Shown here: piece by piece, positions 1 to 64,000 of the stretch
How the letters are laid out: every line of letters starts with the position of its first letter
Numbering within the stretch: the stretch's first letter is position 1
DNA from: Zygaena filipendulae
Lineage: Eukaryota; Arthropoda; Insecta; Lepidoptera; Zygaenidae
Assembly (NCBI GenBank): GCA_907165275.2
Contig: OU015674.1
Location: forward strand, 1,550,001-1,614,000
Direction of reading: 5' to 3'
Length of the DNA stretch: 64,000 nucleotides
The notes under the pieces: generated by a model
Database searches by the model: none
What the model was told of the DNA's origin: nothing
What the model saw: only the letters and a program-made list of their open reading frames with translations
Made by a program: the position numbers and the translations under genes

Positions 1-1180
1 TCCACGTCGTTAGGGGTACAAAAAAGGACAAACCAATCAAAGGATACATTATTCCCGTATTCCCGCGGGAACATCGAAATTACCGCCGGTGCAACCATGG
101 GGGATCGATTGACCATTAGTAGGTATGTTATAAAATTTAAATGTCAGTGGAGGGCCTAGCGAGGCCGTCTCCACAACAAATCTTTCAGCTACCCACGCAA
201 ATCAACCAACACAGCGCACACTACAGTCATATCCTGACTTACGTAACTCGTAACACCTACGAGACCAAAACCTACGAGTAATATTGAAAGCAAAACGAGT
301 CCAAGACCGACCACAAAATGACATCATCACGCCATCTCCGTATTAGGCAGCAACCCACTTGCGAGTTACCTATTCAATGAAACACGTTTGTCATACGGTG
401 AAACGACCTTACATGGGATGTATGATGACATAACAACAAAAATGCTGTGCCCATTTGCATTTATAATAATTAATGAGAAAATTCTGTCATCGATGCAAAT
501 AAATTTAGTTCAAACGAGATAAGAACTTAGTTATATGCCTACCCTGTGGAGTTACCTATTAACAACTAGGTAATAGGCTAGTTTCCTGGGTAAAAAAATC
601 AAAATTCTATTTAGTCCGTCAGTTAGATAATAAAAAAATAAAAGACACGTATTTTTTGCTTTTTTAAAATAATGGAAATATGCATAGATAAAGCGCATTA
701 AAGTTTAGGGTGGGGGACTCGTGATGTCACAGCTCGCTATAACGTGCGAACAAACTGTTGCGAGGCGTGACGTCATGTGAAATTTCGACTTGATATATCT
801 CCGTTATTTTTTGGTTACATAAAAAATAAAAAAATACGTGTCCAATATTTTTTAATAATTTACAAAACGGACTAAAAAAGAAAATTTAGGAAACTAGCCT
901 ATTATAATCTATACTAATATAATAAACAGAAAATATTCGATTTTTTGTATGTTTGTTTATTTAAAATTGATAAACTCAAAATACTGTACCGATTTTGAGA
1001 ATTCTTTTACTTTTAGCATGGACCAATTAAATTTAATTAGTCCATGACTTTTAGCTACCTACTAGTATATTATATCTATTATTATACGTAGAATATCTGT
1101 GCTTATAGGAAACTACAGGAACTTCCAAAGGGTACTCTGAAATTAGCGCGATTGAAACCGTGGGGGATCAACAGCTAGCA
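1..1180 (+). repeat. Helitron-like relics around a MITE-A copy
   Basis: 1-120 keeps the CCCGCGGGAAC...AAATTACCGC end of the Lep1-like repeat. 908-1178 runs from TCTATACTAATAT to a decayed hairpin and CAGCTAG. Between them, 121-570 shows nothing I can identify. Confidence 0.55.
571..906 (+). mobile_element. MITE-A copy 1
   Basis: Begins AATAGGCTAGTTTCC and ends GGAAACTAGCCTATT. Inside it TTTAGTCCGTC faces GACGGACTA-type sequence, with paired ACACGTATTTTT boxes and a central GTGACGTCA-like palindrome. Confidence 0.75.
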
Positions 1181-1186
1181 TAAGTT

Positions 1187-1849
1187 AAAATAAAAAGTTC
1201 AGGAGGACGATGAAAGGCTTAACGATACAAGTCAATGGCACAATAAATCTGTTTACATAGTAGCTTCCAACTCCCACCGTCCGGTCATTCACACGGCAGA
1301 CTTTATATTTAGACACAAGTACATCTTAATTAGTTAATCTCGATTCTCGACATAATAATACGTATATAAAAACAAATAAAAATCTATAAATAACTAAAAT
1401 TGCAATCTTCTTCATTCAAATCCTTGTTCAAATCACATTCCTATATGCTTATGTTACTCTTTGAATCACACGATTTTGAAACTGAAACGTGCACAAACCT
1501 ACATAGGTACCTTGTAAAATAGTTGCCGATTTCACTAAGTGACCTAGCGCCATCTGTTCTTGTTACAATTAAACCACTTTTGATAAAAATATTTATTTAT
1601 AATTCAGGCAGGCAGTTGAATTGAATTGAACAATATTGATTCTAACACGTTAATAAAAACACGTTAAATAAACAAATTCATTTATTTATCTAATTATATA
1701 TTTTAAGAACTAAAACAATATTTCATATTTTTGCATCGGGTAACTATAAAAATTATAAACTTCGTTCACAATACAAAATATTTCTAACATTTATCATAAT
1801 TAAATACAAAACAGATAAAATAAAATTTTATATCATACAAACTAATTAG
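1187..1849. other. AT-rich intergenic, nothing recognised
   Basis: No coding pattern or clear repeat seen apart from short AT-rich runs. Confidence 0.5.
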
Positions 1850-2098
1850 CTATTTTAGTATTACAACAATGCTATGAATCATCTTACAGTAGTGTAGCGA
1901 AGCGTTGTTTTTTAACCGACTTCTTATAACGTTTCTGAGCTGATTCCACCCGTCAGTTACTACGTCTGTACGAGTATTTATTTTCAAATCAATGCTGAGA
2001 TCAAATAAGAATTTTAAATGGTTACACGTTTTTCTCTTCGTTTCATTATCAACGGTAATTTCAATGTGGAGCACCCCTAATGTTTGTGACGAAGACAA
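1850..2098 (-). pseudogene. exon-like ORF of unknown identity
   Basis: An 82-codon open stretch ends with TAG and contains LHIEITVDNETKRKTCNHLK and TDVVTDGWNQLRNVIRSRLK. A pyrimidine-rich run followed by CATTAG just inside its upstream end would serve as a splice acceptor. A TTTATT (AATAAA on this strand) lies about 170 bases downstream. The amino-acid composition looks coding, but I recognise no family and see no upstream exon. It may be a terminal exon, a decayed exon or chance. Confidence 0.22.
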
Positions 2099-2099
2099 T

Positions 2100-3970
2100 A
2101 TAAGAAGAAATATTAAAAAAAAAAACTAAATATAAAAATTTCGCATAGTTTTTCAGCACTATTTTGCGACTAATTGTAGGTGTCGAAATTTACAGAAACA
2201 ACCAATTTGGTAGTTATTTGCATATTTTGATCACTAAATCGTTTAGCTAGTTATTAATAAAAACAACAACGCAGCGCTTCGCTCCGCTTTGAGTGTAGCG
2301 TAAACTTAACCTATATGTTTTTGTTAAATTAACACTAAGCTACATCTAGCGTGGTATATAAACCAGTTTTGAAGTTAGGGGTGAGCGAACAGACAAACAG
2401 GTGGGTCATATTTTATCGCGCACGCTCACCAAACTTGAGATAATGTGATGATTTTCGAGGCGAACTTTTACGTGGATACGTCACATCACGGAGCGTGACG
2501 TACTTCGTGTATACTCTTCTTCGGGTATACTCTCGGTGGGCGGTCTTACTTCAGAGAGTACCTATTGGCTGCCAAAATTTTCTTTTCTACCGCGTTGTCT
2601 TATTTTAAAGGAATGTCAACTAAGTTAACTATACGATTAATAAATACACATTATTATTAATTAAAATACTGGAACACACATGAACGTACAATGATATTGA
2701 AATAAAAAAGAGGTTTACTTCGTATGATTGTGTCAAGTCACTAACGATTAACGGAGCCGAGGTGATCGTACAATATATGACAACATGACGTAAGTATGTA
2801 TACTTTTTATTTGAATATCATTGGGAACGTAATACATATAACTATACAACGTGTAACTCTACAAGTGGAATAAAATTTCACAACACTTGCGGATACAAGA
2901 ATTTGTGGGTTCTGGAAATAATCAGTTCATTTTTGCAGTCAGTCTGAACAGTCCCTTGATTTTTTTTTTTATATTAATTGACAAAGATATTTTCGTTGCA
3001 TGTGTAGTTTAACTAACGAACATTGTTAAAATAAGTTTCAACACAGCAAAGTTAATTAAATAGTTTTCCGGGATTTTTCGCTATTTAATATTGGATTCGA
3101 GGTTTTTTTTTTTATTTGTTTTTTGTGGTTAAAATAATTGCATGATTTTCCACAACATATCCACCTAAGTACCTACACATTCATAAACCTCTAATTTTTT
3201 ATCGCTTAATTTACACGTTGTATAGAGTCCTTTTGTCAACACCCTTGGAAGACAGACTTTACTGACAAATAGTTTTTGTATAAATAAACAAAAAACAGAC
3301 AAACACAACAACAATTAGTAAACATCACCGAAGCGTTGACGTAACCAGGATTAAAACTCATAATAGCAACTTCATAATTATTATATTTATTATTAAAAGC
3401 ACACGCAATCAATAATTTCTGCTAGCAATATAAATCTGGTTTTCCTATGCTAAATTTATGTTCCTAAAATTTATGATAGCAAATAAATTAAAATCTCGTT
3501 GAAGAATTATAAAAGATATAACTTAAATCTACTAAAAAATAAGGAACTTCGTTCCAAAAACTATTGCTCACAGCTATCATAAAGCTATATAATTTGTATA
3601 TTCTTGTCAATTTATTTAATTCGTGTCTTGTGTAATACAACAAAAAATTATGGCTATCAGCTACCGTCACATTCTGGACATATTCAGTTGTATAATTATA
3701 CTTATTTTATTTGATTTATGTATAAAATCGTGTTTATTTTTCAGCCGGCCGCTTACTGAAACAAACGATTCACATGTTATATAAATTAAACTTATCCAAG
3801 ACGGTTACAGCTACTGCGGAGACCAGTTGGAGCAAGTGGTGGACGTACCGCGCCAGTTTTCTGATGTCGAAAATATAGGTGCTTATTTCCCATAATATTC
3901 TAGTTACAGCCAATTTTTAACATAACCTAAATAAATACAATGTATGGTGGGTTTATAAAAAGATCTAATA
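2100..3970. other. AT-rich intergenic, nothing firm
   Basis: Only short chance ORFs. A TATATAAA box at about 2352 and a cluster of GTGACGTA/TACGTCAC motifs at 2470-2510 are visible, but no associated gene is. Confidence 0.45.
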
Positions 3971-3974
3971 TGGC

Positions 3975-4560
3975 ATAGTAGCTTTTTCCCGCGGCTCCGC
4001 TCGCGTAAATATAGATTTTGCCAACCAATTAATTCCCTATCCCTCGGGAATAGTATGAATTTTTGGATGAAAATTGTACCGTGTCCTTTTCTCTTTCGTC
4101 TTACATGGTTTATTGGTTAAGGCATTAAAGCGTAACAAACAAACTCACATTCACACTTATAATACCTATTACTTTGGGTGCCACGCGGTTTCATAGGCAT
4201 TAATTTCGGAGTTCCCGCAGGCATTCCGGGATAAAAGTATCCTGTGTTCTCTTCTGTACCTCTTACAACGTAGGTATGTATGCAATGTATGTAGGTATGC
4301 AAAATTTCATTATAATCGATTGAGTATTTAAGGCGTGACAAACTCATATTCGCATTTATGCATCTACTAGCTGTGCCCCGCGGTTTCACCCGCGGAATTT
4401 CGGAGATCGCGCAGGAATTTGAATTTTCAAAAATCCTTTCTTAGCGGATGCCTACGTCATTACAACTATCTGTATGTCAAATTTCAGCGAAATCCTTTCA
4501 GTAGTATCGGCTGCGCGTTGATAGATGAGTCAGGCCGGTTTGCCTTTTATATATTTAGAT
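3975..4560 (-). repeat. three head-to-tail Helitron-like fragments
   Basis: Three decayed copies in reverse orientation. The best starts ACTAGCTGTGCCCCGCGG at about 4366, followed by the CCGCGG hairpin partner and GAATTT; the 4180 and 3985 copies are more decayed. Confidence 0.6.
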
Positions 4561-4714
4561 TCCCATACTGAACCGAGTTGTTGGCCCCTCTACATTGTTT
4601 GGTAGTTCCCTGAATTCGGTCAAACATCGACTCTCAACATGTCTCAGTTAGCACGTGAAACTTTCTGGGTCCCAGTAACTACTTTTTTCTTTCTGGGTTT
4701 TTGGGTTCATTTTG

Positions 4715-4720
4715 TTTATT
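4715..4720 (-). terminator. candidate mon2 polyadenylation signal
   Basis: AATAAA on the minus strand about 250 bases after the mon2 stop. Several TTTATT runs nearby mean the site actually used is uncertain. Confidence 0.3.
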
Positions 4721-4968
4721 CTTGTTTTACTCTTTTAACTTAGCACCTGTTTAAACGCGTTTGATTCACCTCTAGAAGATAACAATAATTGTGTACTGTT
4801 AAGCTGCAATGTATCTTGTGTTTGTTATATTGTTGTCAGTTTGGTGAATCAATTAAATAAATAAATAAATTGTTTGTGAGTGTGTGAGCAGCTCACCCGG
4901 GCGGGGGGGGTGGCGACTCGCGGCTAGAGGCGCGTGCTCTATATGTGTATGGTGTAGAGCACTCGGCG

Positions 4969-5093
4969 CTAGAGCGGCGCGGCGAGCGGCGCGGCGAGCA
5001 GCGCGCCGAACTGCAGCAGCGCCTCGCGCAGCGCCGCGCCCGCGTCCGCCGCGCGCCGCCGCCCCGCCAGCCCCACCAGCGACGGGTACACGC
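4969..5093 (-). CDS. mon2: mon2 exon 38 (stop codon)
   Basis: [20 protein letters not shown] then [20 protein letters not shown] and TAG at 4971-4969, entered in phase 1. Aligns with LYP.LV.......S..V..AL.EAL..F...L..P at the MON2 C-terminus. The terminal GC-rich repeats (GGCGCGGCGAG) encode the [10 protein letters not shown] tail. Confidence 0.88.
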
Positions 5094-8000
5094 CTCAACA
5101 CGAACACACACGCATGCACACAGTCATATAAGTTATACATGAAACGGACATAGATAAGCAATAGTGTGTTAACCCACAATGGAGAAATTTAGAGTAAATC
5201 GTGTTTTAAAATTAGAGCGCCATTTTCTGTCAACATTTTTTATGTTCAATATTTAGTTACACACTTAAACAATGTAATAAGATAAACACATAATTAAAAA
5301 ACGTCCCCTAACTCTCAATAAATCGTTCTGAATAGGTAACTTAATTTTGTGGGTTTATCTGCGTCCAAATACCGTGCCGTGGTTTGTACTTTGTATTATT
5401 GTGTTTTTGATATTTTAGTTTATGACGTCACTTCGCTGGTCGTCCTGTATACCAATCAACCTTGTTTGTCTCACATTGGATGAGCAATAGTGTGTTAACC
5501 CACACTGGAGCTATTTTGAGTTAATCGTATTTTAAAATTATAGGATTATTTTGTGTCAACCATTTTTTTATGTTCAACATTTTTTTGGTATTTTAACAAT
5601 GTAATAAGGTAAATACATAATTAAAAAACGTTCTACAACTCTCAGTAAAGCGTTCTGTATCAATTACCTAATTTAATGGGTTAACATGTTTTTGCTTATC
5701 GGCGTCCATATTGGGAACGAATTCGCTTTTTCGAGCTATATTAAAAAAAAGATAAAAAAAATTCAGTTCTAATTGTTGGTATGCACTCACTTTTGACGTC
5801 ACGCGGTAAGCGACTATCATAAAAGACAAATATGAGCTAAATTTTTTTTTTTTAACTTTCTGTTTGCAAAAAACATTTTTTTTAATTACTTTCTATATGG
5901 CGAAAATTAAGTAGTATGGGTATGTTCCTTAACCTCTTTTTCTTTTTTAAACTACATTATCTTTTTCAACAATTAGTGCTCCCATCTCACCGATCAGCTT
6001 GTGCCAGGCGGCCGCGTCCACCTTCCCGGGAGGCGCCTTCTTCATGGACTCGGTGAGCGTCGCTATCGCTTTCAGAACGAACGATATCTCCGACAGCTGG
6101 TGCCTGAAAACACACAACCAGTATGAGCGATTGTGTATATCTAACTTTTGGTTACTATAACTTCTTTGGTTGTTTTGTGATTATTTGATCGTGTTTAGAT
6201 AACTACGTTGATTTTGGTTGATTGCTAAAAATTTTAGGTGTCGAAATGTGTACATACATATATATTGTAATCGCAAAACCGATTCAAACCGAAAAATATT
6301 ATGTACGTGGATACATAAGCACGTTGAATGACAAAATAATAATAATAAGTTTAATAATAAGTTTATTCAACAGGTAAATTTAAAGTAAACTAGAACATGA
6401 CTGGGATCTCCTTTTAAGTATAACAATACCTGTCAATAACCAATGCAAATAAGTCGCCTAACCTAAAATTAAGGATCGCATGATCGCATCGTCTGTCACG
6501 TAGAATCATCCAATCAAGAGTGCAACTTTTCTTGACCATGAGACATGAAGATTCGATCCTTAGTTTTTTTTATCGATAACGATCATAGATTGTCAACTTG
6601 GCTAAGGGGGCAGGCGTGCACCTACCTGGTGAGCGGCTCGTCGTCGTCCTCATCCCTGGTGTACTTGGAGACCACCTCCTGGAAGCGGTCCAGCAGCGCG
6701 GCGATCGCCAACGGGTCCGTATCGGCTGGCAAAATATCATGCTCTTACATTTTTCTGTTTCAGAGAATTTTTCATGGCAAAACTACAATAGGCTATTTGA
6801 GTAATTTTTTTTAGTCCGTCTTGTGGGTTAATAAAAAATATTCGACACGTATTTTTTCTTTTTTTTCCTAATCAAAAAATAACGGCGATACATTGAGTTG
6901 AAATTTCGCGTGACGTCACTAACCAGTGCAGTTTGTATGACGGCTTGTAGCGGTAAGTGACGTCACGAGCCCCCACCCTAAACTTTAATGCGCTATATCT
7001 CTGTGTATTTTCATTTATTTGAAAAACCCAAAATACGTGTCTAATGATTTTTAATTTTCTAACTGACGCGGACGGACTAATTAGAATTTTGTATTTCAAA
7101 AGTCGTCAACATCCCTATAATAAAATAAAGACAATGTGAATGTGTTTGTATGTTTGTTACGCTTTTACGCCTTTTTCGGTTACACATTATCAGGGGTAGA
7201 TGAAGCATCTGTGTTAGTATTACCTCAGAGTAAATATACTACGTATTACTATATAGTACATTTTCTATCTCCGAGCGTACTTCCGTAGTATCTAAATGTA
7301 CGAGTTGTGTTCAAGCGTAATTTGATTGTATATATCGTGCCGGCTTGTTTGTTAGACTGTTAAATTTCTATTGTATTTTTGTGGCAGTTGATTTTCCGAA
7401 TTAAAAAAAAATCCATGAGTACTTTAGTTGTAGCCAAGCGTACTTTAGTTGTGCCAACGCGTTTTTAATGAGGTCTCCTCATTAGAGGCAACTCACAATC
7501 GACTTCGGTCATCGACTGCACGTCCTCGAGCATGGAGTACTGCAGCAGCGTCTCGAAGCAGGCGCGCGCGAACTCCTCACGCTCGCGCAGCTCCAGCTCG
7601 TGGGCTGAAGGGGTAAAGATTTGATTGTCATGTCAACATCAACCGACTCATCTCGCCCACTACTGGACAAAGACTTCCTCCAAGGATACTACTTCCCTTA
7701 TCGAAATGGGACCACAACCTTCAGGTCGTCGGACGAATGATGATTTAAATAAGACTAAACAGATAGCTTTGGCTGACTTAGATTCGATGCGGTTTAGGGC
7801 GGAAAAGTGCTCGAATCCTTTTTAATGTCAATTAATATAGGACCGTATTACGTCACATCACAACAATTAAGTATATTAATTGAAAAAAAAATCTTAAATA
7901 GAAATAAACGAGTACAAGTTTAAAAAAAAATAGAACAGCAATATCAAAGGTGTTAAAAATGGGGTTGAGAGTCTTTAATCGAATTATCACGAAAATATGA

Positions 8001-9663
8001 ATTGTGGACAACGTAGACGCAAATTCTTACACCATCTATTGTAATTTGAACCTTCCACGCAGCGTGTAAAGTCGATATTACAATGGACAAAATGTTATAG
8101 TGAGCTTATAACGAAGACGTTGTTTTTAAAGAGATGATGTTATAGGGCTTGATGTGTGCAGAGTGGGTGGTGCAGTGTGCAGTGCGCAGTGTGCTGGGTA
8201 CCGACCGGCGGCGCGGTGCACGGAGCCGCGCCGCACCAGCGCCAGCAGCGGGCGCAGGCGGCGCGCCGGCACGCGCGGCTCGCCGCGCAGCACCTCGTCG
8301 CGCACCACCGCCACCAGTTCGCGCGACACCGCGAACCTGGGGGGGGCACACGGGCCGACGCGACGTCAGAGACAACCCGCACGGTGCGGCTCAGGTCAAG
8401 CGCCGCTGCGGTATGTTACATACAAAAATGCGTTGCGGCCACTCGGCGCCATCGGAGTCGAGACGAGACGGGGGGGAGTAAGCGGCTCTCTGTTGTTTGT
8501 CCTGTTCTGTCACGTAGAGATGGGCATGCCTACTCTTTTTGTCGCCGCTGCGGCGAAATGGCTTGGGCTGCGGCGCCGCAACGCATCGTGTGGGTTGGCA
8601 CTCACAAACGTACCTCGTCGGAACTGCAGCCGCAGCCGGAGGCGGATGGTGGTGGAATTCAAATTCAAATGGTTTTTTATCGTAAAAATAGGTATGTGCA
8701 CTATGTTCCACTATGTTTTGCCTATGGGACATACAATATATTTTATTTAGGAGGGACAAAAAGGAATTTGGTCAAATGACTTACGGCGGTTCAAACATGA
8801 ACGTCTCCAGCACCTCGGGCAGAGCGCTCCAGAACTCCTCGTACGCGTCGGGCTCCTCCCGCGCCAGGGGCAGGCCCGTGGCTAATACCTGGTAAACACG
8901 AGAACTCTTCGACACACGCACCTTTATCTGGCACTGATGCTGTACAATTATATTGTACTACTTTATGTAGTTAAAGAACTCGAATCAACTTACATCTAAA
9001 GATAATGTGCCAAAAATACTACTGTTACTGTTAGGTGTTTTCTTTTTATATTATACTAGCTGTGCCCCGCGGTTTCACTAGCGGTATTTTCGGAGTAAAA
9101 GAATTTCGGGATAAAAAGTACCTTATCACTCGTCAGGACTACCGTAGCTTTCTATAAGCGAAAGAATTTTCAAAATCGGTTCGGTAGATGGTCTGGTTTA
9201 AAATAAATTACAAAGATTGCAGTGCCCTACGGGGCTTCATGTTGTTTAACTTTAACGTCATTGTACATGCCTATTATGAACACAAAATATACCTTTGAAT
9301 TCGAATATTTTTTCCAGGATCAATGAAACCGATTTTTGGACAGTAACGAGACTAGCGTCCGCTTGAAGCGGCGAGTCCGCTCGGCCATTAGGTATTTCAC
9401 GTCATTGTAAAGTGTGTCTGTAGTGCACGTCTTTAAAAACCGATATTTGAATGTCTTTTTACCTTTCCCGTGTCGGACTAGGGTCGATAAACCTTCCAAT
9501 ACCTGCAGTAGCAGCGTGGCGACCTGCGACGCGTCGTCCGACAGCTCGTCGCCCGCGCCCGCCCGCCCGCCGCGCCGCGCCGCCGCGTGCAGCGCCTGCG
9601 ACGCAACGCACGCACGCACGCTCAGCACGCACACGCACACACACACACGCACACACACACACG

Positions 9664-9695
<32 letters not shown>

Positions 9696-12600
9696 CACAC
9701 ACGCACACACACACACACACACACATGCATAAAGACGGAACCACACTTGTGTGTCGTGTCGTGTTGTGTCGCGACTCGCGACAGAAGCATATCGGTTTCA
9801 TACATTTAGTATGGTTATAATAATAATAATAATAATCCACTTCACAACACACAGATCTACTCGATTCCACACTGAGCTATAAGCTTGTGTCGTGGAAACC
9901 AAGCGAACGTGGTATATACTACACATATTATTACATATATATTATACTACATCCTATCACTTTTGAATTTCAACACCAATTATCGCTCTCGACGTCCCAA
10001 TACCTTCTCACTTCGGATATTCACTAACAACACATCTTTTTACAATCCAGTTGTACGGATGTGTCGCCAATACAATGAACTCGTCGCTTAAGGTGCAGAT
10101 GTGGACGTTTTTAATTGTAACCTCCGTCGCACTTGCTAATTGTGGTTCTATTTTTTCTGAGATCCATAAATATCAAATAAATTTAAATATTACTTTGTAC
10201 ATTGCTCGATATTTTTAGTCTTTCTAGGTATGCATATCTCTGGTTTGTGATCGGAACATATAATAATACACTATAATAAGTAAAAATTGTAATGGCTACA
10301 ATCTGTTTTGTGTACTTAAATAAATAAATACTATAGATATATACATATATACACACCCAGACTGGAAAATGGAACCCTGTGTTCATCACACAAAGTCCAC
10401 CCCCACCGGGAATCGAACCCGGAACCTCTTGATTAGTGGGCAGGCATGGTGACCATTGCGCCAACTATTATTTTCGGTCAGTGTCCTTAGAGCGGTCTTG
10501 AGGCGGCACGTGATTTTTTTGCCGTTTTTGTAGATATGGAACGCATCGTGCGCGAGTCAGACTCACACTTGGCTAGTTTTCTTTGTAAAGGACTAACATA
10601 CTGACGACCCGATTAGCGCAGAGGTCACCATGCCTACCCGTTAATCAAGGGGTTCCGGGTTCGATTCCCGGTGGGGGTGGACTTTGTGTGATGAGCACAG
10701 GATTCCATTTTCCAGTCTGGCTGTGTTTTTATATATCTATAGTATTGAGTATAATATATAAGTAATTCTATGTTTGCTTGGTTTCCACGACACAAGCTAA
10801 TAATTAATAGCTTACTGTGGCATCAAGTAGATCTGTGTGTTGTGATGTGGATTATTATTATACTGTACCAGAGAATAAGAGCGTACAATCACATAAATAT
10901 TACCTCCCTCAACGAGATCCTAGATCCGCGCCTGGAGATCGATTTTTGAATCGCTCGAATATCTTAAGTGAAATCAATTCACATGTGAAATTCAATTCAT
11001 CGAATCCCATTTTGTCACATTTTTGAATCATTCGAATACGGTGTTGCTGTTTTCTGAAACTCCTTTAGATTTGTTTCATTTGACGCAGAATATTTAAAAA
11101 CCGGAAGGTAACTTTCATAGATTTTCATAAAACGGTACTTAATCGTACTTAAAACGAAACGTTCTTGATGTTTTCAAACTATCAATCAGTGAAAATGACA
11201 TTATGCCACTAAACGTCAAACTTTCGATCGATGAATTCAAATAAGTTGTTGATTGTATATTGTTGATTATAGTAGTTAGGTGTGTAAATATTTTTTAATT
11301 GCTTAGTTCTTTTTTTAATTTTGGAAATCTCATGATTTCAAAATGTATCGGTTTTTTTTTTAATTCAATCGCGTTGCTTTGTCTATCAAGTCACACATTG
11401 TCATTGGCACAATTACTTAAAATTGCCATTCAATAAAAAAGAAGAAGAAGAAGAAGAGTGGTCCGACCCACTCGTTGCAGAATTCACGTGCAATGAAATT
11501 TCAAAAATACAATTTCACGCATTCGCATGCGAATCTTGCGATTCCGTGTGTGAATAGCAATTCGAGCGATTCAAAAATCGATCTCTTGAGACGGTTCCAG
11601 ATGTGTAAGCAAATTCTAAATTCTTTCAGGTCATGGAGTTTTTTAAAAAATGTTTGCAATAGAAGCGTCAATAGAATTTTTTATTGATTGATTTTATTTT
11701 AGGAATTTAAATTTTGTAAGGTTCGTCTCACTGTAGCGAAAATATCAGTGTTGTTAATAGTTGCTAATAAAAAAGTGTCGGGCAAACACGACAGATGTCA
11801 CTGGCTCGTAAACGAACGAGCTATCGTTGTGTTCCCCGACTCCGGTCGGATATAGATTGTTGTACCACCTCTAAAGTCAAATTCAAATCAAATTCAAATT
11901 CAAAATCATTTATTCAATTTTTGAACACTCATCGATAAAGATATCGAAAAGTGTCATAACAAAAATCGAAAGTCGAAACTATAAATTTGAATGGGCATGT
12001 TGACTAATTTTTATTTTTTAGTCCGTCTTGTAGATTATTAAAAAATATTGGACACGTATTTTTTCTTTTTTTACGTAATCAAAAAATAACGGCGATATAT
12101 TGAGTTGAAATTTCGCGTGACGTCACTATTCTGACAGTTTTTATGGCGGTTTTGCGGTTAGTGACGTCACTACCTCCTCATCCTAAACTTTAAAGCGGTT
12201 TATCTCTGTATATTTTAATTTATTTAAAAAAGCAAAAAATACGTGTCTATTGTTTTTTTATTTTCTAACTGACGGACTAATTAGAATTTTGATTTTCAAT
12301 AGTAGTCAACATCCCTATTCTAATCGACGCGGCCGTTGCTCGACGCGCCCGTCGGGCGAATTTCTACTCATTGTTATCAATGTATCGCCGTTATTTTTTG
12401 ATTAGGTACGTAAAAAAAGAGAATACGTGTCCAATATTTTTTATCTACACGACAGACTAAAAAAAAAACTAGTCAAGTAGCCAATTTAGGGGCACGGTTG
12501 TACACTGTACAGCCCCTACTGAGGTAAAAAAAGGTTTTAAAAACGGTATTTGGGTTTCTTTATTTGTTGCCGCTGTATGTGTCGGACAATATCACCTTGA

Positions 12601-15600
12601 ATGTCTCTCCCCTCCCACGCCGCACACCGCACGCGGGCTGCATGTGTGCACTGTGCACACATGCAGCCCGCGTGCAGCTGTGGAGGGGACGGAGTTCAGT
12701 GCGCTTGTAAGGAGTAGTGATGTTAAAATTTATATCCGCGGATATGGATCCGAATACGGATATTTAGTGTCAAGATGCGCGAGTACGAATACGAATCATA
12801 ACTTTTTTAGGTGTCGACGCGTGTGACCTAGACGATGGCTAACGCCACTTGACGCTTTGCGTGACAGTTTAAATATCTGAATGGAATTTAATAGTTTTTC
12901 ATTCCTACCTGATCACCCATGTATATTATATAGAATTTCATCTATTGAATCGAAACATGAATAAGGTAAAAGGACCGTAAAAGATCCGCCATGAAAGTAA
13001 CGGATACGGATCTTTCTTTCCCCCCCGGATATCCGCGGATACGGATACGGATATCCGGCATATCAGTAGAGTAAACAGCGTCACTCACGTGCAGCAGGTG
13101 CGGCAGCGCGGTGCGGCTGTGGTGCGGCGCGGCGCGGTACAGCGCGGCGGCGGCGCCCAGGCAGCGCGCCGCCGCGCCCCCGCCCCGCGCGCGCGCGCCG
13201 CCCGCGCCCCCGCCCGCGCCCACCGCCCCCGCCAGCGCCGTCAGCGCAGCGAACACCTCGCCCAGCAGCTCGTGACGGATCAGCGCCTCCTGCATATAGT
13301 ATCAGTGCGAATTCCAATCCGTTAGTTAACACTAGCTGTTCCCGGCGGTTTTACCCGCGTTATTTCGGAGTTCGCGCGGGAATTCCGGGATTAAAACTAC
13401 CCTATGTCCTTTCTTGTACCCCTAACAATGTGTATGCAAAATTTCATGATGATCGGTTGAACCATTAAGACGTGAAAGCGTAACAGATAGACCGACAGAC
13501 AAACAGACAGAGTGACTTTTGCATTTATAATATTACTAGCTGTGCCCCGCGGTTTCACCCGCGTTAATTTCAGAGTTCCCGCGGGAATTCCGGGATAAAA
13601 AGTACCCTATGTGTTAATCTGATGTATAAGCTATATTATTGTAAAGTTTCATTTAAATCCATCCAGTAGTTTTTTCGTGAAATAGTAACAAACATCCATC
13701 CATCCATCCATACATACAAACTTTCGCGTTTATAATATTAGTAGGATATATCAATTAACTTTGGTGAATGATAATAATCATCTTTATTTCTTTCAATAAT
13801 TGCAATAATTAGACTAACATAATGTATCCTTACTTATAAATTCTAATTTGTTTACTTTAATTTTAAACAGGGAATGCCCGTGCCATAAGTACCAGCATAA
13901 ATGATGCTGGATGGACGGATAGATGGCTGGATGGTGATGAATATGGAGCAGTTACCTTGGTGACAGCGTCGAGGCAGTGCAGCGCGTGCAGGCTGACGGG
14001 CGCCGCGGCCACCGAGTTGATGCTGTCCATGGCCGAGCTGGACGGCTCCACCGCGCACACCGCCGCCAGGCACTCGCCCAGCCGCCGCACGTCCTCGGGG
14101 GTGAACCTGGGGCCGGGGCCGGGGCCGGCGGACATATTGTGTGCTAGGTATACGCACTATCGGACGAACAGTTGTGCTATCTATACGCACTATCGGACGA
14201 ACAGTTGTGCAAGCTATACGCACTATCGGACGAACAACAGGGTAGTTTCCGGGGGATGAAAATCAAAATTCTAGTTAGTCCGTCAGTTGGATAATAAAAA
14301 CAACAATAGACACGTCATATTTTTTTCTTATTCAAATTGTTGAAAAAATACGAACATAAAACGCATTAAAGTTTAGGAGTGGGGGGGCTCTTGATAATTC
14401 CAGAGTTCCCGCGGGATTTCCGCGATAAAAGCTATTCTATCTTTTAAGTTGTAATATAAATGGTTACAAATTTTTATCGAAATCCGTTCAGTAGTTTAGG
14501 AGTCCATCGCGGACAAACAACGTGACACGTGATTTATATATATTAAGATAAGATAAGATAAGGAGTTCCCGCGGGAATTCCGGGAAAAAAATATTCTAAG
14601 TATGTCCATCTTTGTATACTTACCCCTGCCATGAGTTTACGGTGATTAGCTGTTCCCCGGATTAATTCCGGAGTTCCCGCGGGAATTCCGAGATAAAAAC
14701 TATCCTATCTCTTAAGTTGGGCCAAATACAACATAGTGACGAAATTTCATCACGATCGATTCAGTAGTTTATTAAGATAAGATAAGATGTTTTCTCGCTG
14801 TGTAGTATATTTTGTGATATCCACACAACTCGACGAACTTTTGTGCTATGCCACTGTCGAACCAGCATTTGTGTCAGGCACACTATGGGACGAATGTTAT
14901 TTTATGGTGTGGCGGGAGCAGGATGGATGATATGGCTCGACCGCCACCAAAGGGGAAGCTTCCCGCCGGGCGAGGTGGTATGCCCGGGGAACCGCGGCTC
15001 CGACTGTAGATCGTCGGAGGTCGTATATATACAGCGCAGTGTGAAAACTTCGTTAGCGCGATTCAGGACTTACCGCCGCACTCAGAGTCGACTTTAATGA
15101 TTACTTAGTTAAGTATAGATTTTTAAAACAAAATTGCCGCTATCAGAGACGTGGAGTAAATTTATGTTAATTGGCATTTAATGAGATGTAACTTACGGCC
15201 GCACTCAGAGTCGACTTTAATGGTTACTTAGTTAAGTATAGATTTTTAAAACAAAACTGACGCAATCAGAGACGTTCAGTAAATTAATGTTAATTGGCAT
15301 TTAATGAGACGTAACTTAATTAATTAAATGTCTACTAACATTAATTTATTAAACTTGTCTGATTGCGGCAGTTTTGTTTTAAAAATCTATACTTAACCAA
15401 GTAATCATTAAAGTCGACTCTGAGTGCGGCGGTTAGTACTCGTCGCTACGTTGTAGTTCGTGACATGTGGCATAGGGGTCGCCACAGTATTTATTTATTT
15501 TTATTTTTTTTTTTTTAAAGTATACTCACGTGGGCCGGATGTGCTGGAATATGAGCGGGAATATCTGCACAAGGGTGGTGAGGAAGTTGAGCGACGGCGC

Positions 15601-16516
15601 GTACCCGTCCCCGTCCGCCGGCTTGCCGCCCTCCGCCGCTGGGGAGCAGGCCACACGGTATCGCACACGGTCGGCGACAGCACTGATACATTGCTATGTA
15701 TATCATTGAATCGATTACATTCAGGGCCCTCATTCACTACGACCAACGACATCGCTTGCCCATAACGCGCGTCCCAAAAACACAATCCCAAACGCTCCAG
15801 ATGTAAAAATATTAAAAAAAATTATATTCTTTATGACAAAAAAAAAAACGTTGTGAATGTATTTTTTAAAGTGAAACTTCTTTAAACACGAAGGAAAAAC
15901 AATTTAAGTGGCGCCTTATCTTAACGCGACGCGTCATGGTCATATTGAATAAGGACCCTGTATTTGTTACAAACTAGTCATCAGTTTTTACTTATCTATA
16001 AATATTTTGTCAATAATTTTGCAAAAAAAGGGGAATCATAATATTTTTTTTAAACAAATCATAATTCAAAGTACGTATATGGTGCTACTCTGAAGTGCCC
16101 TAAAGAACTCAGGAGGTTAATGTAATATGTTGAATAAAAACTAAAAAGTTCTTGTTGAGTTTTAATTCGTTATTCTTTTTTTTTTGTTTATTTCGTTATT
16201 ATTTATTTTGTTATTCTTTAATTGTTTTGTTTTCATTTGTGTTGTTCTGTATGTGTTCATTTGTGTTGTGTTTCTCCTCTTGCTTGAGTAAATCTATCTT
16301 TTCTTTTCTTAATATCTACTTACAATATTGAACACACAGTGTGTGTGTGTGTGTGTGTGTGTGTCTGTGAGGTCGTGCGTTTCAGTGTGTACGTGCGTGC
16401 GTGCGTGAGAACGCGTGCGTGCGTATGGGTGTGTGCTGGTGCGTGTAGGTGTGTGTTGCGCGTGCGTGTGTGTGTGTATGTGGGTGTATAGCGTGTAGGT
16501 ATGTGTTGCGCGCGTG

Positions 16517-16548
<32 letters not shown>

Positions 16549-19500
16549 TGTGCGTGCGTGCGTTACCGGGCGCGCCGCCCCCGAGCGCGGCGGCGATGCG
16601 TGTCCAGGCGGCCCAGGCGGCGGCCCACACGCGGCGCTGCAGCGCGCCCCCCGCGCCCCCCGCGCCGCCCGCCGCCTCGCCCGCGCGCCCCGCCGCCGTC
16701 ACCACCTCCTGGAACGACTTGAGCGCCGCCAGCGACACCTGCCGCACGCATACAACACTAGTATATGTATATCAAGTGTTTTTGCAAAGGAATCCAAAAA
16801 TATTCAGAGACACATTTCAGTTTCTTCGCATGGGAATTTAAAATTTACATTTTAAATTTTTTTTTTTAAATTAAATTAAATTTTGAAAAATCTTATTGCG
16901 TCGCGTCGTGTTAGGAAACTGTACACAGTGGAACTAACTCTCTGTATTCTCAGGACTCGGTGAGAGTATCGATCGCAAAAAACCCGAAGTATTCGATTCT
17001 CGTTCCTAATATACAGGTGTCCCGTAAATCGACGTCAAGCCAGAACCGGGTGATAGGCTAGGCTAAGTCATAACTTAATAGAAAAGCGTAAAAAAATAAT
17101 CTTTAAAAAAATGGTCATTGATAAAAATTATAAACTTTACAGCCTGCGACGGTTCTTTAACTCCTGTTGCTACAAACCTTAACTTTTTTCAATTTTCTTC
17201 TTATTGTGTAATAGTGTTTCTGAAAATTACTGCTTAAAAGTTTAGTTTTTGCCAATGAAGTTTTCAAAATTATTGCTTTCGTCAGTTTTTAATGACTGTC
17301 CTTTTTTTTAAATAGGCATAGCAAAAATTTTTATATTTTTCTGTTAACAGCTGTTATGACTATAGCCTATCGCCTGGTTCTGGCTTGATGCCGATTTACG
17401 GGACAACCTGTATGTACAATATATTTCTACTGCATTGATATATGCGGTTTTTTGCATGTGCAGAATCAGCCCGCGATTTAGTTAGTATATCCTTTTAAAA
17501 AGAGCTAGAAACAGTCGCCCTAAACTTTAAACGCTTCAAACTTTAACAGCGTGGCGTGACACCGACCTCGTGCGAGCGCCGCAGCGCGAAGTCGGTGATG
17601 TAGTCGAGCAGCGCCGCCCACGAGCGGTTGAAGTCGCCCACCGCGGTGAGCAGCTGGAAGCGCGAGTGGAACACGCGCGACACGCCCGACAGCGTCAGCA
17701 CCTGCTCGAGGGGTGCTTATTATTTAAAAACACCCCCAAAATCTCAGTGTTTTCGAAAATGTCTGGTTTGTTAAACTCGTGTAAGAAGTTTCAAATGAAA
17801 CTGTGGAATCCTGTTTCTTTTTACACCAATGCTTACAAGCAGAAACTTTGTCCTCAAAAAAGTTTCACCTGAAAATAAAGTTTCTACTAAAATTAGGAAC
17901 GATTAACGTCAAAACACAAATTAGCAAAAATCATGCCCTATAGAACACTATTACACAATTTGGATATGATTTTGCATTATACGTCACCTCGAAATAGATT
18001 CTATACGATTTCTCGCCATCATACTTATTATAATTAAAGTTTTTTTTTTTTTTGTGAGCGGCATCGAGTAGCGGCGAACAAAGTAAATCTCTACTAAACT
18101 GCAGGTACCTGCGTTTCAGCCCACTGTTTCTGCGCCGTGTTCCTGGTGTGATGGATCAGGATGTGCTCGCCCGTGTCCACCTTCTCCGAGCTGGCGATGT
18201 TCGACTGCTTCTGCACCTGTTCACCGAGAATGGAAGTTAAGGAGATAATGTTTGAGTTCGCTAGTACATCCGGAGCTCTTTTAAAACGTAAAAATAAAGC
18301 GTCTAGCATTAGAATCCACCCCCCGCTTACATGGTGCTTCCTCGAGTAACGGCGAGCCTAAAGGCGATAATGCGGTGCGTGCTGTCGCTGCTGTGCGTGT
18401 GTAGGACTATCAACTTGAGTGTCCCCCCCCCCCCCTCCGGCCCCACGTCGCACGCGCACCCCGCACGAGCCGGTAGTGTAGTGGGGTGTGACGTCACCTG
18501 GTCCAGCATGGGGAACAGCACGGCGAGCAGCGCGCGCCACGCGGGCCGCGTGAGCAGCGAGCCGTGCGCGCCCACGTGCGGGTGTGTGACGTCACCTGGT
18601 CCAGCATGGGGAACAGCACGGCGAGCAGCGCGCGCCACGCGGGCCGCGTGAGCAGCGAGCCGTGCGCGCCCACGTGCGGGTGTGTGACGTCACCTGGTCC
18701 AGCATGGGGAACAGCACGGCGAGCAGCGCGCGCCACGCGGGCCGCGTGAGCAGCGAGCCGTGCGCGCCCACGTGCGGGTGTGTGACGTCACCTGGTCCAG
18801 CATGGGGAACAGCACGGCGAGCAGCGCGCGCCACGCGGGCCGCGTGAGCAGCGAGCCGTGCGCGCCCACGTGCGGGTGTGTGACGTCACCTGGTCCAGCA
18901 TGGGGAACAGCACGGCGAGCAGCGCGCGCCACGCGGGCCGCGTGAGCAGCGAGCCGTGCGCGCCCACGTGCGGGTGTGTGACGTCACCTGGTCCAGCATG
19001 GGGAACAGCACGGCGAGCAGCGCGCGCCACGCGGGCCGCGTGAGCAGCGAGCCGTGCGCGCCCACGTGCGGGTGTGTGACGTCACCTGGTCCAGCATGGG
19101 GAACAGCACGGCGAGCAGCGCGCGCCACGCGGGCCGCGTGAGCAGCGAGCCGTGCGCGCCCACGTGCGGGTGTGTGACGTCACCTGGTCCAGCATGGGGA
19201 ACAGCACGGCGAGCAGCGCGCGCCACGCGGGCCGCGTGAGCAGCGAGCCGTGCGCGCCCACGTGCGGGTGTGTGACGTCACCTGGTCCAGCATGGGGAAC
19301 AGCACGGCGAGCAGCGCGCGCCACGCGGGCCGCGTGAGCAGCGAGCCGTGCGCGCCCACGTGCGGGTGTGTGACGTCACCTGGTCCAGCATGGGGAACAG
19401 CACGGCGAGCAGCGCGCGCCACGCGGGCCGCGTGAGCAGCGAGCCGTGCGCGCCCACGTGCGGGTGTGTGACGTCACCTGGTCCAGCATGGGGAACAGCA

Positions 19501-22500
19501 CGGCGAGCAGCGCGCGCCACGCGGGCCGCGTGAGCAGCGAGCCGTGCGCGCCCACGTGCGGGTGTGTGACGTCACCTGGTCCAGCATGGGGAACAGCACG
19601 GCGAGCAGCGCGCGCCACGCGGGCCGCGTGAGCAGCGAGCCGTGCGCGCCCACGTGCGGGTGTGTGACGTCACCTGGTCCAGCATGGGGAACAGCACGGC
19701 GAGCAGCGCGCGCCACGCGGGCCGCGTGAGCAGCGAGCCGTGCGCGCCCACGTGCGGGTGTGTGACGTCACCTGGTCCAGCATGGGGAACAGCACGGCGA
19801 GCAGCGCGCGCCACGCGGGCCGCGTGAGCAGCGAGCCGTGCGCGCCCACGTGCGGGTGTGTGACGTCACCTGGTCCAGCATGGGGAACAGCACGGCGAGC
19901 AGCGCGCGCCACGCGGGCCGCGTGAGCAGCGAGCCGTGCGCGCCCACGTGCGGGTGTGTGACGTCACCTGGTCCAGCATGGGGAACAGCACGGCGAGCAG
20001 CGCGCGCCACGCGGGCCGCGTGAGCAGCGAGCCGTGCGCGCCCACGTGCGGGTGTGTGACGTCACCTGGTCCAGCATGGGGAACAGCACGGCGAGCAGCG
20101 CGCGCCACGCGGGCCGCGTGAGCAGCGAGCCGTGCGCGCCCACGTGCGGGTGTGTGACGTCACCTGGTCCAGCATGGGGAACAGCACGGCGAGCAGCGCG
20201 CGCCACGCGGGCCGCGTGAGCAGCGAGCCGTGCGCGCCCACGTGCGGGTGTGTGACGTCACCTGGTCCAGCATGGGGAACAGCACGGCGAGCAGCGCGCG
20301 CCACGCGGGCCGCGTGAGCAGCGAGCCGTGCGCGCCCACGTGCGGGTGTGTGACGTCACCTGGTCCAGCATGGGGAACAGCACGGCGAGCAGCGCGCGCC
20401 ACGCGGGCCGCGTGAGCAGCGAGCCGTGCGCGCCCACGTGCGGGTGTGTGACGTCACCTGGTCCAGCATGGGGAACAGCACGGCGAGCAGCGCGCGCCAC
20501 GCGGGCCGCGTGAGCAGCGAGCCGTGCGCGCCCACGTGCGGGTGTGTGACGTCACCTGGTCCAGCATGGGGAACAGCACGGCGAGCAGCGCGCGCCACGC
20601 GGGCCGCGTGAGCAGCGAGCCGTGCGCGCCCACGTGCGGGTGTGTGACGTCACCTGGTCCAGCATGGGGAACAGCACGGCGAGCAGCGCGCGCCACGCGG
20701 GCCGCGTGAGCAGCGAGCCGTGCGCGCCCACGTGCGGGTGTGTGACGTCACCTGGTCCAGCATGGGGAACAGCACGGCGAGCAGCGCGCGCCACGCGGGC
20801 CGCGTGAGCAGCGAGCCGTGCGCGCCCACGCAGCTGAACAGCGTCTGGCTGGCGGCGCGGCGGACCGGCGCGCGCGGCTCCGTGCACAGCTCGCCTGCGA
20901 CCCGGCCACAAATCAACCATTATTCACATATACACGCATATTTTATTACACGTTGAGGAGCGTTAGTTTCTTTAAAAATTTAGTAGAAATTAAAACCCAA
21001 AACCCTGGATGTGAAACTAATTGTAAGATAGCGCCCAGAGCCGCGAAGGTCTCCAGCATAAAAACGCTTGTGCTCGTCGTGCGTGAATCACTCTTTTTGC
21101 GCTGAAAGCGTTTTTATACCATCATAATAATACATAATTACGTCTGTTACACAACTGCAACTAACGTGAAGTGACTTGAACTTACGAAATCGAAACTACG
21201 TATATCTATACCTATAATAAAACTTTAAAAAATCAGTGCAGAGTACTAATTGCATGCCATTAAACGATCATTACCTTATTTTTAACCTCTTTTTCTGTGT
21301 GTCTGTCCGGTGCTAGTGTTCAGAGCGACTGGACCGCTTTTTATTAAACTTAGATGGAAAATCATAATGAATATAGTCAGTCAGATAATTGTAAAAAAAA
21401 TAAAAAAGCCACATATTTTTTGCTTTTTCAAATTAATGAAAAAAATACTTCGATAAAGCGCGTATATGAGGCTCGAGACGTCGTAACCCGGAATTTCAAC
21501 TCAATGTATCGCCGTTATTTTTTCAATACGTAAAAGAAGGAAAAATACCTACGTGTCCATTAAAATTTAGTCATCATGTACCACTTTATAATTAGAGTAT
21601 AACCTAAATGTGTGTGTGTGATGTGTGTGAATGTGGGTTGTGTGGACTGGTGTGCAGGTACTCACTGAGCCGTATGTAGAGGCACATCCAGAGCCGGTCG
21701 AGCGGCGGCAGCTCGCCGTGGCTGGGCAGCTCGGGGCACACGGCCGCCTCGTGTGCCAGCGCCGCCGCCAGCTTGTCGCGGTTGTGGTACAGGTAGTCCG
21801 ATATGTTCCACTGCGGGTTGCGGGTTGCGGGTTGCGAAGTTTATGTATGTTTTTGAAACTAGCTATGCCCGCCCGTTTAATTTAGGGAAAAACTAACTAA
21901 ATAGTATATTTCATTATAAGTGCGGAAAGGCTGTCATTGCAAAGAGTTCCGACATATGTCTACCCGAGCCGAGGCGCAGCCGAAGGTGAGGGTTGACAGT
22001 CGGAACTCTTTGCAATGACGGTTCCGCACGTGTACTGAACAACTATTTTTAGTACAGTTGCGAAAAAATTAAGCAATTTAATAAAATATCAAAAACACAA
22101 TAAACTCAACTAAGTTCCAACTGTGATCAAGAGATGGCGCTAGTCGTATTACTTACGTTTCGCAATGCAAAAAGTGTGTCAAAGTCGTGTCGCCATTTTT
22201 GACAGTTGGCAAAGAGAACGCACGAGTTCGGGAAAGGTAAACAAAAAGCTCGAGTATGTAATAGCCCACATCCCGAACGCTAAACGTCCCTGCAATACGC
22301 CACTTTTTGAGCAACTGTATTAAAAAATATATTCCACAGCTAACCGTTAACGCAGCGTGCGCAATGGAAGCTCTCAAAGGGAATAATTTTACCCGTTTTT
22401 GCAACCTTATTCATTGCTATTCTGCTCCTATTGGTCATAGCGTGATGTTATATAGCCTATAGTTCTCCACGATAAATGGGCTATCTAACACAGTAAGAAT

Positions 22501-25500
22501 TTCTCAAAATATAGGACCAGTAGTTCCTGAGATTAGCGCGTTAAAGCAAACAAACAAACTCTTCAGCTTTATAATATTAGTATAGATAAAATGACATAAC
22601 CTTTATACGTTACTAGCTGTCCCCTACGAGTTCACCCGCGGAAATTTCGGAGTTCTCGCGGGAATTTCAGCAGTCGAGTGTTGAGTGGTGTGTGTCGAGT
22701 GTGGAGTTGTGTGTGTAGAGTGGTGAGTGTTGTGTGTCGAGTGGTGAGTGGTGTGTGTCGAGTGTGGAGTTGTGTGTGTAGAGTGGTGAGTGTTGTGTGT
22801 CGAGTGGTGAGTGGTGTGTGTCGAGTGGTGAGTGGTGTGTGTCGAGTGTTGAGGGGTGTGTGTAGAGTGGTGAGTAGTGTGTGTCGAGTGGTGAGTGGTG
22901 TGTGTCGAGTGTTGAGTGGTGTGTGTCGAGTGTGGAGTTGTGTGTGTAGAGTGGTGAGTGTTGTGTGTCGAGTGGTGAGTGGTGTGTGTCGAGTGGTGAG
23001 TGGTGTGTGTCGAGTGTTGAGGGGTGTGTGTAGAGTGGTGAGTAGTGTGTGTCGAGTGGTGAGTGGTGTGTGTCGAGTGGTGAGTGGTGAGTAGTGTGTG
23101 TCGAGTGTTGAGTGGGGTGGGTCGAGTGTTGAGCGGGGTGGGTCGAGTGTTGAGCGGGGTGGGTCGAGTGTTGAGTGGGGTGGGTCGAGTGTTGAGTGGG
23201 GTGGGTCGAGTGTTGAGTGGGGTGGGTCGAGTGTTGAGTGGGGTGGGTCGAGTGTTGAGTGGAATGTGGGCTGTGTGGATCGCTCACCATGAGGCCGACG
23301 GCGGTGAGGCTGATGTTGAGCTCCCTGGTCTGCGTGGCGAAGGCGGCGGCGGCGGCCAGCACCTGGCGCAGGCAGCGCGGGCCCGCGCAGCCCAGCAGGT
23401 CGCCCGCCACTACCTGGCAGCACTGGAACGCCGAGCGGATCAGCTGCTCGCTGCGGGGCACGCACCACACCACACTCTCACTCCGAGGGTCAACACTCAA
23501 CAGGCTAGACTAGGTGATTCATTTTTACACTATAATATTACTATCGTTATATTGTAACACCCTGTCAGAGTACATATAATAGGGTACTCTCCAGGGTATA
23601 AAAATCAAAATTCCAATTAGTCCGTCCGTTAGAAAATAAAAGAATAATAGACACGTATTTTTTTTCTTTTTCAAATTAATGAAAATGAACATAGATAAAA
23701 CGCATTAAAATTTAGGGTGGGGGACTTGTGACGCCATTATTCAGTATAAGCCCCGCACAAACTGCACCGGGTTGCGACGTAACGCGAAATTTCAACTCAA
23801 TGTATCGCCGTTATTTTTTGATTACGTAAAAAAAGAAAAAATACGTGTCCAATATTTTCTACTAATCTACACGACAAACTAAAAAAAATATTTAGTCAAT
23901 TAATGCATAGCTAGCTGTGTTATGCGTCGCTAACCTGTGCTGCGAGGAGATGGCGGCGACGATCTCCATCATGAGCGGCCAGGCGGCGCCGAGCTGGTCG
24001 CCGCGCGAGTGCAGCAGGCGCGCCGCGCACTCCAGCTGGCGCGCGCGCACGTCGCCGTGCCGCACGCAGCACAGCGCCGACAGCGGCTCCAGCACCAGCC
24101 GCGACCGCGCCTGCCGCCCGCCAGCCACAACCCTCACTACACGTTATACAACCAAGGCCTCCGCCGCGTCTGTCTGTCTGTCTGTTTGCGACGCACTCCA
24201 AAACTAAGCAACGGTTTCCACCAATAGATAGATTGATTCAAAAGGTTTATACGTATTGTTTATCCTGGTATTCCCGCGAGAACTTCGAAATTACCACGGG
24301 TGAAACCGTGGGGGACAGCTAGTTCATTATAATAATCATATTATCTATATCTATACTTATAATAAAACTGTAGAGAGGTCAATTCTGTAAATTGAATATA
24401 TATTCAAAATTAATATTGGAGGATGAATGGTGATCGATACTGATACCAAAAATTCAATAAGTAAATTTTTTGTCTGTCTGTATGTGCACGCATGGGCCAA
24501 AAACTACTAAAGGGATTTTAACCAAACTTGGTACGATTGTAGTCCATACTCCTGGGCAGGTTATAGGCTATATAACATAACGCTAAGACACATAGGAGCT
24601 GAGCAGTGACGATAAATTTGAAGCAAGTCGGATGAAAATGCGCCTTCGAGCTCTTATCCTCGCATACGTTTACTCAAGCACGCGAAAACTGCTGAACGGA
24701 TTTGGATGAAATTTGGTATGCACGTTGTCAGCGGTACAGAGAAGGACATAGGATACTTTTTATCCCGGAATTCCCGCAAGAACTCCGAAATTACCGCGGG
24801 TGAAACTGCGGGGCACAGCTATTATAAAATATAATCCTTACTAATATTATGATTGCGAAAGTGAGTTTGTTTGTTTCTTGCACGAAATTTTGCATACACG
24901 TTGTCAGGAATACAGAGAAGGACATAGGCTACTTTTAACCCGGAATTTCCACGGGAAGTTCAAAATAAACGGGCAAGAAACTACATTAAATTTTGCATAC
25001 TACCAATACGTTTTCAAAGGTAGGCACAGAAACAAATATAGGGTAGTAAGTACTTTTATCTCGGAATACCCGCGGGACCTCCGAAACTAAAGCTGTTAAA
25101 TAATAAATACCAGCACACCACCACCATACACAAATATTAAACTACTAGCTGTCCCCGCGGTTTCAACCGCGGTATTTTCGGATTTCCCGCGGGAATTCCG
25201 GGATAAAAAGATATTTTGTTCAATTTCAATTATTTTATTTGTAAGTATATTTTAACATAATAGAGTTTATTTATTAAGATTTTTAAGAAAATCAGCACAT
25301 TCGGCGATGAATAGCGTCGAGCAAAAAGTTTTATTTACTGTCCCATCAACCTAAATGCTTACGTCTGTGACGAGTCCCGGGTTGTTGTGGTGATATTGGA
25401 AGGCCGCCTGCACCAAATAGGTGATGGCTTCCACTCCCCATTCGCGCATTCTTATGTGCGGGTGCTGGCATACCTGATGAGGACCAGAAAAATGTTCAAA

Positions 25501-28500
25501 TTAACTAACAAATGGAAGATTTTCCAACAAAATACAATGTATTATTAAAATAAGACTGTAGTGACCAGGCTATTATGGCAGTAGGTACAGTTAAGATGAG
25601 ATAAGAAAATACAAGTGACCAGTCTTACTTCTAGCAGATGATTGGTGATGGGCCTCCACATGACCTCTATCCGATGCATATTGGCTAGACCGGTTTCGAG
25701 CAGTTTTGCCACGGCGAATAGTGATGGTTCCTGAAGAAAAATACACGTCTATTATTTTTTTACGCAATTTTATACCCTGTCATCATTCTTTTTTCTATAG
25801 GATTGTATCTTTAAATTTAGGTAACGCCCTGACCCTGTTGGAGTAGGCCAGCTCCATGGCCTCGTTGGAGAGCTTGCAGAGCGCGTCGATGAGGTGGTGC
25901 AGCGCCGCGTCGTCCAGGTTCTTCGACGACTCGAACACGCGCGACAGCATCGCCGACAGCGCTGCAACCGCCCCCACATTTAACATGTATATGGACATAG
26001 ATAAGCAATAGTGTGTTAACCCACACTGTAGAAATTTTGAGTAAATCGTGTTTTAAAAGTAGGAGCGCCATTTTGTGTCAACATTTTTTATGTTCAATAT
26101 TTAGTTAAATATGTAACTATATAAATAAAATATTTGCTTAAATATGTAACTAAATATTGAATATTGAATAACATAATTAAAAAACTTTCCCTAACTATCA
26201 ATAAATCGTTCTGAATCAATAACTTAATTTTGTGGGTTAACATGTTATTGCTTATCTGCGTCCATATAATAAACCACATATCAGAGAATATAACGTGTGT
26301 ATTCTAAGGTGACGACCACCTATAGTACTTGTTTATAGTACTTCTTCAACCCGTCTCGTCACGTGACGACAAGCACAGTCACGTAACTCCATATGGGAGC
26401 AACCCCTACGTAACATAACTCTTTCTTGAGTTAACATATTATGGTTAACCGATCACTCAGACATATTTTTTTTCCTTCTCTGTAACTTCAGTTGCAGCGG
26501 TTTAACCAATTTAAGAAATTATTCTTCCCTTTCTTCAAATATAGCATAGTATATATTGTGAAATCATACTTTTTAGGTGCTGTGAATTATGTTAATTTTG
26601 TTAAAAAATAAAAAACTCACATACAAAGAAGTTTTCATGAAATAAATTTTCAAAGTTAGTGATAATATTGCCATGTTATTTACAAGTATCATAGTGCCAA
26701 AAAAAATTGTATCCGTTGCAGTTGTGTTCGTGAAGAAAGAAGGAGTAGACTTAACGGTACGTGAGTATGTGAAAAGAGTACAATTATCTGCTATTAAAAA
26801 CAAAAAAGGACCCAACAAAATTCCAAGCATGAATTTGTAGGAGACGAACGATTGGCCAAGAAGATTCGTTCCGGTCACCAAGACACCCAGGGCCCCAATT
26901 CCAGGGGCCCCTGACCCAAGCACAGAGTTTTTTAAATCCAATTATAAGAATATTTTTTATTGGTTTCCAGCACATACACATAGATACAACAATACATGAC
27001 ACATATGAACCTAGATAATGTTTTTGAATCAAATGAAAAATTCCATTTACTCCTCATTTCTTTTTGCTTTTTATAAAAGGGCCCCTGTGTCCCAAGGCCC
27101 CACATGATCATCAACACCGTGAAAAAGCCCCGCCTCTTTCACCAGCAATCCATTGCGTGAGCGAGGCAAACAGAAAACCTGAGACATTTAAACCCAGGAA
27201 ACAAAAAACCCACGATCAAAAACGTCCGGGTCAAATAACGCCACGTCATTCTTATTCAAATCAATACCGGTCATGATTCCGAGAGACTCTGCGACGGGCA
27301 CTTGCCGACCTGCAAATAATTCATCGGTGAGATGAATAAGAGCTGAAGAACAGCTGGTTCCCAGTCCCACACCATCTATTCCGGAATAATCACTATTTTA
27401 CACCAGATTTAAATGGGGCAACTGCTCTTTTAAATACATAAAAAAATTCGGTTCAAAGTTCGGACGTGACAGAAATAAGAAGTTAACAAAAAACATGGGT
27501 TACAAAAAAACTAATAAAGACCTATGTCGATGCAATTGCCCCTAAAATAACAAAATAGCATAATTTTAATACAACATAAAATACAGACAGAAAGTTGTTG
27601 CTTTTAACGTATAGCTGGGAAAAAGATATACATGGAGAGAGAGAGAGAACTCACCCGGCAGATCAGCCATGACAGCCGAGGTGCTCATGACGGCGTTGGC
27701 GTCTGCGCTCGCGCGGCTCGCCTTCATGCTGCCGCCCGTGGATGGCTTCAGGCCCAGGATCCACACCTGCTCGAGTAAATAATGTCTATTTTAATGGAGA
27801 CTTCGCTAGAACGGGCATGTTGACTAATTTTTATTTTTTAGTCCGTCTTGTAGATTATTAAAAAATATTGGACACGTAATTTTTCTTTTTTTACGTAATC
27901 AAAAAATAACGGCGATATACTGAGTTGAAATTTCGCGTGACGTCACTATTCTGACATTTTGTATGGCGGTTTTGCGGTTAGTGACGTCACGACCCCCTCA
28001 CCCTAAACTTTAATGCGCTTTATTTCTGTATATTTTAATTTATTTAAAAAAGCAAAAAACACGTGTCTATTGTTTTTTTTATTTTCTAACTGACGGACTA
28101 ATTAGAATTTTGCTTTTCAAAAGTCGGCAACATCCCTACTCTGATAAAAGTAGAAAAGTTAGTAGTCTTTACAACATCAACTATGTCAGTGAAAGTCTCG
28201 TCAGCGCGACGTCACCATCACGAGGGGGGACTGGACGACGACTCACGAGGTGCTGCAGCGTGGTGAGCACGGGCAGCCACGCCTGCTGGATGGTGTCGCC
28301 GTCGCGCCGCGCCGCGCACAGCAGCGCGCGCAGCGCCGTCACGTGGCGCGACGTCACCATCACGAACGACTGCTGCTGGCCTGCGGGGAGCGAGACATCA
28401 GGGCGGGCTCGACTGGGGGGGCTGGGCCTGTTGCACTGTTCGGAACACTAGCGGCACCTGTGGGCAGGGCGGGCGTGGGCAGCGGCGTGCCCACCCACAC

Positions 28501-31500
28501 CACCTGGTGGCGGTGGTCGGCGTCGGCGGGCGCGGCGTCGCGGCGCCACGGGCACGGCAGCGCGCCCAGCGCGGGCACGCAGTACGCGGCCGGCAGCGCG
28601 CAGCGGCACAGCGCCGACACGCACGCGTCGCGCCCCACCGCGTGCCCGGTCTGAGACGACACGTCACCAAAAACATATATTTATTTATTTATTTATTCAT
28701 TTATTCAGCCAACAGAAATACACCAGCTTACCAATTACAACAAAACAAAATCTTTTGTTTCTTTCAAACAAAGGTTGTGTGACTCAGAAGTCTCTCACCT
28801 TCCCGCTGACCCTGGCGAGGGTCTGTATGGCGCGCAGTATGTTCTCCAGCTCCCCTATACTGGCCTCAGCCAGCACCGACAGGCCCCACACCAGGCCGCA
28901 CCACGACGACTTGAGCAGCTGGGAATTTCACAATTTAATCGTACCAAAACCTTACATCTATACTAATATTATAAAGAGCAAAAGTTTGTAAGTTTGTGAC
29001 GATGTAGGAGGTAATTTCTGGATCTGCTGAACCGATTTTGAAAATTGTTTCACTTATAGGAAGCTACAGTGATCCTGAGTGACATAGGGTACTTTTTATC
29101 CCGGAATTCCCGCGGGAACTCTAAAATTACCGCGGGTGAAACCGCGAGGTCAGCTAGTACAGTAAAAAATGACGGAATCTAGACAGAAAGAAATTCGGAT
29201 CCCACCAGAAATACAAAACATACAAATACGTTGGGTGACTTTTCGATATCTCTAAACGGATCCATACGAAAGTGCGAAACTCATCCCCACAGCCTCACCT
29301 GCAGCCTCACCATCTGCTCCTTCTCCTCCACGTCTTCAATCTTCTGCACCACATTGGAGTTCTGATCTGGCTGTTCGCTATGGCCGTTGCTGGTCTCCTC
29401 ACTATTCTCCGGTTTAGTTTCTGACTCCGCTGTTGGATAATAGTACGGGAGCCCATGAGGGGATTTGTCGATTTACTAAAGCGCGTCAGATTAACATAAA
29501 GGAGGTACCTTGCACCATGGTGAGTACCTCCACCAAATATAGACCCTCTACACAGAGCCGCGCGTCTAGGATAGCCAATCAGAACAGTAAAAAAAAAACG
29601 ATAGCTAGATATACTCGAACTCATCAGATTAAGGTATGGTAGGTTAATTGTGCCTGTTCTTTTTTTTACATTTTTGAAAGCCTGTAGAACTGAACCTACC
29701 AGTGAAAGAAAAAAACATCATTTAACCTTATTTTGTTTTTACCTCCTATTCTTCAAAACCCATTAGGCCCCAACCCAACGACGCTCGAGTAAATCCCCAT
29801 TTAGCATCGTCATCTGCCGTACTATAATAATGCATGTATCGATGACCATAGTGAGTACGACAGTGTCACATTGTTGAAGGAACACAATAATCTGAATAAC
29901 ACAATCGGTATTAAAAATCGGCACGTCACAGCTTATTTGATTTGACAGAGCCGAATCCATGGCCTTTGGTAGTAAAGTTTATTTAGGGATTTTTAATAAT
30001 AATTGTTTATTACTCGTTCAAACGGTGAGATGGATTTGTATAATATTCGGAATTGAGATAGTTTATTTCCGCAAATAGATTAGATACATTAATTTTGATC
30101 AGATAGTCAATGATACAATTGTGCACTAATACACTTGCCTCCAACTACAATTACAGCTGCTAACAAGTTACCTTTTCCATTGCCGTTTTTGTTAGAGTTG
30201 ACTTCCTTCTCTTCGCCATCATTCTGACAGTCCTCATACAATTCTTGAAGTCTGTGGTGGAAAACAAGAAAAATTAAATATACAAAAAGTTTCACCACTT
30301 TCGCATGTACACATGCACACAAACAATACAAACAAATAGGAATAGAGGAGAACAGAAATAGAAAAAAATAGAAATAAATTTATTTATGCACAATGATTAA
30401 TCATTTAGAAAGTTACTGTTACACTTTTGATTGGATCCATCTTAACATATAGCTACAGCAGTGATGCTGAGGCGCTAAAACTCAGCTGAGTTAGCGGAAA
30501 TCCGGACGACATACAGACAGACTAAAGGGACAGTCAGCCAGAGCAATAAATACTGATTACAGTCCTAACTTATAGATGAAAGGTGAAAGTGATTTTGTTA
30601 CACAATCACGCCTAACTACTCACTACACTCTGTCAGGGGTACAGTAAAGAACACAGGGTACATTGTGTCCCGGAATTCCCGCGGGAACTCCGAAATTAAC
30701 GCTAGCATAATCTGCATAATACACACACACACGCAACTATAGATGGACAATCAACCCGGTGCTTGAGATGAAACCCGATAAAAGTCTGCCGTTTTCGGAT
30801 TTAAACCCAATAAAAGGCCACAAAGTCTGGCCGAGTTGATTGCCCATCTATACACTCACCGGAAATAGTCAGCGCCCTCTATGGTGATGGCGATGGACCT
30901 CACGATCTCCATGAGGCACGCGTACGCGACCGATATGCCGTACCCGTCCTGTATCGACGGCGCCTCCGTACGGTCCAGCATCTCGAGGCTGGCGGCAGAT
31001 GGAGCCACAGGATGCAATCAACAAATTAATCCTTATAAATGAAAATGTGAGTATGTTTGTGTGTTACGTGTTCACGGCTTTTTTGTGGTTGAATTTTCCA
31101 AAATCCTTTTTTATCGGATGCCTACGTCTTACAAAGAACACACCCTCCAAGTTTCAGGTCTCTACGATCAGCGGTTTAGGCTGTGCGTTGATCCGTCAGT
31201 CATTCAGGTCAAAGCATTTTATACATATTATGTATCGATATACATAATTATGTGTCTGACTCACTAGAGTGCTTTAGCAGTGCCCGGCTCGAAGGCGACG
31301 CAGAGCGGGAGCCACACTCCCTTCCAGTAGAAGCCTGACTGCTGCGGGATGCTGGAGGCGCCTGCAACAAAGGTAGCACGACAGTAGAGGCCATCTTCTT
31401 TCATTATGAAGGATGTATTATTCGGAAAAACATTTAAATAAAAAATTTGAATAGCAATCAATCAAATCAAAATCAAATCAATATACCTATAATTAATAGA

Positions 31501-34500
31501 TCTTAATATTGTGTGTCTTACAAAAGGTATTTAAAGTATTACTAGCTGTGCCCCGTGGTTTCACCCGCATGAGTTTCGGAATTACAGCGGGAACTTCAAA
31601 GTAGGCTAGTTTATTTTTTAAACCTTCCCTGAACTTCCACAAAGATTTCAAGATCAAAATTAGTCAAATCGGTCCAGCCATTCTTGAGTTTAAGCATAGC
31701 AAACGAACAGCAAATCATTTTTATATATACTTAAGATTATTGTATAAGGTATAAGCTCTGCACACACACACGGTACACATGGTGTACGAGTTAGTGATCA
31801 GTGTACTCGCTGGGTGATAATGTCCAAGCATTATTATTATTACCTAGTAACTAAACAAACAATATATTAGTGATTTTACTGACAGATTTTTTTTCTATAT
31901 TAAGATTACGTATATAAAGAGGGAAAGTTTGTGAGTTTGTGAGGTTGTACGGGGTAATCTCTGGATCTACTAAACCGATTTTGAAAATTCTTTTACCAAT
32001 AGAAAGCCAGGTTATTTGTGAGTTTCATAGGCATTGTAACCCGGGATTCCCGCGGTAACTACGAAAAAACCGCGGGGGACAGCAATCTCTTATATTTTTT
32101 CTAGGCATTCCTAGATATTTCGTATAATAGGCTATTTGACTATTTTTTTTTTCTTAGTCCGTCTTGTAGATTAATAAAAAATATTGGACACGTATTTGTT
32201 TTTTTTTTTACTTTTGAGTTGACATTTCGGGTGACGTCACTAACTAGCGCAGTTTGTATGGCGGCTTGTAGCGGTAAGTGACGTCACGAGCCCCCACCCT
32301 AAACTTTAATGCGCTTTATCTCTGTGTATTTTCATTTATTTGAAAAATAAAAAAAAACGTGTCTAATGATTTTTTATTTTCTAAAAGACGGACTAATTAA
32401 AATTTTGATTTTTAAAAGTTGTCAACATCCCTATTATGTTGCTTATCTAGTGGCCATGCCCAAATGTCATAATGTGGTTTAATCAAAGGGTTATTAGTTT
32501 AGAGTCGATTATATTTATTGTTATTGTTCAAACAAATATTTTGTATACAAATGGTTACGTTGCTAATGACTTCGGTAAGTTTTTTCATTATTGACACAAA
32601 AAAAGACAAAGACTGATCGATTATATTGATTCAAATAGTGGCAGTAGGTACTCGTGTTATGTGATCAAATGTGACCGAAACAAACTTCTGTAAAAATATG
32701 CAAATTAAAAATATATATAGACGGTAGCGAGTGAAGTGTGTATGTATCGTTTTCGTAGCGAGTGCAGCCGCCCTAACCAAGTTGACGATGTACAATCGCT
32801 AACGGAAACGGGGCTAGTTTCCGGAGTATGAAAATCAAAATTATATTTCGTCCGTTTTGTATTTTTGCATTTTTTATGTATTCACAACTTGCTATAAACC
32901 GTAGCACGGCGTGACGTCACACGGCATTTCAACTCAATGTATCGTCGTAATTTTTTTATTAGACATAAACATTTTCTTTATTTGGCATCGCAGCAAGCAT
33001 CAACTTAAAACTAATAACAAAAATTATATAAAAAAAGGAAAAATACGTGTCCACTATTTTTTACTAGCTGTTCCCCGCGAATTCACCCGCGTTAATTTCG
33101 AATTTCCCGTGCGAATTCCGGGATAAAAGTACCCTATGTCTTTCTCTGTACCCCTGAAAACGTGTATGCAAAATTTCATGATGATCGGCTGGGCCGTTAA
33201 GGCGTGAAAGCGTAACAAACAAACCAACAAAGAACCTAACTTTCGGATTTATGACAGCAAGGATTGTACAAGACGGGCTAAAAATTGTAATTTAGTCATC
33301 TAGCCCGTTGTGCCCAGCGCAATGGCTGCGCGCGGACCGCCGCCTGCGGCAGGTGCGCTGCTCGCGGCGCTACTCGGTCGGCGCGTGCGCGACCCCCGTG
33401 GGGCGCGTGTGGACCTTCCTGCCGCACTTGCAGAACTGCACGTCGGTATCGATCCTTTTATATTGAGTGTTTGAAAACGGAAGTACTCGAGAGCTGGTTT
33501 GTTGTTCGTTTGGTTTTTTTTCACATCGATTTCATGGGAATCACGGACTTTGCTTAAAAGTAGTTGCCTTTGGGCCCTTATTCACTATGACCATAACACG
33601 CCGCGTTAATTTAAGACGCCGCAAAAATCGTTTTTCCCTCGCGATCAAAGAAGTTGATGTTTACGGGTTTTTCGATAAAAAATGTATGTTTTTTCAATCA
33701 TTTTTCACATAAAGTTTTCGAAGGAATACCTGCTAAAATAGCTGGTAACACAAATAATTGGTAAGAGGTAGGAAAGAGAATGGAAAGCTAATAACAATGT
33801 GTCGGTCCAGCGAGCGGCTGGGTTGCCAGCTGGCGACGTGCTCCAACCGGTTCCGCAGCTACCGGCGCTGCATGGCCGTCTGCCAGCCGCTGGTGGAGCT
33901 CTACCACCAGATCATCACCCTCGACGACACCAACCTCACCGACAAGCAAGCCCTTCGCACGCAACGCCGGAGTGAGCGACTACTCATAACAATCGTCATC
34001 ATAATATCAGCCAAAGACGTCCATTGCTGGACACGGCCCTCCCCCAAGGATCGCCACAACGACCGCTCCTGCGCCTCCCGCATTCAATGGCGTCCCGCGA
34101 CCTTCACCAAGTAGTCGGTCTATCTTGTAGCGGGTCCGCCCAAACCGCGACTTCCGTTTCGTGGTCAACATTCAATAACTCATAAAAATATGTGGTAAAA
34201 CCTTAAATAATCTATTTCACTGTTGTGAACAACAGTGAAGTAGATTATTTACACAGATCTACTTAATCCCATAGTAAGCTATTATTAGCTTGGGTCGTGG
34301 AAACCAAGCAAACGTGGTATATACTACATAGAATTACTTATTTAATAATTAATATTATATATTATACTATACTATAGATATATATATATATAAACACACA
34401 TAGACAATTACAATTATTTATAATAAAATATAAGGCGCGTACGCCGTCGGCAGCAAAATAATTCGAACCCGGAGGCGCGGGCGTAGCGCTTGGAATTTCG

Positions 34501-37500
34501 TAGATAGGTCACCTCCAAACTAATGTTGAATAACTTTTAAAATATAAATTTTTAGACATAAAATATATCTTAATCATATTATTGTTAATTTTTTTAAATG
34601 GGGTGTATCAGGTTTTCAGTTAATTCATTAACACGTTGTATATGTTGTATAGTATCAGTGGTTCCACACACAGTCAATTTAGAAAACACACAATTTGAAT
34701 ACACTGAAATCCCGTTTAATATATTTTATTACGTCATTGAATGTCTGTGTGGTTGTCAACATTCGCAGAACCACCCGCCGCGCAACGGGCGACCGTCGTC
34801 GACGAGAGACGACTCATCGCTGAAGAGAGGCACGCGCACGAGGACTTGAGCGGCCCCATGATGCTGGTCACCGTGAAAGAGCCCGAGAATCAGGACCTGA
34901 TAGACCTGAACGACGTCATCCCACCCGACATCGACGACGTCGGCGACAGGCTCGAATGGGAGGAGTACGGCTTTATCCATAAACAATAAAGCTCGATACT
35001 TTGTCGAATGTGTTATGCTGTGTGTTATTTATCCGTGCTGGGCCTGTTGTCAAACGCCCACATAAGGGACTCTTGCCAAGCACCCGTGCGGGAGACTGTC
35101 GTCATGCACCCATGCTGGGGATTGTCTTCATGCACTGACTGGGACTATCACCATGCGCTTGTGCGAGGGACTGTCACCATGCGCTTGTGCAAGGGACTGT
35201 CACCATGCGCTTGTACAAGGGACTGTCACCATGCGCTTGTGCAAGGGACTGTCACCATGCGCTTGTGCAAGGAGCTGTCACCATGCGCTTGTGCAAGGGA
35301 AGTCACCATGCGCTTGTGCAAGGGACTGTCACCATGCGCTTGTACAAGGGACTGTCACCATGCGCTTGTGCAAGGGACTGTCACCATGCGCTTGTGCAAG
35401 GGACTGTCACCATGCGCTTGTGCAAGGGACTGTCACCATGCGCTTGTGCAAGGGACTGTCACCATGCGCTTGTGCAAGGAACTGTCACCATGCGCTTGTG
35501 CAAGGGAAGTCACCATGCGCTTGTGCAAGGGACTGTCACCATGCGCTTGTACAAGGGACTGTCACCGTGCGCTTGTGCAAGGGACTGTCACCATGCGCTT
35601 GTGCAAGGGACTGTCACCATGCGCTTGTGCAAGGGACTGTCACCATGCGCTTGTGCAAGGGACTGTCACCATGCGCTTGTACAAGGGACTGTCACCATGC
35701 GCTTGTGCAAGGTAAGTCACCATGCGCTTGTGCAAGGGAAGTCACCATGCGCTTGTGCAAGGGAAGTCACCATGCGCTTGTGCAAGGGACTGTCACCATG
35801 CGCTTGTGCAAGGGACTGTCACCATGCGCTTGTACAAGGGACTGTCACCATGCGCTTGTGCAAGGGACTGTCACCATGCACTTGTACAAGGGACTGTCAC
35901 CATGCGCTTGTGCAAGGGACTGTCACCATGCGCTTGTACAAGGGACTGTCACCATGCGCTTGTACAAGGGACTGTCACCATGCGCTTGTGCAAGGGACTG
36001 TCACCATGCGCTTGTGCAAGGGACTGTCACCATGCGCTTGTGCAAGGAACTGTCACCATGCGCTTGTGCAAGGGACTGTCACCATGCGCTTGTGCAAGGG
36101 ACTGTCACCATGCGCTTGTGCAAGGGACTGTCACCATGCGCTTGTACAAGGGACTGTCACCATGCGCTTGTGCAAGGGACTGTCACCATGCGCTTGTGCA
36201 AGGAACTGTCACCATGCGCTTGTGCAAGGGAAGTCACCATGCGCTTGTGCAAGGGACTGTCACCATGCGCTTGTACAAGGGACTGTCACCATGCGCTTGT
36301 GCAAGGGACTGTCACCATGCGCTTGTGCAAGGGACTGTCACCATGCGCTTGTGCAAGGGACTGTCACCATGCGCTTGTACAAGGGACTGTCACCATGCGC
36401 TTGTGCAAGGGAAGTCACCATGCGCTTGTGCAAGGGAAGTCACCATGCGCTTGTGCAAGGGAAGTCACCATGCGCTTGTGCAAGGGACTGTCACCATGCG
36501 CTTGTGCAAGGGACTGTCACCATGCGCTTGTACAAGGGACTGTCACCATGCGCTTGTGCAAGGGACTGTCACCATGCACTTGCACAAGGGACTGTCACCA
36601 TGCGCTTGTGCGAGGGACTGTCACCATGCGCTTGTGCAAGGGACTGTCACCATGCGCTTGTACAAGGGACTGTCACCATGCGCTTGTACAAGGGACTGTC
36701 ACCATGCGCTTGTGCAAGGGACTGTCACCATGCACTTGTACAAGGGACTGTCACCATGCGCTTGTGCGAGGGACTGTCACCATGCACTTGTACAAGGGAC
36801 TGTTACCATGCGCTTGTGCGAGGGACTGTCACCATGCGCTTGTGCGAGGGACTGTCACCATGCGCTTGTGCGAGGGACTGTCACCATGCGCTTGTGCGAG
36901 GGACTGTCACCACACGTTTCCGAGAGGCCAGACCGGCCCGTAGCAATGGGGATGAGCAGGTGTAGGAAAGCCTTCCCATTGGATGAGCTGACGATATAGA
37001 AGATCTCGAGGGTCAGCAATAACATTTATGGAAAGTTTTCTATCCAGAAGCAGTGGAGTGTCAGGTCAGGCGGTGCGGTGTGAGTGAGTGAGTGAGTGAT
37101 TGAGTGAGTGAGTGAGTGAGTGAGTGACTGACCGGCGGGCGTGTTGACCTGCGAGGCGACGAACAGGCTCTGCACGTAGGCGCCCAGCGCGTTCACGATG
37201 TCCTGGAAGATGTTGGTGGCGTGCGGCCGCATGTCGTAGCACGCGCAAAACGCCTTCAGCAGATCTGGACGCAGAGACATTACTAATTCACGTTTCGTTG
37301 CATTATTATATAGTTTCAAGCTGTTTATCCCTTTTCAACCGTTTTAAAGATCGAATTTACATAAATCCTTCCTCCTAATTCGCTAAACTACAAAAGAAAG
37401 GCTTATTTTGTGTGTTGATGATGTGATATGCTGATAAAGTTTAAGTTACATGTGCTCATTGACTGACTGAGTCATCAATATGTACAAAATAACATCTATA

Positions 37501-40500
37501 TTATACGTATACAAGGCACGCCGCACGCGCTACGCACACAGCGAGCGGTCAGCTGGTCAGCTCTTTATAACTTCTTTGGTTTTGTTTTATACAACATACT
37601 ACGACCGCGATCGAGCGACGATCGACGTCATTGATCTTAAGATACCAGCGCGCGGCGATGCACCCTCACAGGTTGTTTTCTTTTTGATTATTTTGTTTGA
37701 AAAAAAAAATTATTCTTCTTATCTTTTTATTATTTTATGACGGTGTATACTTTCAACCCTGTAAGAGTTTGCAGCTAATTTAGCCACACCTTATAGGTCT
37801 GACACTCACCAGGCTGTATGGTCATCTTGTGCAGCACCTCCAGCGCTAGCGCCCTCTGCCAGAGAGGTTTGTCCGGGTCCAGGAATTTTATGGTCAGCGA
37901 CAGGAAGATCTCGCACTCGGTGACCTGGTGATGGGTGAGACACGATGCGATAAAGAAAGCACATTTACTCGAGACTACAGACTAGTGTCAGCGATTCGCG
38001 TTCTTGAGCAGGTACCAAGTACGTTTTTTGAATATTTTTTAACTTTGCAGACGGATTATAAAATGTTTTTTGTTTTATTATTTAAATTGCTAATTAATCT
38101 TATACGTTTTCACTGAGATAAGCGTATTTTATATTTTTTTTTACTAGCTGTTCCCCGCGGTTTCACCCGCGTTAATTTCGGAGTTCCTGCGGGAATCCCG
38201 GGATAAAAAATACCCTATATCCTTTTCTGTACCTCCGACAATGTGTATCCAAAATTTCATCACGATCGGTTCAGTAGGTGATTTAAGCCGTGTGAAAGCG
38301 TAACAAACAAACAAACTCACATTTGCATTTACAATAGGCATGGCATTAAGTTAGTATTTCCTCGGTGGTGTGGAGCGGTGTCCCCCGCACTGTCCCCTGC
38401 CCACTCACCAGCACCGAGTGGTACTTGTGCACGATGACGGACACGAGCCGCAGCAGCCGCATGGTGACCGGGAAGTGGGGCCGCTCGGGGCCCCCCGCGG
38501 GCCCGCCCGGGGCCCCCGCCGGCGCGCCCGCGCCCTGCCCGGCGGGCGCCGCGCCCGGGATGTGCAGCGACGTGAACGCGGCCCTAGCGCACAAATCATC
38601 ATCATAACACTTCACAACACACAGATATAAGCTACAAGCTTGTATTGTGGAAACCACGCAACATATGGTATAATGCTACATGAACATAATAGTACTTATA
38701 GAAAAATACGTTTTTAAAAACAAGCTTTTATTTAAATGCGCTAAAAAGACTAAACTATTCATTGTCATCCAAACTAAATGTGTATGCAATATTTTAGTTC
38801 AATCGGTTGAAGATATCTGGTTCAAAATTGACTTGCAAGATTCCACACGAACAAACATAGTTACATACATACATAAAAGTTTTTAATAAACACACCCTGA
38901 CTGTAAAGTGGAACCCTGTATTGTGAGAGATTATTTCAGAAACTGCACCTATCTATACAATATATTATGCTCATGGAAATACTTCAAATAAAATTATAAT
39001 GTATGAAATTCATATTAAAAATAAATCACTTTATTTATTCCAAAGTGAACCTCACCTATATTTAACGTTGGGTGAAAACAGCCTTATAATCAGCGCGCAC
39101 ACGTGCTCCTTCAACAGGAATCTGAACTCGGATATCTATAAATAGAAATTTACTAATTTTATCAGTACATTGCAACTTGTTCAAATAAATTTATTTTCTT
39201 TCTTTCTTTCTTTCTTGTTTCTTTCATAAAATGTGTTTGTTAATACTCATCTCTGTGACAGCAGATCGAATTTTCATGTTGTATAAAACCAAAGAAAGGT
39301 TTCACCCGCGGTAATTTCGGATGTCCCGCGGGAATTCCGGGATAAAAAGTACCCTATGTCCTTCTCTGCACCCCTGACAACGTGCATGCCAAATTTCATC
39401 CAAATCCGTTCAGCCGTTTTTGCGTGATTGAGTAACAAACATCCAAACATCCACACTTTCACAATTATAATATTAGTAGAATTATATCTAAATATTTTTA
39501 TTTTATTTTATGTACATTATCATAGTTATATTTTAGGTCCTGGAAATATACTTTCCATTAAAAAAAATGTAAAGGTACTGAAGGAATAATAGTGTCAGTA
39601 AAAAGATACTGTAATGCATCTAAACAGAGTACAAACTTGATTGATCAACCTCATTATGTTATACCTTAAAAAACACGGGCGAGAAATCAGTGAGGACTGT
39701 ATCCAATAGTTCCAGTCCAAACGTCTTCGGCACGTCGGATATGCCGACCAGCCAATGGGGTGCGTCGCCGTTGACCAGCTGAATTATGTCCTGAACAAAA
39801 AAAGGCATACATAAAGGATCTGCGAGATGGGAGATATTACGATAAATTAATGGCCATCATTAATCGTAAAGAGATAGGATCAAAAACAAGATTGTTATAT
39901 ATAATTACTTGTAATATAAGATAAGCATCGACCGCACAAGGCTTCATGTCTTTAGGCGCCTTGCTGTTATTCTGCGGCCGCACGTCCGCCGGCTTCACTC
40001 TCATCACACCTGCCAACACAAGGAGGAACTAAATTTACTACAGTTCGAGGACATTACATAATTCTATCTCTGGATCTCTCTCTCTCTCTCTAGTGTGTGT
40101 GTGCGCGCGCGCGCGCGTCGTGCGTGCGTACGTTTGCGGGTGTGTGTGGGTGCATTTGTGTGTGCGTGTTGTTACAACTTGAACAAAAATGTAAATATAA
40201 TCCTTTGTAATAGAAAACTTTTATAACCTGGCGGAGCCCCAGTCTATACTCTATATGCATGCGTGCGTGGGTGCGCGTGCATGCGTGCGTGTTGGCGTGC
40301 GTGAGTACGCGCGTGCGTGCGTGCAGGTGTGTGTGTGTGTGTGTTTGTGTGCCTGTATATGTAAGATGGCCGCGTGCGCGCCGCTCACCGTCCGCCTCGG
40401 CGAGCGCGCGCTCGAACACGAGCGCCACCAGCTGGCGCACGGTGGCGGCGGCTGCGTGGCTGGTGCTGATGTCGCGTGTCTCGCTCGCACACACCATCCG

Positions 40501-42248
40501 CATGCACATCACCATCGTCTGGCGGACAGATTAAATGTGACTACTGACTTAATATCTTTAATAAGATTTCACTTACAAACAATTGATTTTTGATTTGGCA
40601 AAGAAAGACAGTAAAGTAGTTTCCATAAAAATGTATAAATATGATTGTATCTATTGTACCAATAAAAAATTTAAAATAGACAATATGTTAAAAATAAACC
40701 TTTGAGAAAATTTATAAGTCTTCAGATAAAAAACTAGTGCACGAGAGTTTTTAATTTACTTCTGTTCAAACTTTTTTTGATGAATGGTAGGGATTTTGCA
40801 CTCACTCGACCAATGTGGTCCTCTTACCCTTGCCAAAGTGTCTCCATGAACAAGATCAGATGTGGTCATCAGCAGAGCAGCAGTCTGGAGTAGCTTCAGC
40901 TCTAAGACCCCAGACTGGCCTAGGTTATAAAGGCAGTCTACCACATGCCGAGCCCCCTTTGCATCTATTCCTTGCTGGGCTATCAACCTTTGTACTGTGC
41001 CCAGACAAAACTGAAAACAAATATTTACCAATATTTTACAGTTGTAATTTCACTCTCTGTGGTTTCACTCACATTAGTTTTGGAGCTCCTGAGGGAATTC
41101 TGGGATAAAAGTACCCTATGGCCTTTTCTGTGCCCCTGACAATGTGTATGCAAAATTTCATGATTGGTTGAGACAGACAGTCACTTTGGCATTGTATTTG
41201 ACGCCCAAGAAAACTATCACACATTCAGATTATTTTGGATACTTTATCAATATCAATGATGTGTTGAAATCAAATAAGCATACAAAATTAATTATGCAAA
41301 AACTATTTATTATTATTATTATTAATTTTTTATTAGTAAGTATTTAGATTATTAGTAAATGTTATAATATTTATTTATGTATTTGTCAATGTATGTGCTG
41401 CATGAGTATAGGTATTTGGTAGGTATGTAGTGATTTCATATGTTTAAGTAGCTATGGTGTAATTTATATTATATGTATCTAACATGGACCAATAAAAATC
41501 TAGTATAATTTTATTATAAGGAACGCTTTGCCCAACCACCCGTATCTAGTACATATTTTTGTTTGTCCTTTCACATAATTGGTTGTCTGGAAGAGATCGG
41601 AACTATGCGATAAGACCGCCATTTACTTTTTCATTTTCTTTAGGTAGTGTAATATTGTTTTTTTTTATAAAGGATTAAATAAAATAATAAATAAATAATA
41701 AAAATTAAACCTTATAGACTTAGCAGAGAACTGTTAGTACAGCAACTGATGATATTTTCTTTTAATATATGCACACATTTATCTTTGAAAAAAGTTACCT
41801 TGATGATTTTCAGATCCTTTGACTCACAGCCCTGGACCAGAGGATAGAGAATTTGGTTGACCACTCCATAAAGAGATGCCTGAGGGTTGTTTGACGCCAA
41901 ACACAGTTTCTCTATAGCTTCATCGCATGCCTAGAATAATATGCACAACTATTTACAAAAAAGAGTCGAATTTGAATAAGAACAAGGTGCCTACTTAAAT
42001 GGGACAATTTTCGTTTACGTAATAATCGAGTTTAATCTATTATTTTTAAGATAATTAACAGCTGAAAGGATTGTAAAGATATCCTAATAGAAAAATAGGG
42101 TAATAAAAGTTTTTTACAGATAAATTACCTCTCTTATCTGAGGATATTTCTTCTTAGTCTCCAAACTCAATGTCCTGAAGTCACTTTGTAAGACTTCCAT
42201 AAATTTCTTAGTAGAATCATCACCGGTAACAGCACTAACAAATGCCAT
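4969..42248 (-). CDS. mon2: Mon2 homologue, complete 38-exon gene (Golgi/endosome trafficking scaffold)
   Basis: Thirty-eight exons on the minus strand join in phase to 1635 codons and a stop; all introns begin GT and end AG. The N-terminus ([20 protein letters not shown]) and blocks such as [67 protein letters not shown] and [13 protein letters not shown] follow the MON2 family in order from end to end. Family knowledge: Mon2 is a large helical-repeat protein with the DCB, HUS and HDS regions of BIG/GBF Arf-GEFs but no Sec7 catalytic domain. It works at the trans-Golgi and endosomes with Dopey and a P4-ATPase in retrograde traffic; in Drosophila it is tied to endocytosis-dependent actin remodelling. 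Vertebrate MON2 is about 1700 residues; the shortfall here is in exons 28 and 31, where loops are replaced by short Gly/Ala/Arg-rich stretches. Exons are strongly GC-rich at third positions, unlike the introns. Annotated exon by exon below. Confidence 0.93.
5146..5366 (+). mobile_element. MITE-C copy 1 (mon2 intron 37)
   Basis: Starts GGACATAGATAAGCAATAG and TGTGTTAACCCAC; ends GTGGGTTTATCTGCGTCC. Flanks AAAC/AAAT approximate the 4-bp target duplication that is exact in other copies. Confidence 0.7.
5479..5712 (+). mobile_element. MITE-C copy 2, diverged
   Basis: Keeps GAGCAATAGTGTGTTAACCC and GGGTTAACATGTTTTTGCTT near the ends, but the outer bases are decayed. Confidence 0.65.
5991..6103 (-). 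CDS. mon2: mon2 exon 37
   Basis: [20 protein letters not shown] then [18 protein letters not shown], phase 2 to 1. EI.FVLKA..TL..S.KK..P..VD...W is near-invariant in the family. Confidence 0.93.
6104..6625. other. mon2 intron 36, nothing recognised
   Basis: AT-rich intron sequence without identifiable repeats or coding pattern. Confidence 0.5.
6626..6725 (-). CDS. mon2: mon2 exon 36
   Basis: [20 protein letters not shown] then [13 protein letters not shown], phase 1 to 2. Matches the ALL.R...V...Y..DE.L.G..PL segment. Confidence 0.9.
6787..7118 (+). mobile_element. MITE-A copy 2 (mon2 intron 35)
   Basis: TTTTAGTCCGTCTTGTGG ... GGACGGACTAATTAGAATTT, with GTGACGTCAC on both sides of the centre. 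A Helitron-like 5' fragment (TTTGTATGTTTGTTACGC) follows at about 7140. Confidence 0.75.
7497..7604 (-). CDS. mon2: mon2 exon 35
   Basis: [10 protein letters not shown] then [20 protein letters not shown] to SMTEVD, phase 1 to 1. [13 protein letters not shown](Y/F)S is a strong Mon2 C-terminal signature. Confidence 0.92.
7625..7760 (+). repeat. fragment of a dispersed repeat shared with 33985-34165
   Basis: ACTACTGGACAAAGACTTCC and CCAAGGAT match the TGCTGGACACGGCC...CCAAGGATC stretch in the exon-like region at 34 kb. The class is unassigned; possibly the remnant of a LINE. The rest of intron 34 (7761-8205) shows nothing. Confidence 0.4.
8206..8336 (-). CDS. mon2: mon2 exon 34
   Basis: [20 protein letters not shown] through [16 protein letters not shown], phase 2 to 1. 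Donor GTCGGT. Corresponds to the V.LI..E.LP....IP......I...L..GS.HS block. Confidence 0.86.
8337..8784. other. mon2 intron 33, nothing recognised
   Basis: Moderately GC-rich near the exons. Overlapping open frames here are by-products of base composition. Confidence 0.5.
8785..8888 (-). CDS. mon2: mon2 exon 33
   Basis: [20 protein letters not shown] then [15 protein letters not shown], phase 0 to 2. GLPLAR followed by FW..L....E.F.F is the family pattern. Confidence 0.9.
9056..9215 (-). repeat. truncated Helitron-like repeat (mon2 intron 32)
   Basis: Starts ACTAGCTGTGCCCCGCGG with partner CTAGCGG, then CGGGATAAAAAGTACC, then loses similarity. Confidence 0.65.
9503..9595 (-). CDS. mon2: mon2 exon 32
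   Basis: 31 codons: [20 protein letters not shown] then [11 protein letters not shown], phase 0 to 0. Less conserved than its neighbours. Supported by frame continuity, GT and AG sites, and TLLLQ joining [10 protein letters not shown] of exon 33 as in LLRVLSIGLPVAR. A (CA/CG)n tract lies just upstream of its acceptor. Confidence 0.8.
9606..9726. repeat. (CA/CG)n microsatellite at mon2 exon 32 acceptor
   Basis: About 120 bp of ACACAC with GC interruptions, starting about 10 bases from the acceptor. On the coding strand it is a GT-rich tract between branch point and AG. Confidence 0.85.
9815..10485 (-). mobile_element. tRNA-derived SINE, reverse orientation
   Basis: At the right end the reverse complement carries GGTTCGATTCCCGGTGGGGG, a perfect polymerase III B box, with an A-box-like GTTGGCGCAATGG upstream. 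The left end holds the tail (CACAACACACAGATCTAC plus an (ATT)n run). A 0.4-kb AT-rich stretch separates head from tail, so an insertion is likely. Confidence 0.6.
10605..10862 (+). mobile_element. tRNA-derived SINE
   Basis: A box TTAGCGCAGAGGT, B box GGTTCGATTCC, body CCATTTTCCAGTCTGG, tail TAGATCTGTGTGTTGTGATG followed by ATT repeats. Head sequence continues far beyond a tRNA, so this is a SINE and not a tRNA gene. Confidence 0.75.
10863..11989. other. mon2 intron 31 interior, nothing firm
   Basis: AT-rich with TTCGAAT/ATTCGAA-type short repeats near 10940-11030 and 11480-11600 and an (AAG)n run at 11440. No coding exon seen. Confidence 0.4.
11990..12319 (+). mobile_element. MITE-A copy 3
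   Basis: Belongs to the subfamily with ends AATGGGCATGTTGAC and GTCAACATCCCTATT. The AGTCCGTC/GACGGACT inner repeats and CRE-like palindromes are intact. Confidence 0.8.
12370..12482 (+). mobile_element. MITE-A copy 4, half element
   Basis: Only the right half remains: ATCGCCGTTATTTTTTGATT, then AATACGTGTCC and GACAGACTAAAA. Confidence 0.65.
12629..12675. repeat. 47-bp near-perfect palindrome
   Basis: Two perfect 23-base arms (GCACGCGGGCTGCATGTGTG plus CAC and its complement) around a single T. Lies in mon2 intron 31. Confidence 0.9.
12722..13075. mobile_element. possible MITE with GGATATCCGCGGATA-type ends
   Basis: CCGCGGATATGGATCCGAAT at the left and repeated GGATACGGATATCCG at the right resemble terminal and subterminal repeats of a small DNA transposon. 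No clear target duplication. Confidence 0.35.
13089..13289 (-). CDS. mon2: mon2 exon 31
   Basis: 67 codons: [20 protein letters not shown], about 20 Gly/Ala/Arg residues, then [20 protein letters not shown] to PHLLH. The ends fit the MON2 pattern (ILD.LLAF.E and LE....LY.K...H..V), but the roughly 40 residues normally between them are replaced by GC-rich low complexity. Confidence 0.84.
13331..13534 (-). mobile_element. Helitron-like repeat (mon2 intron 30, copy 1)
   Basis: ACTAGCTGTTCCCGGCGG ... GGGATTAAAACTACCCTATG ... TTTGCATTTATAATATTA. Reverse-oriented; ends next to the following copy. Confidence 0.75.
13535..13748 (-). mobile_element. Helitron-like repeat (mon2 intron 30, copy 2)
   Basis: Nearly full length, from ACTAGCTGTGCCCCGCGG to GCGTTTATAATATTAGTAG. 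It carries a (CCAT)n run at 13695, a feature also seen in the copy at 47713-47935. Confidence 0.8.
13956..14106 (-). CDS. mon2: mon2 exon 30
   Basis: [20 protein letters not shown] through [20 protein letters not shown] to LDAVTK, phase 2 to 0. Aligns with F...DL.KLG..L...V.VP in MON2. Confidence 0.88.
14240..14397 (+). mobile_element. MITE-A copy 5, right end lost
   Basis: AGTTTCCGGGGGATGAAAAT, AGTTAGTCCGTCAGTT, then AAAGTTTAGG; similarity stops where Helitron sequence (GAGTTCCCGCGGG) begins. Confidence 0.65.
14398..14795 (-). repeat. cluster of Helitron fragments
   Basis: At least three partial copies, each with GAGTTCCCGCGGGA, at 14403, 14562 and 14670, separated by AAGATAAGATAAG runs. 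Confidence 0.6.
15073..15432. mobile_element. PIF/Harbinger-like MITE with TTA duplication
   Basis: Terminal inverted repeat CCGCCGCACTCAGAGTCGAC at both ends, flanked by TTA at 15070-15072 and 15433-15435. The first 120 bases of the left half are duplicated inside (second copy from about 15193). The 3-bp TWA target duplication is the PIF/Harbinger hallmark. Confidence 0.8.
15530..15638 (-). CDS. mon2: mon2 exon 29
   Basis: [20 protein letters not shown] then [16 protein letters not shown], phase 1 to 2. Matches the family FLTALIQIFPALYQHIK motif. Confidence 0.9.
15639..16330. other. mon2 intron 28, left part: nothing recognised
   Basis: T-rich and A-rich intron sequence; no exon or known repeat seen. 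Confidence 0.4.
16337..16560. repeat. (GT)n and (TC)n microsatellites next to mon2 exon 28 donor
   Basis: (GT)n at 16338-16366, imperfect GTGC/GTGT to 16515, (TC)n at 16517-16532 and (GT)n to 16552. Coding-strand reading is CA-rich and begins about 10 bases after the donor. Confidence 0.85.
16567..16738 (-). CDS. mon2: mon2 exon 28
   Basis: [20 protein letters not shown], a Gly/Ala-rich run, then [18 protein letters not shown], phase 0 to 1. The start and the W.AAW..W.RI end are conserved; the middle replaces a loop of roughly 60 residues in vertebrate MON2. Donor GTAACG is followed by CA-rich microsatellite. Confidence 0.9.
17014..17410. mobile_element. mariner/Tc1-like non-autonomous element
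   Basis: Ends CAGGTGTCCCGTAAATCGAC and its near-complement ATTTACGGGACAACCTG. Imperfect inverted repeats of about 60 bp extend through CAAGCCAGAACC and GATAGGCTA. TA on both sides fits a mariner/Tc1 TA duplication. Confidence 0.7.
17567..17701 (-). CDS. mon2: mon2 exon 27
   Basis: 45 codons: [20 protein letters not shown] then [20 protein letters not shown] to RRSHE. Donor GTCGGT, phase 0. Aligns with the GVAR(I/V)F..R...L...GDF.R.W..LLD.I block. Confidence 0.91.
17702..18108. other. mon2 intron 26, nothing recognised
   Basis: AT-rich intron with a T run at 18040; no repeat family identified. Confidence 0.5.
18109..18216 (-). CDS. mon2: mon2 exon 26
   Basis: 36 codons: [20 protein letters not shown] then [16 protein letters not shown], phase 0 to 0. 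ILIHH(S/T)R.TA.KQWAET is a hallmark of the family. Confidence 0.94.
18488..20830. repeat. 98-bp perfect tandem array of a mon2 exon-intron junction (about 24 copies)
   Basis: The period is exactly 98 bp, shown by the donor-site positions at 18498 and every 98 bases up to 20752. Units I compared look identical. On the coding strand each unit is 78 bases that are the last 26 codons of exon 25 ([20 protein letters not shown] to FPMLDQ) followed by 20 intronic bases GTGACGTCACACACCCGCAC. So the array carries 24 copies of a 5' splice site and no acceptor. Each unit also contains the CRE palindrome TGACGTCA and an E box CACGTG. 98 is not a multiple of three; read-through meets TGA (TGG ACC AGG TGA) in the second unit. 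The unique flank at 18420-18487 includes a C run. Confidence 0.95.
20752..20894 (-). CDS. mon2: mon2 exon 25 (source of the tandem array)
   Basis: [20 protein letters not shown] then [20 protein letters not shown] to FPMLDQ, phase 1 to 0, donor GTGACG. Aligns with GELC.D.RPAVRKSA.QTLFS..GAHG of MON2. The last 78 bases together with the first 20 intron bases form the unit of the 98-bp array, so the same 26 codons and donor recur about 24 times. The copy chosen here is the only one contiguous with the upstream coding part and the only one that joins exon 26 in frame. Confidence 0.92.
20895..21660. other. mon2 intron 24 with degenerate MITE-A
   Basis: 21340-21590 keeps CACATATTTTTTGCTTTTTC, GTATCGCCGTTATTTTTTC and ACGTGTCC in MITE-A order but both ends have decayed (copy 6). 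The rest shows nothing. Confidence 0.45.
21666..21810 (-). CDS. mon2: mon2 exon 24
   Basis: [20 protein letters not shown] through [16 protein letters not shown], phase 0 to 1. The WNISDY start completes the motif begun in exon 23. Confidence 0.92.
21920..22029. mobile_element. 110-bp hairpin element
   Basis: Arms GTGCGGAAAGGCTGTCATTG (on to TTCCGAC at 21953) and GTCGGAACTCTTTGCAATGA (on to GTTCCGCAC at 22029) are near-perfect complements around a loop of about 45 bases. Looks like a very short MITE or a pair of TIRs. Confidence 0.65.
22490..22668 (-). repeat. Helitron-like fragments
   Basis: CTTTATAATATTAGTATAGA at 22567 is a reversed 5' end. A second copy starts ACTAGCTGTCCCCTACGAG at 22613 and is cut off by the minisatellite. 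Confidence 0.6.
22673..23272. repeat. minisatellite, about 21-bp GTCGAGTGGTGAGTGGTGTGT-type units
   Basis: About 600 bp of interleaved variants (GTGTTGAGTGGTGTGT, GTGTGGAGTTGTGTGTGTAG, GTGTTGAGTGGGGTGGGTCG). Homogeneous GGGGTGGG-type units lie nearest exon 23 and higher-order repeats further away. Very strong strand asymmetry: almost no C on the plus strand. Confidence 0.92.
23288..23450 (-). CDS. mon2: mon2 exon 23
   Basis: [20 protein letters not shown] through [20 protein letters not shown] to M, phase 2 to 0. ELNISLT.(I/V)GLMWN is conserved across Mon2 and related Arf-GEFs. A 0.6-kb minisatellite begins about 15 bp into the following intron. Confidence 0.92.
23578..23902 (+). mobile_element. 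MITE-A copy 7 (mon2 intron 22)
   Basis: AATTAGTCCGTCCGTTAG, ACACGTATTTTT, GCGACGTAACG in place of the second CRE-like site, AATACGTGTCC and GACAAACTAAAA. Confidence 0.72.
23935..24110 (-). CDS. mon2: mon2 exon 22
   Basis: [20 protein letters not shown] through [20 protein letters not shown] to SSQH, phase 0 to 2. G.P.V...LEC...LL.S.GD.LG..WP motif of the HDS region. Confidence 0.92.
24228..25210 (+). repeat. cluster of Helitron-like repeats (mon2 intron 21)
   Basis: Forward ends GTGAAACCGTGGGGGACAGCTAG at 24301-24323 and TGAAACTGCGGGGCACAGCTA at about 24800, a 5' part at 24835-25095, and a reversed 3' end ACTAGCTGTCCCCGCGG at 25144. A different dispersed repeat (TCTATACTTATAATAAAACT) begins at 24350. 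Confidence 0.6.
25363..25473 (-). CDS. mon2: mon2 exon 21
   Basis: 37 codons: [20 protein letters not shown] then [17 protein letters not shown], phase 0 to 0. VCQHP..RMREWG is diagnostic for the HDS regions of Mon2 and BIG-type proteins. Confidence 0.93.
25629..25730 (-). CDS. mon2: mon2 exon 20
   Basis: 34 codons, phase 0 to 0: [20 protein letters not shown] then [14 protein letters not shown]. One of the best conserved exons. Confidence 0.93.
25834..25961 (-). CDS. mon2: mon2 exon 19
   Basis: [20 protein letters not shown] then [20 protein letters not shown] to SNR, phase 1 to 0. Donor GTCAGG. Translation would stay open past the donor for a few codons, but the next exon restores the conserved [15 protein letters not shown]. 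Confidence 0.92.
25993..26263 (+). mobile_element. MITE-C copy 3 with ATAT duplication
   Basis: GGACATAGATAAGCAATAG to TTATTGCTTATCTGCGTCC, flanked by ATAT on both sides (25989-25992, 26264-26267). Contains an internal partial duplication around TTAAATATGTAACTA. Confidence 0.8.
26300..27650. other. unique part of mon2 intron 18
   Basis: No repeat family recognised. GGGGCCC-rich spots at 26890-26930 and 27080-27100, and coding-like minus-strand stretches described separately. Confidence 0.4.
27188..27415 (-). pseudogene. orphan coding-like fragment, unidentified
   Basis: The minus strand reads [20 protein letters not shown] then [20 protein letters not shown] and [19 protein letters not shown], then a stop. 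Composition looks like real protein, but I know no match. There is no clear acceptor or donor, and TAG lies in frame shortly upstream. Perhaps a decayed retrocopy or transposon gene. Confidence 0.25.
27655..27766 (-). CDS. mon2: mon2 exon 18
   Basis: [20 protein letters not shown] then [12 protein letters not shown], phase 0 to 1. [12 protein letters not shown] is a strong Mon2 signature. Confidence 0.92.
27812..28139 (+). mobile_element. MITE-A copy 8 (mon2 intron 17)
   Basis: CGGGCATGTTGACTAATTTT to GTCGGCAACATCCCTA. Nearly identical in layout to copies 3, 13 and 15. Confidence 0.8.
28247..28380 (-). CDS. mon2: mon2 exon 17
   Basis: [20 protein letters not shown] then [20 protein letters not shown] to L, phase 1 to 0. 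Matches the family block around [16 protein letters not shown], which is completed by exon 18. The intron upstream of this exon is only 77 bp (28381-28457). Confidence 0.9.
28458..28650 (-). CDS. mon2: mon2 exon 16
   Basis: 64 codons plus one base: [20 protein letters not shown] through [20 protein letters not shown]. The RDA....LC...LP..Y....L core is conserved; the rest is a variable loop. The donor is weak (GTGCCG). Confidence 0.85.
28799..28918 (-). CDS. mon2: mon2 exon 15
   Basis: 40 codons, phase 0 to 0: [20 protein letters not shown] then [20 protein letters not shown]. Aligns with the W.GLL..L..LLDAS.DE...N.L.A block of MON2. Confidence 0.9.
28957..29157 (+). mobile_element. full-length Lep1-like non-autonomous Helitron
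   Basis: 5' end TCTATACTAATATTATAAAG and 3' CCGCGGGTGAAACCGCG hairpin, then CAGCTAG. Flanked by A on the left and T on the right, as expected for Helitrons, which insert between A and T without target duplication. 201 bp, too short to encode Rep/helicase. The best example in the window. Confidence 0.85.
29299..29429 (-). CDS. mon2: mon2 exon 14
   Basis: [20 protein letters not shown] then an acidic stretch ending [11 protein letters not shown], phase 1 to 0. Disordered linker leading into the next helical block. Confidence 0.82.
29430..30171. other. mon2 intron 13, nothing recognised
   Basis: AT-rich, with short chance ORFs only. Confidence 0.45.
30172..30251 (-). CDS. mon2: mon2 exon 13
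   Basis: [20 protein letters not shown] then NKNGNGK, phase 2 to 1. Hydrophilic, variable linker region of the protein. Confidence 0.82.
30590..30710 (+). repeat. Helitron-like 3' relic (mon2 intron 12)
   Basis: TCAGGGGTACAGTAAAGAAC, then CCCGGAATTCCCGCGGGAAC; the hairpin end is lost. Confidence 0.55.
30860..30988 (-). CDS. mon2: mon2 exon 12
   Basis: [20 protein letters not shown] then [20 protein letters not shown], phase 2 to 2. YLEMLD..E.P.I..GY..S is highly conserved in MON2. Confidence 0.92.
31007..31250. repeat. dispersed repeat with TATCGGATGCCTACGTC
   Basis: The same block (GGATGCCTACGTCTTACAAAG, then CCACCCTCCAAGTTTCAGGT-like sequence) recurs at 50790-50930, and part of it at 4445-4465. 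Variant body of the Helitron-like family. Confidence 0.5.
31265..31361 (-). CDS. mon2: mon2 exon 11
   Basis: [20 protein letters not shown] then [12 protein letters not shown], phase 1 to 2. The codon split by the donor reads TA plus C, giving Tyr. Confidence 0.88.
31540..32090. repeat. two Helitron-like copies (mon2 intron 10)
   Basis: A reversed copy starts ACTAGCTGTGCCCCGTGG at 31541. A forward copy runs from about 31903 to GCGGGGGACAGCAATC at 32080. Confidence 0.6.
32128..32435 (+). mobile_element. MITE-A copy 9
   Basis: AATAGGCTATTTGACTA, TTAGTCCGTCTTGTAG, both GTGACGTCAC sites, and GACGGACTAATTAAAATT to GTCAACATCCCTATT. Both terminal subtypes are combined in one copy. Confidence 0.8.
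32814..33306 (+). mobile_element. MITE-A copy 10, split by a Helitron and touching an exon
   Basis: Left part GGCTAGTTTCCGGAGTATG to ACGTGTCCACTATTTTT; right part TGTACAAGACGGGCTAAAAA to about 33306. 33063-33258 is a reversed Helitron copy (ACTAGCTGTTCCCCGCG ... CTTTCGGATTTATGA) inserted in it. The right end lies about 12 bases before the exon at 33318. Confidence 0.75.
33318..33445 (+). CDS. nested gene, exon a
   Basis: Acceptor TTGTGCCCAG, 42 codons after two carried bases ([20 protein letters not shown] onward), donor TCG/GTATCG, phase 0. Alternative acceptor TCATCTAG at 33303, made by the MITE end, would add five codons. Confidence 0.6.
33318..34989 (+). CDS. Kunitz-like cysteine-rich protein, 3' part of a gene nested in mon2 intron 10
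   Basis: Three exons join in phase: 33318-33445, 33815-33971, 34769-34989 (167 codons plus stop). The first two give [47 protein letters not shown] and CMAVC. The C-x8-C start with G two before the second Cys, aromatic residues mid-domain and N-x-F-x5-C-x3-C fit a Kunitz/BPTI domain. However, spacing of the middle cysteines is off and one extra Cys is present. The rest is a hydrophilic acidic tail ending [13 protein letters not shown] protease inhibitor or diverged secreted protein is an inference. The 5' exons, including start and signal peptide, were not found; a MITE ends just before the first exon seen. It runs antisense to mon2, entirely inside one intron. The stop codon lies within AATAAA. 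Confidence 0.6.
33815..33971 (+). CDS. nested gene, exon b
   Basis: Starts [20 protein letters not shown], ends [11 protein letters not shown]; donor CGGA/GTGAGC, phase 1. The acceptor choice (CGAG/CGG) is set by phase; the nearby CCAG at 33810 would break the frame. The intron after it begins with repeat sequence shared with 7625-7760. Confidence 0.6.
33985..34340 (+). repeat. dispersed repeat plus SINE-tail fragment
   Basis: 33985-34165 is the GCTGGACACGGCC...CCAAGGATC family. 34246-34330 is the SINE tail (CACAGATCTACTTAAT, GTCGTGGAAACCAAGC) as at 9840 and 10775. Confidence 0.5.
34436..34650 (+). repeat. dispersed repeat also present at 58100-58312
   Basis: Both copies read GGCGCGGGCGTAGCGCTTGG then TAGATAGGTCACCTCCAAAC and GGGGTGTATCAGGTTTTCAG, with small differences. 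In both places SINE pieces are adjacent, so it may be the body of a longer composite SINE. Confidence 0.7.
34769..34989 (+). CDS. nested gene, last exon
   Basis: Acceptor ACATTCGCAG; reads [20 protein letters not shown] through [20 protein letters not shown] to [11 protein letters not shown] and TAA. Confidence 0.7.
34985..34990 (+). terminator. polyadenylation signal overlapping the stop codon
   Basis: AATAAA whose TAA (34987-34989) is the stop codon of the nested gene, implying a 3' UTR of only about 15-30 bases before the minisatellite starts. Confidence 0.6.
35060..36912. repeat. 26-bp minisatellite, about 70 copies, stop-free in all plus frames
   Basis: Unit CTGTCACCATGCGCTTGTGC plus AAGGGA, with 25-bp variants (GGGAAGTCACC) and G/A switches (GTGCAAG/GTACAAG/GTGCGAG). 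Degenerate units start near 35060; the array ends at GTTTCCGAGAGG. Because 26 is not a multiple of three and the unit has no stop in any frame, it gives overlapping ORFs of 590-600 codons with a 26-residue peptide period ([20 protein letters not shown]...). I regard these as non-coding. Confidence 0.93.
37079..37131. repeat. (GTGA)n microsatellite at mon2 exon 10 donor
   Basis: About thirteen GTGA/GTGAGTGA units abut the splice donor; on the coding strand the intron starts GTCAGTCACTCACTCACTC. Confidence 0.9.
37133..37264 (-). CDS. mon2: mon2 exon 10
   Basis: [20 protein letters not shown] then [20 protein letters not shown], phase 1 to 1. Donor GTCAGT runs straight into a (GTGA/TCAC)n microsatellite. 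The next intron (5.8 kb) hosts an opposite-strand gene fragment and the 26-bp minisatellite. Confidence 0.9.
37265..37809. other. mon2 intron 9, nothing recognised
   Basis: AT-rich; one short plus-strand ORF without support. Confidence 0.45.
37810..37924 (-). CDS. mon2: mon2 exon 9
   Basis: [20 protein letters not shown] then [18 protein letters not shown], phase 0 to 1. It contains the HUS-type [22 protein letters not shown] motif shared with BIG/GBF proteins. Confidence 0.92.
38143..38340 (-). mobile_element. Helitron-like repeat (mon2 intron 8)
   Basis: ACTAGCTGTTCCCCGCGG, TTCACCCGCG, CGGGATAAAAAATACCCTAT and TTTGCATTTACAATAGGC. The 3' hairpin is intact. Confidence 0.78.
38409..38583 (-). 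CDS. mon2: mon2 exon 8
   Basis: Phase 2 to 0. [11 protein letters not shown] is followed by a Pro/Ala/Gly-rich stretch of about 25 residues and then [20 protein letters not shown]. The low-complexity part sits where other Mon2 proteins have a short disordered loop and coincides with very high GC. Confidence 0.88.
38606..38690 (-). repeat. SINE tail fragment (mon2 intron 7)
   Basis: TTCACAACACACAGATATAAGC then TTGTGGAAACCACGCAA, as in the SINE tail at 9840. No tRNA-like head remains nearby. Confidence 0.5.
39056..39135 (-). CDS. mon2: mon2 exon 7
   Basis: [20 protein letters not shown] then SPNVKY, ending in phase 2. The FLLKE.VC.LII.LFSPN block is typical of the family. Confidence 0.9.
39290..39482 (-). 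mobile_element. Helitron-like repeat lacking its CTAG end (mon2 intron 6)
   Basis: TTTCACCCGCGGTAATTTCG, then CGGGATAAAAAGTACCCTATG and CACAATTATAATATTAGTAG. A (TTTC)n run precedes it at 39198. Confidence 0.7.
39665..39790 (-). CDS. mon2: mon2 exon 6
   Basis: 42 codons, phase 0 to 0: [20 protein letters not shown] then [20 protein letters not shown]. Start of the HUS region. Confidence 0.9.
39909..40009 (-). CDS. mon2: mon2 exon 5
   Basis: Phase 1 to 0, [19 protein letters not shown] then [15 protein letters not shown]. This is the DCB-HUS linker, with the conserved LKPCA.DAY motif. Confidence 0.9.
40072..40365. repeat. (TC)n, (GT/GC)n microsatellites (mon2 intron 4)
   Basis: 40075-40092 TCTCTC, 40094-40170 GTGTGCGCGC, 40255-40350 GTGCGTGC. 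They sit 25-320 bases after the exon 4 donor and read CA-rich on the transcript. Confidence 0.8.
40389..40518 (-). CDS. mon2: mon2 exon 4
   Basis: 43 codons plus one base: [20 protein letters not shown] then [33 protein letters not shown] is a Mon2 and Arf-GEF DCB signature. Donor GTGAGC, phase 1. CA-rich microsatellite lies just downstream in the intron. Confidence 0.9.
40828..41010 (-). CDS. mon2: mon2 exon 3
   Basis: 61 codons, phase 0 to 0: [20 protein letters not shown] through [20 protein letters not shown] to TLAR. The LELKLLQT block is well conserved in Mon2. Confidence 0.9.
41045..41200 (-). repeat. Helitron-like fragment (mon2 intron 2)
   Basis: GTGGTTTCACTCACATTAGT, GGGATAAAAGTACCCTATGG and CAATGTGTATGCAAAATTTC. 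Remainder of the intron (41201-41798) is AT-rich with nothing recognised. Confidence 0.55.
41799..41930 (-). CDS. mon2: mon2 exon 2
   Basis: 44 codons, phase 0 to 0: [20 protein letters not shown] through [21 protein letters not shown] region helices. Confidence 0.9.
42129..42248 (-). CDS. mon2: mon2 exon 1 (start codon)
   Basis: ATG at 42248-42246 opens 40 codons, [16 protein letters not shown] then [20 protein letters not shown], ending QIRE before GTAATTT. Ends in phase 0. This is the start of the N-terminal DCB region. The first Met fits the family N-terminus, so no earlier start is needed. Confidence 0.9.
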
Positions 42249-42352
42249 GTTTAAATTTTCGTAGTTTAGTAAATATTTCACTTCATATTTATTTATAACA
42301 AAATAAAAATATTGATGTCACTCACTACACAATCGTGAGTCGTGACAACCAC
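42249..42352 (-). promoter_or_regulatory. mon2 5' UTR/promoter-proximal region
   Basis: About 100 bases between the mon2 start codon and the transposon at 42353. AT-rich, with no clear TATA or initiator that I can defend. Placement is by position only. Confidence 0.3.
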
Positions 42353-43093
42353 TACTCACTAGTCACTAGCGGTGGGCGTTGTACGGACGCACTAGTTAAA
42401 TCGACCGTCGTCGTACGATCTACGAACGGACAGTTCGCCGATCCCCAGGCGACTAGTAGAATTCGAAGACGAGCGACGGCCGCGACGAGCGACGAGCGCA
42501 ACGGGCGAAACCATAGATAATACAATATATACGGGAACGGCGGGAAAGACGGCTAAACGGAGAAGTTTACGGCAACGAGCGAAACTTGTTGTCGACGCGT
42601 GACGCTTGAACATAGTCGGTTTATACTTTAATAGTGGATATCATATACAAGTACATTCTGTACATTAGTCCGTTGTAATGATATTATCATAGATCGAAAT
42701 TTGAATTCTAATTCAACTGGTTAGAGTTTTTACTTGAGTAGGCCCGATATATTAATTATTATTAGGAAGACTACATACACTTAAACTTACAAAGATAAAC
42801 TTTATTACTTTTGCCCTACAGTATTATGCCCTTTTATATTAATAGTAATATAATATAGATTATATGAATAATGTTTGGGGAGTAATTTATAATTATAATT
42901 TATTATATCAAACATAATTAATATCATATAGTTAACATCAAAAGGTATTTAACTAATTTCAATCAGTTTACTAATAAAAATATTCAATTTATGAAATCTA
43001 GTCGTTGAATTCAACTAGTTGAACGACTAGTCGATGACGACGATCGGACGGTTTCGTTTCGTCGTTCGAAAATGCGACGACGACCCACCTCTA
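42353..43093. mobile_element. probable hAT-like non-autonomous element upstream of mon2
   Basis: ACAACCAC occurs at 42345-42352 and again at 43094-43101, an 8-bp duplication as hAT elements make. TAGCGGTGGGC near the left end faces CCCACCTCTA at the right end, like hAT termini. Subterminal CGACGA/TCGTCG clusters occur at both ends and the middle is AT-rich. The left end has about 14 extra bases before the TIR, so the exact boundary is open. Confidence 0.5.
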
Positions 43094-43363
43094 ACAACCA
43101 CAAATTAACTAGACTTGGTGACAACATCGCATTCGTTCACTTTGTTTGTTCGACACCGTCTACGTCACAAATCGACACACTTGTGAAACCATCGACCACA
43201 CAGCCCATAGACGCCTAATAACAGGCGAATGGCTCCTGACAACACATCTGACTTATAGTTCCGATATAAATGTCCGCGCGGAAATACTCAATCAGTGTCG
43301 ACCACTACTGTGACCTGTCAACACGATCGGAGTGCATAAAGGAAGCGCTAAAAAAAACTCAAA

Positions 43364-43443
43364 ATGCCTCAGTGTAGCATTAAATGGTGCGGTAAAAAAA
43401 GCAACACATCTAATATGGAGAAAGATGGGATAACATTTCACTT
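43364..43443 (+). CDS. THAP zinc-finger first exon of the P-like transposase (fragment)
   Basis: ATG in the good context CAAAATG starts MPQCSIKWCGKKSNTSNMEK then DGITFH, ending in phase 2 at the donor CTT/GTAAGT. M-P-x-C-x4-C plus G-I-(S/T)-F-H is the start of the C2CH THAP DNA-binding domain. The FP, W and C..H parts should be on the next exon, which is absent from the element. Confidence 0.7.
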
Positions 43444-43620
43444 GTAAGTAACTATTATCTTTATTTGTTTACGAGAAACAAGGAAATCAACAAATTTTTT
43501 CGCAAGTACGGAGTTCACGGTTCACTGGTCGTGGTTTTAAAACAAAGTACTCAACCTATCGTGCCGTCTCATTCTTTCCCGTTGCGTAAATTAATCTATT
43601 TCTTTCCAACGTTTCGTGGC

Positions 43621-43702
43621 GCGTGTAACTAGCGCGTGTGGCCTTGAATTAGCCAATCACGGCGTGTAACTAGCGCGTGTGGCCTTGAATTAGCCAATCA
43701 CG
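43621..43702 (+). repeat. two 41-bp direct repeats inside the P-like element
   Basis: GCGTGTAACTAGCGCGTGTG then GCCTTGAATTAGCCAATCACG, twice in tandem and identical. Subterminal position would suit transposase binding; that is inference. Confidence 0.85.
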
Positions 43703-43807
43703 GCATTGCAACCCCGCTTCATCTTACCTCAGCTAGTTGCCAGAATGCATTCAATACGCAAAATCAAACATTAGGCGTCTATGGGCTGTGTGGTCGATGT
43801 GTGAAAC

Positions 43808-45060
43808 GGAACATTGCAACGAAACACCAATCACAGCCAAGCTTATCATATTACGTCACTTTTATTTTTTTGGGAAACATTTATACCTCTTTCAGAGAAG
43901 GCAAAAGAAACTAAGTCCTTACAGTCAACATATATTTTCCTTTTTCTGAAATTTTTTACTTTAAAATTCATCGGTAAGATGCATTTCGATTCTATACTGG
44001 AATAGGGTACTTGCATGATTTTTTTTTGTCAGTCTATTTTAAAGATATATAGCCTACTCAAACAAGGCAAGAAAAAGAAAAAATATATATGCATAAATTA
44101 ATTAAATAGAGCGTTTCAAATTTCCAACTTTTGACTTTACCGCCAAAACACGGAATGACGTCACTAGTTAAAAATTACACCTTATTTATCTGTGATAGAG
44201 ATGTCACTGTCGTATTGACAGGGTCATGTGACACTGACAGACAGATAACTCCAATATCAAAAACCGAAATTAAGGTTGAACTGTGTCGAGTTACTGCCAA
44301 AAGTTCCAGAAAAGAATCGAAATGCATCTTACCGATGCATTTTAAAGTAAAAATACTTTAGAAAAAGGAAAATATGTGTTGACTGTATGTACTCAGTTTC
44401 TTTTGCCTTCCCTGAAGAGGTAAAATTACCATACTCTTTGGGTCAATGTTTCTTAATGATGTAACATGTTAAGCGTGGTTGTGATTGGTGTTTCGTTGCA
44501 ACGTTCCGTTTCACAAAATTAAAAGTTGAATATTTTGGAAACTATTGATATTTTTAGTAAATCTTTCACGATAATTCTTTTCCAACGCTCTATTTTTGAA
44601 ATATTGACGCAATTTCTTATTATAAATTTCATGCAAGTACCCTATTTTTGGAAGTAACTCGACACAGTTCAACCTTAATTTCGCTTTTGAATATTGAAGT
44701 TATCTGTCTGTCAGTGTCACGTAACCCTGTCAATACGACAATGACATCTCTATCAAAGATTAATTTTGAACTAATGACGTCATTCCGTGTTTTGGCGGTA
44801 AATTCAAAAGTAGGAACTTTGAAACACTATATTTAATTAATTTATGCATTTTTTTTTCTTTTCTTGCTTTGTTTAAGTAGGCCATATATCTTTAAAATAA
44901 ATTAGGAAAAAAAAAATCATGTAAGTACCCTATTTACCCCAATGGAGAGCAAAGGAAGCTAAGTCCATACAGCCAATTCAATGGTATTTTTCTTCTTCTG
45001 AAGTTATTTACATCGAAATGCATTGGTGCATGCATTTCAATGCTTTAACCAGAGAGAAGG
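43808..45060. mobile_element. mosaic foldback (inverted-repeat) element
   Basis: Arm A 43808-43998 pairs with 44306-44518 (GGAACATTGCAACGAAACAC; GGCAAAAGAAACT; ATCGGTAAGATGCATTTCGA). Arm B 44001-44302, starting AATAGGGTACTTGCATGA, pairs with 44649-44935, ending TCATGTAAGTACCCTATTT. A third terminus TCATGCAAGTACCCTATTT lies at 44629-44647, and a decayed A-like stretch follows at 44940-45060. So it is A-B-A'-x-B'-a, about 1.25 kb. Confidence 0.7.
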
Positions 45061-47321
45061 TAATCACTACGTGGCTTTAACAATGGATTTTTTGACAGCA
45101 ACTCTTTATAGTTGAATGATGAATCTCTGTGGGAAGTTGTATAGTAAAACGACGACTTCCCGATGAACGCCCCATTTTATGTTATTTCACTGTTTCCACA
45201 GACTTCATCAATAATCCACCAAATTCACACAATATTAATCACGATAAACTAATTTGCAAAACAAAGAAATAAAGCTGACGTCCGTCATTGCTAAAATCCC
45301 ACCAAAAGCTCTCATCGCAATGAATTACCTACCGATTTCGTTCTAAAATCTTAATGATGTGCTGTCAAAAATAAATGAGGATCTTTTTGAAAACGGCTCC
45401 TCTTTACTAATTAAATTAAATTTAATTGAATACCAATAAACATCAATTTGTTGAACGTCTCTATCTCTGAGTACGGCGATTTTGTTTGTTCAAATTAAAG
45501 TAATCCATGAAACGACTCTGAGTGCGGCCATAAAACAAAATTAATTGCGATAAACGGCGATAGATGGCAAAATTGAAGAACTGCTAATTCACATATTATT
45601 AAAAAAATGTAAAATGTAATACTTTGACAGCGTTTGACAGCTATATTTTTTTTATTCGAACATCCGTTTTTCTTATTGGGATTTGTGCACTGTGCAGTAG
45701 AAAAAACAATGGTGTGACTGTGATTGCAGACTTTTATTTGTAAGTATTTATAGAATCCGATATCAATTTAGATTAAAGTAACGGTAGAGGATCGATGAAA
45801 ATCTTTTACATGTACGAAGGTGATGAATAAGAGGTATTTATACAATTCCATGGAAATCTCTCTTTTGTGTTTGACGTGCTGTCATTTCAATTTTTCACAT
45901 ATTTATTCAACTATGCGCCATTTGATCTCGAATAGAACGGCAGATGTGTGCAGATTCTAGTATTACAAAAATTCGCTAAGCAATTCAATTGCAAATGTAG
46001 TAAGCTTCGACCGCTGCTTTCTGGACGAAACTATACCACCCTCATAATTTTTCTCCATCAACTTTTTGTTTTATTACCGGCACCGTCATTCGTGTTTCTT
46101 CTAGTACACTTTGCATCACATTTTGATCGTAAGTACGTAATTATAGCTGCCTGTAAATGGAAAAGTCGCTTTTTTGTTTATTTAGTCGGTTTTGTGCAAA
46201 TGTTGGTGATTATGACGTCTGATGTGTCATTACCCCAGTCGAATCGTTGCGGCATGCTGAGATAAATTACCGTTTGTTTTTACTCTGATTGAGTCATGCA
46301 TATTAAACAAATTCAATACTATTTCTCAATACCTTATCATCAAGGCTATAAATTAATGTTCAAATCTATTTGTATGCCAAAACAATCACATCAACTGCAT
46401 CATTTTTTAATGACATGTTGATGAGACTGAGAACTACATGATTGGTTTTTCTAATCTTGACAACATCACTATCTGTAAACACTTCCATTAATTGGTAAGC
46501 TTTCTCAGTAAGGTCATTGATTGTGACTGTAAATTTAGAAGTATTTATTTCACTTACTGTGTAACAATATTTTTAAAGTTTGTCAATGACATAACTCTTA
46601 ATGCTTATCTCGAAACTAAACACAAGTTTTGTGTGACTTAGTCTGTTTTGTATTTTAAATAGTACAAATAGGTACTGTTTTTAAATGTTATAACTGAATT
46701 CTTAGTTCTATGTTGAGTGGAACATTTTATAAAGAAGTCACATGTAACATAAAACTTGACTAAACAAGAAATTGTGTTATCTTTGTTACAGATATCATCT
46801 GAAAAAACAATCCTACAATAAAACTTTCCAAAATCTTCCTCAAGACTGTTACTATTTTAAATTTTTTAATATTATCTTTTTATTTAGAACCAATCGAAAG
46901 GGTGTGAGTAGTAGATAGTTAGAACGAAGGATGCCAACACAGAGAGAGAGAAGCAAAAGACGAAATTAGTTATTTAATTACGATTCAATTATAATTAATT
47001 AATCAGTTATAAAATCTAATTATTTATCTGTAATTTTGTTTTCAAGCAATTAATTACTAAATTTGTATTTTAAAACTACTTAATTAAAAAAACAGATGAA
47101 ATGTAATTTTTTTTTAACATAAAGACATTGAAATTGTACAGGAATTGCGAACAAGTTATTTATTAAATAAATTATTTCAACTAAATAAAGATACTATTTA
47201 TAATTGCTGAAGATTAAATGTTGATTATCACAATGAATAAATATGAACATAAAATTTTACGAGAAAATATGGTTATCTGATGTAAATCAGAGCTTTGTAA
47301 GAAGTTATTTGATGGACCAAT
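45061..47321. other. AT-rich region upstream of the 47.3-kb gene
   Basis: A relic of the Harbinger MITE (ACGACTCTGAGTGCGGCC at about 45512). One short ORF at 45948-46265 without splice or homology support. TTTGTTACAG at 46781-46790 could be an acceptor for a 5' UTR exon of the gene at 47322. Nothing else seen. Confidence 0.4.
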
Positions 47322-47627
47322 ATGGACAATATGGCCTCCAACGTGTCTTCACGTAGCACCAAGCAGAGAAAAGATAATCTTATCACGAGGAAACAAGACA
47401 AATCACCTGAGAAGACCATCAGGGGCACGAGAGGAGCTTATCGAGCAGTAGCTTCCACTTCCAAGAGGCCAACTGATGAGGAGCAGAGTGATACAGGCTC
47501 AACGGAGAGACTGGACCGACCCAAAAAGTTCATATCACAGAATAAAAGCAACTATGGTCTGGGAAAGAGGCCTGACTTTTCACTAAAATCCAGGAATGTT
47601 CACATTCAGTCTTCTCGATATGGACAG
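47322..47627 (+). CDS. unidentified gene, exon 1
   Basis: A TGA lies in frame at 47310, so translation starts at MDNMASNVSSRSTKQRKDNL or at the internal ATGG (47331). Ends KSRNVHIQSSRYGQ before donor GTGAGT, phase 0. Confidence 0.75.
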
Positions 47628-50600
47628 GTGAGTGAAAAAAATATCTTTTCGTCATTATATCAACATGCCTCCTTGATGGGTTTTACCCTACTTTTATTAT
47701 TTGTTTATTTAACTAGTTGTGCCCTGCGGTTTCATCCGCGTTAATTTCAGAGTTCCCGCGGTAATTCCGGGATAAAAGTACCCTATGTGTTAATCTGATG
47801 TATAAGCTATATTATTGTAAAGTTTCAATAAAATACATCCAGTAGTTTTTGCAGAGTAACAAACATCCATCCATCCATCCATCCATCCATACATACTTAC
47901 AAACTTTCGCGTTTATAATATTAGTAGGATGCTTCCTTGATAGGTTTTAGTTTTTACCCTATTTTTATTTATATTATGTTTAACAAGGTCAAGGTGGTCA
48001 ACTTTAAGGTGGTGTGTGAATTTTGTAATTTTAATGCACTTACTAGCGGTGCATTGCGGTTTCACCCACGTGAGTTTCGCAATTCCCGCAGGAACTCCAA
48101 TTTTCTTTAGTACAAACCGTCTCTTGATAATTACGATCCTAACAAAAAATTCACATTGGTCGAGCCATTTTCGAGTTTTAGCAAGAAAAACTAACAGCAA
48201 TTCATTTTTATGTATATATATGTAGATAAAAAGTTCATTGAACTTATGAGTGATGTTTATATATAAAATTAAATTATTAATTACAGAATTATTATTGGTA
48301 CTGCATGGTAATGTGATAATTTAATAGTTCAATAACTATGTAGGTAAATACCATATTATTATACTATTAAATACTAGCTGTCCCTCCCGGTTTCACCCGC
48401 GGTAATTTCGGAGTTCTCGCGGGGGAATTCCAGGATAAAATATAAATATAAACCTTCCTCATCAATCACTCTATCTATTGGTGAAAACCGCATGAAAATC
48501 CGTTGTGTAGTTTTAAAGATCTAAGCATACATAGAGACAGACAGTCAGCGGGAAGCGACTTTGTTTTAATCTAGTACCTAATGAGCAAAAATAACTTGTG
48601 ATTTATAATCTACATAATCTATTGAAGTGATAAGGATCTTGTTGTTTGATTTAAAATATAATAATATATTATGAGTGTATATCTGCTAGGCACTGCAGCC
48701 ACTGAATTTTATGTGGCGTTATCTGTTTGGATTCCGAACTTGAACTCAATTCAAGGGACATACATAGTTTGTCTTCAGCAAAACAGCACTGTTCAGTGTT
48801 CACACCGTACGGCGTTTTAAAATAACCTTGTTTTTATTAGCTTCATATTGTTGTGGATTTTTGAAATGTTCACATATACATAGATGTAACCTTTTGTTGC
48901 GACACGCTGTTTTTGGTACTTTTATTTTTGCAAATGATCTATTAATTATCTCTGTTCTTGCCATTGTCGTAACAAATAAAGTTCATTTCATTTCTATGGA
49001 TCTTTAGCATTCAGTACTGTAAGATCCGGGAGGTACAGTGTGTGGATCTGTACTATCTTTGAGATAACAATACTCAGAGCTGTGGTTAGAACTGTCGTCA
49101 ATACAATATAAGATCTTATCGTGTACTACGGGCCCTTAATTTAAATTTTAGTGTGACCTCCCTAGCGAATCAAGTTGTTCAGCGGTGACAAACGTTTTGG
49201 CGACTGATGTCGACGACCAGTTGACGTCTGCGACCTTTCCTTACTTTCAATTGACCGTTCGCAATCGTTTGAGGACACACTGCTTTTTTAACCACCTTCA
49301 GAGAGGGAAAGTTCTTGTGTTCACCAAATGCGCGTGCGATTTTGGGTAAAACTATACACGATTGATTTTTATGATTATTTATGGTATTTATTTTAAAAAA
49401 AAATACTATACGAACATAACCACATAGGTATATGTATAAAGGATCCTGTCCAGGGAATTTCACTTTAACAGAACGTAGGAGGTGAAATCTAGAAATGAGT
49501 TAAACTTTTTGGTTGAAAAACTTTACTATCTTAGTTCCCTCAGGATGGGAATCCTGTAACCTTAGCTATATCAAAAAGAACTCAAACAGCCGATGTTATC
49601 GAAGTTTATTCGTTCTCGCGTGTCGTGTTAGTCCTTTGTCCTGGTGCGCTCTGCGGTAGCCCATAAACATTGTATGTTCGTTGTTGACATGCGCACACGC
49701 CGCTATGATTGCAAAATGGGATAACAACGCGCGGTAGGTGGATCCCGCGGCGGTTACCGGTTAATTAACCGGGAGTTGGGCCCTCTTAACAGATGGATAC
49801 GTATGTTGTTAGTGCAGCCACTTGGCTCTGTGGGCTTGTACGATTGTGTGTAAGTTGTTTTATTTTTATGTTGTGATTAATAGCAGTTCCTCCCTCGGTT
49901 TCACTTGTATTTATTTCTGGATTCCCTCGGAAACTGTTCGTATCGAGATGCAAAGTAGCTTTTGTCCTATTCCAAGACCGTAATTGTGTGAATTTCGCGA
50001 CTCCGTCGGGCGTCGGGAACGTTTTGTACCGGTAGATATAAAGAGTATGCTGATTGCTGTTACCTATAGGGAAAATGTAGCTTCATAGTTGTTATCAGTG
50101 AATTTTTTTTTTTATGAATAATACATATGTTCAGCAATAAACTTGTTTCCGGGATATGAAAATCAAAATTCTATTTACTCCGTCTTGTAGATTAATAAAA
50201 AATAATAGACCCGTATTTTTTGCTTTTTCAAAGAATTGAAAAAATACTACGATAAAACGCATTAAAGTTTAGGATTGGGGGTTTCTTGACGTCATAACGT
50301 CGACGTCACGTCAGCACGGCGTGACGTCACGCGACATTTCAACTTAATGTATCTGTGTTATTTTTTATTACGTGAAAAATGAAAAAATACGTGTCCAGCA
50401 TTTTTTATTAATCTACAAGACGGACTAAAAATTAAAGTTTGGTTTACAAGCCCATTCCAGAGTTTATCCCCAACAAACAAACTTTGCTTGTTATTTACAT
50501 TAGGTATAGATTAGCATCACCCCACGGTATCACCCGCGTGAGTGTCGAAATTCCAGCAGCAACTCCAAAGTTCTTTCATATTCTTTTTCTCCTTACAATA

Positions 50601-53600
50601 ACAAACGCAACTATAAGAATTAGTGCTCCAGCCGTTCACGCGTGATGCCATGACCAAGGGAAATAGGAATTCATTTTTATACATATATACTTATAGACTA
50701 GTTGTCCCGCGCGGTTTCCCGCGATAATTTCGAAGATCCCGCGGAATTGTTCCATACAAACTTTGCAACCCCTTCTCTTCCCTTTAGGGGTTTAATTTTC
50801 AAAAATCCTTTCTTATGGGATGCCTACGTCATACAAAGAACCCACCCTCCAAGTTTCAGGTCTCTAGGATCAGCGGTTTAGGCGGTGCGTTGATCCATCA
50901 GTCATTCAGGACAAAGCATTTTATATGTATAGAATATATATAGATTATGGCACGTTGGATTTTCTTTCGTTCTTCTCAATATTTTAACCTTCACGAGTTC
51001 AATATAGATACATGCCATGTGTGCTTGATGTGCCCACTGCCCACCGTGTTATGTAAACAATTAGTGTTGATTAGGTGACAATATAAACGTGATTCACTGA
51101 TGCGTGCCGTTTGTTCTTCTGCTAACCAAAATGACTGTGTCATCGAAACTCATGTCGCATCTAGTTATCACTACATAGTATAAAACAAAGTCGCTTCCCG
51201 CTGTCTGTCTGTTCCTATGTATATGCTTAGATCTTTAAAACTAGGTGCGCAACGGATTTTCATGCGGTTTTCACCAATAGATAGTGATTCATGACGAAGG
51301 TTTAATACCTATGTTTTATCTTGGAATTCCCGCGGGAACTCCAAAATTACCGCGGGTGAAACCGCGGGGGACAGCTAGTAATAAATAAATTATTGTTATT
51401 CGAACTTTGTCCTCAGTTCTGAACATTGAACACCCTAACTAATATAAATGCGAATGCGAAAGTATCTTATCTACTGAAGCGATAGTCATGACATTTTGCT
51501 TATAATTATACTTTATAATATGTCACCGTAAAATTGTAATGTACCTATACTTTTTTAATGCTGAAAGTGTGCTCGCAAAGAGATCGGTACCGACGGACGG
51601 TGCTAATTTCTGTTGTGGTCACAGTACCTAAACTAACTTAGAGTGGCGGGGTGTACCCGTGATTTTTATCTCGATAGGTTGAGCAGTTAAGGCATGAAAA
51701 GGTAACAGACAGACAGAGTTATACCTTTCCATTTACATATATCATTAGTTTGGATTATGAATATAAAAAATTCAAAAACGAAAATCATGAAAATTATGAT
51801 TTTTAGATAATACCAACGAACGTTGAAAATGACAAATATTTTCTCAAAATTCCTTATAATACCACAAATAACGTTGACGCAACTTAATAATATGTACCTA
51901 TATACCTACTAGTCGATCAGAACTTATTGAGTGACCTATTATAGGCTATTTTTTGTCCGCAACCGCCGACTATTTGAACTTTGAAGTGAACTCTGCGGAC
52001 TTTTCCAAAACGCCCGTGTTCGTGTCGATGTCGGCCTGTCTGCCTTGTTGCAGGTGTCCTAGTTTCCCAGGGGTTGGCCGTTGGCGCTAACCCGCTAGCC
52101 CACTACACTACAGCATTACGCAACTCGACACTGTCGTATTCGATTATATCTCTTCGGCATTGGAGTTTGAATTTGAGGAAAAACTTAATTTTGTCTCGAA
52201 ACGCATAGATATCTATACCTACATATAAATAAAATTGAAATGTCTGTTTGAATTCCAAATCAACAGCCTTTTACTAAATGCATATTAAAGTAGGTATTCA
52301 TATAGTTTTTTTTTATCTCTGAAATGGTTGAACCGATTTTAACGCGACTTTCGTTAGCAGATAGCTGGTGTTATAAGGAGTAACTTGGCTACTTTTATTT
52401 TAGTTTCTGCTGGAATATCGAAATTCACGCGTGTGAAACCGCGGGTTTCAGCCTGTAGCAGTGTACAATAATTTTCTTATTTTTTTAAATATCTTCGATG
52501 TACAGACGCGTCTCTAAATTTTTAATAACGGTTAGATACAGACAGTGACTTTTAAAGCATTTAAACTATATTTTCGCCGCGGCATCACCTGCGTTAATTT
52601 AAAAAGTTCCCGCGGGAATTCCGAAATAAAAAGTACCGTTTTCTTATTTGCATTCCTGAAAACGAGAATGCAAATTTCCATGAACAATACTCCCGTGAAC
52701 AATAGTATTATAATTGTGTTTATACCTAGATATATATTACATTGACGCACTTGTTCTTATAACTAGCCTACATATTTATGTTCTTGTATTAGGTACAAAA
52801 TATTGATTGATAAACGATAAAAATTCCGATTTTTATAACACAACATGCTGTCGAAGTTACGAGATAGATCGATCGAGAGCATATTATGCCCGCTCGCTGC
52901 TATATCGTCACTGACGTATCTATCTATCGATAGACGGTTATAAGAATCGGTTCATCATACTGATGAAAAAAAAAAAAACGTACCTACCTAAATTTAAAGT
53001 TTCATACAAATGTCCCTAGAAGAACCAAAACCGTCAAAAATAATTTGCTTGTATAAGTGGACATAGATAAGCAATAGTGTGTTAACCCACACTGGAGAAA
53101 TTTTGAGTAAATCGTGTTTTAAAATTATAGCACCATTTTCTGTCAATATTTTTTATGTTAAATATTTAGTTACATACTTAAACAATTTAATAAGGTAAAC
53201 ACATAATTAAAAAACGTTCCCTATAGCTCTCCATAAATCGTTATGAATAGGTAACTTAATTTTGTGGGTTAACATGTTATTGCTTATCTGCGTCCAAGTA
53301 AAGTTCGTGCTTATGCATACGACCATAACACTATATTCTTAGAACTCAATAGTACATTGTTATCCTAGGGGTGAAAGTAAAGTCTTTCTCCCGAGGATAA
53401 CACTGTGCTTTTCATTACGAATGCAAGGAAAGTCAAAATAAAAATAGGAATTGGCTAAAGAAAAAATGAGTGAAGATCGGATAGTCGCTTGACACTTTCC
53501 CACCTATTTCTTTTTCTTTGGCCGGCTAGCTATTCAGCCAGTATTTTTTATTTACATTGTGGCGACCTAAAAAAAATATCATCTTTAATTATTAAGTATT

Positions 53601-56600
53601 AATTAAAGAAAATAAAAAAATATAAATAGGAATTAGCTTAGGAAAAAGTGAGTGAATTTTATTTTAATTAATACCTACTTAAACTTTACGTTATTTCAAT
53701 TTTACATCGCGCTGGCTGTATAAAAAGTTGAAACATTGTTCAATAGAAATGTGAAAATAGACCTAGTTTTTTTTTAATAATTTGACAGTTGTCAGTTGAA
53801 AGCGATTCTCCCTAGGGCTGAAAAGGGTTACTTTCAACCCGCTTCTCAGGCAACTTCAGACCTACTTTCCGAGTATGAGTAATGAAAAAGAACATTTCAT
53901 CGTTAGGTACAGGAGGTACTATGATAAAAGAAACCTGCAAACAAGTTATTTTATGAGGACATTTATACGTCTCTGATTGTATATCTTAATATATCAATGA
54001 ATCGTCACATCAAAATCGGTTCAGCTTAACAATTTAACCTTTAGAACGTACAACATGTTCTCGACAGTTTAAAGATCAATAAGTTCCCAAGGGAATCTTG
54101 AAATTAACACTGTCTCACGCGGCCGAGGCCGTTGACAATAGGCTAGTTTCCTAAATTTTTCTTTTTAGTCTGTTTTGTAGATTATTAAAAAATATTGGAC
54201 ACGTATTTTTTTATTTTTTATGTAACCAAAAAATAACGGAGATATATCAAGTCGAAATTTCACATGACGTCACGCCTCGCTACAGTATGTTCGCACGTTA
54301 TAGCGAGCTGTGACATCACGAGTCCCCCACCCTAAACTTTAATGCGCTTTATCTATGCATATTTCCATTATTTTAAAAAAGCAAAAAATACGTGTCTTTT
54401 ATTTTTTTATTATCTAACTGACGGACTAAATAGAATTTTGATTTTTTTACCCAGGAAACTAGCCTATTATCAAAGAAAAATATCTCATTTTAATACTCGA
54501 TAAACGAGTAGGCGCTGCAGTGAGGTGGTCGAACTCTTATAAGCTCTTATGTATATACGCTACTCAAACTAATCCTTTCACCGCCATCCCCGTAATATCA
54601 CGATCTACCAAAGAGAGGCACCTGGCGCCAGACACGTGATATTCCATTACTGACAAAACACTGCACACCCAACTCAGATTGCGTGTACTTATAGTACACA
54701 CACACACAGTTCTTGTAGTTTTAATGACTGATTTTAAGCATTCCCAACACTAGGAGAAATCACGCCTAAAACGTGTGGCGCTGTAGGTTAGGTTACCAAA
54801 ACATGGCGGTGGCCCTGGGCCAAAATCAGCGCTAGGAGTTCCCTGGAGTTCCCGCACTTATAGCAATAATATGCTAGAGACGTTGACCGTTTTAGCACTG
54901 CAGAATGGGGATGTGGACTACTTTTGAAAATCAAAATTCTAATTAGTCCGTCAGTTAGAAAATAAAAAAACAATAGACACGTATTTTTTTGCTTTTTTAA
55001 ATAAATTAAAATATACAGAGATAAAGCGCATTAAAGTTTAGGGTGAGGGGGTCGAGACGTCACTAACCGCTAAAACCGCCATACAAACTGTCAGAATAGT
55101 GACGTCACGCGAAATTTCAACTCAATATATCGCCGTTATTTTTTGATTACGTAAAAAAAGAAAAAATACGTGTCCAATATTTTTTATAATCTACAAGACG
55201 GACTAAAAAATACAAAATTGTCAACATGCCCATTAGGATGTACTTACCATACAAATACACCTGTGACATTTTCATTTCGTTGCTTTTAAATATTTTTGGT
55301 ACATTCGTACGTATCTATATGAATAATATTAGTTACGATTGTCATGACAAATAGGTACGTAGTTACGCGGTGAAATTTCCGTATTGAAATTTAGGTATAC
55401 TATGGACGCATTTTAGAGCTCTACGCGTCTTTACTATGCAGGCAATGCCTGTCATTTCCATAGTAAAGTTTTCAATAGTGAATTAAAGACGGGCTCTAAA
55501 ATGCTTCCATAGTAAATTTCAATACGAAAATTTCACCGTGTAAGTAGGTACATGCGGACTTTGCGGTAGTCGGGATGACTTCACGCATCGCACTTAAAAC
55601 TATAGCTTTTCCTGCGGTTTCACTCTCGTGGATTATGTGCTCCCCGTCGGAAACTTAAATCATCATTATGCACACGTTGAAAAGGACAATACGGTTCTTT
55701 TTATCCCGGAATTCCCGTTGATACTCGGGTGAAACCGCGGGGAACAGCTAGTATTATATTATATATGTAGGTGTTCCCCCGGCTTTTCGCCCGCTTCAGT
55801 TTCCCGGAATCCCTCGTGAATCCTTTGTCACTTTTTTCATATCAGTGAAAAATTTTTTGAATCAATTCAGTACTGTTCCTTTATTAACTTATATTACCCC
55901 CTACGTCCAAACTTACAAATCCAAGTTGACAAACTCTATTTATCTATATAAATAAAAATGAATCCCTTTGTTGTGATTGTTATTGAAAGGAGAAGGTTCT
56001 TATGAAAAAAGTTTGGAGTTCCTGCGGGAATTCCGAAACTCACGCGGTTGAATCTCCTAAACGGTTGGACCGATTTTGACGGAACTATCCATGGGACTAT
56101 CATTGCTAATTAGATAATGTGGTGTAAGAAGTAAAGTAGACTATTTTAGTGTTCCTGCGGGTATTCCAAACTCACGCGGGTGAAACCGCGGGAGAAAGCC
56201 AGTTTATAGTAGGTATACGTGTAGGCTGTAGGTTGGTATGCTAACCTACTAGGTTAGGGTACTACTAGGGTAGGTGTACTTACTGACAAAATATTTTTTT
56301 TTCCCGGAGAGTGGAAGGATTGGTTCGAGCGATAAAATAAAATCATGAATCTGTTTAATATTGGTGATTCAGTCGCTAGTCGGTTCGCTTCCTTACATGT
56401 GCTCGGAGTTTTTTTTTGGTCTATATTTATTTGTTATTAAAAATGTAAGGTTAAACTTGTTTTAGTGCTACTTTGAGTTCTGTAAGTTTAAGTATTTCAG
56501 AGGTCGCATACAAATTGGTTCCGCGATATATTTTTTTGTTCGTTCATTTATTAATTTTAATTATTGAAAGTTAACAATAAACCGAAAGAGAATAGGTGTA

Positions 56601-59600
56601 ATTGTATTATATAATTTAGAATACATAATGTAAAGTGGGTATTTTTATCTATAGTTTTGCTTCTGTTTATAAGTTGAAACTTTTATCCTATATAGTATCT
56701 ACTCAAACGTTTTTATCGCTTGTTTGCCAACTTTTAAGAGTGTAAAGCATTTTTTTAATCGGCTGATAAGTCAGATTGCTTAAGCCCGCTCCACATTCTC
56801 GCGATAATCTTGCGAGAACGCGAGAAAACCACGGGAACGTGAATGTGGAGCCGATGTTCTCCGCCGTTTCTCGTGGTCTTGTCGCGTTATCGCAAGATTA
56901 TCGCGTGAATGTGGAGCGGGCTTTATATGTAATAGAAATTTATTCTAACTGTACGGACTACTATACCTACGAACGGTTGAGGAAAAGGCGTCCCCAGAGC
57001 GCACATATTTTTTAATTTAATACTTGGTTTTAACGATATCGAAAACATTAAAAGTAGCTATAGAAAATATATCAATTGAAATGGGCTTGTCAACCAAATT
57101 TTAGTTTTTAGTCCGTCTTGTAGGTTAATAAAAAATATTGGACACGTATTTTTACGTAATGAATGAAAAAATAACGGAGATACACAGTTTATAGCACGTT
57201 ATGACGTCAAGAGCCCTCCAAACTACTCCTAAACTTTGATGCGTTTTATCTTCGTATTTTTTCAATAATTTGGAAAAGCAAAAAATACGTGTCTATCGGA
57301 CTAACCGCCGCACTCAGAGTCGACTTTAATGATTACTTAGTTAAGTATAGATTTTTAAAACAAAACTGCCGCAATCAGACAAGTTTAATAAATTATTGTT
57401 AATTGGCATTTAACTTATTAAGTTACATCTCATTAAGTGACAAATAACATTAATTTACTGAACGTCTCTGATTGCGGCAGTTTTGTTTTAAAAATCTATA
57501 CTTAACTAAGTAATCATTAAAGTCGACTCTGAGTGCGGCGGTAAATAGAATTTCGATTTTCACACCCCGGAAACTACCCTATTCAACTTTGACGTATATT
57601 GCGTCCTTTTTCCTTTGCACCGTTTGTTCGTCACTCGTTTTGACCAGTTTTGGCGACGTTGCAGATGCACGGCCACGGGCACCAGATCACCCAGCCCGCC
57701 CACCACCTGGACTCGCCAGCGGTGTTGCCAGCCAAGGAGAAGACCGTACACGGCAAGGAGAAAACCTTCAAGGTGAATTATTACCTATCATCCTAACTAT
57801 TATAAACAACGATTATGACAGCCGCATTGGCACAGTAGGTCACCATGCCTGCCCGCTAATCAAGAGGTTCCGGGTTCGATTCCTGGTCGGGATGGACTTT
57901 TGTGATGAACACAGGGTCTGGGCGTGTTTGAATATGCATAGTATATTTTGTAATAATATATAGTATATTATACAATGTGTTAATGAATTAACTAAAAACT
58001 AGAAAGTAGTTTGCTCAGAATCAACTAGCGAATCGATCGCACTATGTTTTAATATAGGTTATATTTTTTCATTTTTATTAGCCCATTTCTAAATTAAAGA
58101 TTTGGCGTACGCTGCCCGCAGCAAAAAAATCCGAACCGGTAGGCGCGGGCGTAGCGCTTGGAACTTCGTAGATAGGTCACCTCCAAACTAATGTTGAATA
58201 ACATTTAAAGTATAAATTTTTTCGACATAAAATATATTTTAATCATATTATTGTTTATTTTTTTAAATGGGGTGTATCAGGTTTTCAGTTAATTCATTAA
58301 CACGTTGTATATACCACGTATTCATGGTTTCCACGATACGGGCTAAGCTTGATGTGCAATTGAGTAGACCTTATGTTCGTAATAAACCTCAAAACAGGCT
58401 TTTTTTTATTTCTGTCTTTTGTCCGCCCCACGCTGGAACTCTTGGAAACATTTGGATGAAATTCTATAAAATTACGCGATGGGAATTGGAATTAGCTAGT
58501 TAATAGTAATAACTACAGACATCAATACAAAACTAGTAACACGAAATATGGAATTGACTTGTCTCAATTTCCAAGAAGAGTTCAAAATCTTTTGAACCAA
58601 AGCAACGTTATTGTGATAGTGTTTTTACTTCAAAGCAAATATAAATATGTGAGAGGACGTATCTTTCTAGCGTTCACGCGATTTTAGCCTTTAAGCGTAT
58701 TGCAAATAATGACTGCGAGACCGTATTGTAAATAATAACGTGAAAACTTCGACTTGGCTAAAGTTATTTGACTCCAAAAAGACGTGATGTAACAATTTTC
58801 ATAACAGGAATGTGCCTGAGATTGTATTGTAAAAACTGCTGTTAAAATTCCGATATGATTAAAAAAAAGAATAGAATGTTGACTTTATAATTTATACATA
58901 TATTACTAGCCGTGCCTCGCGGTTTCACTCGCGTGAGTTTCGGAATTCCCACAGGAATTTTTTTTTTCTATAACCTCCTTTTTGGAAGTCGGTTAAAAAT
59001 AAAATTAGGTTAAATTATTCCTTATAACATCAGCTATTTTCCAATGAAAGTCCCGTTAAAATCGGTCCAGTCGTTTTAGAGATTAGCCAGAACAGACAGA
59101 CTGACAGACAAAGAAAAATAAAATAATTGTTTTTTTTTTAATGTAAGTACCGTATATACTTTAATATGCATTTAGTGAAAAGCTGTCAATTTGGAATAAC
59201 AAACAGACACTTCAATTTTATTGATATGTATGTATAGATGTGGTGTTGGCGCCAGATGGACGGACTGGCAACGGCATTATCTCAGTATGTTGCATACAGG
59301 CTTCGCTAAGAGGATATCAATCTTTATGGCGAATCCATACAAAATGCATGCTCGATTTACACCGCTATTCCTGTGTATACGTAAGATATCGTCTATTAAA
59401 CCTTTGTAAGGATTTTATTACTGGCTGTTACTATCATACGATGCTTTCAAATTTAACATAACAATTTGAATTTATATTATATCTTTATAATATTAGTATA
59501 AATTCATATATTCATATTATATTTATACAGGATTATTTGTTACTCGATGCATTCCTTCAATTGTGTACCTACTACGTACAGGCAGTAAGCTATCAATTTA

Positions 59601-62600
59601 CCTGTTTAATTATTTATTTTTAGAAAGAATTAAAAAAAAAAAATTTCATTTTGTCTTCTTTTTGGACTCGTTAAACTTGATAAAATTGTTAAGTTGCAAC
59701 AAAACACTGGCATGTTTTTTGTTTAATAAAAACAAAAATAGTTTACCACATTTTTTTTTAAGTCTGTCCAGATGACGCGTTTTACGCGCGTGCGGACTCG
59801 CGCGTTGTCACTCTGTCGAGATCTACATAGATCCCGTTCAGATTGCTCTCGCGCGTAAAACGCTTGCAACGCGTCGGACTCTCGACTCGCGCGTAAAATG
59901 CCTCATGTGGACAAGCTCTTAAACTTGGAATTTCGATAAATCAATATTTCTCAGTGGTCGAGTCTGATGCTTTTGATTGTTGGCGATGCAGGTGGTGATG
60001 GGCGAGATGGGCGTGATGAAACCGCCGCTGCTGGGCGCGCGGCCGTACAACGCGGTGGCGATCATACACACGCAGCAGAGCAACACCTTCGACATGCTCA
60101 ACACGCTCACCACCAGCGTGGTATGTGTAATGTTGCCTGGAACAAAAATGAAAAATACATACATAAAGATTAATCAAAACTCTTTGCTGAGATCCAAAGG
60201 AAAATGAAAAGCAAGAAAAAAACTGTAAACTTCAAAGCACTAGGGCGGTAATTGAATGTAGCATTTTCTTTTCCGGTCTCTTATACTTTTTCACAATGTA
60301 TATATTTTTTAAGGGCCCTACCACGATCCCTGACAGTTTTTTTTTTACATCGTAATATCGTCTGCTGAAATGTCGTCCATTTTTACTGTATGTGAAGTCG
60401 AAATTACAATAGATGAAATTTTCATGAAAGTATGAGGTTATGAGTAACGTCAATATAATATCACTTTATCGTGGGTATGTGAACAATTTATTTATTTATG
60501 AATGACTAAAAATGGGACCTACTTAACATATTTGTTATTTTGACATAATATTGTATTCATAATTGTGATTTATTTTATTTTATTTTGACTTGTATTTTGT
60601 TTTAATTTTTTTTTTAAGCTTATTTTGAGATTTATTCACTATATTTACAAAATTTCAGTAAAAAATTTGCACGCCAACACGGCGAATATGTGGCTTGAAT
60701 TTTAATGTAACATCTTAATGTATACCATATTCAGCAAATAAATGACTTATTATTATTATTATAAAATAAGACTGCAGATTCAATATTACTATTCAGTAAA
60801 GTGTACAAATAAGTCCAGTCATCAAATGAACGATATGTATCGGCAGGCTAGTCAGCCCGTGGTGGGCGTGGGCGTGGGCGTCGGGGTGGGCGTGGGCGGG
60901 TTCCGGCGGCGCAGCTCGGGCCAGGGCGCGCCCATCTGCGACCCCGAGCTGGACGACAGCGGGAACAAGCTGGTGGCGCGGCTGGAAGACGACGCCTTCA
61001 TCTCCGAACAGGACCTGGTCTGTCCATCTTCCTTTCCTTTTTCTTCTTACGACTTTTCGCATGTAATGCATTCAGCCAGTTTAAAATGAATAAATTTTAA
61101 TGTAATTGAACACCACACAACAGCAGTCGCTCGGATCTAACTAACGACTTGTTAATGTGGTATTTCAAAATATTATGTGATCATATACCTATTTGTATAA
61201 TTATATATTTTATACAAAACTAGCTGACCCCCGCGGTTTTTCCCGCGGTAATTTCTGAGTACTCGCGGGAATTCCGGGATAAAAAGTCCCCCATGTCACT
61301 CAGGATCACTTTAGCATCCTATAAGTGAAAAAAAAATCAAAATTAGTTCAATAGATCTAGAGATTATAACCTCACATACTCCGGAGTTCCCGCGGGAACC
61401 CCGAGATAAAATTACCCTATGTCACTCAAGATCACTGCAGCTTTTTAAAAGTTAAAGAATTTTCAGTAGATCCAGAGATTACCCCCTACAACCTCACACA
61501 CACAATTCCGGAGTTCCTGCGGGAGTTTCGGGATAAAAGTACTCTATGTCACTCAAGATCACTGTAGCTTCTTATAAGTGAAATAATCTTTATCGGTTCA
61601 GTGGATCCAGAGTTTTATAGAGATATTAGCATAGTACATAATAACATTAGTGTACATTAAAATCCTATCTCCATTGAATGAATGAATGAATTTTATTGAA
61701 AACTTTGTTACTTATTTCTAATACAAAGAGCTGCTGGCTTCTGATGTAGGATAAACCTGTGTTTCAGAAGCCAGCGTTACCAACTCGTTACCACTATAAT
61801 AGTGAAGCATATTATAAATAACAGAAGACTTAAAAAAAAAATACACTACTATACTATACTTACAACTTGTCAAAATTCAAAATTCAAAAGCTATTTATTA
61901 CTTAGGATTGGTTACAATCACTTGTAATCGTCAGCAGGTTCTTAGAACTATAAATTACCGTCAGTTCGGAATACGTCCTCTGCTGAGAAGAACTGACAAG
62001 AAACTCAGCAGCGCTGTCTTATAATGATCATGCTTAATGTCTTAAGCATAAATAAAAGGTTTAGATCAATAAAAACCAAACCTACTCCTTTCTAAACTCA
62101 CTGTGTGTGTGTGAGAGTTATCTCGGCATAGTGCACCTTCCATTATACCGAGACAACTCTCTCAAACTCGTCGTAGGTAAATTGAGTGAGTAATTATAAT
62201 TAAGTTTCTAATAATTACGTAGTCGTTCCGTTTGACAAAGTACGATTCGACCGACCGACGCCGCACGACCCGATTGGCCTAGTCTGTCACCATGCCTGTA
62301 GCCACTGATCAAGTCCGGGTCCGATTCCCGGTACGGGTGGATTTTGTGTGATGAACACAGTGTTCCAGTCTGGGCGTGTTTATATATCTATAATATAATA
62401 TTATATATTACTAGCTGTTCCCCGCGGTTTCACTCGCGTAAAAACTTTCGCGTTTATAATATTAGTAGGATTGTAACAGGTCGATGCCTGTACATGGGAG
62501 ATAAATAAGAAAAAATAAATTTAGGCGACTCTATGAGTGATATAGAAGCCAAAAATATCGTTTTTAGAATTTTTGTCTGTCTGTCTGTCTGTATGTTTGT

Positions 62601-63583
62601 ATTCGTGCTACGCAAAAACTGCTACACCAAATTGAATGTGGTTTTTTTTGTTGTATTGCTAAGGGTCTAACTTAAATACTCATGTTTCGGTTTTTTCGAG
62701 CTTCCATCTGGCACTCGAAATATTAAAAAGAAATGCTGGTCATCCTACTAATATTATAAATGTGAAAGTGTGGATGTTTGGATATTTGGATGTTTGGATA
62801 TTTGGATGTTTGGATGTTTGTTACTCAATCATGCTACAAAATAATACGAATATAGGTAGGTAACTGCTGCCCTTGCGGCTCGTGCTTAGTTTAGTCGCGG
62901 CCGGCCGGCGCGGTGCCGCGTCCCCCCTACACCCGCGCGTCCCCCGCTGCTGCTTTCCTAGTGTGCGTGAGAATTTGCGCATGTTGTTTGTGTTGTTGAC
63001 GCCAGGAACGATGCAGCGCGGCATTAAACAGATAGAATTTTTTGCAAATACCTACTCGCGACGCGTCTCGTATCGGAACAATAGGGATGTTGACTACTAT
63101 TGAAAATTAAAATTCTAATTAGTCCGTCAGTTAGAAAATAAAAAAACAATAGACACGTATTTTTTTCTTTTTTAAATAAATTAAAATATACAGAGATAAA
63201 GCGCATTAAAGTTTAGGATGAGGAGGTCGTGACGTCACTAACCACAAAACCGCCATACAAACTGTCAGAATATTGACGTCACGCGAAATTTCAACTCAAT
63301 ATATCGCCGTTATTTTTTGATTACGTAAAAAAAGAAAAAATACGTGTCCAATATTTTTTAATAATCTACAAGACGGACTAAAAAATAAAAATTAGTCAAC
63401 ATGCCCATTCTGTTAATGTGTGATCAAGTAGATCTGTGTGTTGTGAATTGAATTATTATTATTATTTGACTGTATTCTCTGTCTCTGTCTTGCAGGAGGA
63501 AAATATAGCGATAGAGAAGCGCCTGCAGCCGCACCCGGCTGACGAGGGCACCGGCGAAGAGCAGCCGCCCGAGCAACAGAACG
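47322..63583 (+). CDS. unidentified protein-coding gene, five exons, runs off the right edge
   Basis: Exons 47322-47627, 57665-57772, 59992-60120, 60847-61017 and 63496-63583 join in phase (four phase-0 junctions) to 267 codons so far. The first exon is basic and Ser/Thr/Lys-rich with no signal peptide or membrane segment. Middle exons contain the more structured-looking ARPYNAVAIIHTQQSNTFDM; exon 4 has a (VG)n run and an acidic end; exon 5 is Glu/Pro-rich. Splice sites are good and exon GC content jumps as in mon2. I do not recognise the family; a mostly disordered intracellular protein is the most that can be said. Intron 1 is 10 kb, mostly transposon fragments. Confidence 0.72.
47713..47935 (-). 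mobile_element. Helitron-like repeat
   Basis: ACTAGTTGTGCCCTGCGG, GAGTTCCCGCGGTAATTCCG, (CCAT)n and GCGTTTATAATATTAGTAGG; almost the same as 13535-13748. Confidence 0.75.
48040..48580 (-). repeat. two further Helitron-like copies
   Basis: 48042-48230 (ACTAGCGGTGCATTGCGG) and 48374-48578 (ACTAGCTGTCCCTCCCGG ... GAAGCGACTTTGTTTTAATC). The second is the same variant as 51177-51377 in opposite orientation. Confidence 0.65.
48600..50135. other. intron 1 interior, nothing recognised
   Basis: AT-rich with short ORFs only; no exon with convincing splice sites seen. Confidence 0.4.
50140..50458 (+). mobile_element. MITE-A copy 11
   Basis: GTTTCCGGGATATGAAAATC, ACTCCGTCTTGTAG, GACGTCACGTCAGCACGG, CGGACTAAAAATTAAAG. 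The centre has three overlapping GACGTCA-type boxes. Confidence 0.72.
50500..50950 (-). repeat. Helitron-like fragments
   Basis: A relic at 50515-50690 (ACGGTATCACCCGCGTGAG), and 50698-50950 starting ACTAGTTGTCCCGCGCGG with the GGATGCCTACGTCATACAAAG body. Confidence 0.55.
51177..51377 (+). mobile_element. Helitron-like repeat, variant 5' end
   Basis: Begins AGTATAAAACAAAGTCGCTT and ends CCGCGGGTGAAACCGCGGGG then ACAGCTAG/T. The 3' hairpin is perfect while the 5' end differs from the TCTATACTAATATTAT type. Confidence 0.75.
51400..53050. other. intron 1 interior with decayed repeats
   Basis: Relics at 52200-52460 and 52545-52720 (GTTCCCGCGGGAATTCCG). An ATCGATAG/CTATCGAT cluster occurs around 52860-52940. 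No exon seen. Confidence 0.4.
53059..53295 (+). mobile_element. MITE-C copy 4 with AAGT duplication
   Basis: GGACATAGATAAGCAATAG ... TTATTGCTTATCTGCGTCC flanked by AAGT (53055-53058 and 53296-53299). Confidence 0.82.
53300..54135. other. intron 1 interior, nothing recognised
   Basis: AT-rich, no coding pattern. Confidence 0.4.
54138..54474 (+). mobile_element. MITE-A copy 12
   Basis: AATAGGCTAGTTTCCTAAAT to CCCAGGAAACTAGCCTATT. The reverse complement is almost copy 1, including the TAACGTGCGAACA centre. Confidence 0.82.
54907..55237 (+). mobile_element. MITE-A copy 13
   Basis: GGGGATGTGGACTACTTTTG to TTGTCAACATGCCCATT; same subfamily as copies 3, 8 and 15. Confidence 0.8.
55356..55551. mobile_element. 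palindromic MITE, about 196 bp
   Basis: Ends GTACGTAGTTACGCGGTGAA and TTCACCGTGTAAGTAGGTAC. Arms stay complementary through CGTATTGAAATTTA, ACTATGGA, GCATTTTAGAGC and GTCTTTA, around a short centre. Confidence 0.65.
55600..56210 (+). repeat. Helitron-like fragments
   Basis: 3' ends GTGAAACCGCGGGGAACAGCTAG at about 55732-55754 and GTGAAACCGCGGGAGAAAGCC at about 56185. Bodies are diverged. Confidence 0.55.
56783..56922. mobile_element. 140-bp MITE with TTA duplication
   Basis: Ends AGCCCGCTCCACATTCTCGC and its complement GCGTGAATGTGGAGCGGGCT, then internal CGATAATCTTGCGA on both sides. TTA flanks (56780-56782, 56923-56925) point to PIF/Harbinger. Confidence 0.75.
57079..57585 (+). mobile_element. 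MITE-A copy 14, interrupted by a Harbinger MITE
   Basis: ATGGGCTTGTCAACC ... GTGTCTATCGGACTAA, then resumes at 57545 with ATAGAATTTCGATTTTCACA to CCGGAAACTACCCTATT. Removing 57305-57541 and one TAA restores the family sequence. Confidence 0.82.
57305..57541. mobile_element. PIF/Harbinger-like MITE nested in MITE-A
   Basis: CCGCCGCACTCAGAGTCGAC ... GTCGACTCTGAGTGCGGCGG, 237 bp, flanked by TAA on both sides. Same family as 15073-15432, without the internal duplication. Confidence 0.85.
57665..57772 (+). CDS. unidentified gene, exon 2
   Basis: 36 codons: MHGHGHQITQPAHHLDSPAV then LPAKEKTVHGKEKTFK. Acceptor GACGTTGCAG, donor GTGAAT. His-rich start. Confidence 0.72.
57820..57960 (+). mobile_element. 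tRNA-derived SINE head
   Basis: CATTGGCACAGTAGGTC (A box) and GGTTCGATTCCTGG (B box), followed by GATGAACACAGGGTCTGG. It lies 50 bases after exon 2 of the unidentified gene. Confidence 0.65.
58100..58350 (+). repeat. copy of the 34436 dispersed repeat plus SINE tail piece
   Basis: GGCGCGGGCGTAGCGCTTGG to GTTTTCAGTTAATTCATTAA, then TGGTTTCCACGATACGGGCT. About 200 bp shared with 34436-34650. Confidence 0.7.
58905..59120 (-). repeat. Helitron-like copy, interrupted
   Basis: ACTAGCCGTGCCTCGCGGTT, TCACTCGCGTGAGTTTCGG, then a T run and the usual GGTCCAGTCGTTTTAGAG body. Confidence 0.55.
59121..59991. other. intron with one small MITE
   Basis: 59760-59922 has inverted ends GTCCAGATGACGCGTTTTAC and TAAAATGCCTCATGTGGAC with internal TACGCGCG pairs. 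The rest shows nothing. Confidence 0.5.
59992..60120 (+). CDS. unidentified gene, exon 3
   Basis: 43 codons: VVMGEMGVMKPPLLGARPYN then AVAIIHTQQSNTFDMLNTLT to TSV; donor GTATGT. Confidence 0.75.
60121..60846. other. intron, nothing recognised
   Basis: AT-rich, no repeat family or exon seen. Confidence 0.45.
60847..61017 (+). CDS. unidentified gene, exon 4
   Basis: 57 codons: ASQPVVGVGVGVGVGVGGFR through DPELDDSGNKLVARLEDDAF to ISEQDL; donor GTCTGT. The acceptor may be CGGCAG at 60846 or one of two nearby AGs; the frame is the same with AGTCAG. Confidence 0.7.
61220..61700 (-). repeat. three tandem Helitron-like fragments
   Basis: ACTAGCTGACCCCCGCGG at 61221 with intact hairpin, then GAGTTCCCGCGGGAACCCCG (61384) and GAGTTCCTGCGGGAGTTTCG (61511), each followed by ACCCTATGTCACTC or a variant. 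Confidence 0.65.
61701..62260. other. intron, nothing firm
   Basis: Short imperfect palindrome GAGTTATCTCGGCA...TACCGAGACAACTC at 62115-62160; otherwise AT-rich. Confidence 0.4.
62262..62405 (+). mobile_element. tRNA-derived SINE head
   Basis: GATTGGCCTAGTCTGTC and GGTCCGATTCCCGG, then GGATTTTGTGTGATGAACAC and TTCCAGTCTGGGCG. The B box has one change. Confidence 0.65.
62410..62840. repeat. Helitron end fragments
   Basis: A reversed copy collapsed to its two ends (62411-62475: ACTAGCTGTTCCCCGCGG joined to CTTTCGCGTTTATAATATTA), a TCTG run at 62573, and a 5' end with repeated TTTGGATGTTTGGATA at 62744-62830. Confidence 0.55.
63081..63410 (+). mobile_element. MITE-A copy 15
   Basis: AATAGGGATGTTGACTACTA to AGTCAACATGCCCATTC; both GTGACGTCAC-type sites present. 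Ends about 85 bases before exon 5 of the unidentified gene; a SINE tail (GATCTGTGTGTTGTGA) lies between. Confidence 0.8.
63496..63583 (+). CDS. unidentified gene, exon 5
   Basis: Acceptor TCTGTCTTGCAG; EENIAIEKRLQPHPADEGTG then EEQPPEQQN. Two possible donors (AACG/GTACGA or ACGA/GTAAAT at 63589), both phase 1. A Helitron 5' end begins within 10 bases of the second. Confidence 0.7.
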
Positions 63584-63591
63584 GTACGAGT

Positions 63592-63710
63592 AAATCCTTA
63601 CTAATATTATAAATGCGAAAGTTTGTTTGTTTGTTTGTTACGCTTTCACGACTAAACCGCTCAACCGATCACCACGAAATTTTGCATATACGTTGTCAGG
63701 GGTAGTAAAG
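63592..63710 (+). repeat. 5' part of a Helitron-like repeat
   Basis: CCTTACTAATATTATAAATG, (GTTT)n, CGCTTTCACGACTAAACCGC and TTTTGCATATACGTTGTCAG; cut off at about 63710. 63711-64000 shows nothing recognisable. Confidence 0.65.
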
Positions 63711-64000
63711 TTTTATTTTTAATATATAAATAAGTAAAAATGAGTCGCGGAAGTTATGATTAAAACTGAAAACTTCCACACTTGCCACAGTAAAAGAATC
63801 ATAAAAAGCGCTCGTTTATTTTAAGAAGAAAAAGAAATGGTTAAAAATTTTATTTGACTACATTAATTTTGTCAAAATGACTTCCGGCACGCAAAGGAAT
63901 TCATTTTATAAAGGCGTCACAAAGTGATAATGACACTCACTACTTGATTACTTTATAATCTTTATCAAATTAGAAAACAATATGACTGTGTAAAATGTGC

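Follow-up and report, generated by a model that had tools for sequence, protein, structure and literature searches.

The MON2 locus and its tandem array

The window analysed here, a stretch of 64,000 nucleotides from Zygaena filipendulae, carries on its minus strand a homologue of MON2, for which protein-guided spliced alignment gives a model of 39 coding exons (42248-4984) and 1645 codons with no stop. A tandem array (18486..20830, minus strand) opens with the last 79 nt of exon 26 (20752..20894, 143 nt) and runs into the following intron, whose remaining part, unique in sequence (18217..18485), separates the last copy from the acceptor of exon 27 (18109..18216, 108 nt). The alignment supports the gene and strand to which the initial annotation had assigned the array; the two exons numbered 25 and 26 there are exons 26 and 27 of the 39-exon model. 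Of the 211 homologues found, 120 were aligned, and 119 of these extend across the junction of exons 26 and 27 with no insert there; the remaining one (P0095) ends short of it. A second MON2 locus was considered and rejected, as all 27 matches to a 191-aa piece in a genome search fell on this contig. No same-species transcript is present among the 98 proteins scored with a 287-aa piece covering the junction, since the best identity was 83%; the protein database had been clustered at 90% and restricted by length and shared words.

Tandem Repeats Finder (TRF) describes the array with a period of 98, 23.9 copies, 100% matches, 0% indels and a score of 4690, which corresponds to a minisatellite, that is, a head-to-tail array with a unit of about 10-100 bp. 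Cutting it unit by unit returns 23 identical 98-mers followed by an identical 91-mer, in agreement with the roughly 24 identical copies reported earlier. Each unit consists of the last 79 nt of exon 26 (20830-20752 in the first copy), 12 nt of the intron, and a 7-nt filler; the composition first proposed, 78 exonic and 20 intronic nt, was correct to within one base (79 and 19). Of the 19 non-exonic nt, twelve (GTGACGTCACAC) recur where the last copy meets the unique intron; the remaining seven, ACCCGCA, are found at all 23 joints and at neither edge of the array, the earliest example being that of the first copy (20733..20739, minus strand). When the unit was searched against the 366-Mb genome, its 24 matches all fell inside this array; 23 were perfect (100%), and the one to the incomplete final copy reached 99% over positions 1-94. 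The array is therefore a single locus, and a dispersed element is rejected as its source.

Searches for other kinds of signal gave no candidates: no known RNA family was found over 18000-21200 up to an E value of 0.1, and a 24-base piece of the unit has no exact match in viral contigs. Strong secondary structure was likewise rejected as a driver, both for the unit as DNA (z 1.10; 174 of 200 shuffles fold at least as well) and for an RNA of exon 26 plus the first copies (z 0.15; 47 of 100 shuffles at least as good). As a separate observation, 9 of the 17 arrays located outside the exons of this gene have a splice site within 40 nt, against 5.6 expected (p 0.045, at one threshold), a difference too weak to claim an enrichment.

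Donors, acceptors and the reading frame

The first donor, GTGACG (20746..20751, minus strand), is the only one that leaves the MON2 frame open according to the spliced alignment and the frame computation, as had been claimed for the exon-proximal donor. The consequences foreseen for the other donors were also confirmed by this computation. Donor 2 shifts the frame and leads to a stop 58 nt into exon 27, while for donors 3-6 and 24, whose products were printed, the reading ends within the array, at the TGA that belongs to the donor of the second copy; donors 7-23 include the same stretch with this TGA. The stops from donor 2 and the printed later donors precede the last junction by 1467 nt or more, so that the alternative donors 2-6 and 24 lead, by computation, to early stops of the kind that belongs to unproductive splicing coupled to decay.

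All 24 donors give the same 79 nt before the junction with exon 27. Their products differ only further upstream, where CGTGGGCG is preceded by CAGCTG in the case of donor 1 and by CCCGCA in the case of donors 2-24. The RNA-seq check originally suggested, in which junctions would be mapped from each donor, consequently needs to be changed: reads that reach back fewer than 80 nt from the exon 27 junction look the same whichever donor was used, and their placement is arbitrary.

The transcript had been assumed to carry no extra acceptor. This does not hold, because every copy ends in CCAG/GTGACG, and this AG/GT could serve as an acceptor in addition to a donor, with a score that falls among those of the real acceptors of this gene. 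Each copy has an acceptor score of 6.81, above the median of 6.43 for the 38 real acceptors, 22 of which score lower; with the exon side included in this way, 22 of 1407 intronic and 8 of 270 exonic decoy AGs reach the same value. Taken by itself, the intron side scores 4.14 (real median 5.97), a value equalled or exceeded by 147 of the 1407 intronic and 46 of the 270 exonic decoys. A joint acceptor-donor score as high as that of the copies (9.51) is reached by 9 of the 110 sense AGGT sites outside the array, seven of which are real splice sites, and by 5 of 89 antisense AGGT sites. The pyrimidine content at -20 to -4 of the copy's AG (65%) equals that of the real exon 27 acceptor, a branch-like CTCAC motif lies 54 nt before this AG, and the donor half (gtgacg) differs from the consensus gtaagt. 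By computation, each of the 276 excisions from a donor to a later AG leaves the transcript as it was except for a smaller number of units, and each of the 23 extended mRNAs can be re-spliced on paper to the productive mRNA.

Proposed origin and tolerance of the array

The array is probably a young, near-neutral minisatellite rather than a dosage switch. In the proposed sequence of events, a segment of 91 bp that includes the end of exon 26 and its donor would have been duplicated once in tandem, leaving a 7-nt filler at the joint, in an event that would resemble end-joining repair or template switching. The resulting 98-bp unit would then have expanded to 24 copies as an ordinary minisatellite, too recently for any copy to have changed. 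The presence of one filler type at the 23 joints and at neither edge fits a single founding duplication followed by copying of the unit. A candidate template for the filler is a 7-bp repeat of ACCCGCA at the acceptor of exon 25 (21812..21836, minus strand), located by TRF and spliced alignment. In shuffled 1.5-kb flanks, a single ACCCGCA match occurred in 113 of 1000 cases and a tandem pair in none of 1000, and the filler is possibly a templated insertion from this repeat.

The growth of such an array was probably tolerated. The extra copies lie downstream of the original donor, so that splicing at the first donor removes them together with the intron, and this donor may well be favoured because it bounds the 143-nt exon and is transcribed first. 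Furthermore, as the unit runs from one AG/GT to the next, a splice from copy to copy would do no more than shorten the array, and over-long products would return to the normal mRNA if spliced again. It counts against this explanation that, among duplicated donors, the intron-proximal (last) copy can win at high U1 occupancy, which here would produce a non-productive form of MON2.

The perfect identity also weighs against it, being unusual here: the 170 kb sampled gave eight TRF rows with 4 or more copies and a period of 10 or more, of which one is at 96% and none at 100%. Such identity in 24 copies would favour the alternative that the copy number is an assembly error and the true intron holds one or a few units. 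Such an error is quite improbable, because the HiFi fragments of 12-20 kb, sequenced at 58-fold coverage and assembled with hifiasm, greatly exceed the array (2.3 kb) in length, and because the two other large arrays of the window (21-bp and 26-bp units) have kept unit variants (88% and 95%). Recent expansion, homogenisation and artefact had all been offered to account for the identity; the absence of changes in 2345 bp would allow an age of some 440,000 generations under an assumed mutation rate, so that homogenisation is not needed.

Two functional readings would assign the copies a role in splicing. Stepwise removal of 98-nt intron-like units, or a second splice correcting over-long mRNAs, would be in keeping with the AG/GT of every copy, its acceptor score above the median of the gene, a joint score that on the sense strand is otherwise reached mostly by real splice sites, and the branch-like motif. 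The same scores are, however, attained by decoys and antisense sites, many decoy AGs match the intron side taken alone, the donor half is off consensus and the branch-like motif is rather distant from the AG, which makes actual use of splicing between copies unlikely. The dosage switch raised in the initial annotation, in which competition between donors would generate early-stop forms and the copy number would tune MON2 output, is very improbable. All the non-first donors examined do lead to a stop far upstream of the last junction, but any such donor with a frameshift or a stop in its extension would have the same effect, and nothing beyond the stops themselves speaks for it. The young, near-neutral minisatellite thus stands as the preferred explanation, and the array as an unusual case that is most likely a harmless recent repeat expansion. 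A more speculative extension, which we regard as doubtful, is that a unit running from AG/GT to AG/GT makes a splice-neutral minisatellite, with each copy a possible complete splicing cassette, whose donor could multiply 24-fold inside a conserved gene at little cost. The case suggests, as a rule across genomes, that such units should be tolerated at exon borders more often than others.

Relation to other duplicated splice sites

To our knowledge, the ranking of identical 5' splice sites has mostly been studied with a few engineered copies. Eperon is said to have used, in 1993 and 2000, reporters in which identical tandem donors competed for one acceptor; there the donors were few and engineered, whereas the moth has 24 natural ones. 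Offering 24 identical donors but a single acceptor and a single productive choice, the array is a natural experiment that could reveal, in a living animal, how position affects the ranking of identical 5' splice sites. If the acceptors of the copies were used, it would represent recursive splicing that arose by repeat expansion, with the end of a coding exon as part of the array.

No 24-fold array of an exon end plus donor is described among the literature matches listed, which include passages of PMC4974935, PMC2891723, PMC8724738, PMC2773006, PMC3039753 and PMC12783039, most subscription papers lying outside this scope. Those passages do describe tandem duplications whose splice sites give rise to introns (PMC4974935, PMC2891723). 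As in the Drosophila cases (PMC2891723), copying an AGGT-bearing segment creates a GT...AG unit of the length of the duplication, here 98 nt (GTGACG...CCAG), whose removal leaves the mRNA unchanged, in the moth by computation only. In contrast to those cases, the AGGT is here an existing exon/donor border present in 24 identical copies, and its use within the array is putative; the duplicated segment spans the exon 26 donor, instead of being internal to an exon as in the original model cited in PMC4974935. The potato RdRp gene is similar in that its duplicated segment crosses an exon/intron border and inherits splice signals, but it involves an acceptor border and two copies with RNA-read support (PMC4974935). 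The fission-yeast genes SPOG_01682 and SOCG_00815 share an intron of tandem units with a splice-like motif (AGGC in yeast), although its units are 24 nt long, incompletely identical and without a copied exon end and donor (PMC3629103).

The copies also resemble ratchet points, whose host introns are very long (tens of kb). In recursive splicing at such sites, an AG/GT acts as acceptor and then as donor, leaving a zero-length exon, with the consensus (y)nncag/gtaagt and a pyrimidine tract (PMC2773006). The AG/GT core is present in every copy and could act in the same way; the moth sites differ from those described there in being putative, in their off-consensus donor half, in occurring as 23 identical copies, and in lying in a short intron of 2535 nt from the first donor and 281 nt from the last.

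Anatomy, origin and age of the array

The 98-bp tandem array (18486-20830, minus strand) is a young repeat expansion at a single locus, crossing the border between MON2 exon 26 (20894-20752) and its 5' splice donor. It is built of 23 identical 98-mers and, as its last copy, an identical 91-mer, with a period of 98 and neither mismatch nor indel, in agreement with the roughly 24 identical copies of the initial annotation, and has a GC content of 74%, against 41% in the window. Searching the whole genome with the unit (365,880,709 bases in 56 contigs, the window lying on contig 25) returned 24 matches, every one inside the array; the published assembly total of 365,946,273 bp is 65,564 larger than the sequence searched, and the versions may differ slightly (PMC11422757).

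The first copy sets in 79 nt before exon 26 ends; the initial annotation had numbered this exon 25. Because unique exon precedes the first copy and unique intron follows the last, after GTGACGTCACAC, the founding segment is 91 bp, comprising 79 of exon and 12 of intron. The 7-nt filler ACCCGCA is present at all 23 copy-copy joints and at neither array edge, and this single filler type points to one founding duplication, in which the 91-bp segment would have been duplicated in tandem with a 7-nt insertion, the resulting 98-bp unit then being copied into the present array. About 1 kb upstream, a 7-bp repeat of the same ACCCGCA motif (21812-21836) forms the acceptor of exon 25, the second weakest among the 38 of the gene (-0.62 bits). 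This repeat may have been the template of the filler; a single ACCCGCA match arises in 113 of 1000 shuffles.

The array is real in the HiFi-based assembly, which was produced from 58-fold HiFi coverage of 12-20 kb fragments with hifiasm and one round of 10X polishing (PMC11422757). Two imperfect arrays of the window show that this assembly keeps unit variants: a 21-bp minisatellite (27.8 copies, 88%) at 22673-23262, in the intron after exon 24 and beginning 26 nt beyond where that exon ends (23288), and a 26-bp minisatellite (68.5 copies, 95%) at 35141-36912 in intron 10. Perfect identity is unusual in this genome: among the 8 TRF rows with a period of 10 or more and no fewer than 4 copies, obtained from 17 stretches of 10 kb (8 random, 4 fixed, 2 adjacent to the window and 3 contig starts, the smallest contig being omitted), one reached 96% and none 100%. 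With a mutation rate of 2.9e-9 per site per generation and a star-like origin, zero changes in 2345 bp set an upper 95% bound of ~440,000 generations. The identity therefore means that the array is young; of the explanations offered earlier, neither ongoing homogenisation nor assembly error is needed to account for it.

Reading frames and donor choice

Spliced alignment of the Loxostege MON2 protein (P0001) to the genome gives a model of 39 coding exons on the minus strand (42248-4984), with 1645 codons and no stop, and with Pfam Mon2_C, DCB, HUS and HDS domains within residues 1-1194. No second MON2 locus was found with a 191-aa piece as query. Among the 120 homologues listed of 211 found, 119 have residues on both sides of the joint between exons 26 and 27 (18216-18109), P0095 stopping short, and none of these 119 carries an insert there. 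Over the 25 scored residues covered by the array, identity to the 37 best homologues (P0001-P0037; 36 with lepidopteran names, P0034 without) is 84%, against 81% for the whole protein, and thus the coding copy gives no sign of disturbance. The array is probably near-neutral.

Numbering the 5' splice sites of the copies from exon 26 downstream, computed splicing from donor 1 yields a frame without stop. With donor 2 the first stop comes 58 nt inside exon 27, at a distance of 156 nt from where exon 26 ends, and donors 3-6 and 24 read in frame the TGA carried by the donor of copy 2, within a stretch that donors 7-23 also hold. MON2 is therefore made by donor 1 only, and the frame consequences that the initial annotation had foreseen for the first, the next and the further donors all hold. 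The stops listed for donors 2-6 and 24 precede the last junction by 1467 nt or more.

Because transcription reaches donor 1 before the others, and because this donor bounds the 143-nt exon and the protein depends on it, it would supply nearly all MON2 mRNA, the remaining array being intron. Use of the last donor would give an exon of 2397 nt and an intron of 281 nt, and among duplicated donors high U1 occupancy can favour the downstream copy. The stops reached from later donors would suit a regulated dosage switch acting through the array, as had been suggested, and this reading found no support apart from the stops themselves. The final 79 nt before the exon 27 junction are identical for all 24 donors, and the sequence before CGTGGGCG is CAGCTG for donor 1 and CCCGCA for any other. 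RNA reads thus need at least 80 nt upstream to separate donor 1 from the others, and ordinary mapping will place donors arbitrarily.

Copy acceptors and splicing between copies

Contrary to the earlier statement that the array brings no extra acceptor, every copy closes with CCAG directly before a GT, and its AG scores 6.81 on a matrix built from the gene's own 38 acceptors (median 6.43; 22 of 38 real acceptors lower). Among decoy AGs, 22 of 1407 in introns and 8 of 270 in exons score as high. Taken alone, the side to the left of the splice point scores 4.14, against a median of 5.97 for real acceptors (15 of 38 lower), and 147/1407 intronic and 46/270 exonic decoys do as well or better. For acceptor and donor together the score is 9.51; elsewhere in the gene, 9 of 110 sense AGGT sites score as high or higher, of which 7 are real splice sites, as do 5 of 89 antisense sites. 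The copy AG is thus a plausible candidate acceptor. At 8.86 bits, above 26 of the 37 other donors, GTGACG is a sound donor of ordinary strength.

The algebra of splicing between copies is exact and independent of site strength. In each of the 276 computed cases, joining donor i to the AG of a copy j further downstream leaves the transcript unchanged except for the loss of j minus i units, and restores the donor, so that such splicing would be harmless. Each of the 23 over-long mRNAs would become the normal mRNA if donor 1 were spliced to the AG that closes its extension; without this second splice it remains non-productive. The AG/GT core is common to the copies and to recursive-splicing ratchet points (PMC2773006). 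A multi-copy case in fission yeast has 24-nt units with AGGC (PMC3629103).

Other repeats in the gene and the genome

The region of the 26-bp array (35080-36912) contains long plus-strand open frames that look like repeat by-products, and a (TCAC)n tetranucleotide repeat (37080-37131) starts directly at the donor that follows exon 10 (gtcagtcactcac). Within the gene (4900-42400), 9 of 17 non-exonic tandem arrays lie at most 40 nt from a splice site, with 5.6 expected (p 0.045, at one threshold), a closeness that may merit a genome-wide look. A dispersed 50-60 bp repeat (families D14 and D16) with a core like CCCGCGGGAATTCCGGGATAAAAAGTACCCTATGT, apparently in both orientations, is found at 13353-13617, 14388-14715, 24746-24797, 29082-29133, 30651-30702, 38166-38225 and 39305-39364, and may belong to a mobile element. 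The palindrome GTGACGTCAC, which also forms the start of the array-bearing intron, recurs at several places as pairs with a spacing of 44-47 bp (6910 and 6957, 12117 and 12161, 27937 and 27981, 32231 and 32278) and perhaps belongs to a dispersed element. Elsewhere in the same genome, the 111-kb contig L017 carries a 28-bp minisatellite of 22.6 copies (96%) at 3819-4448.
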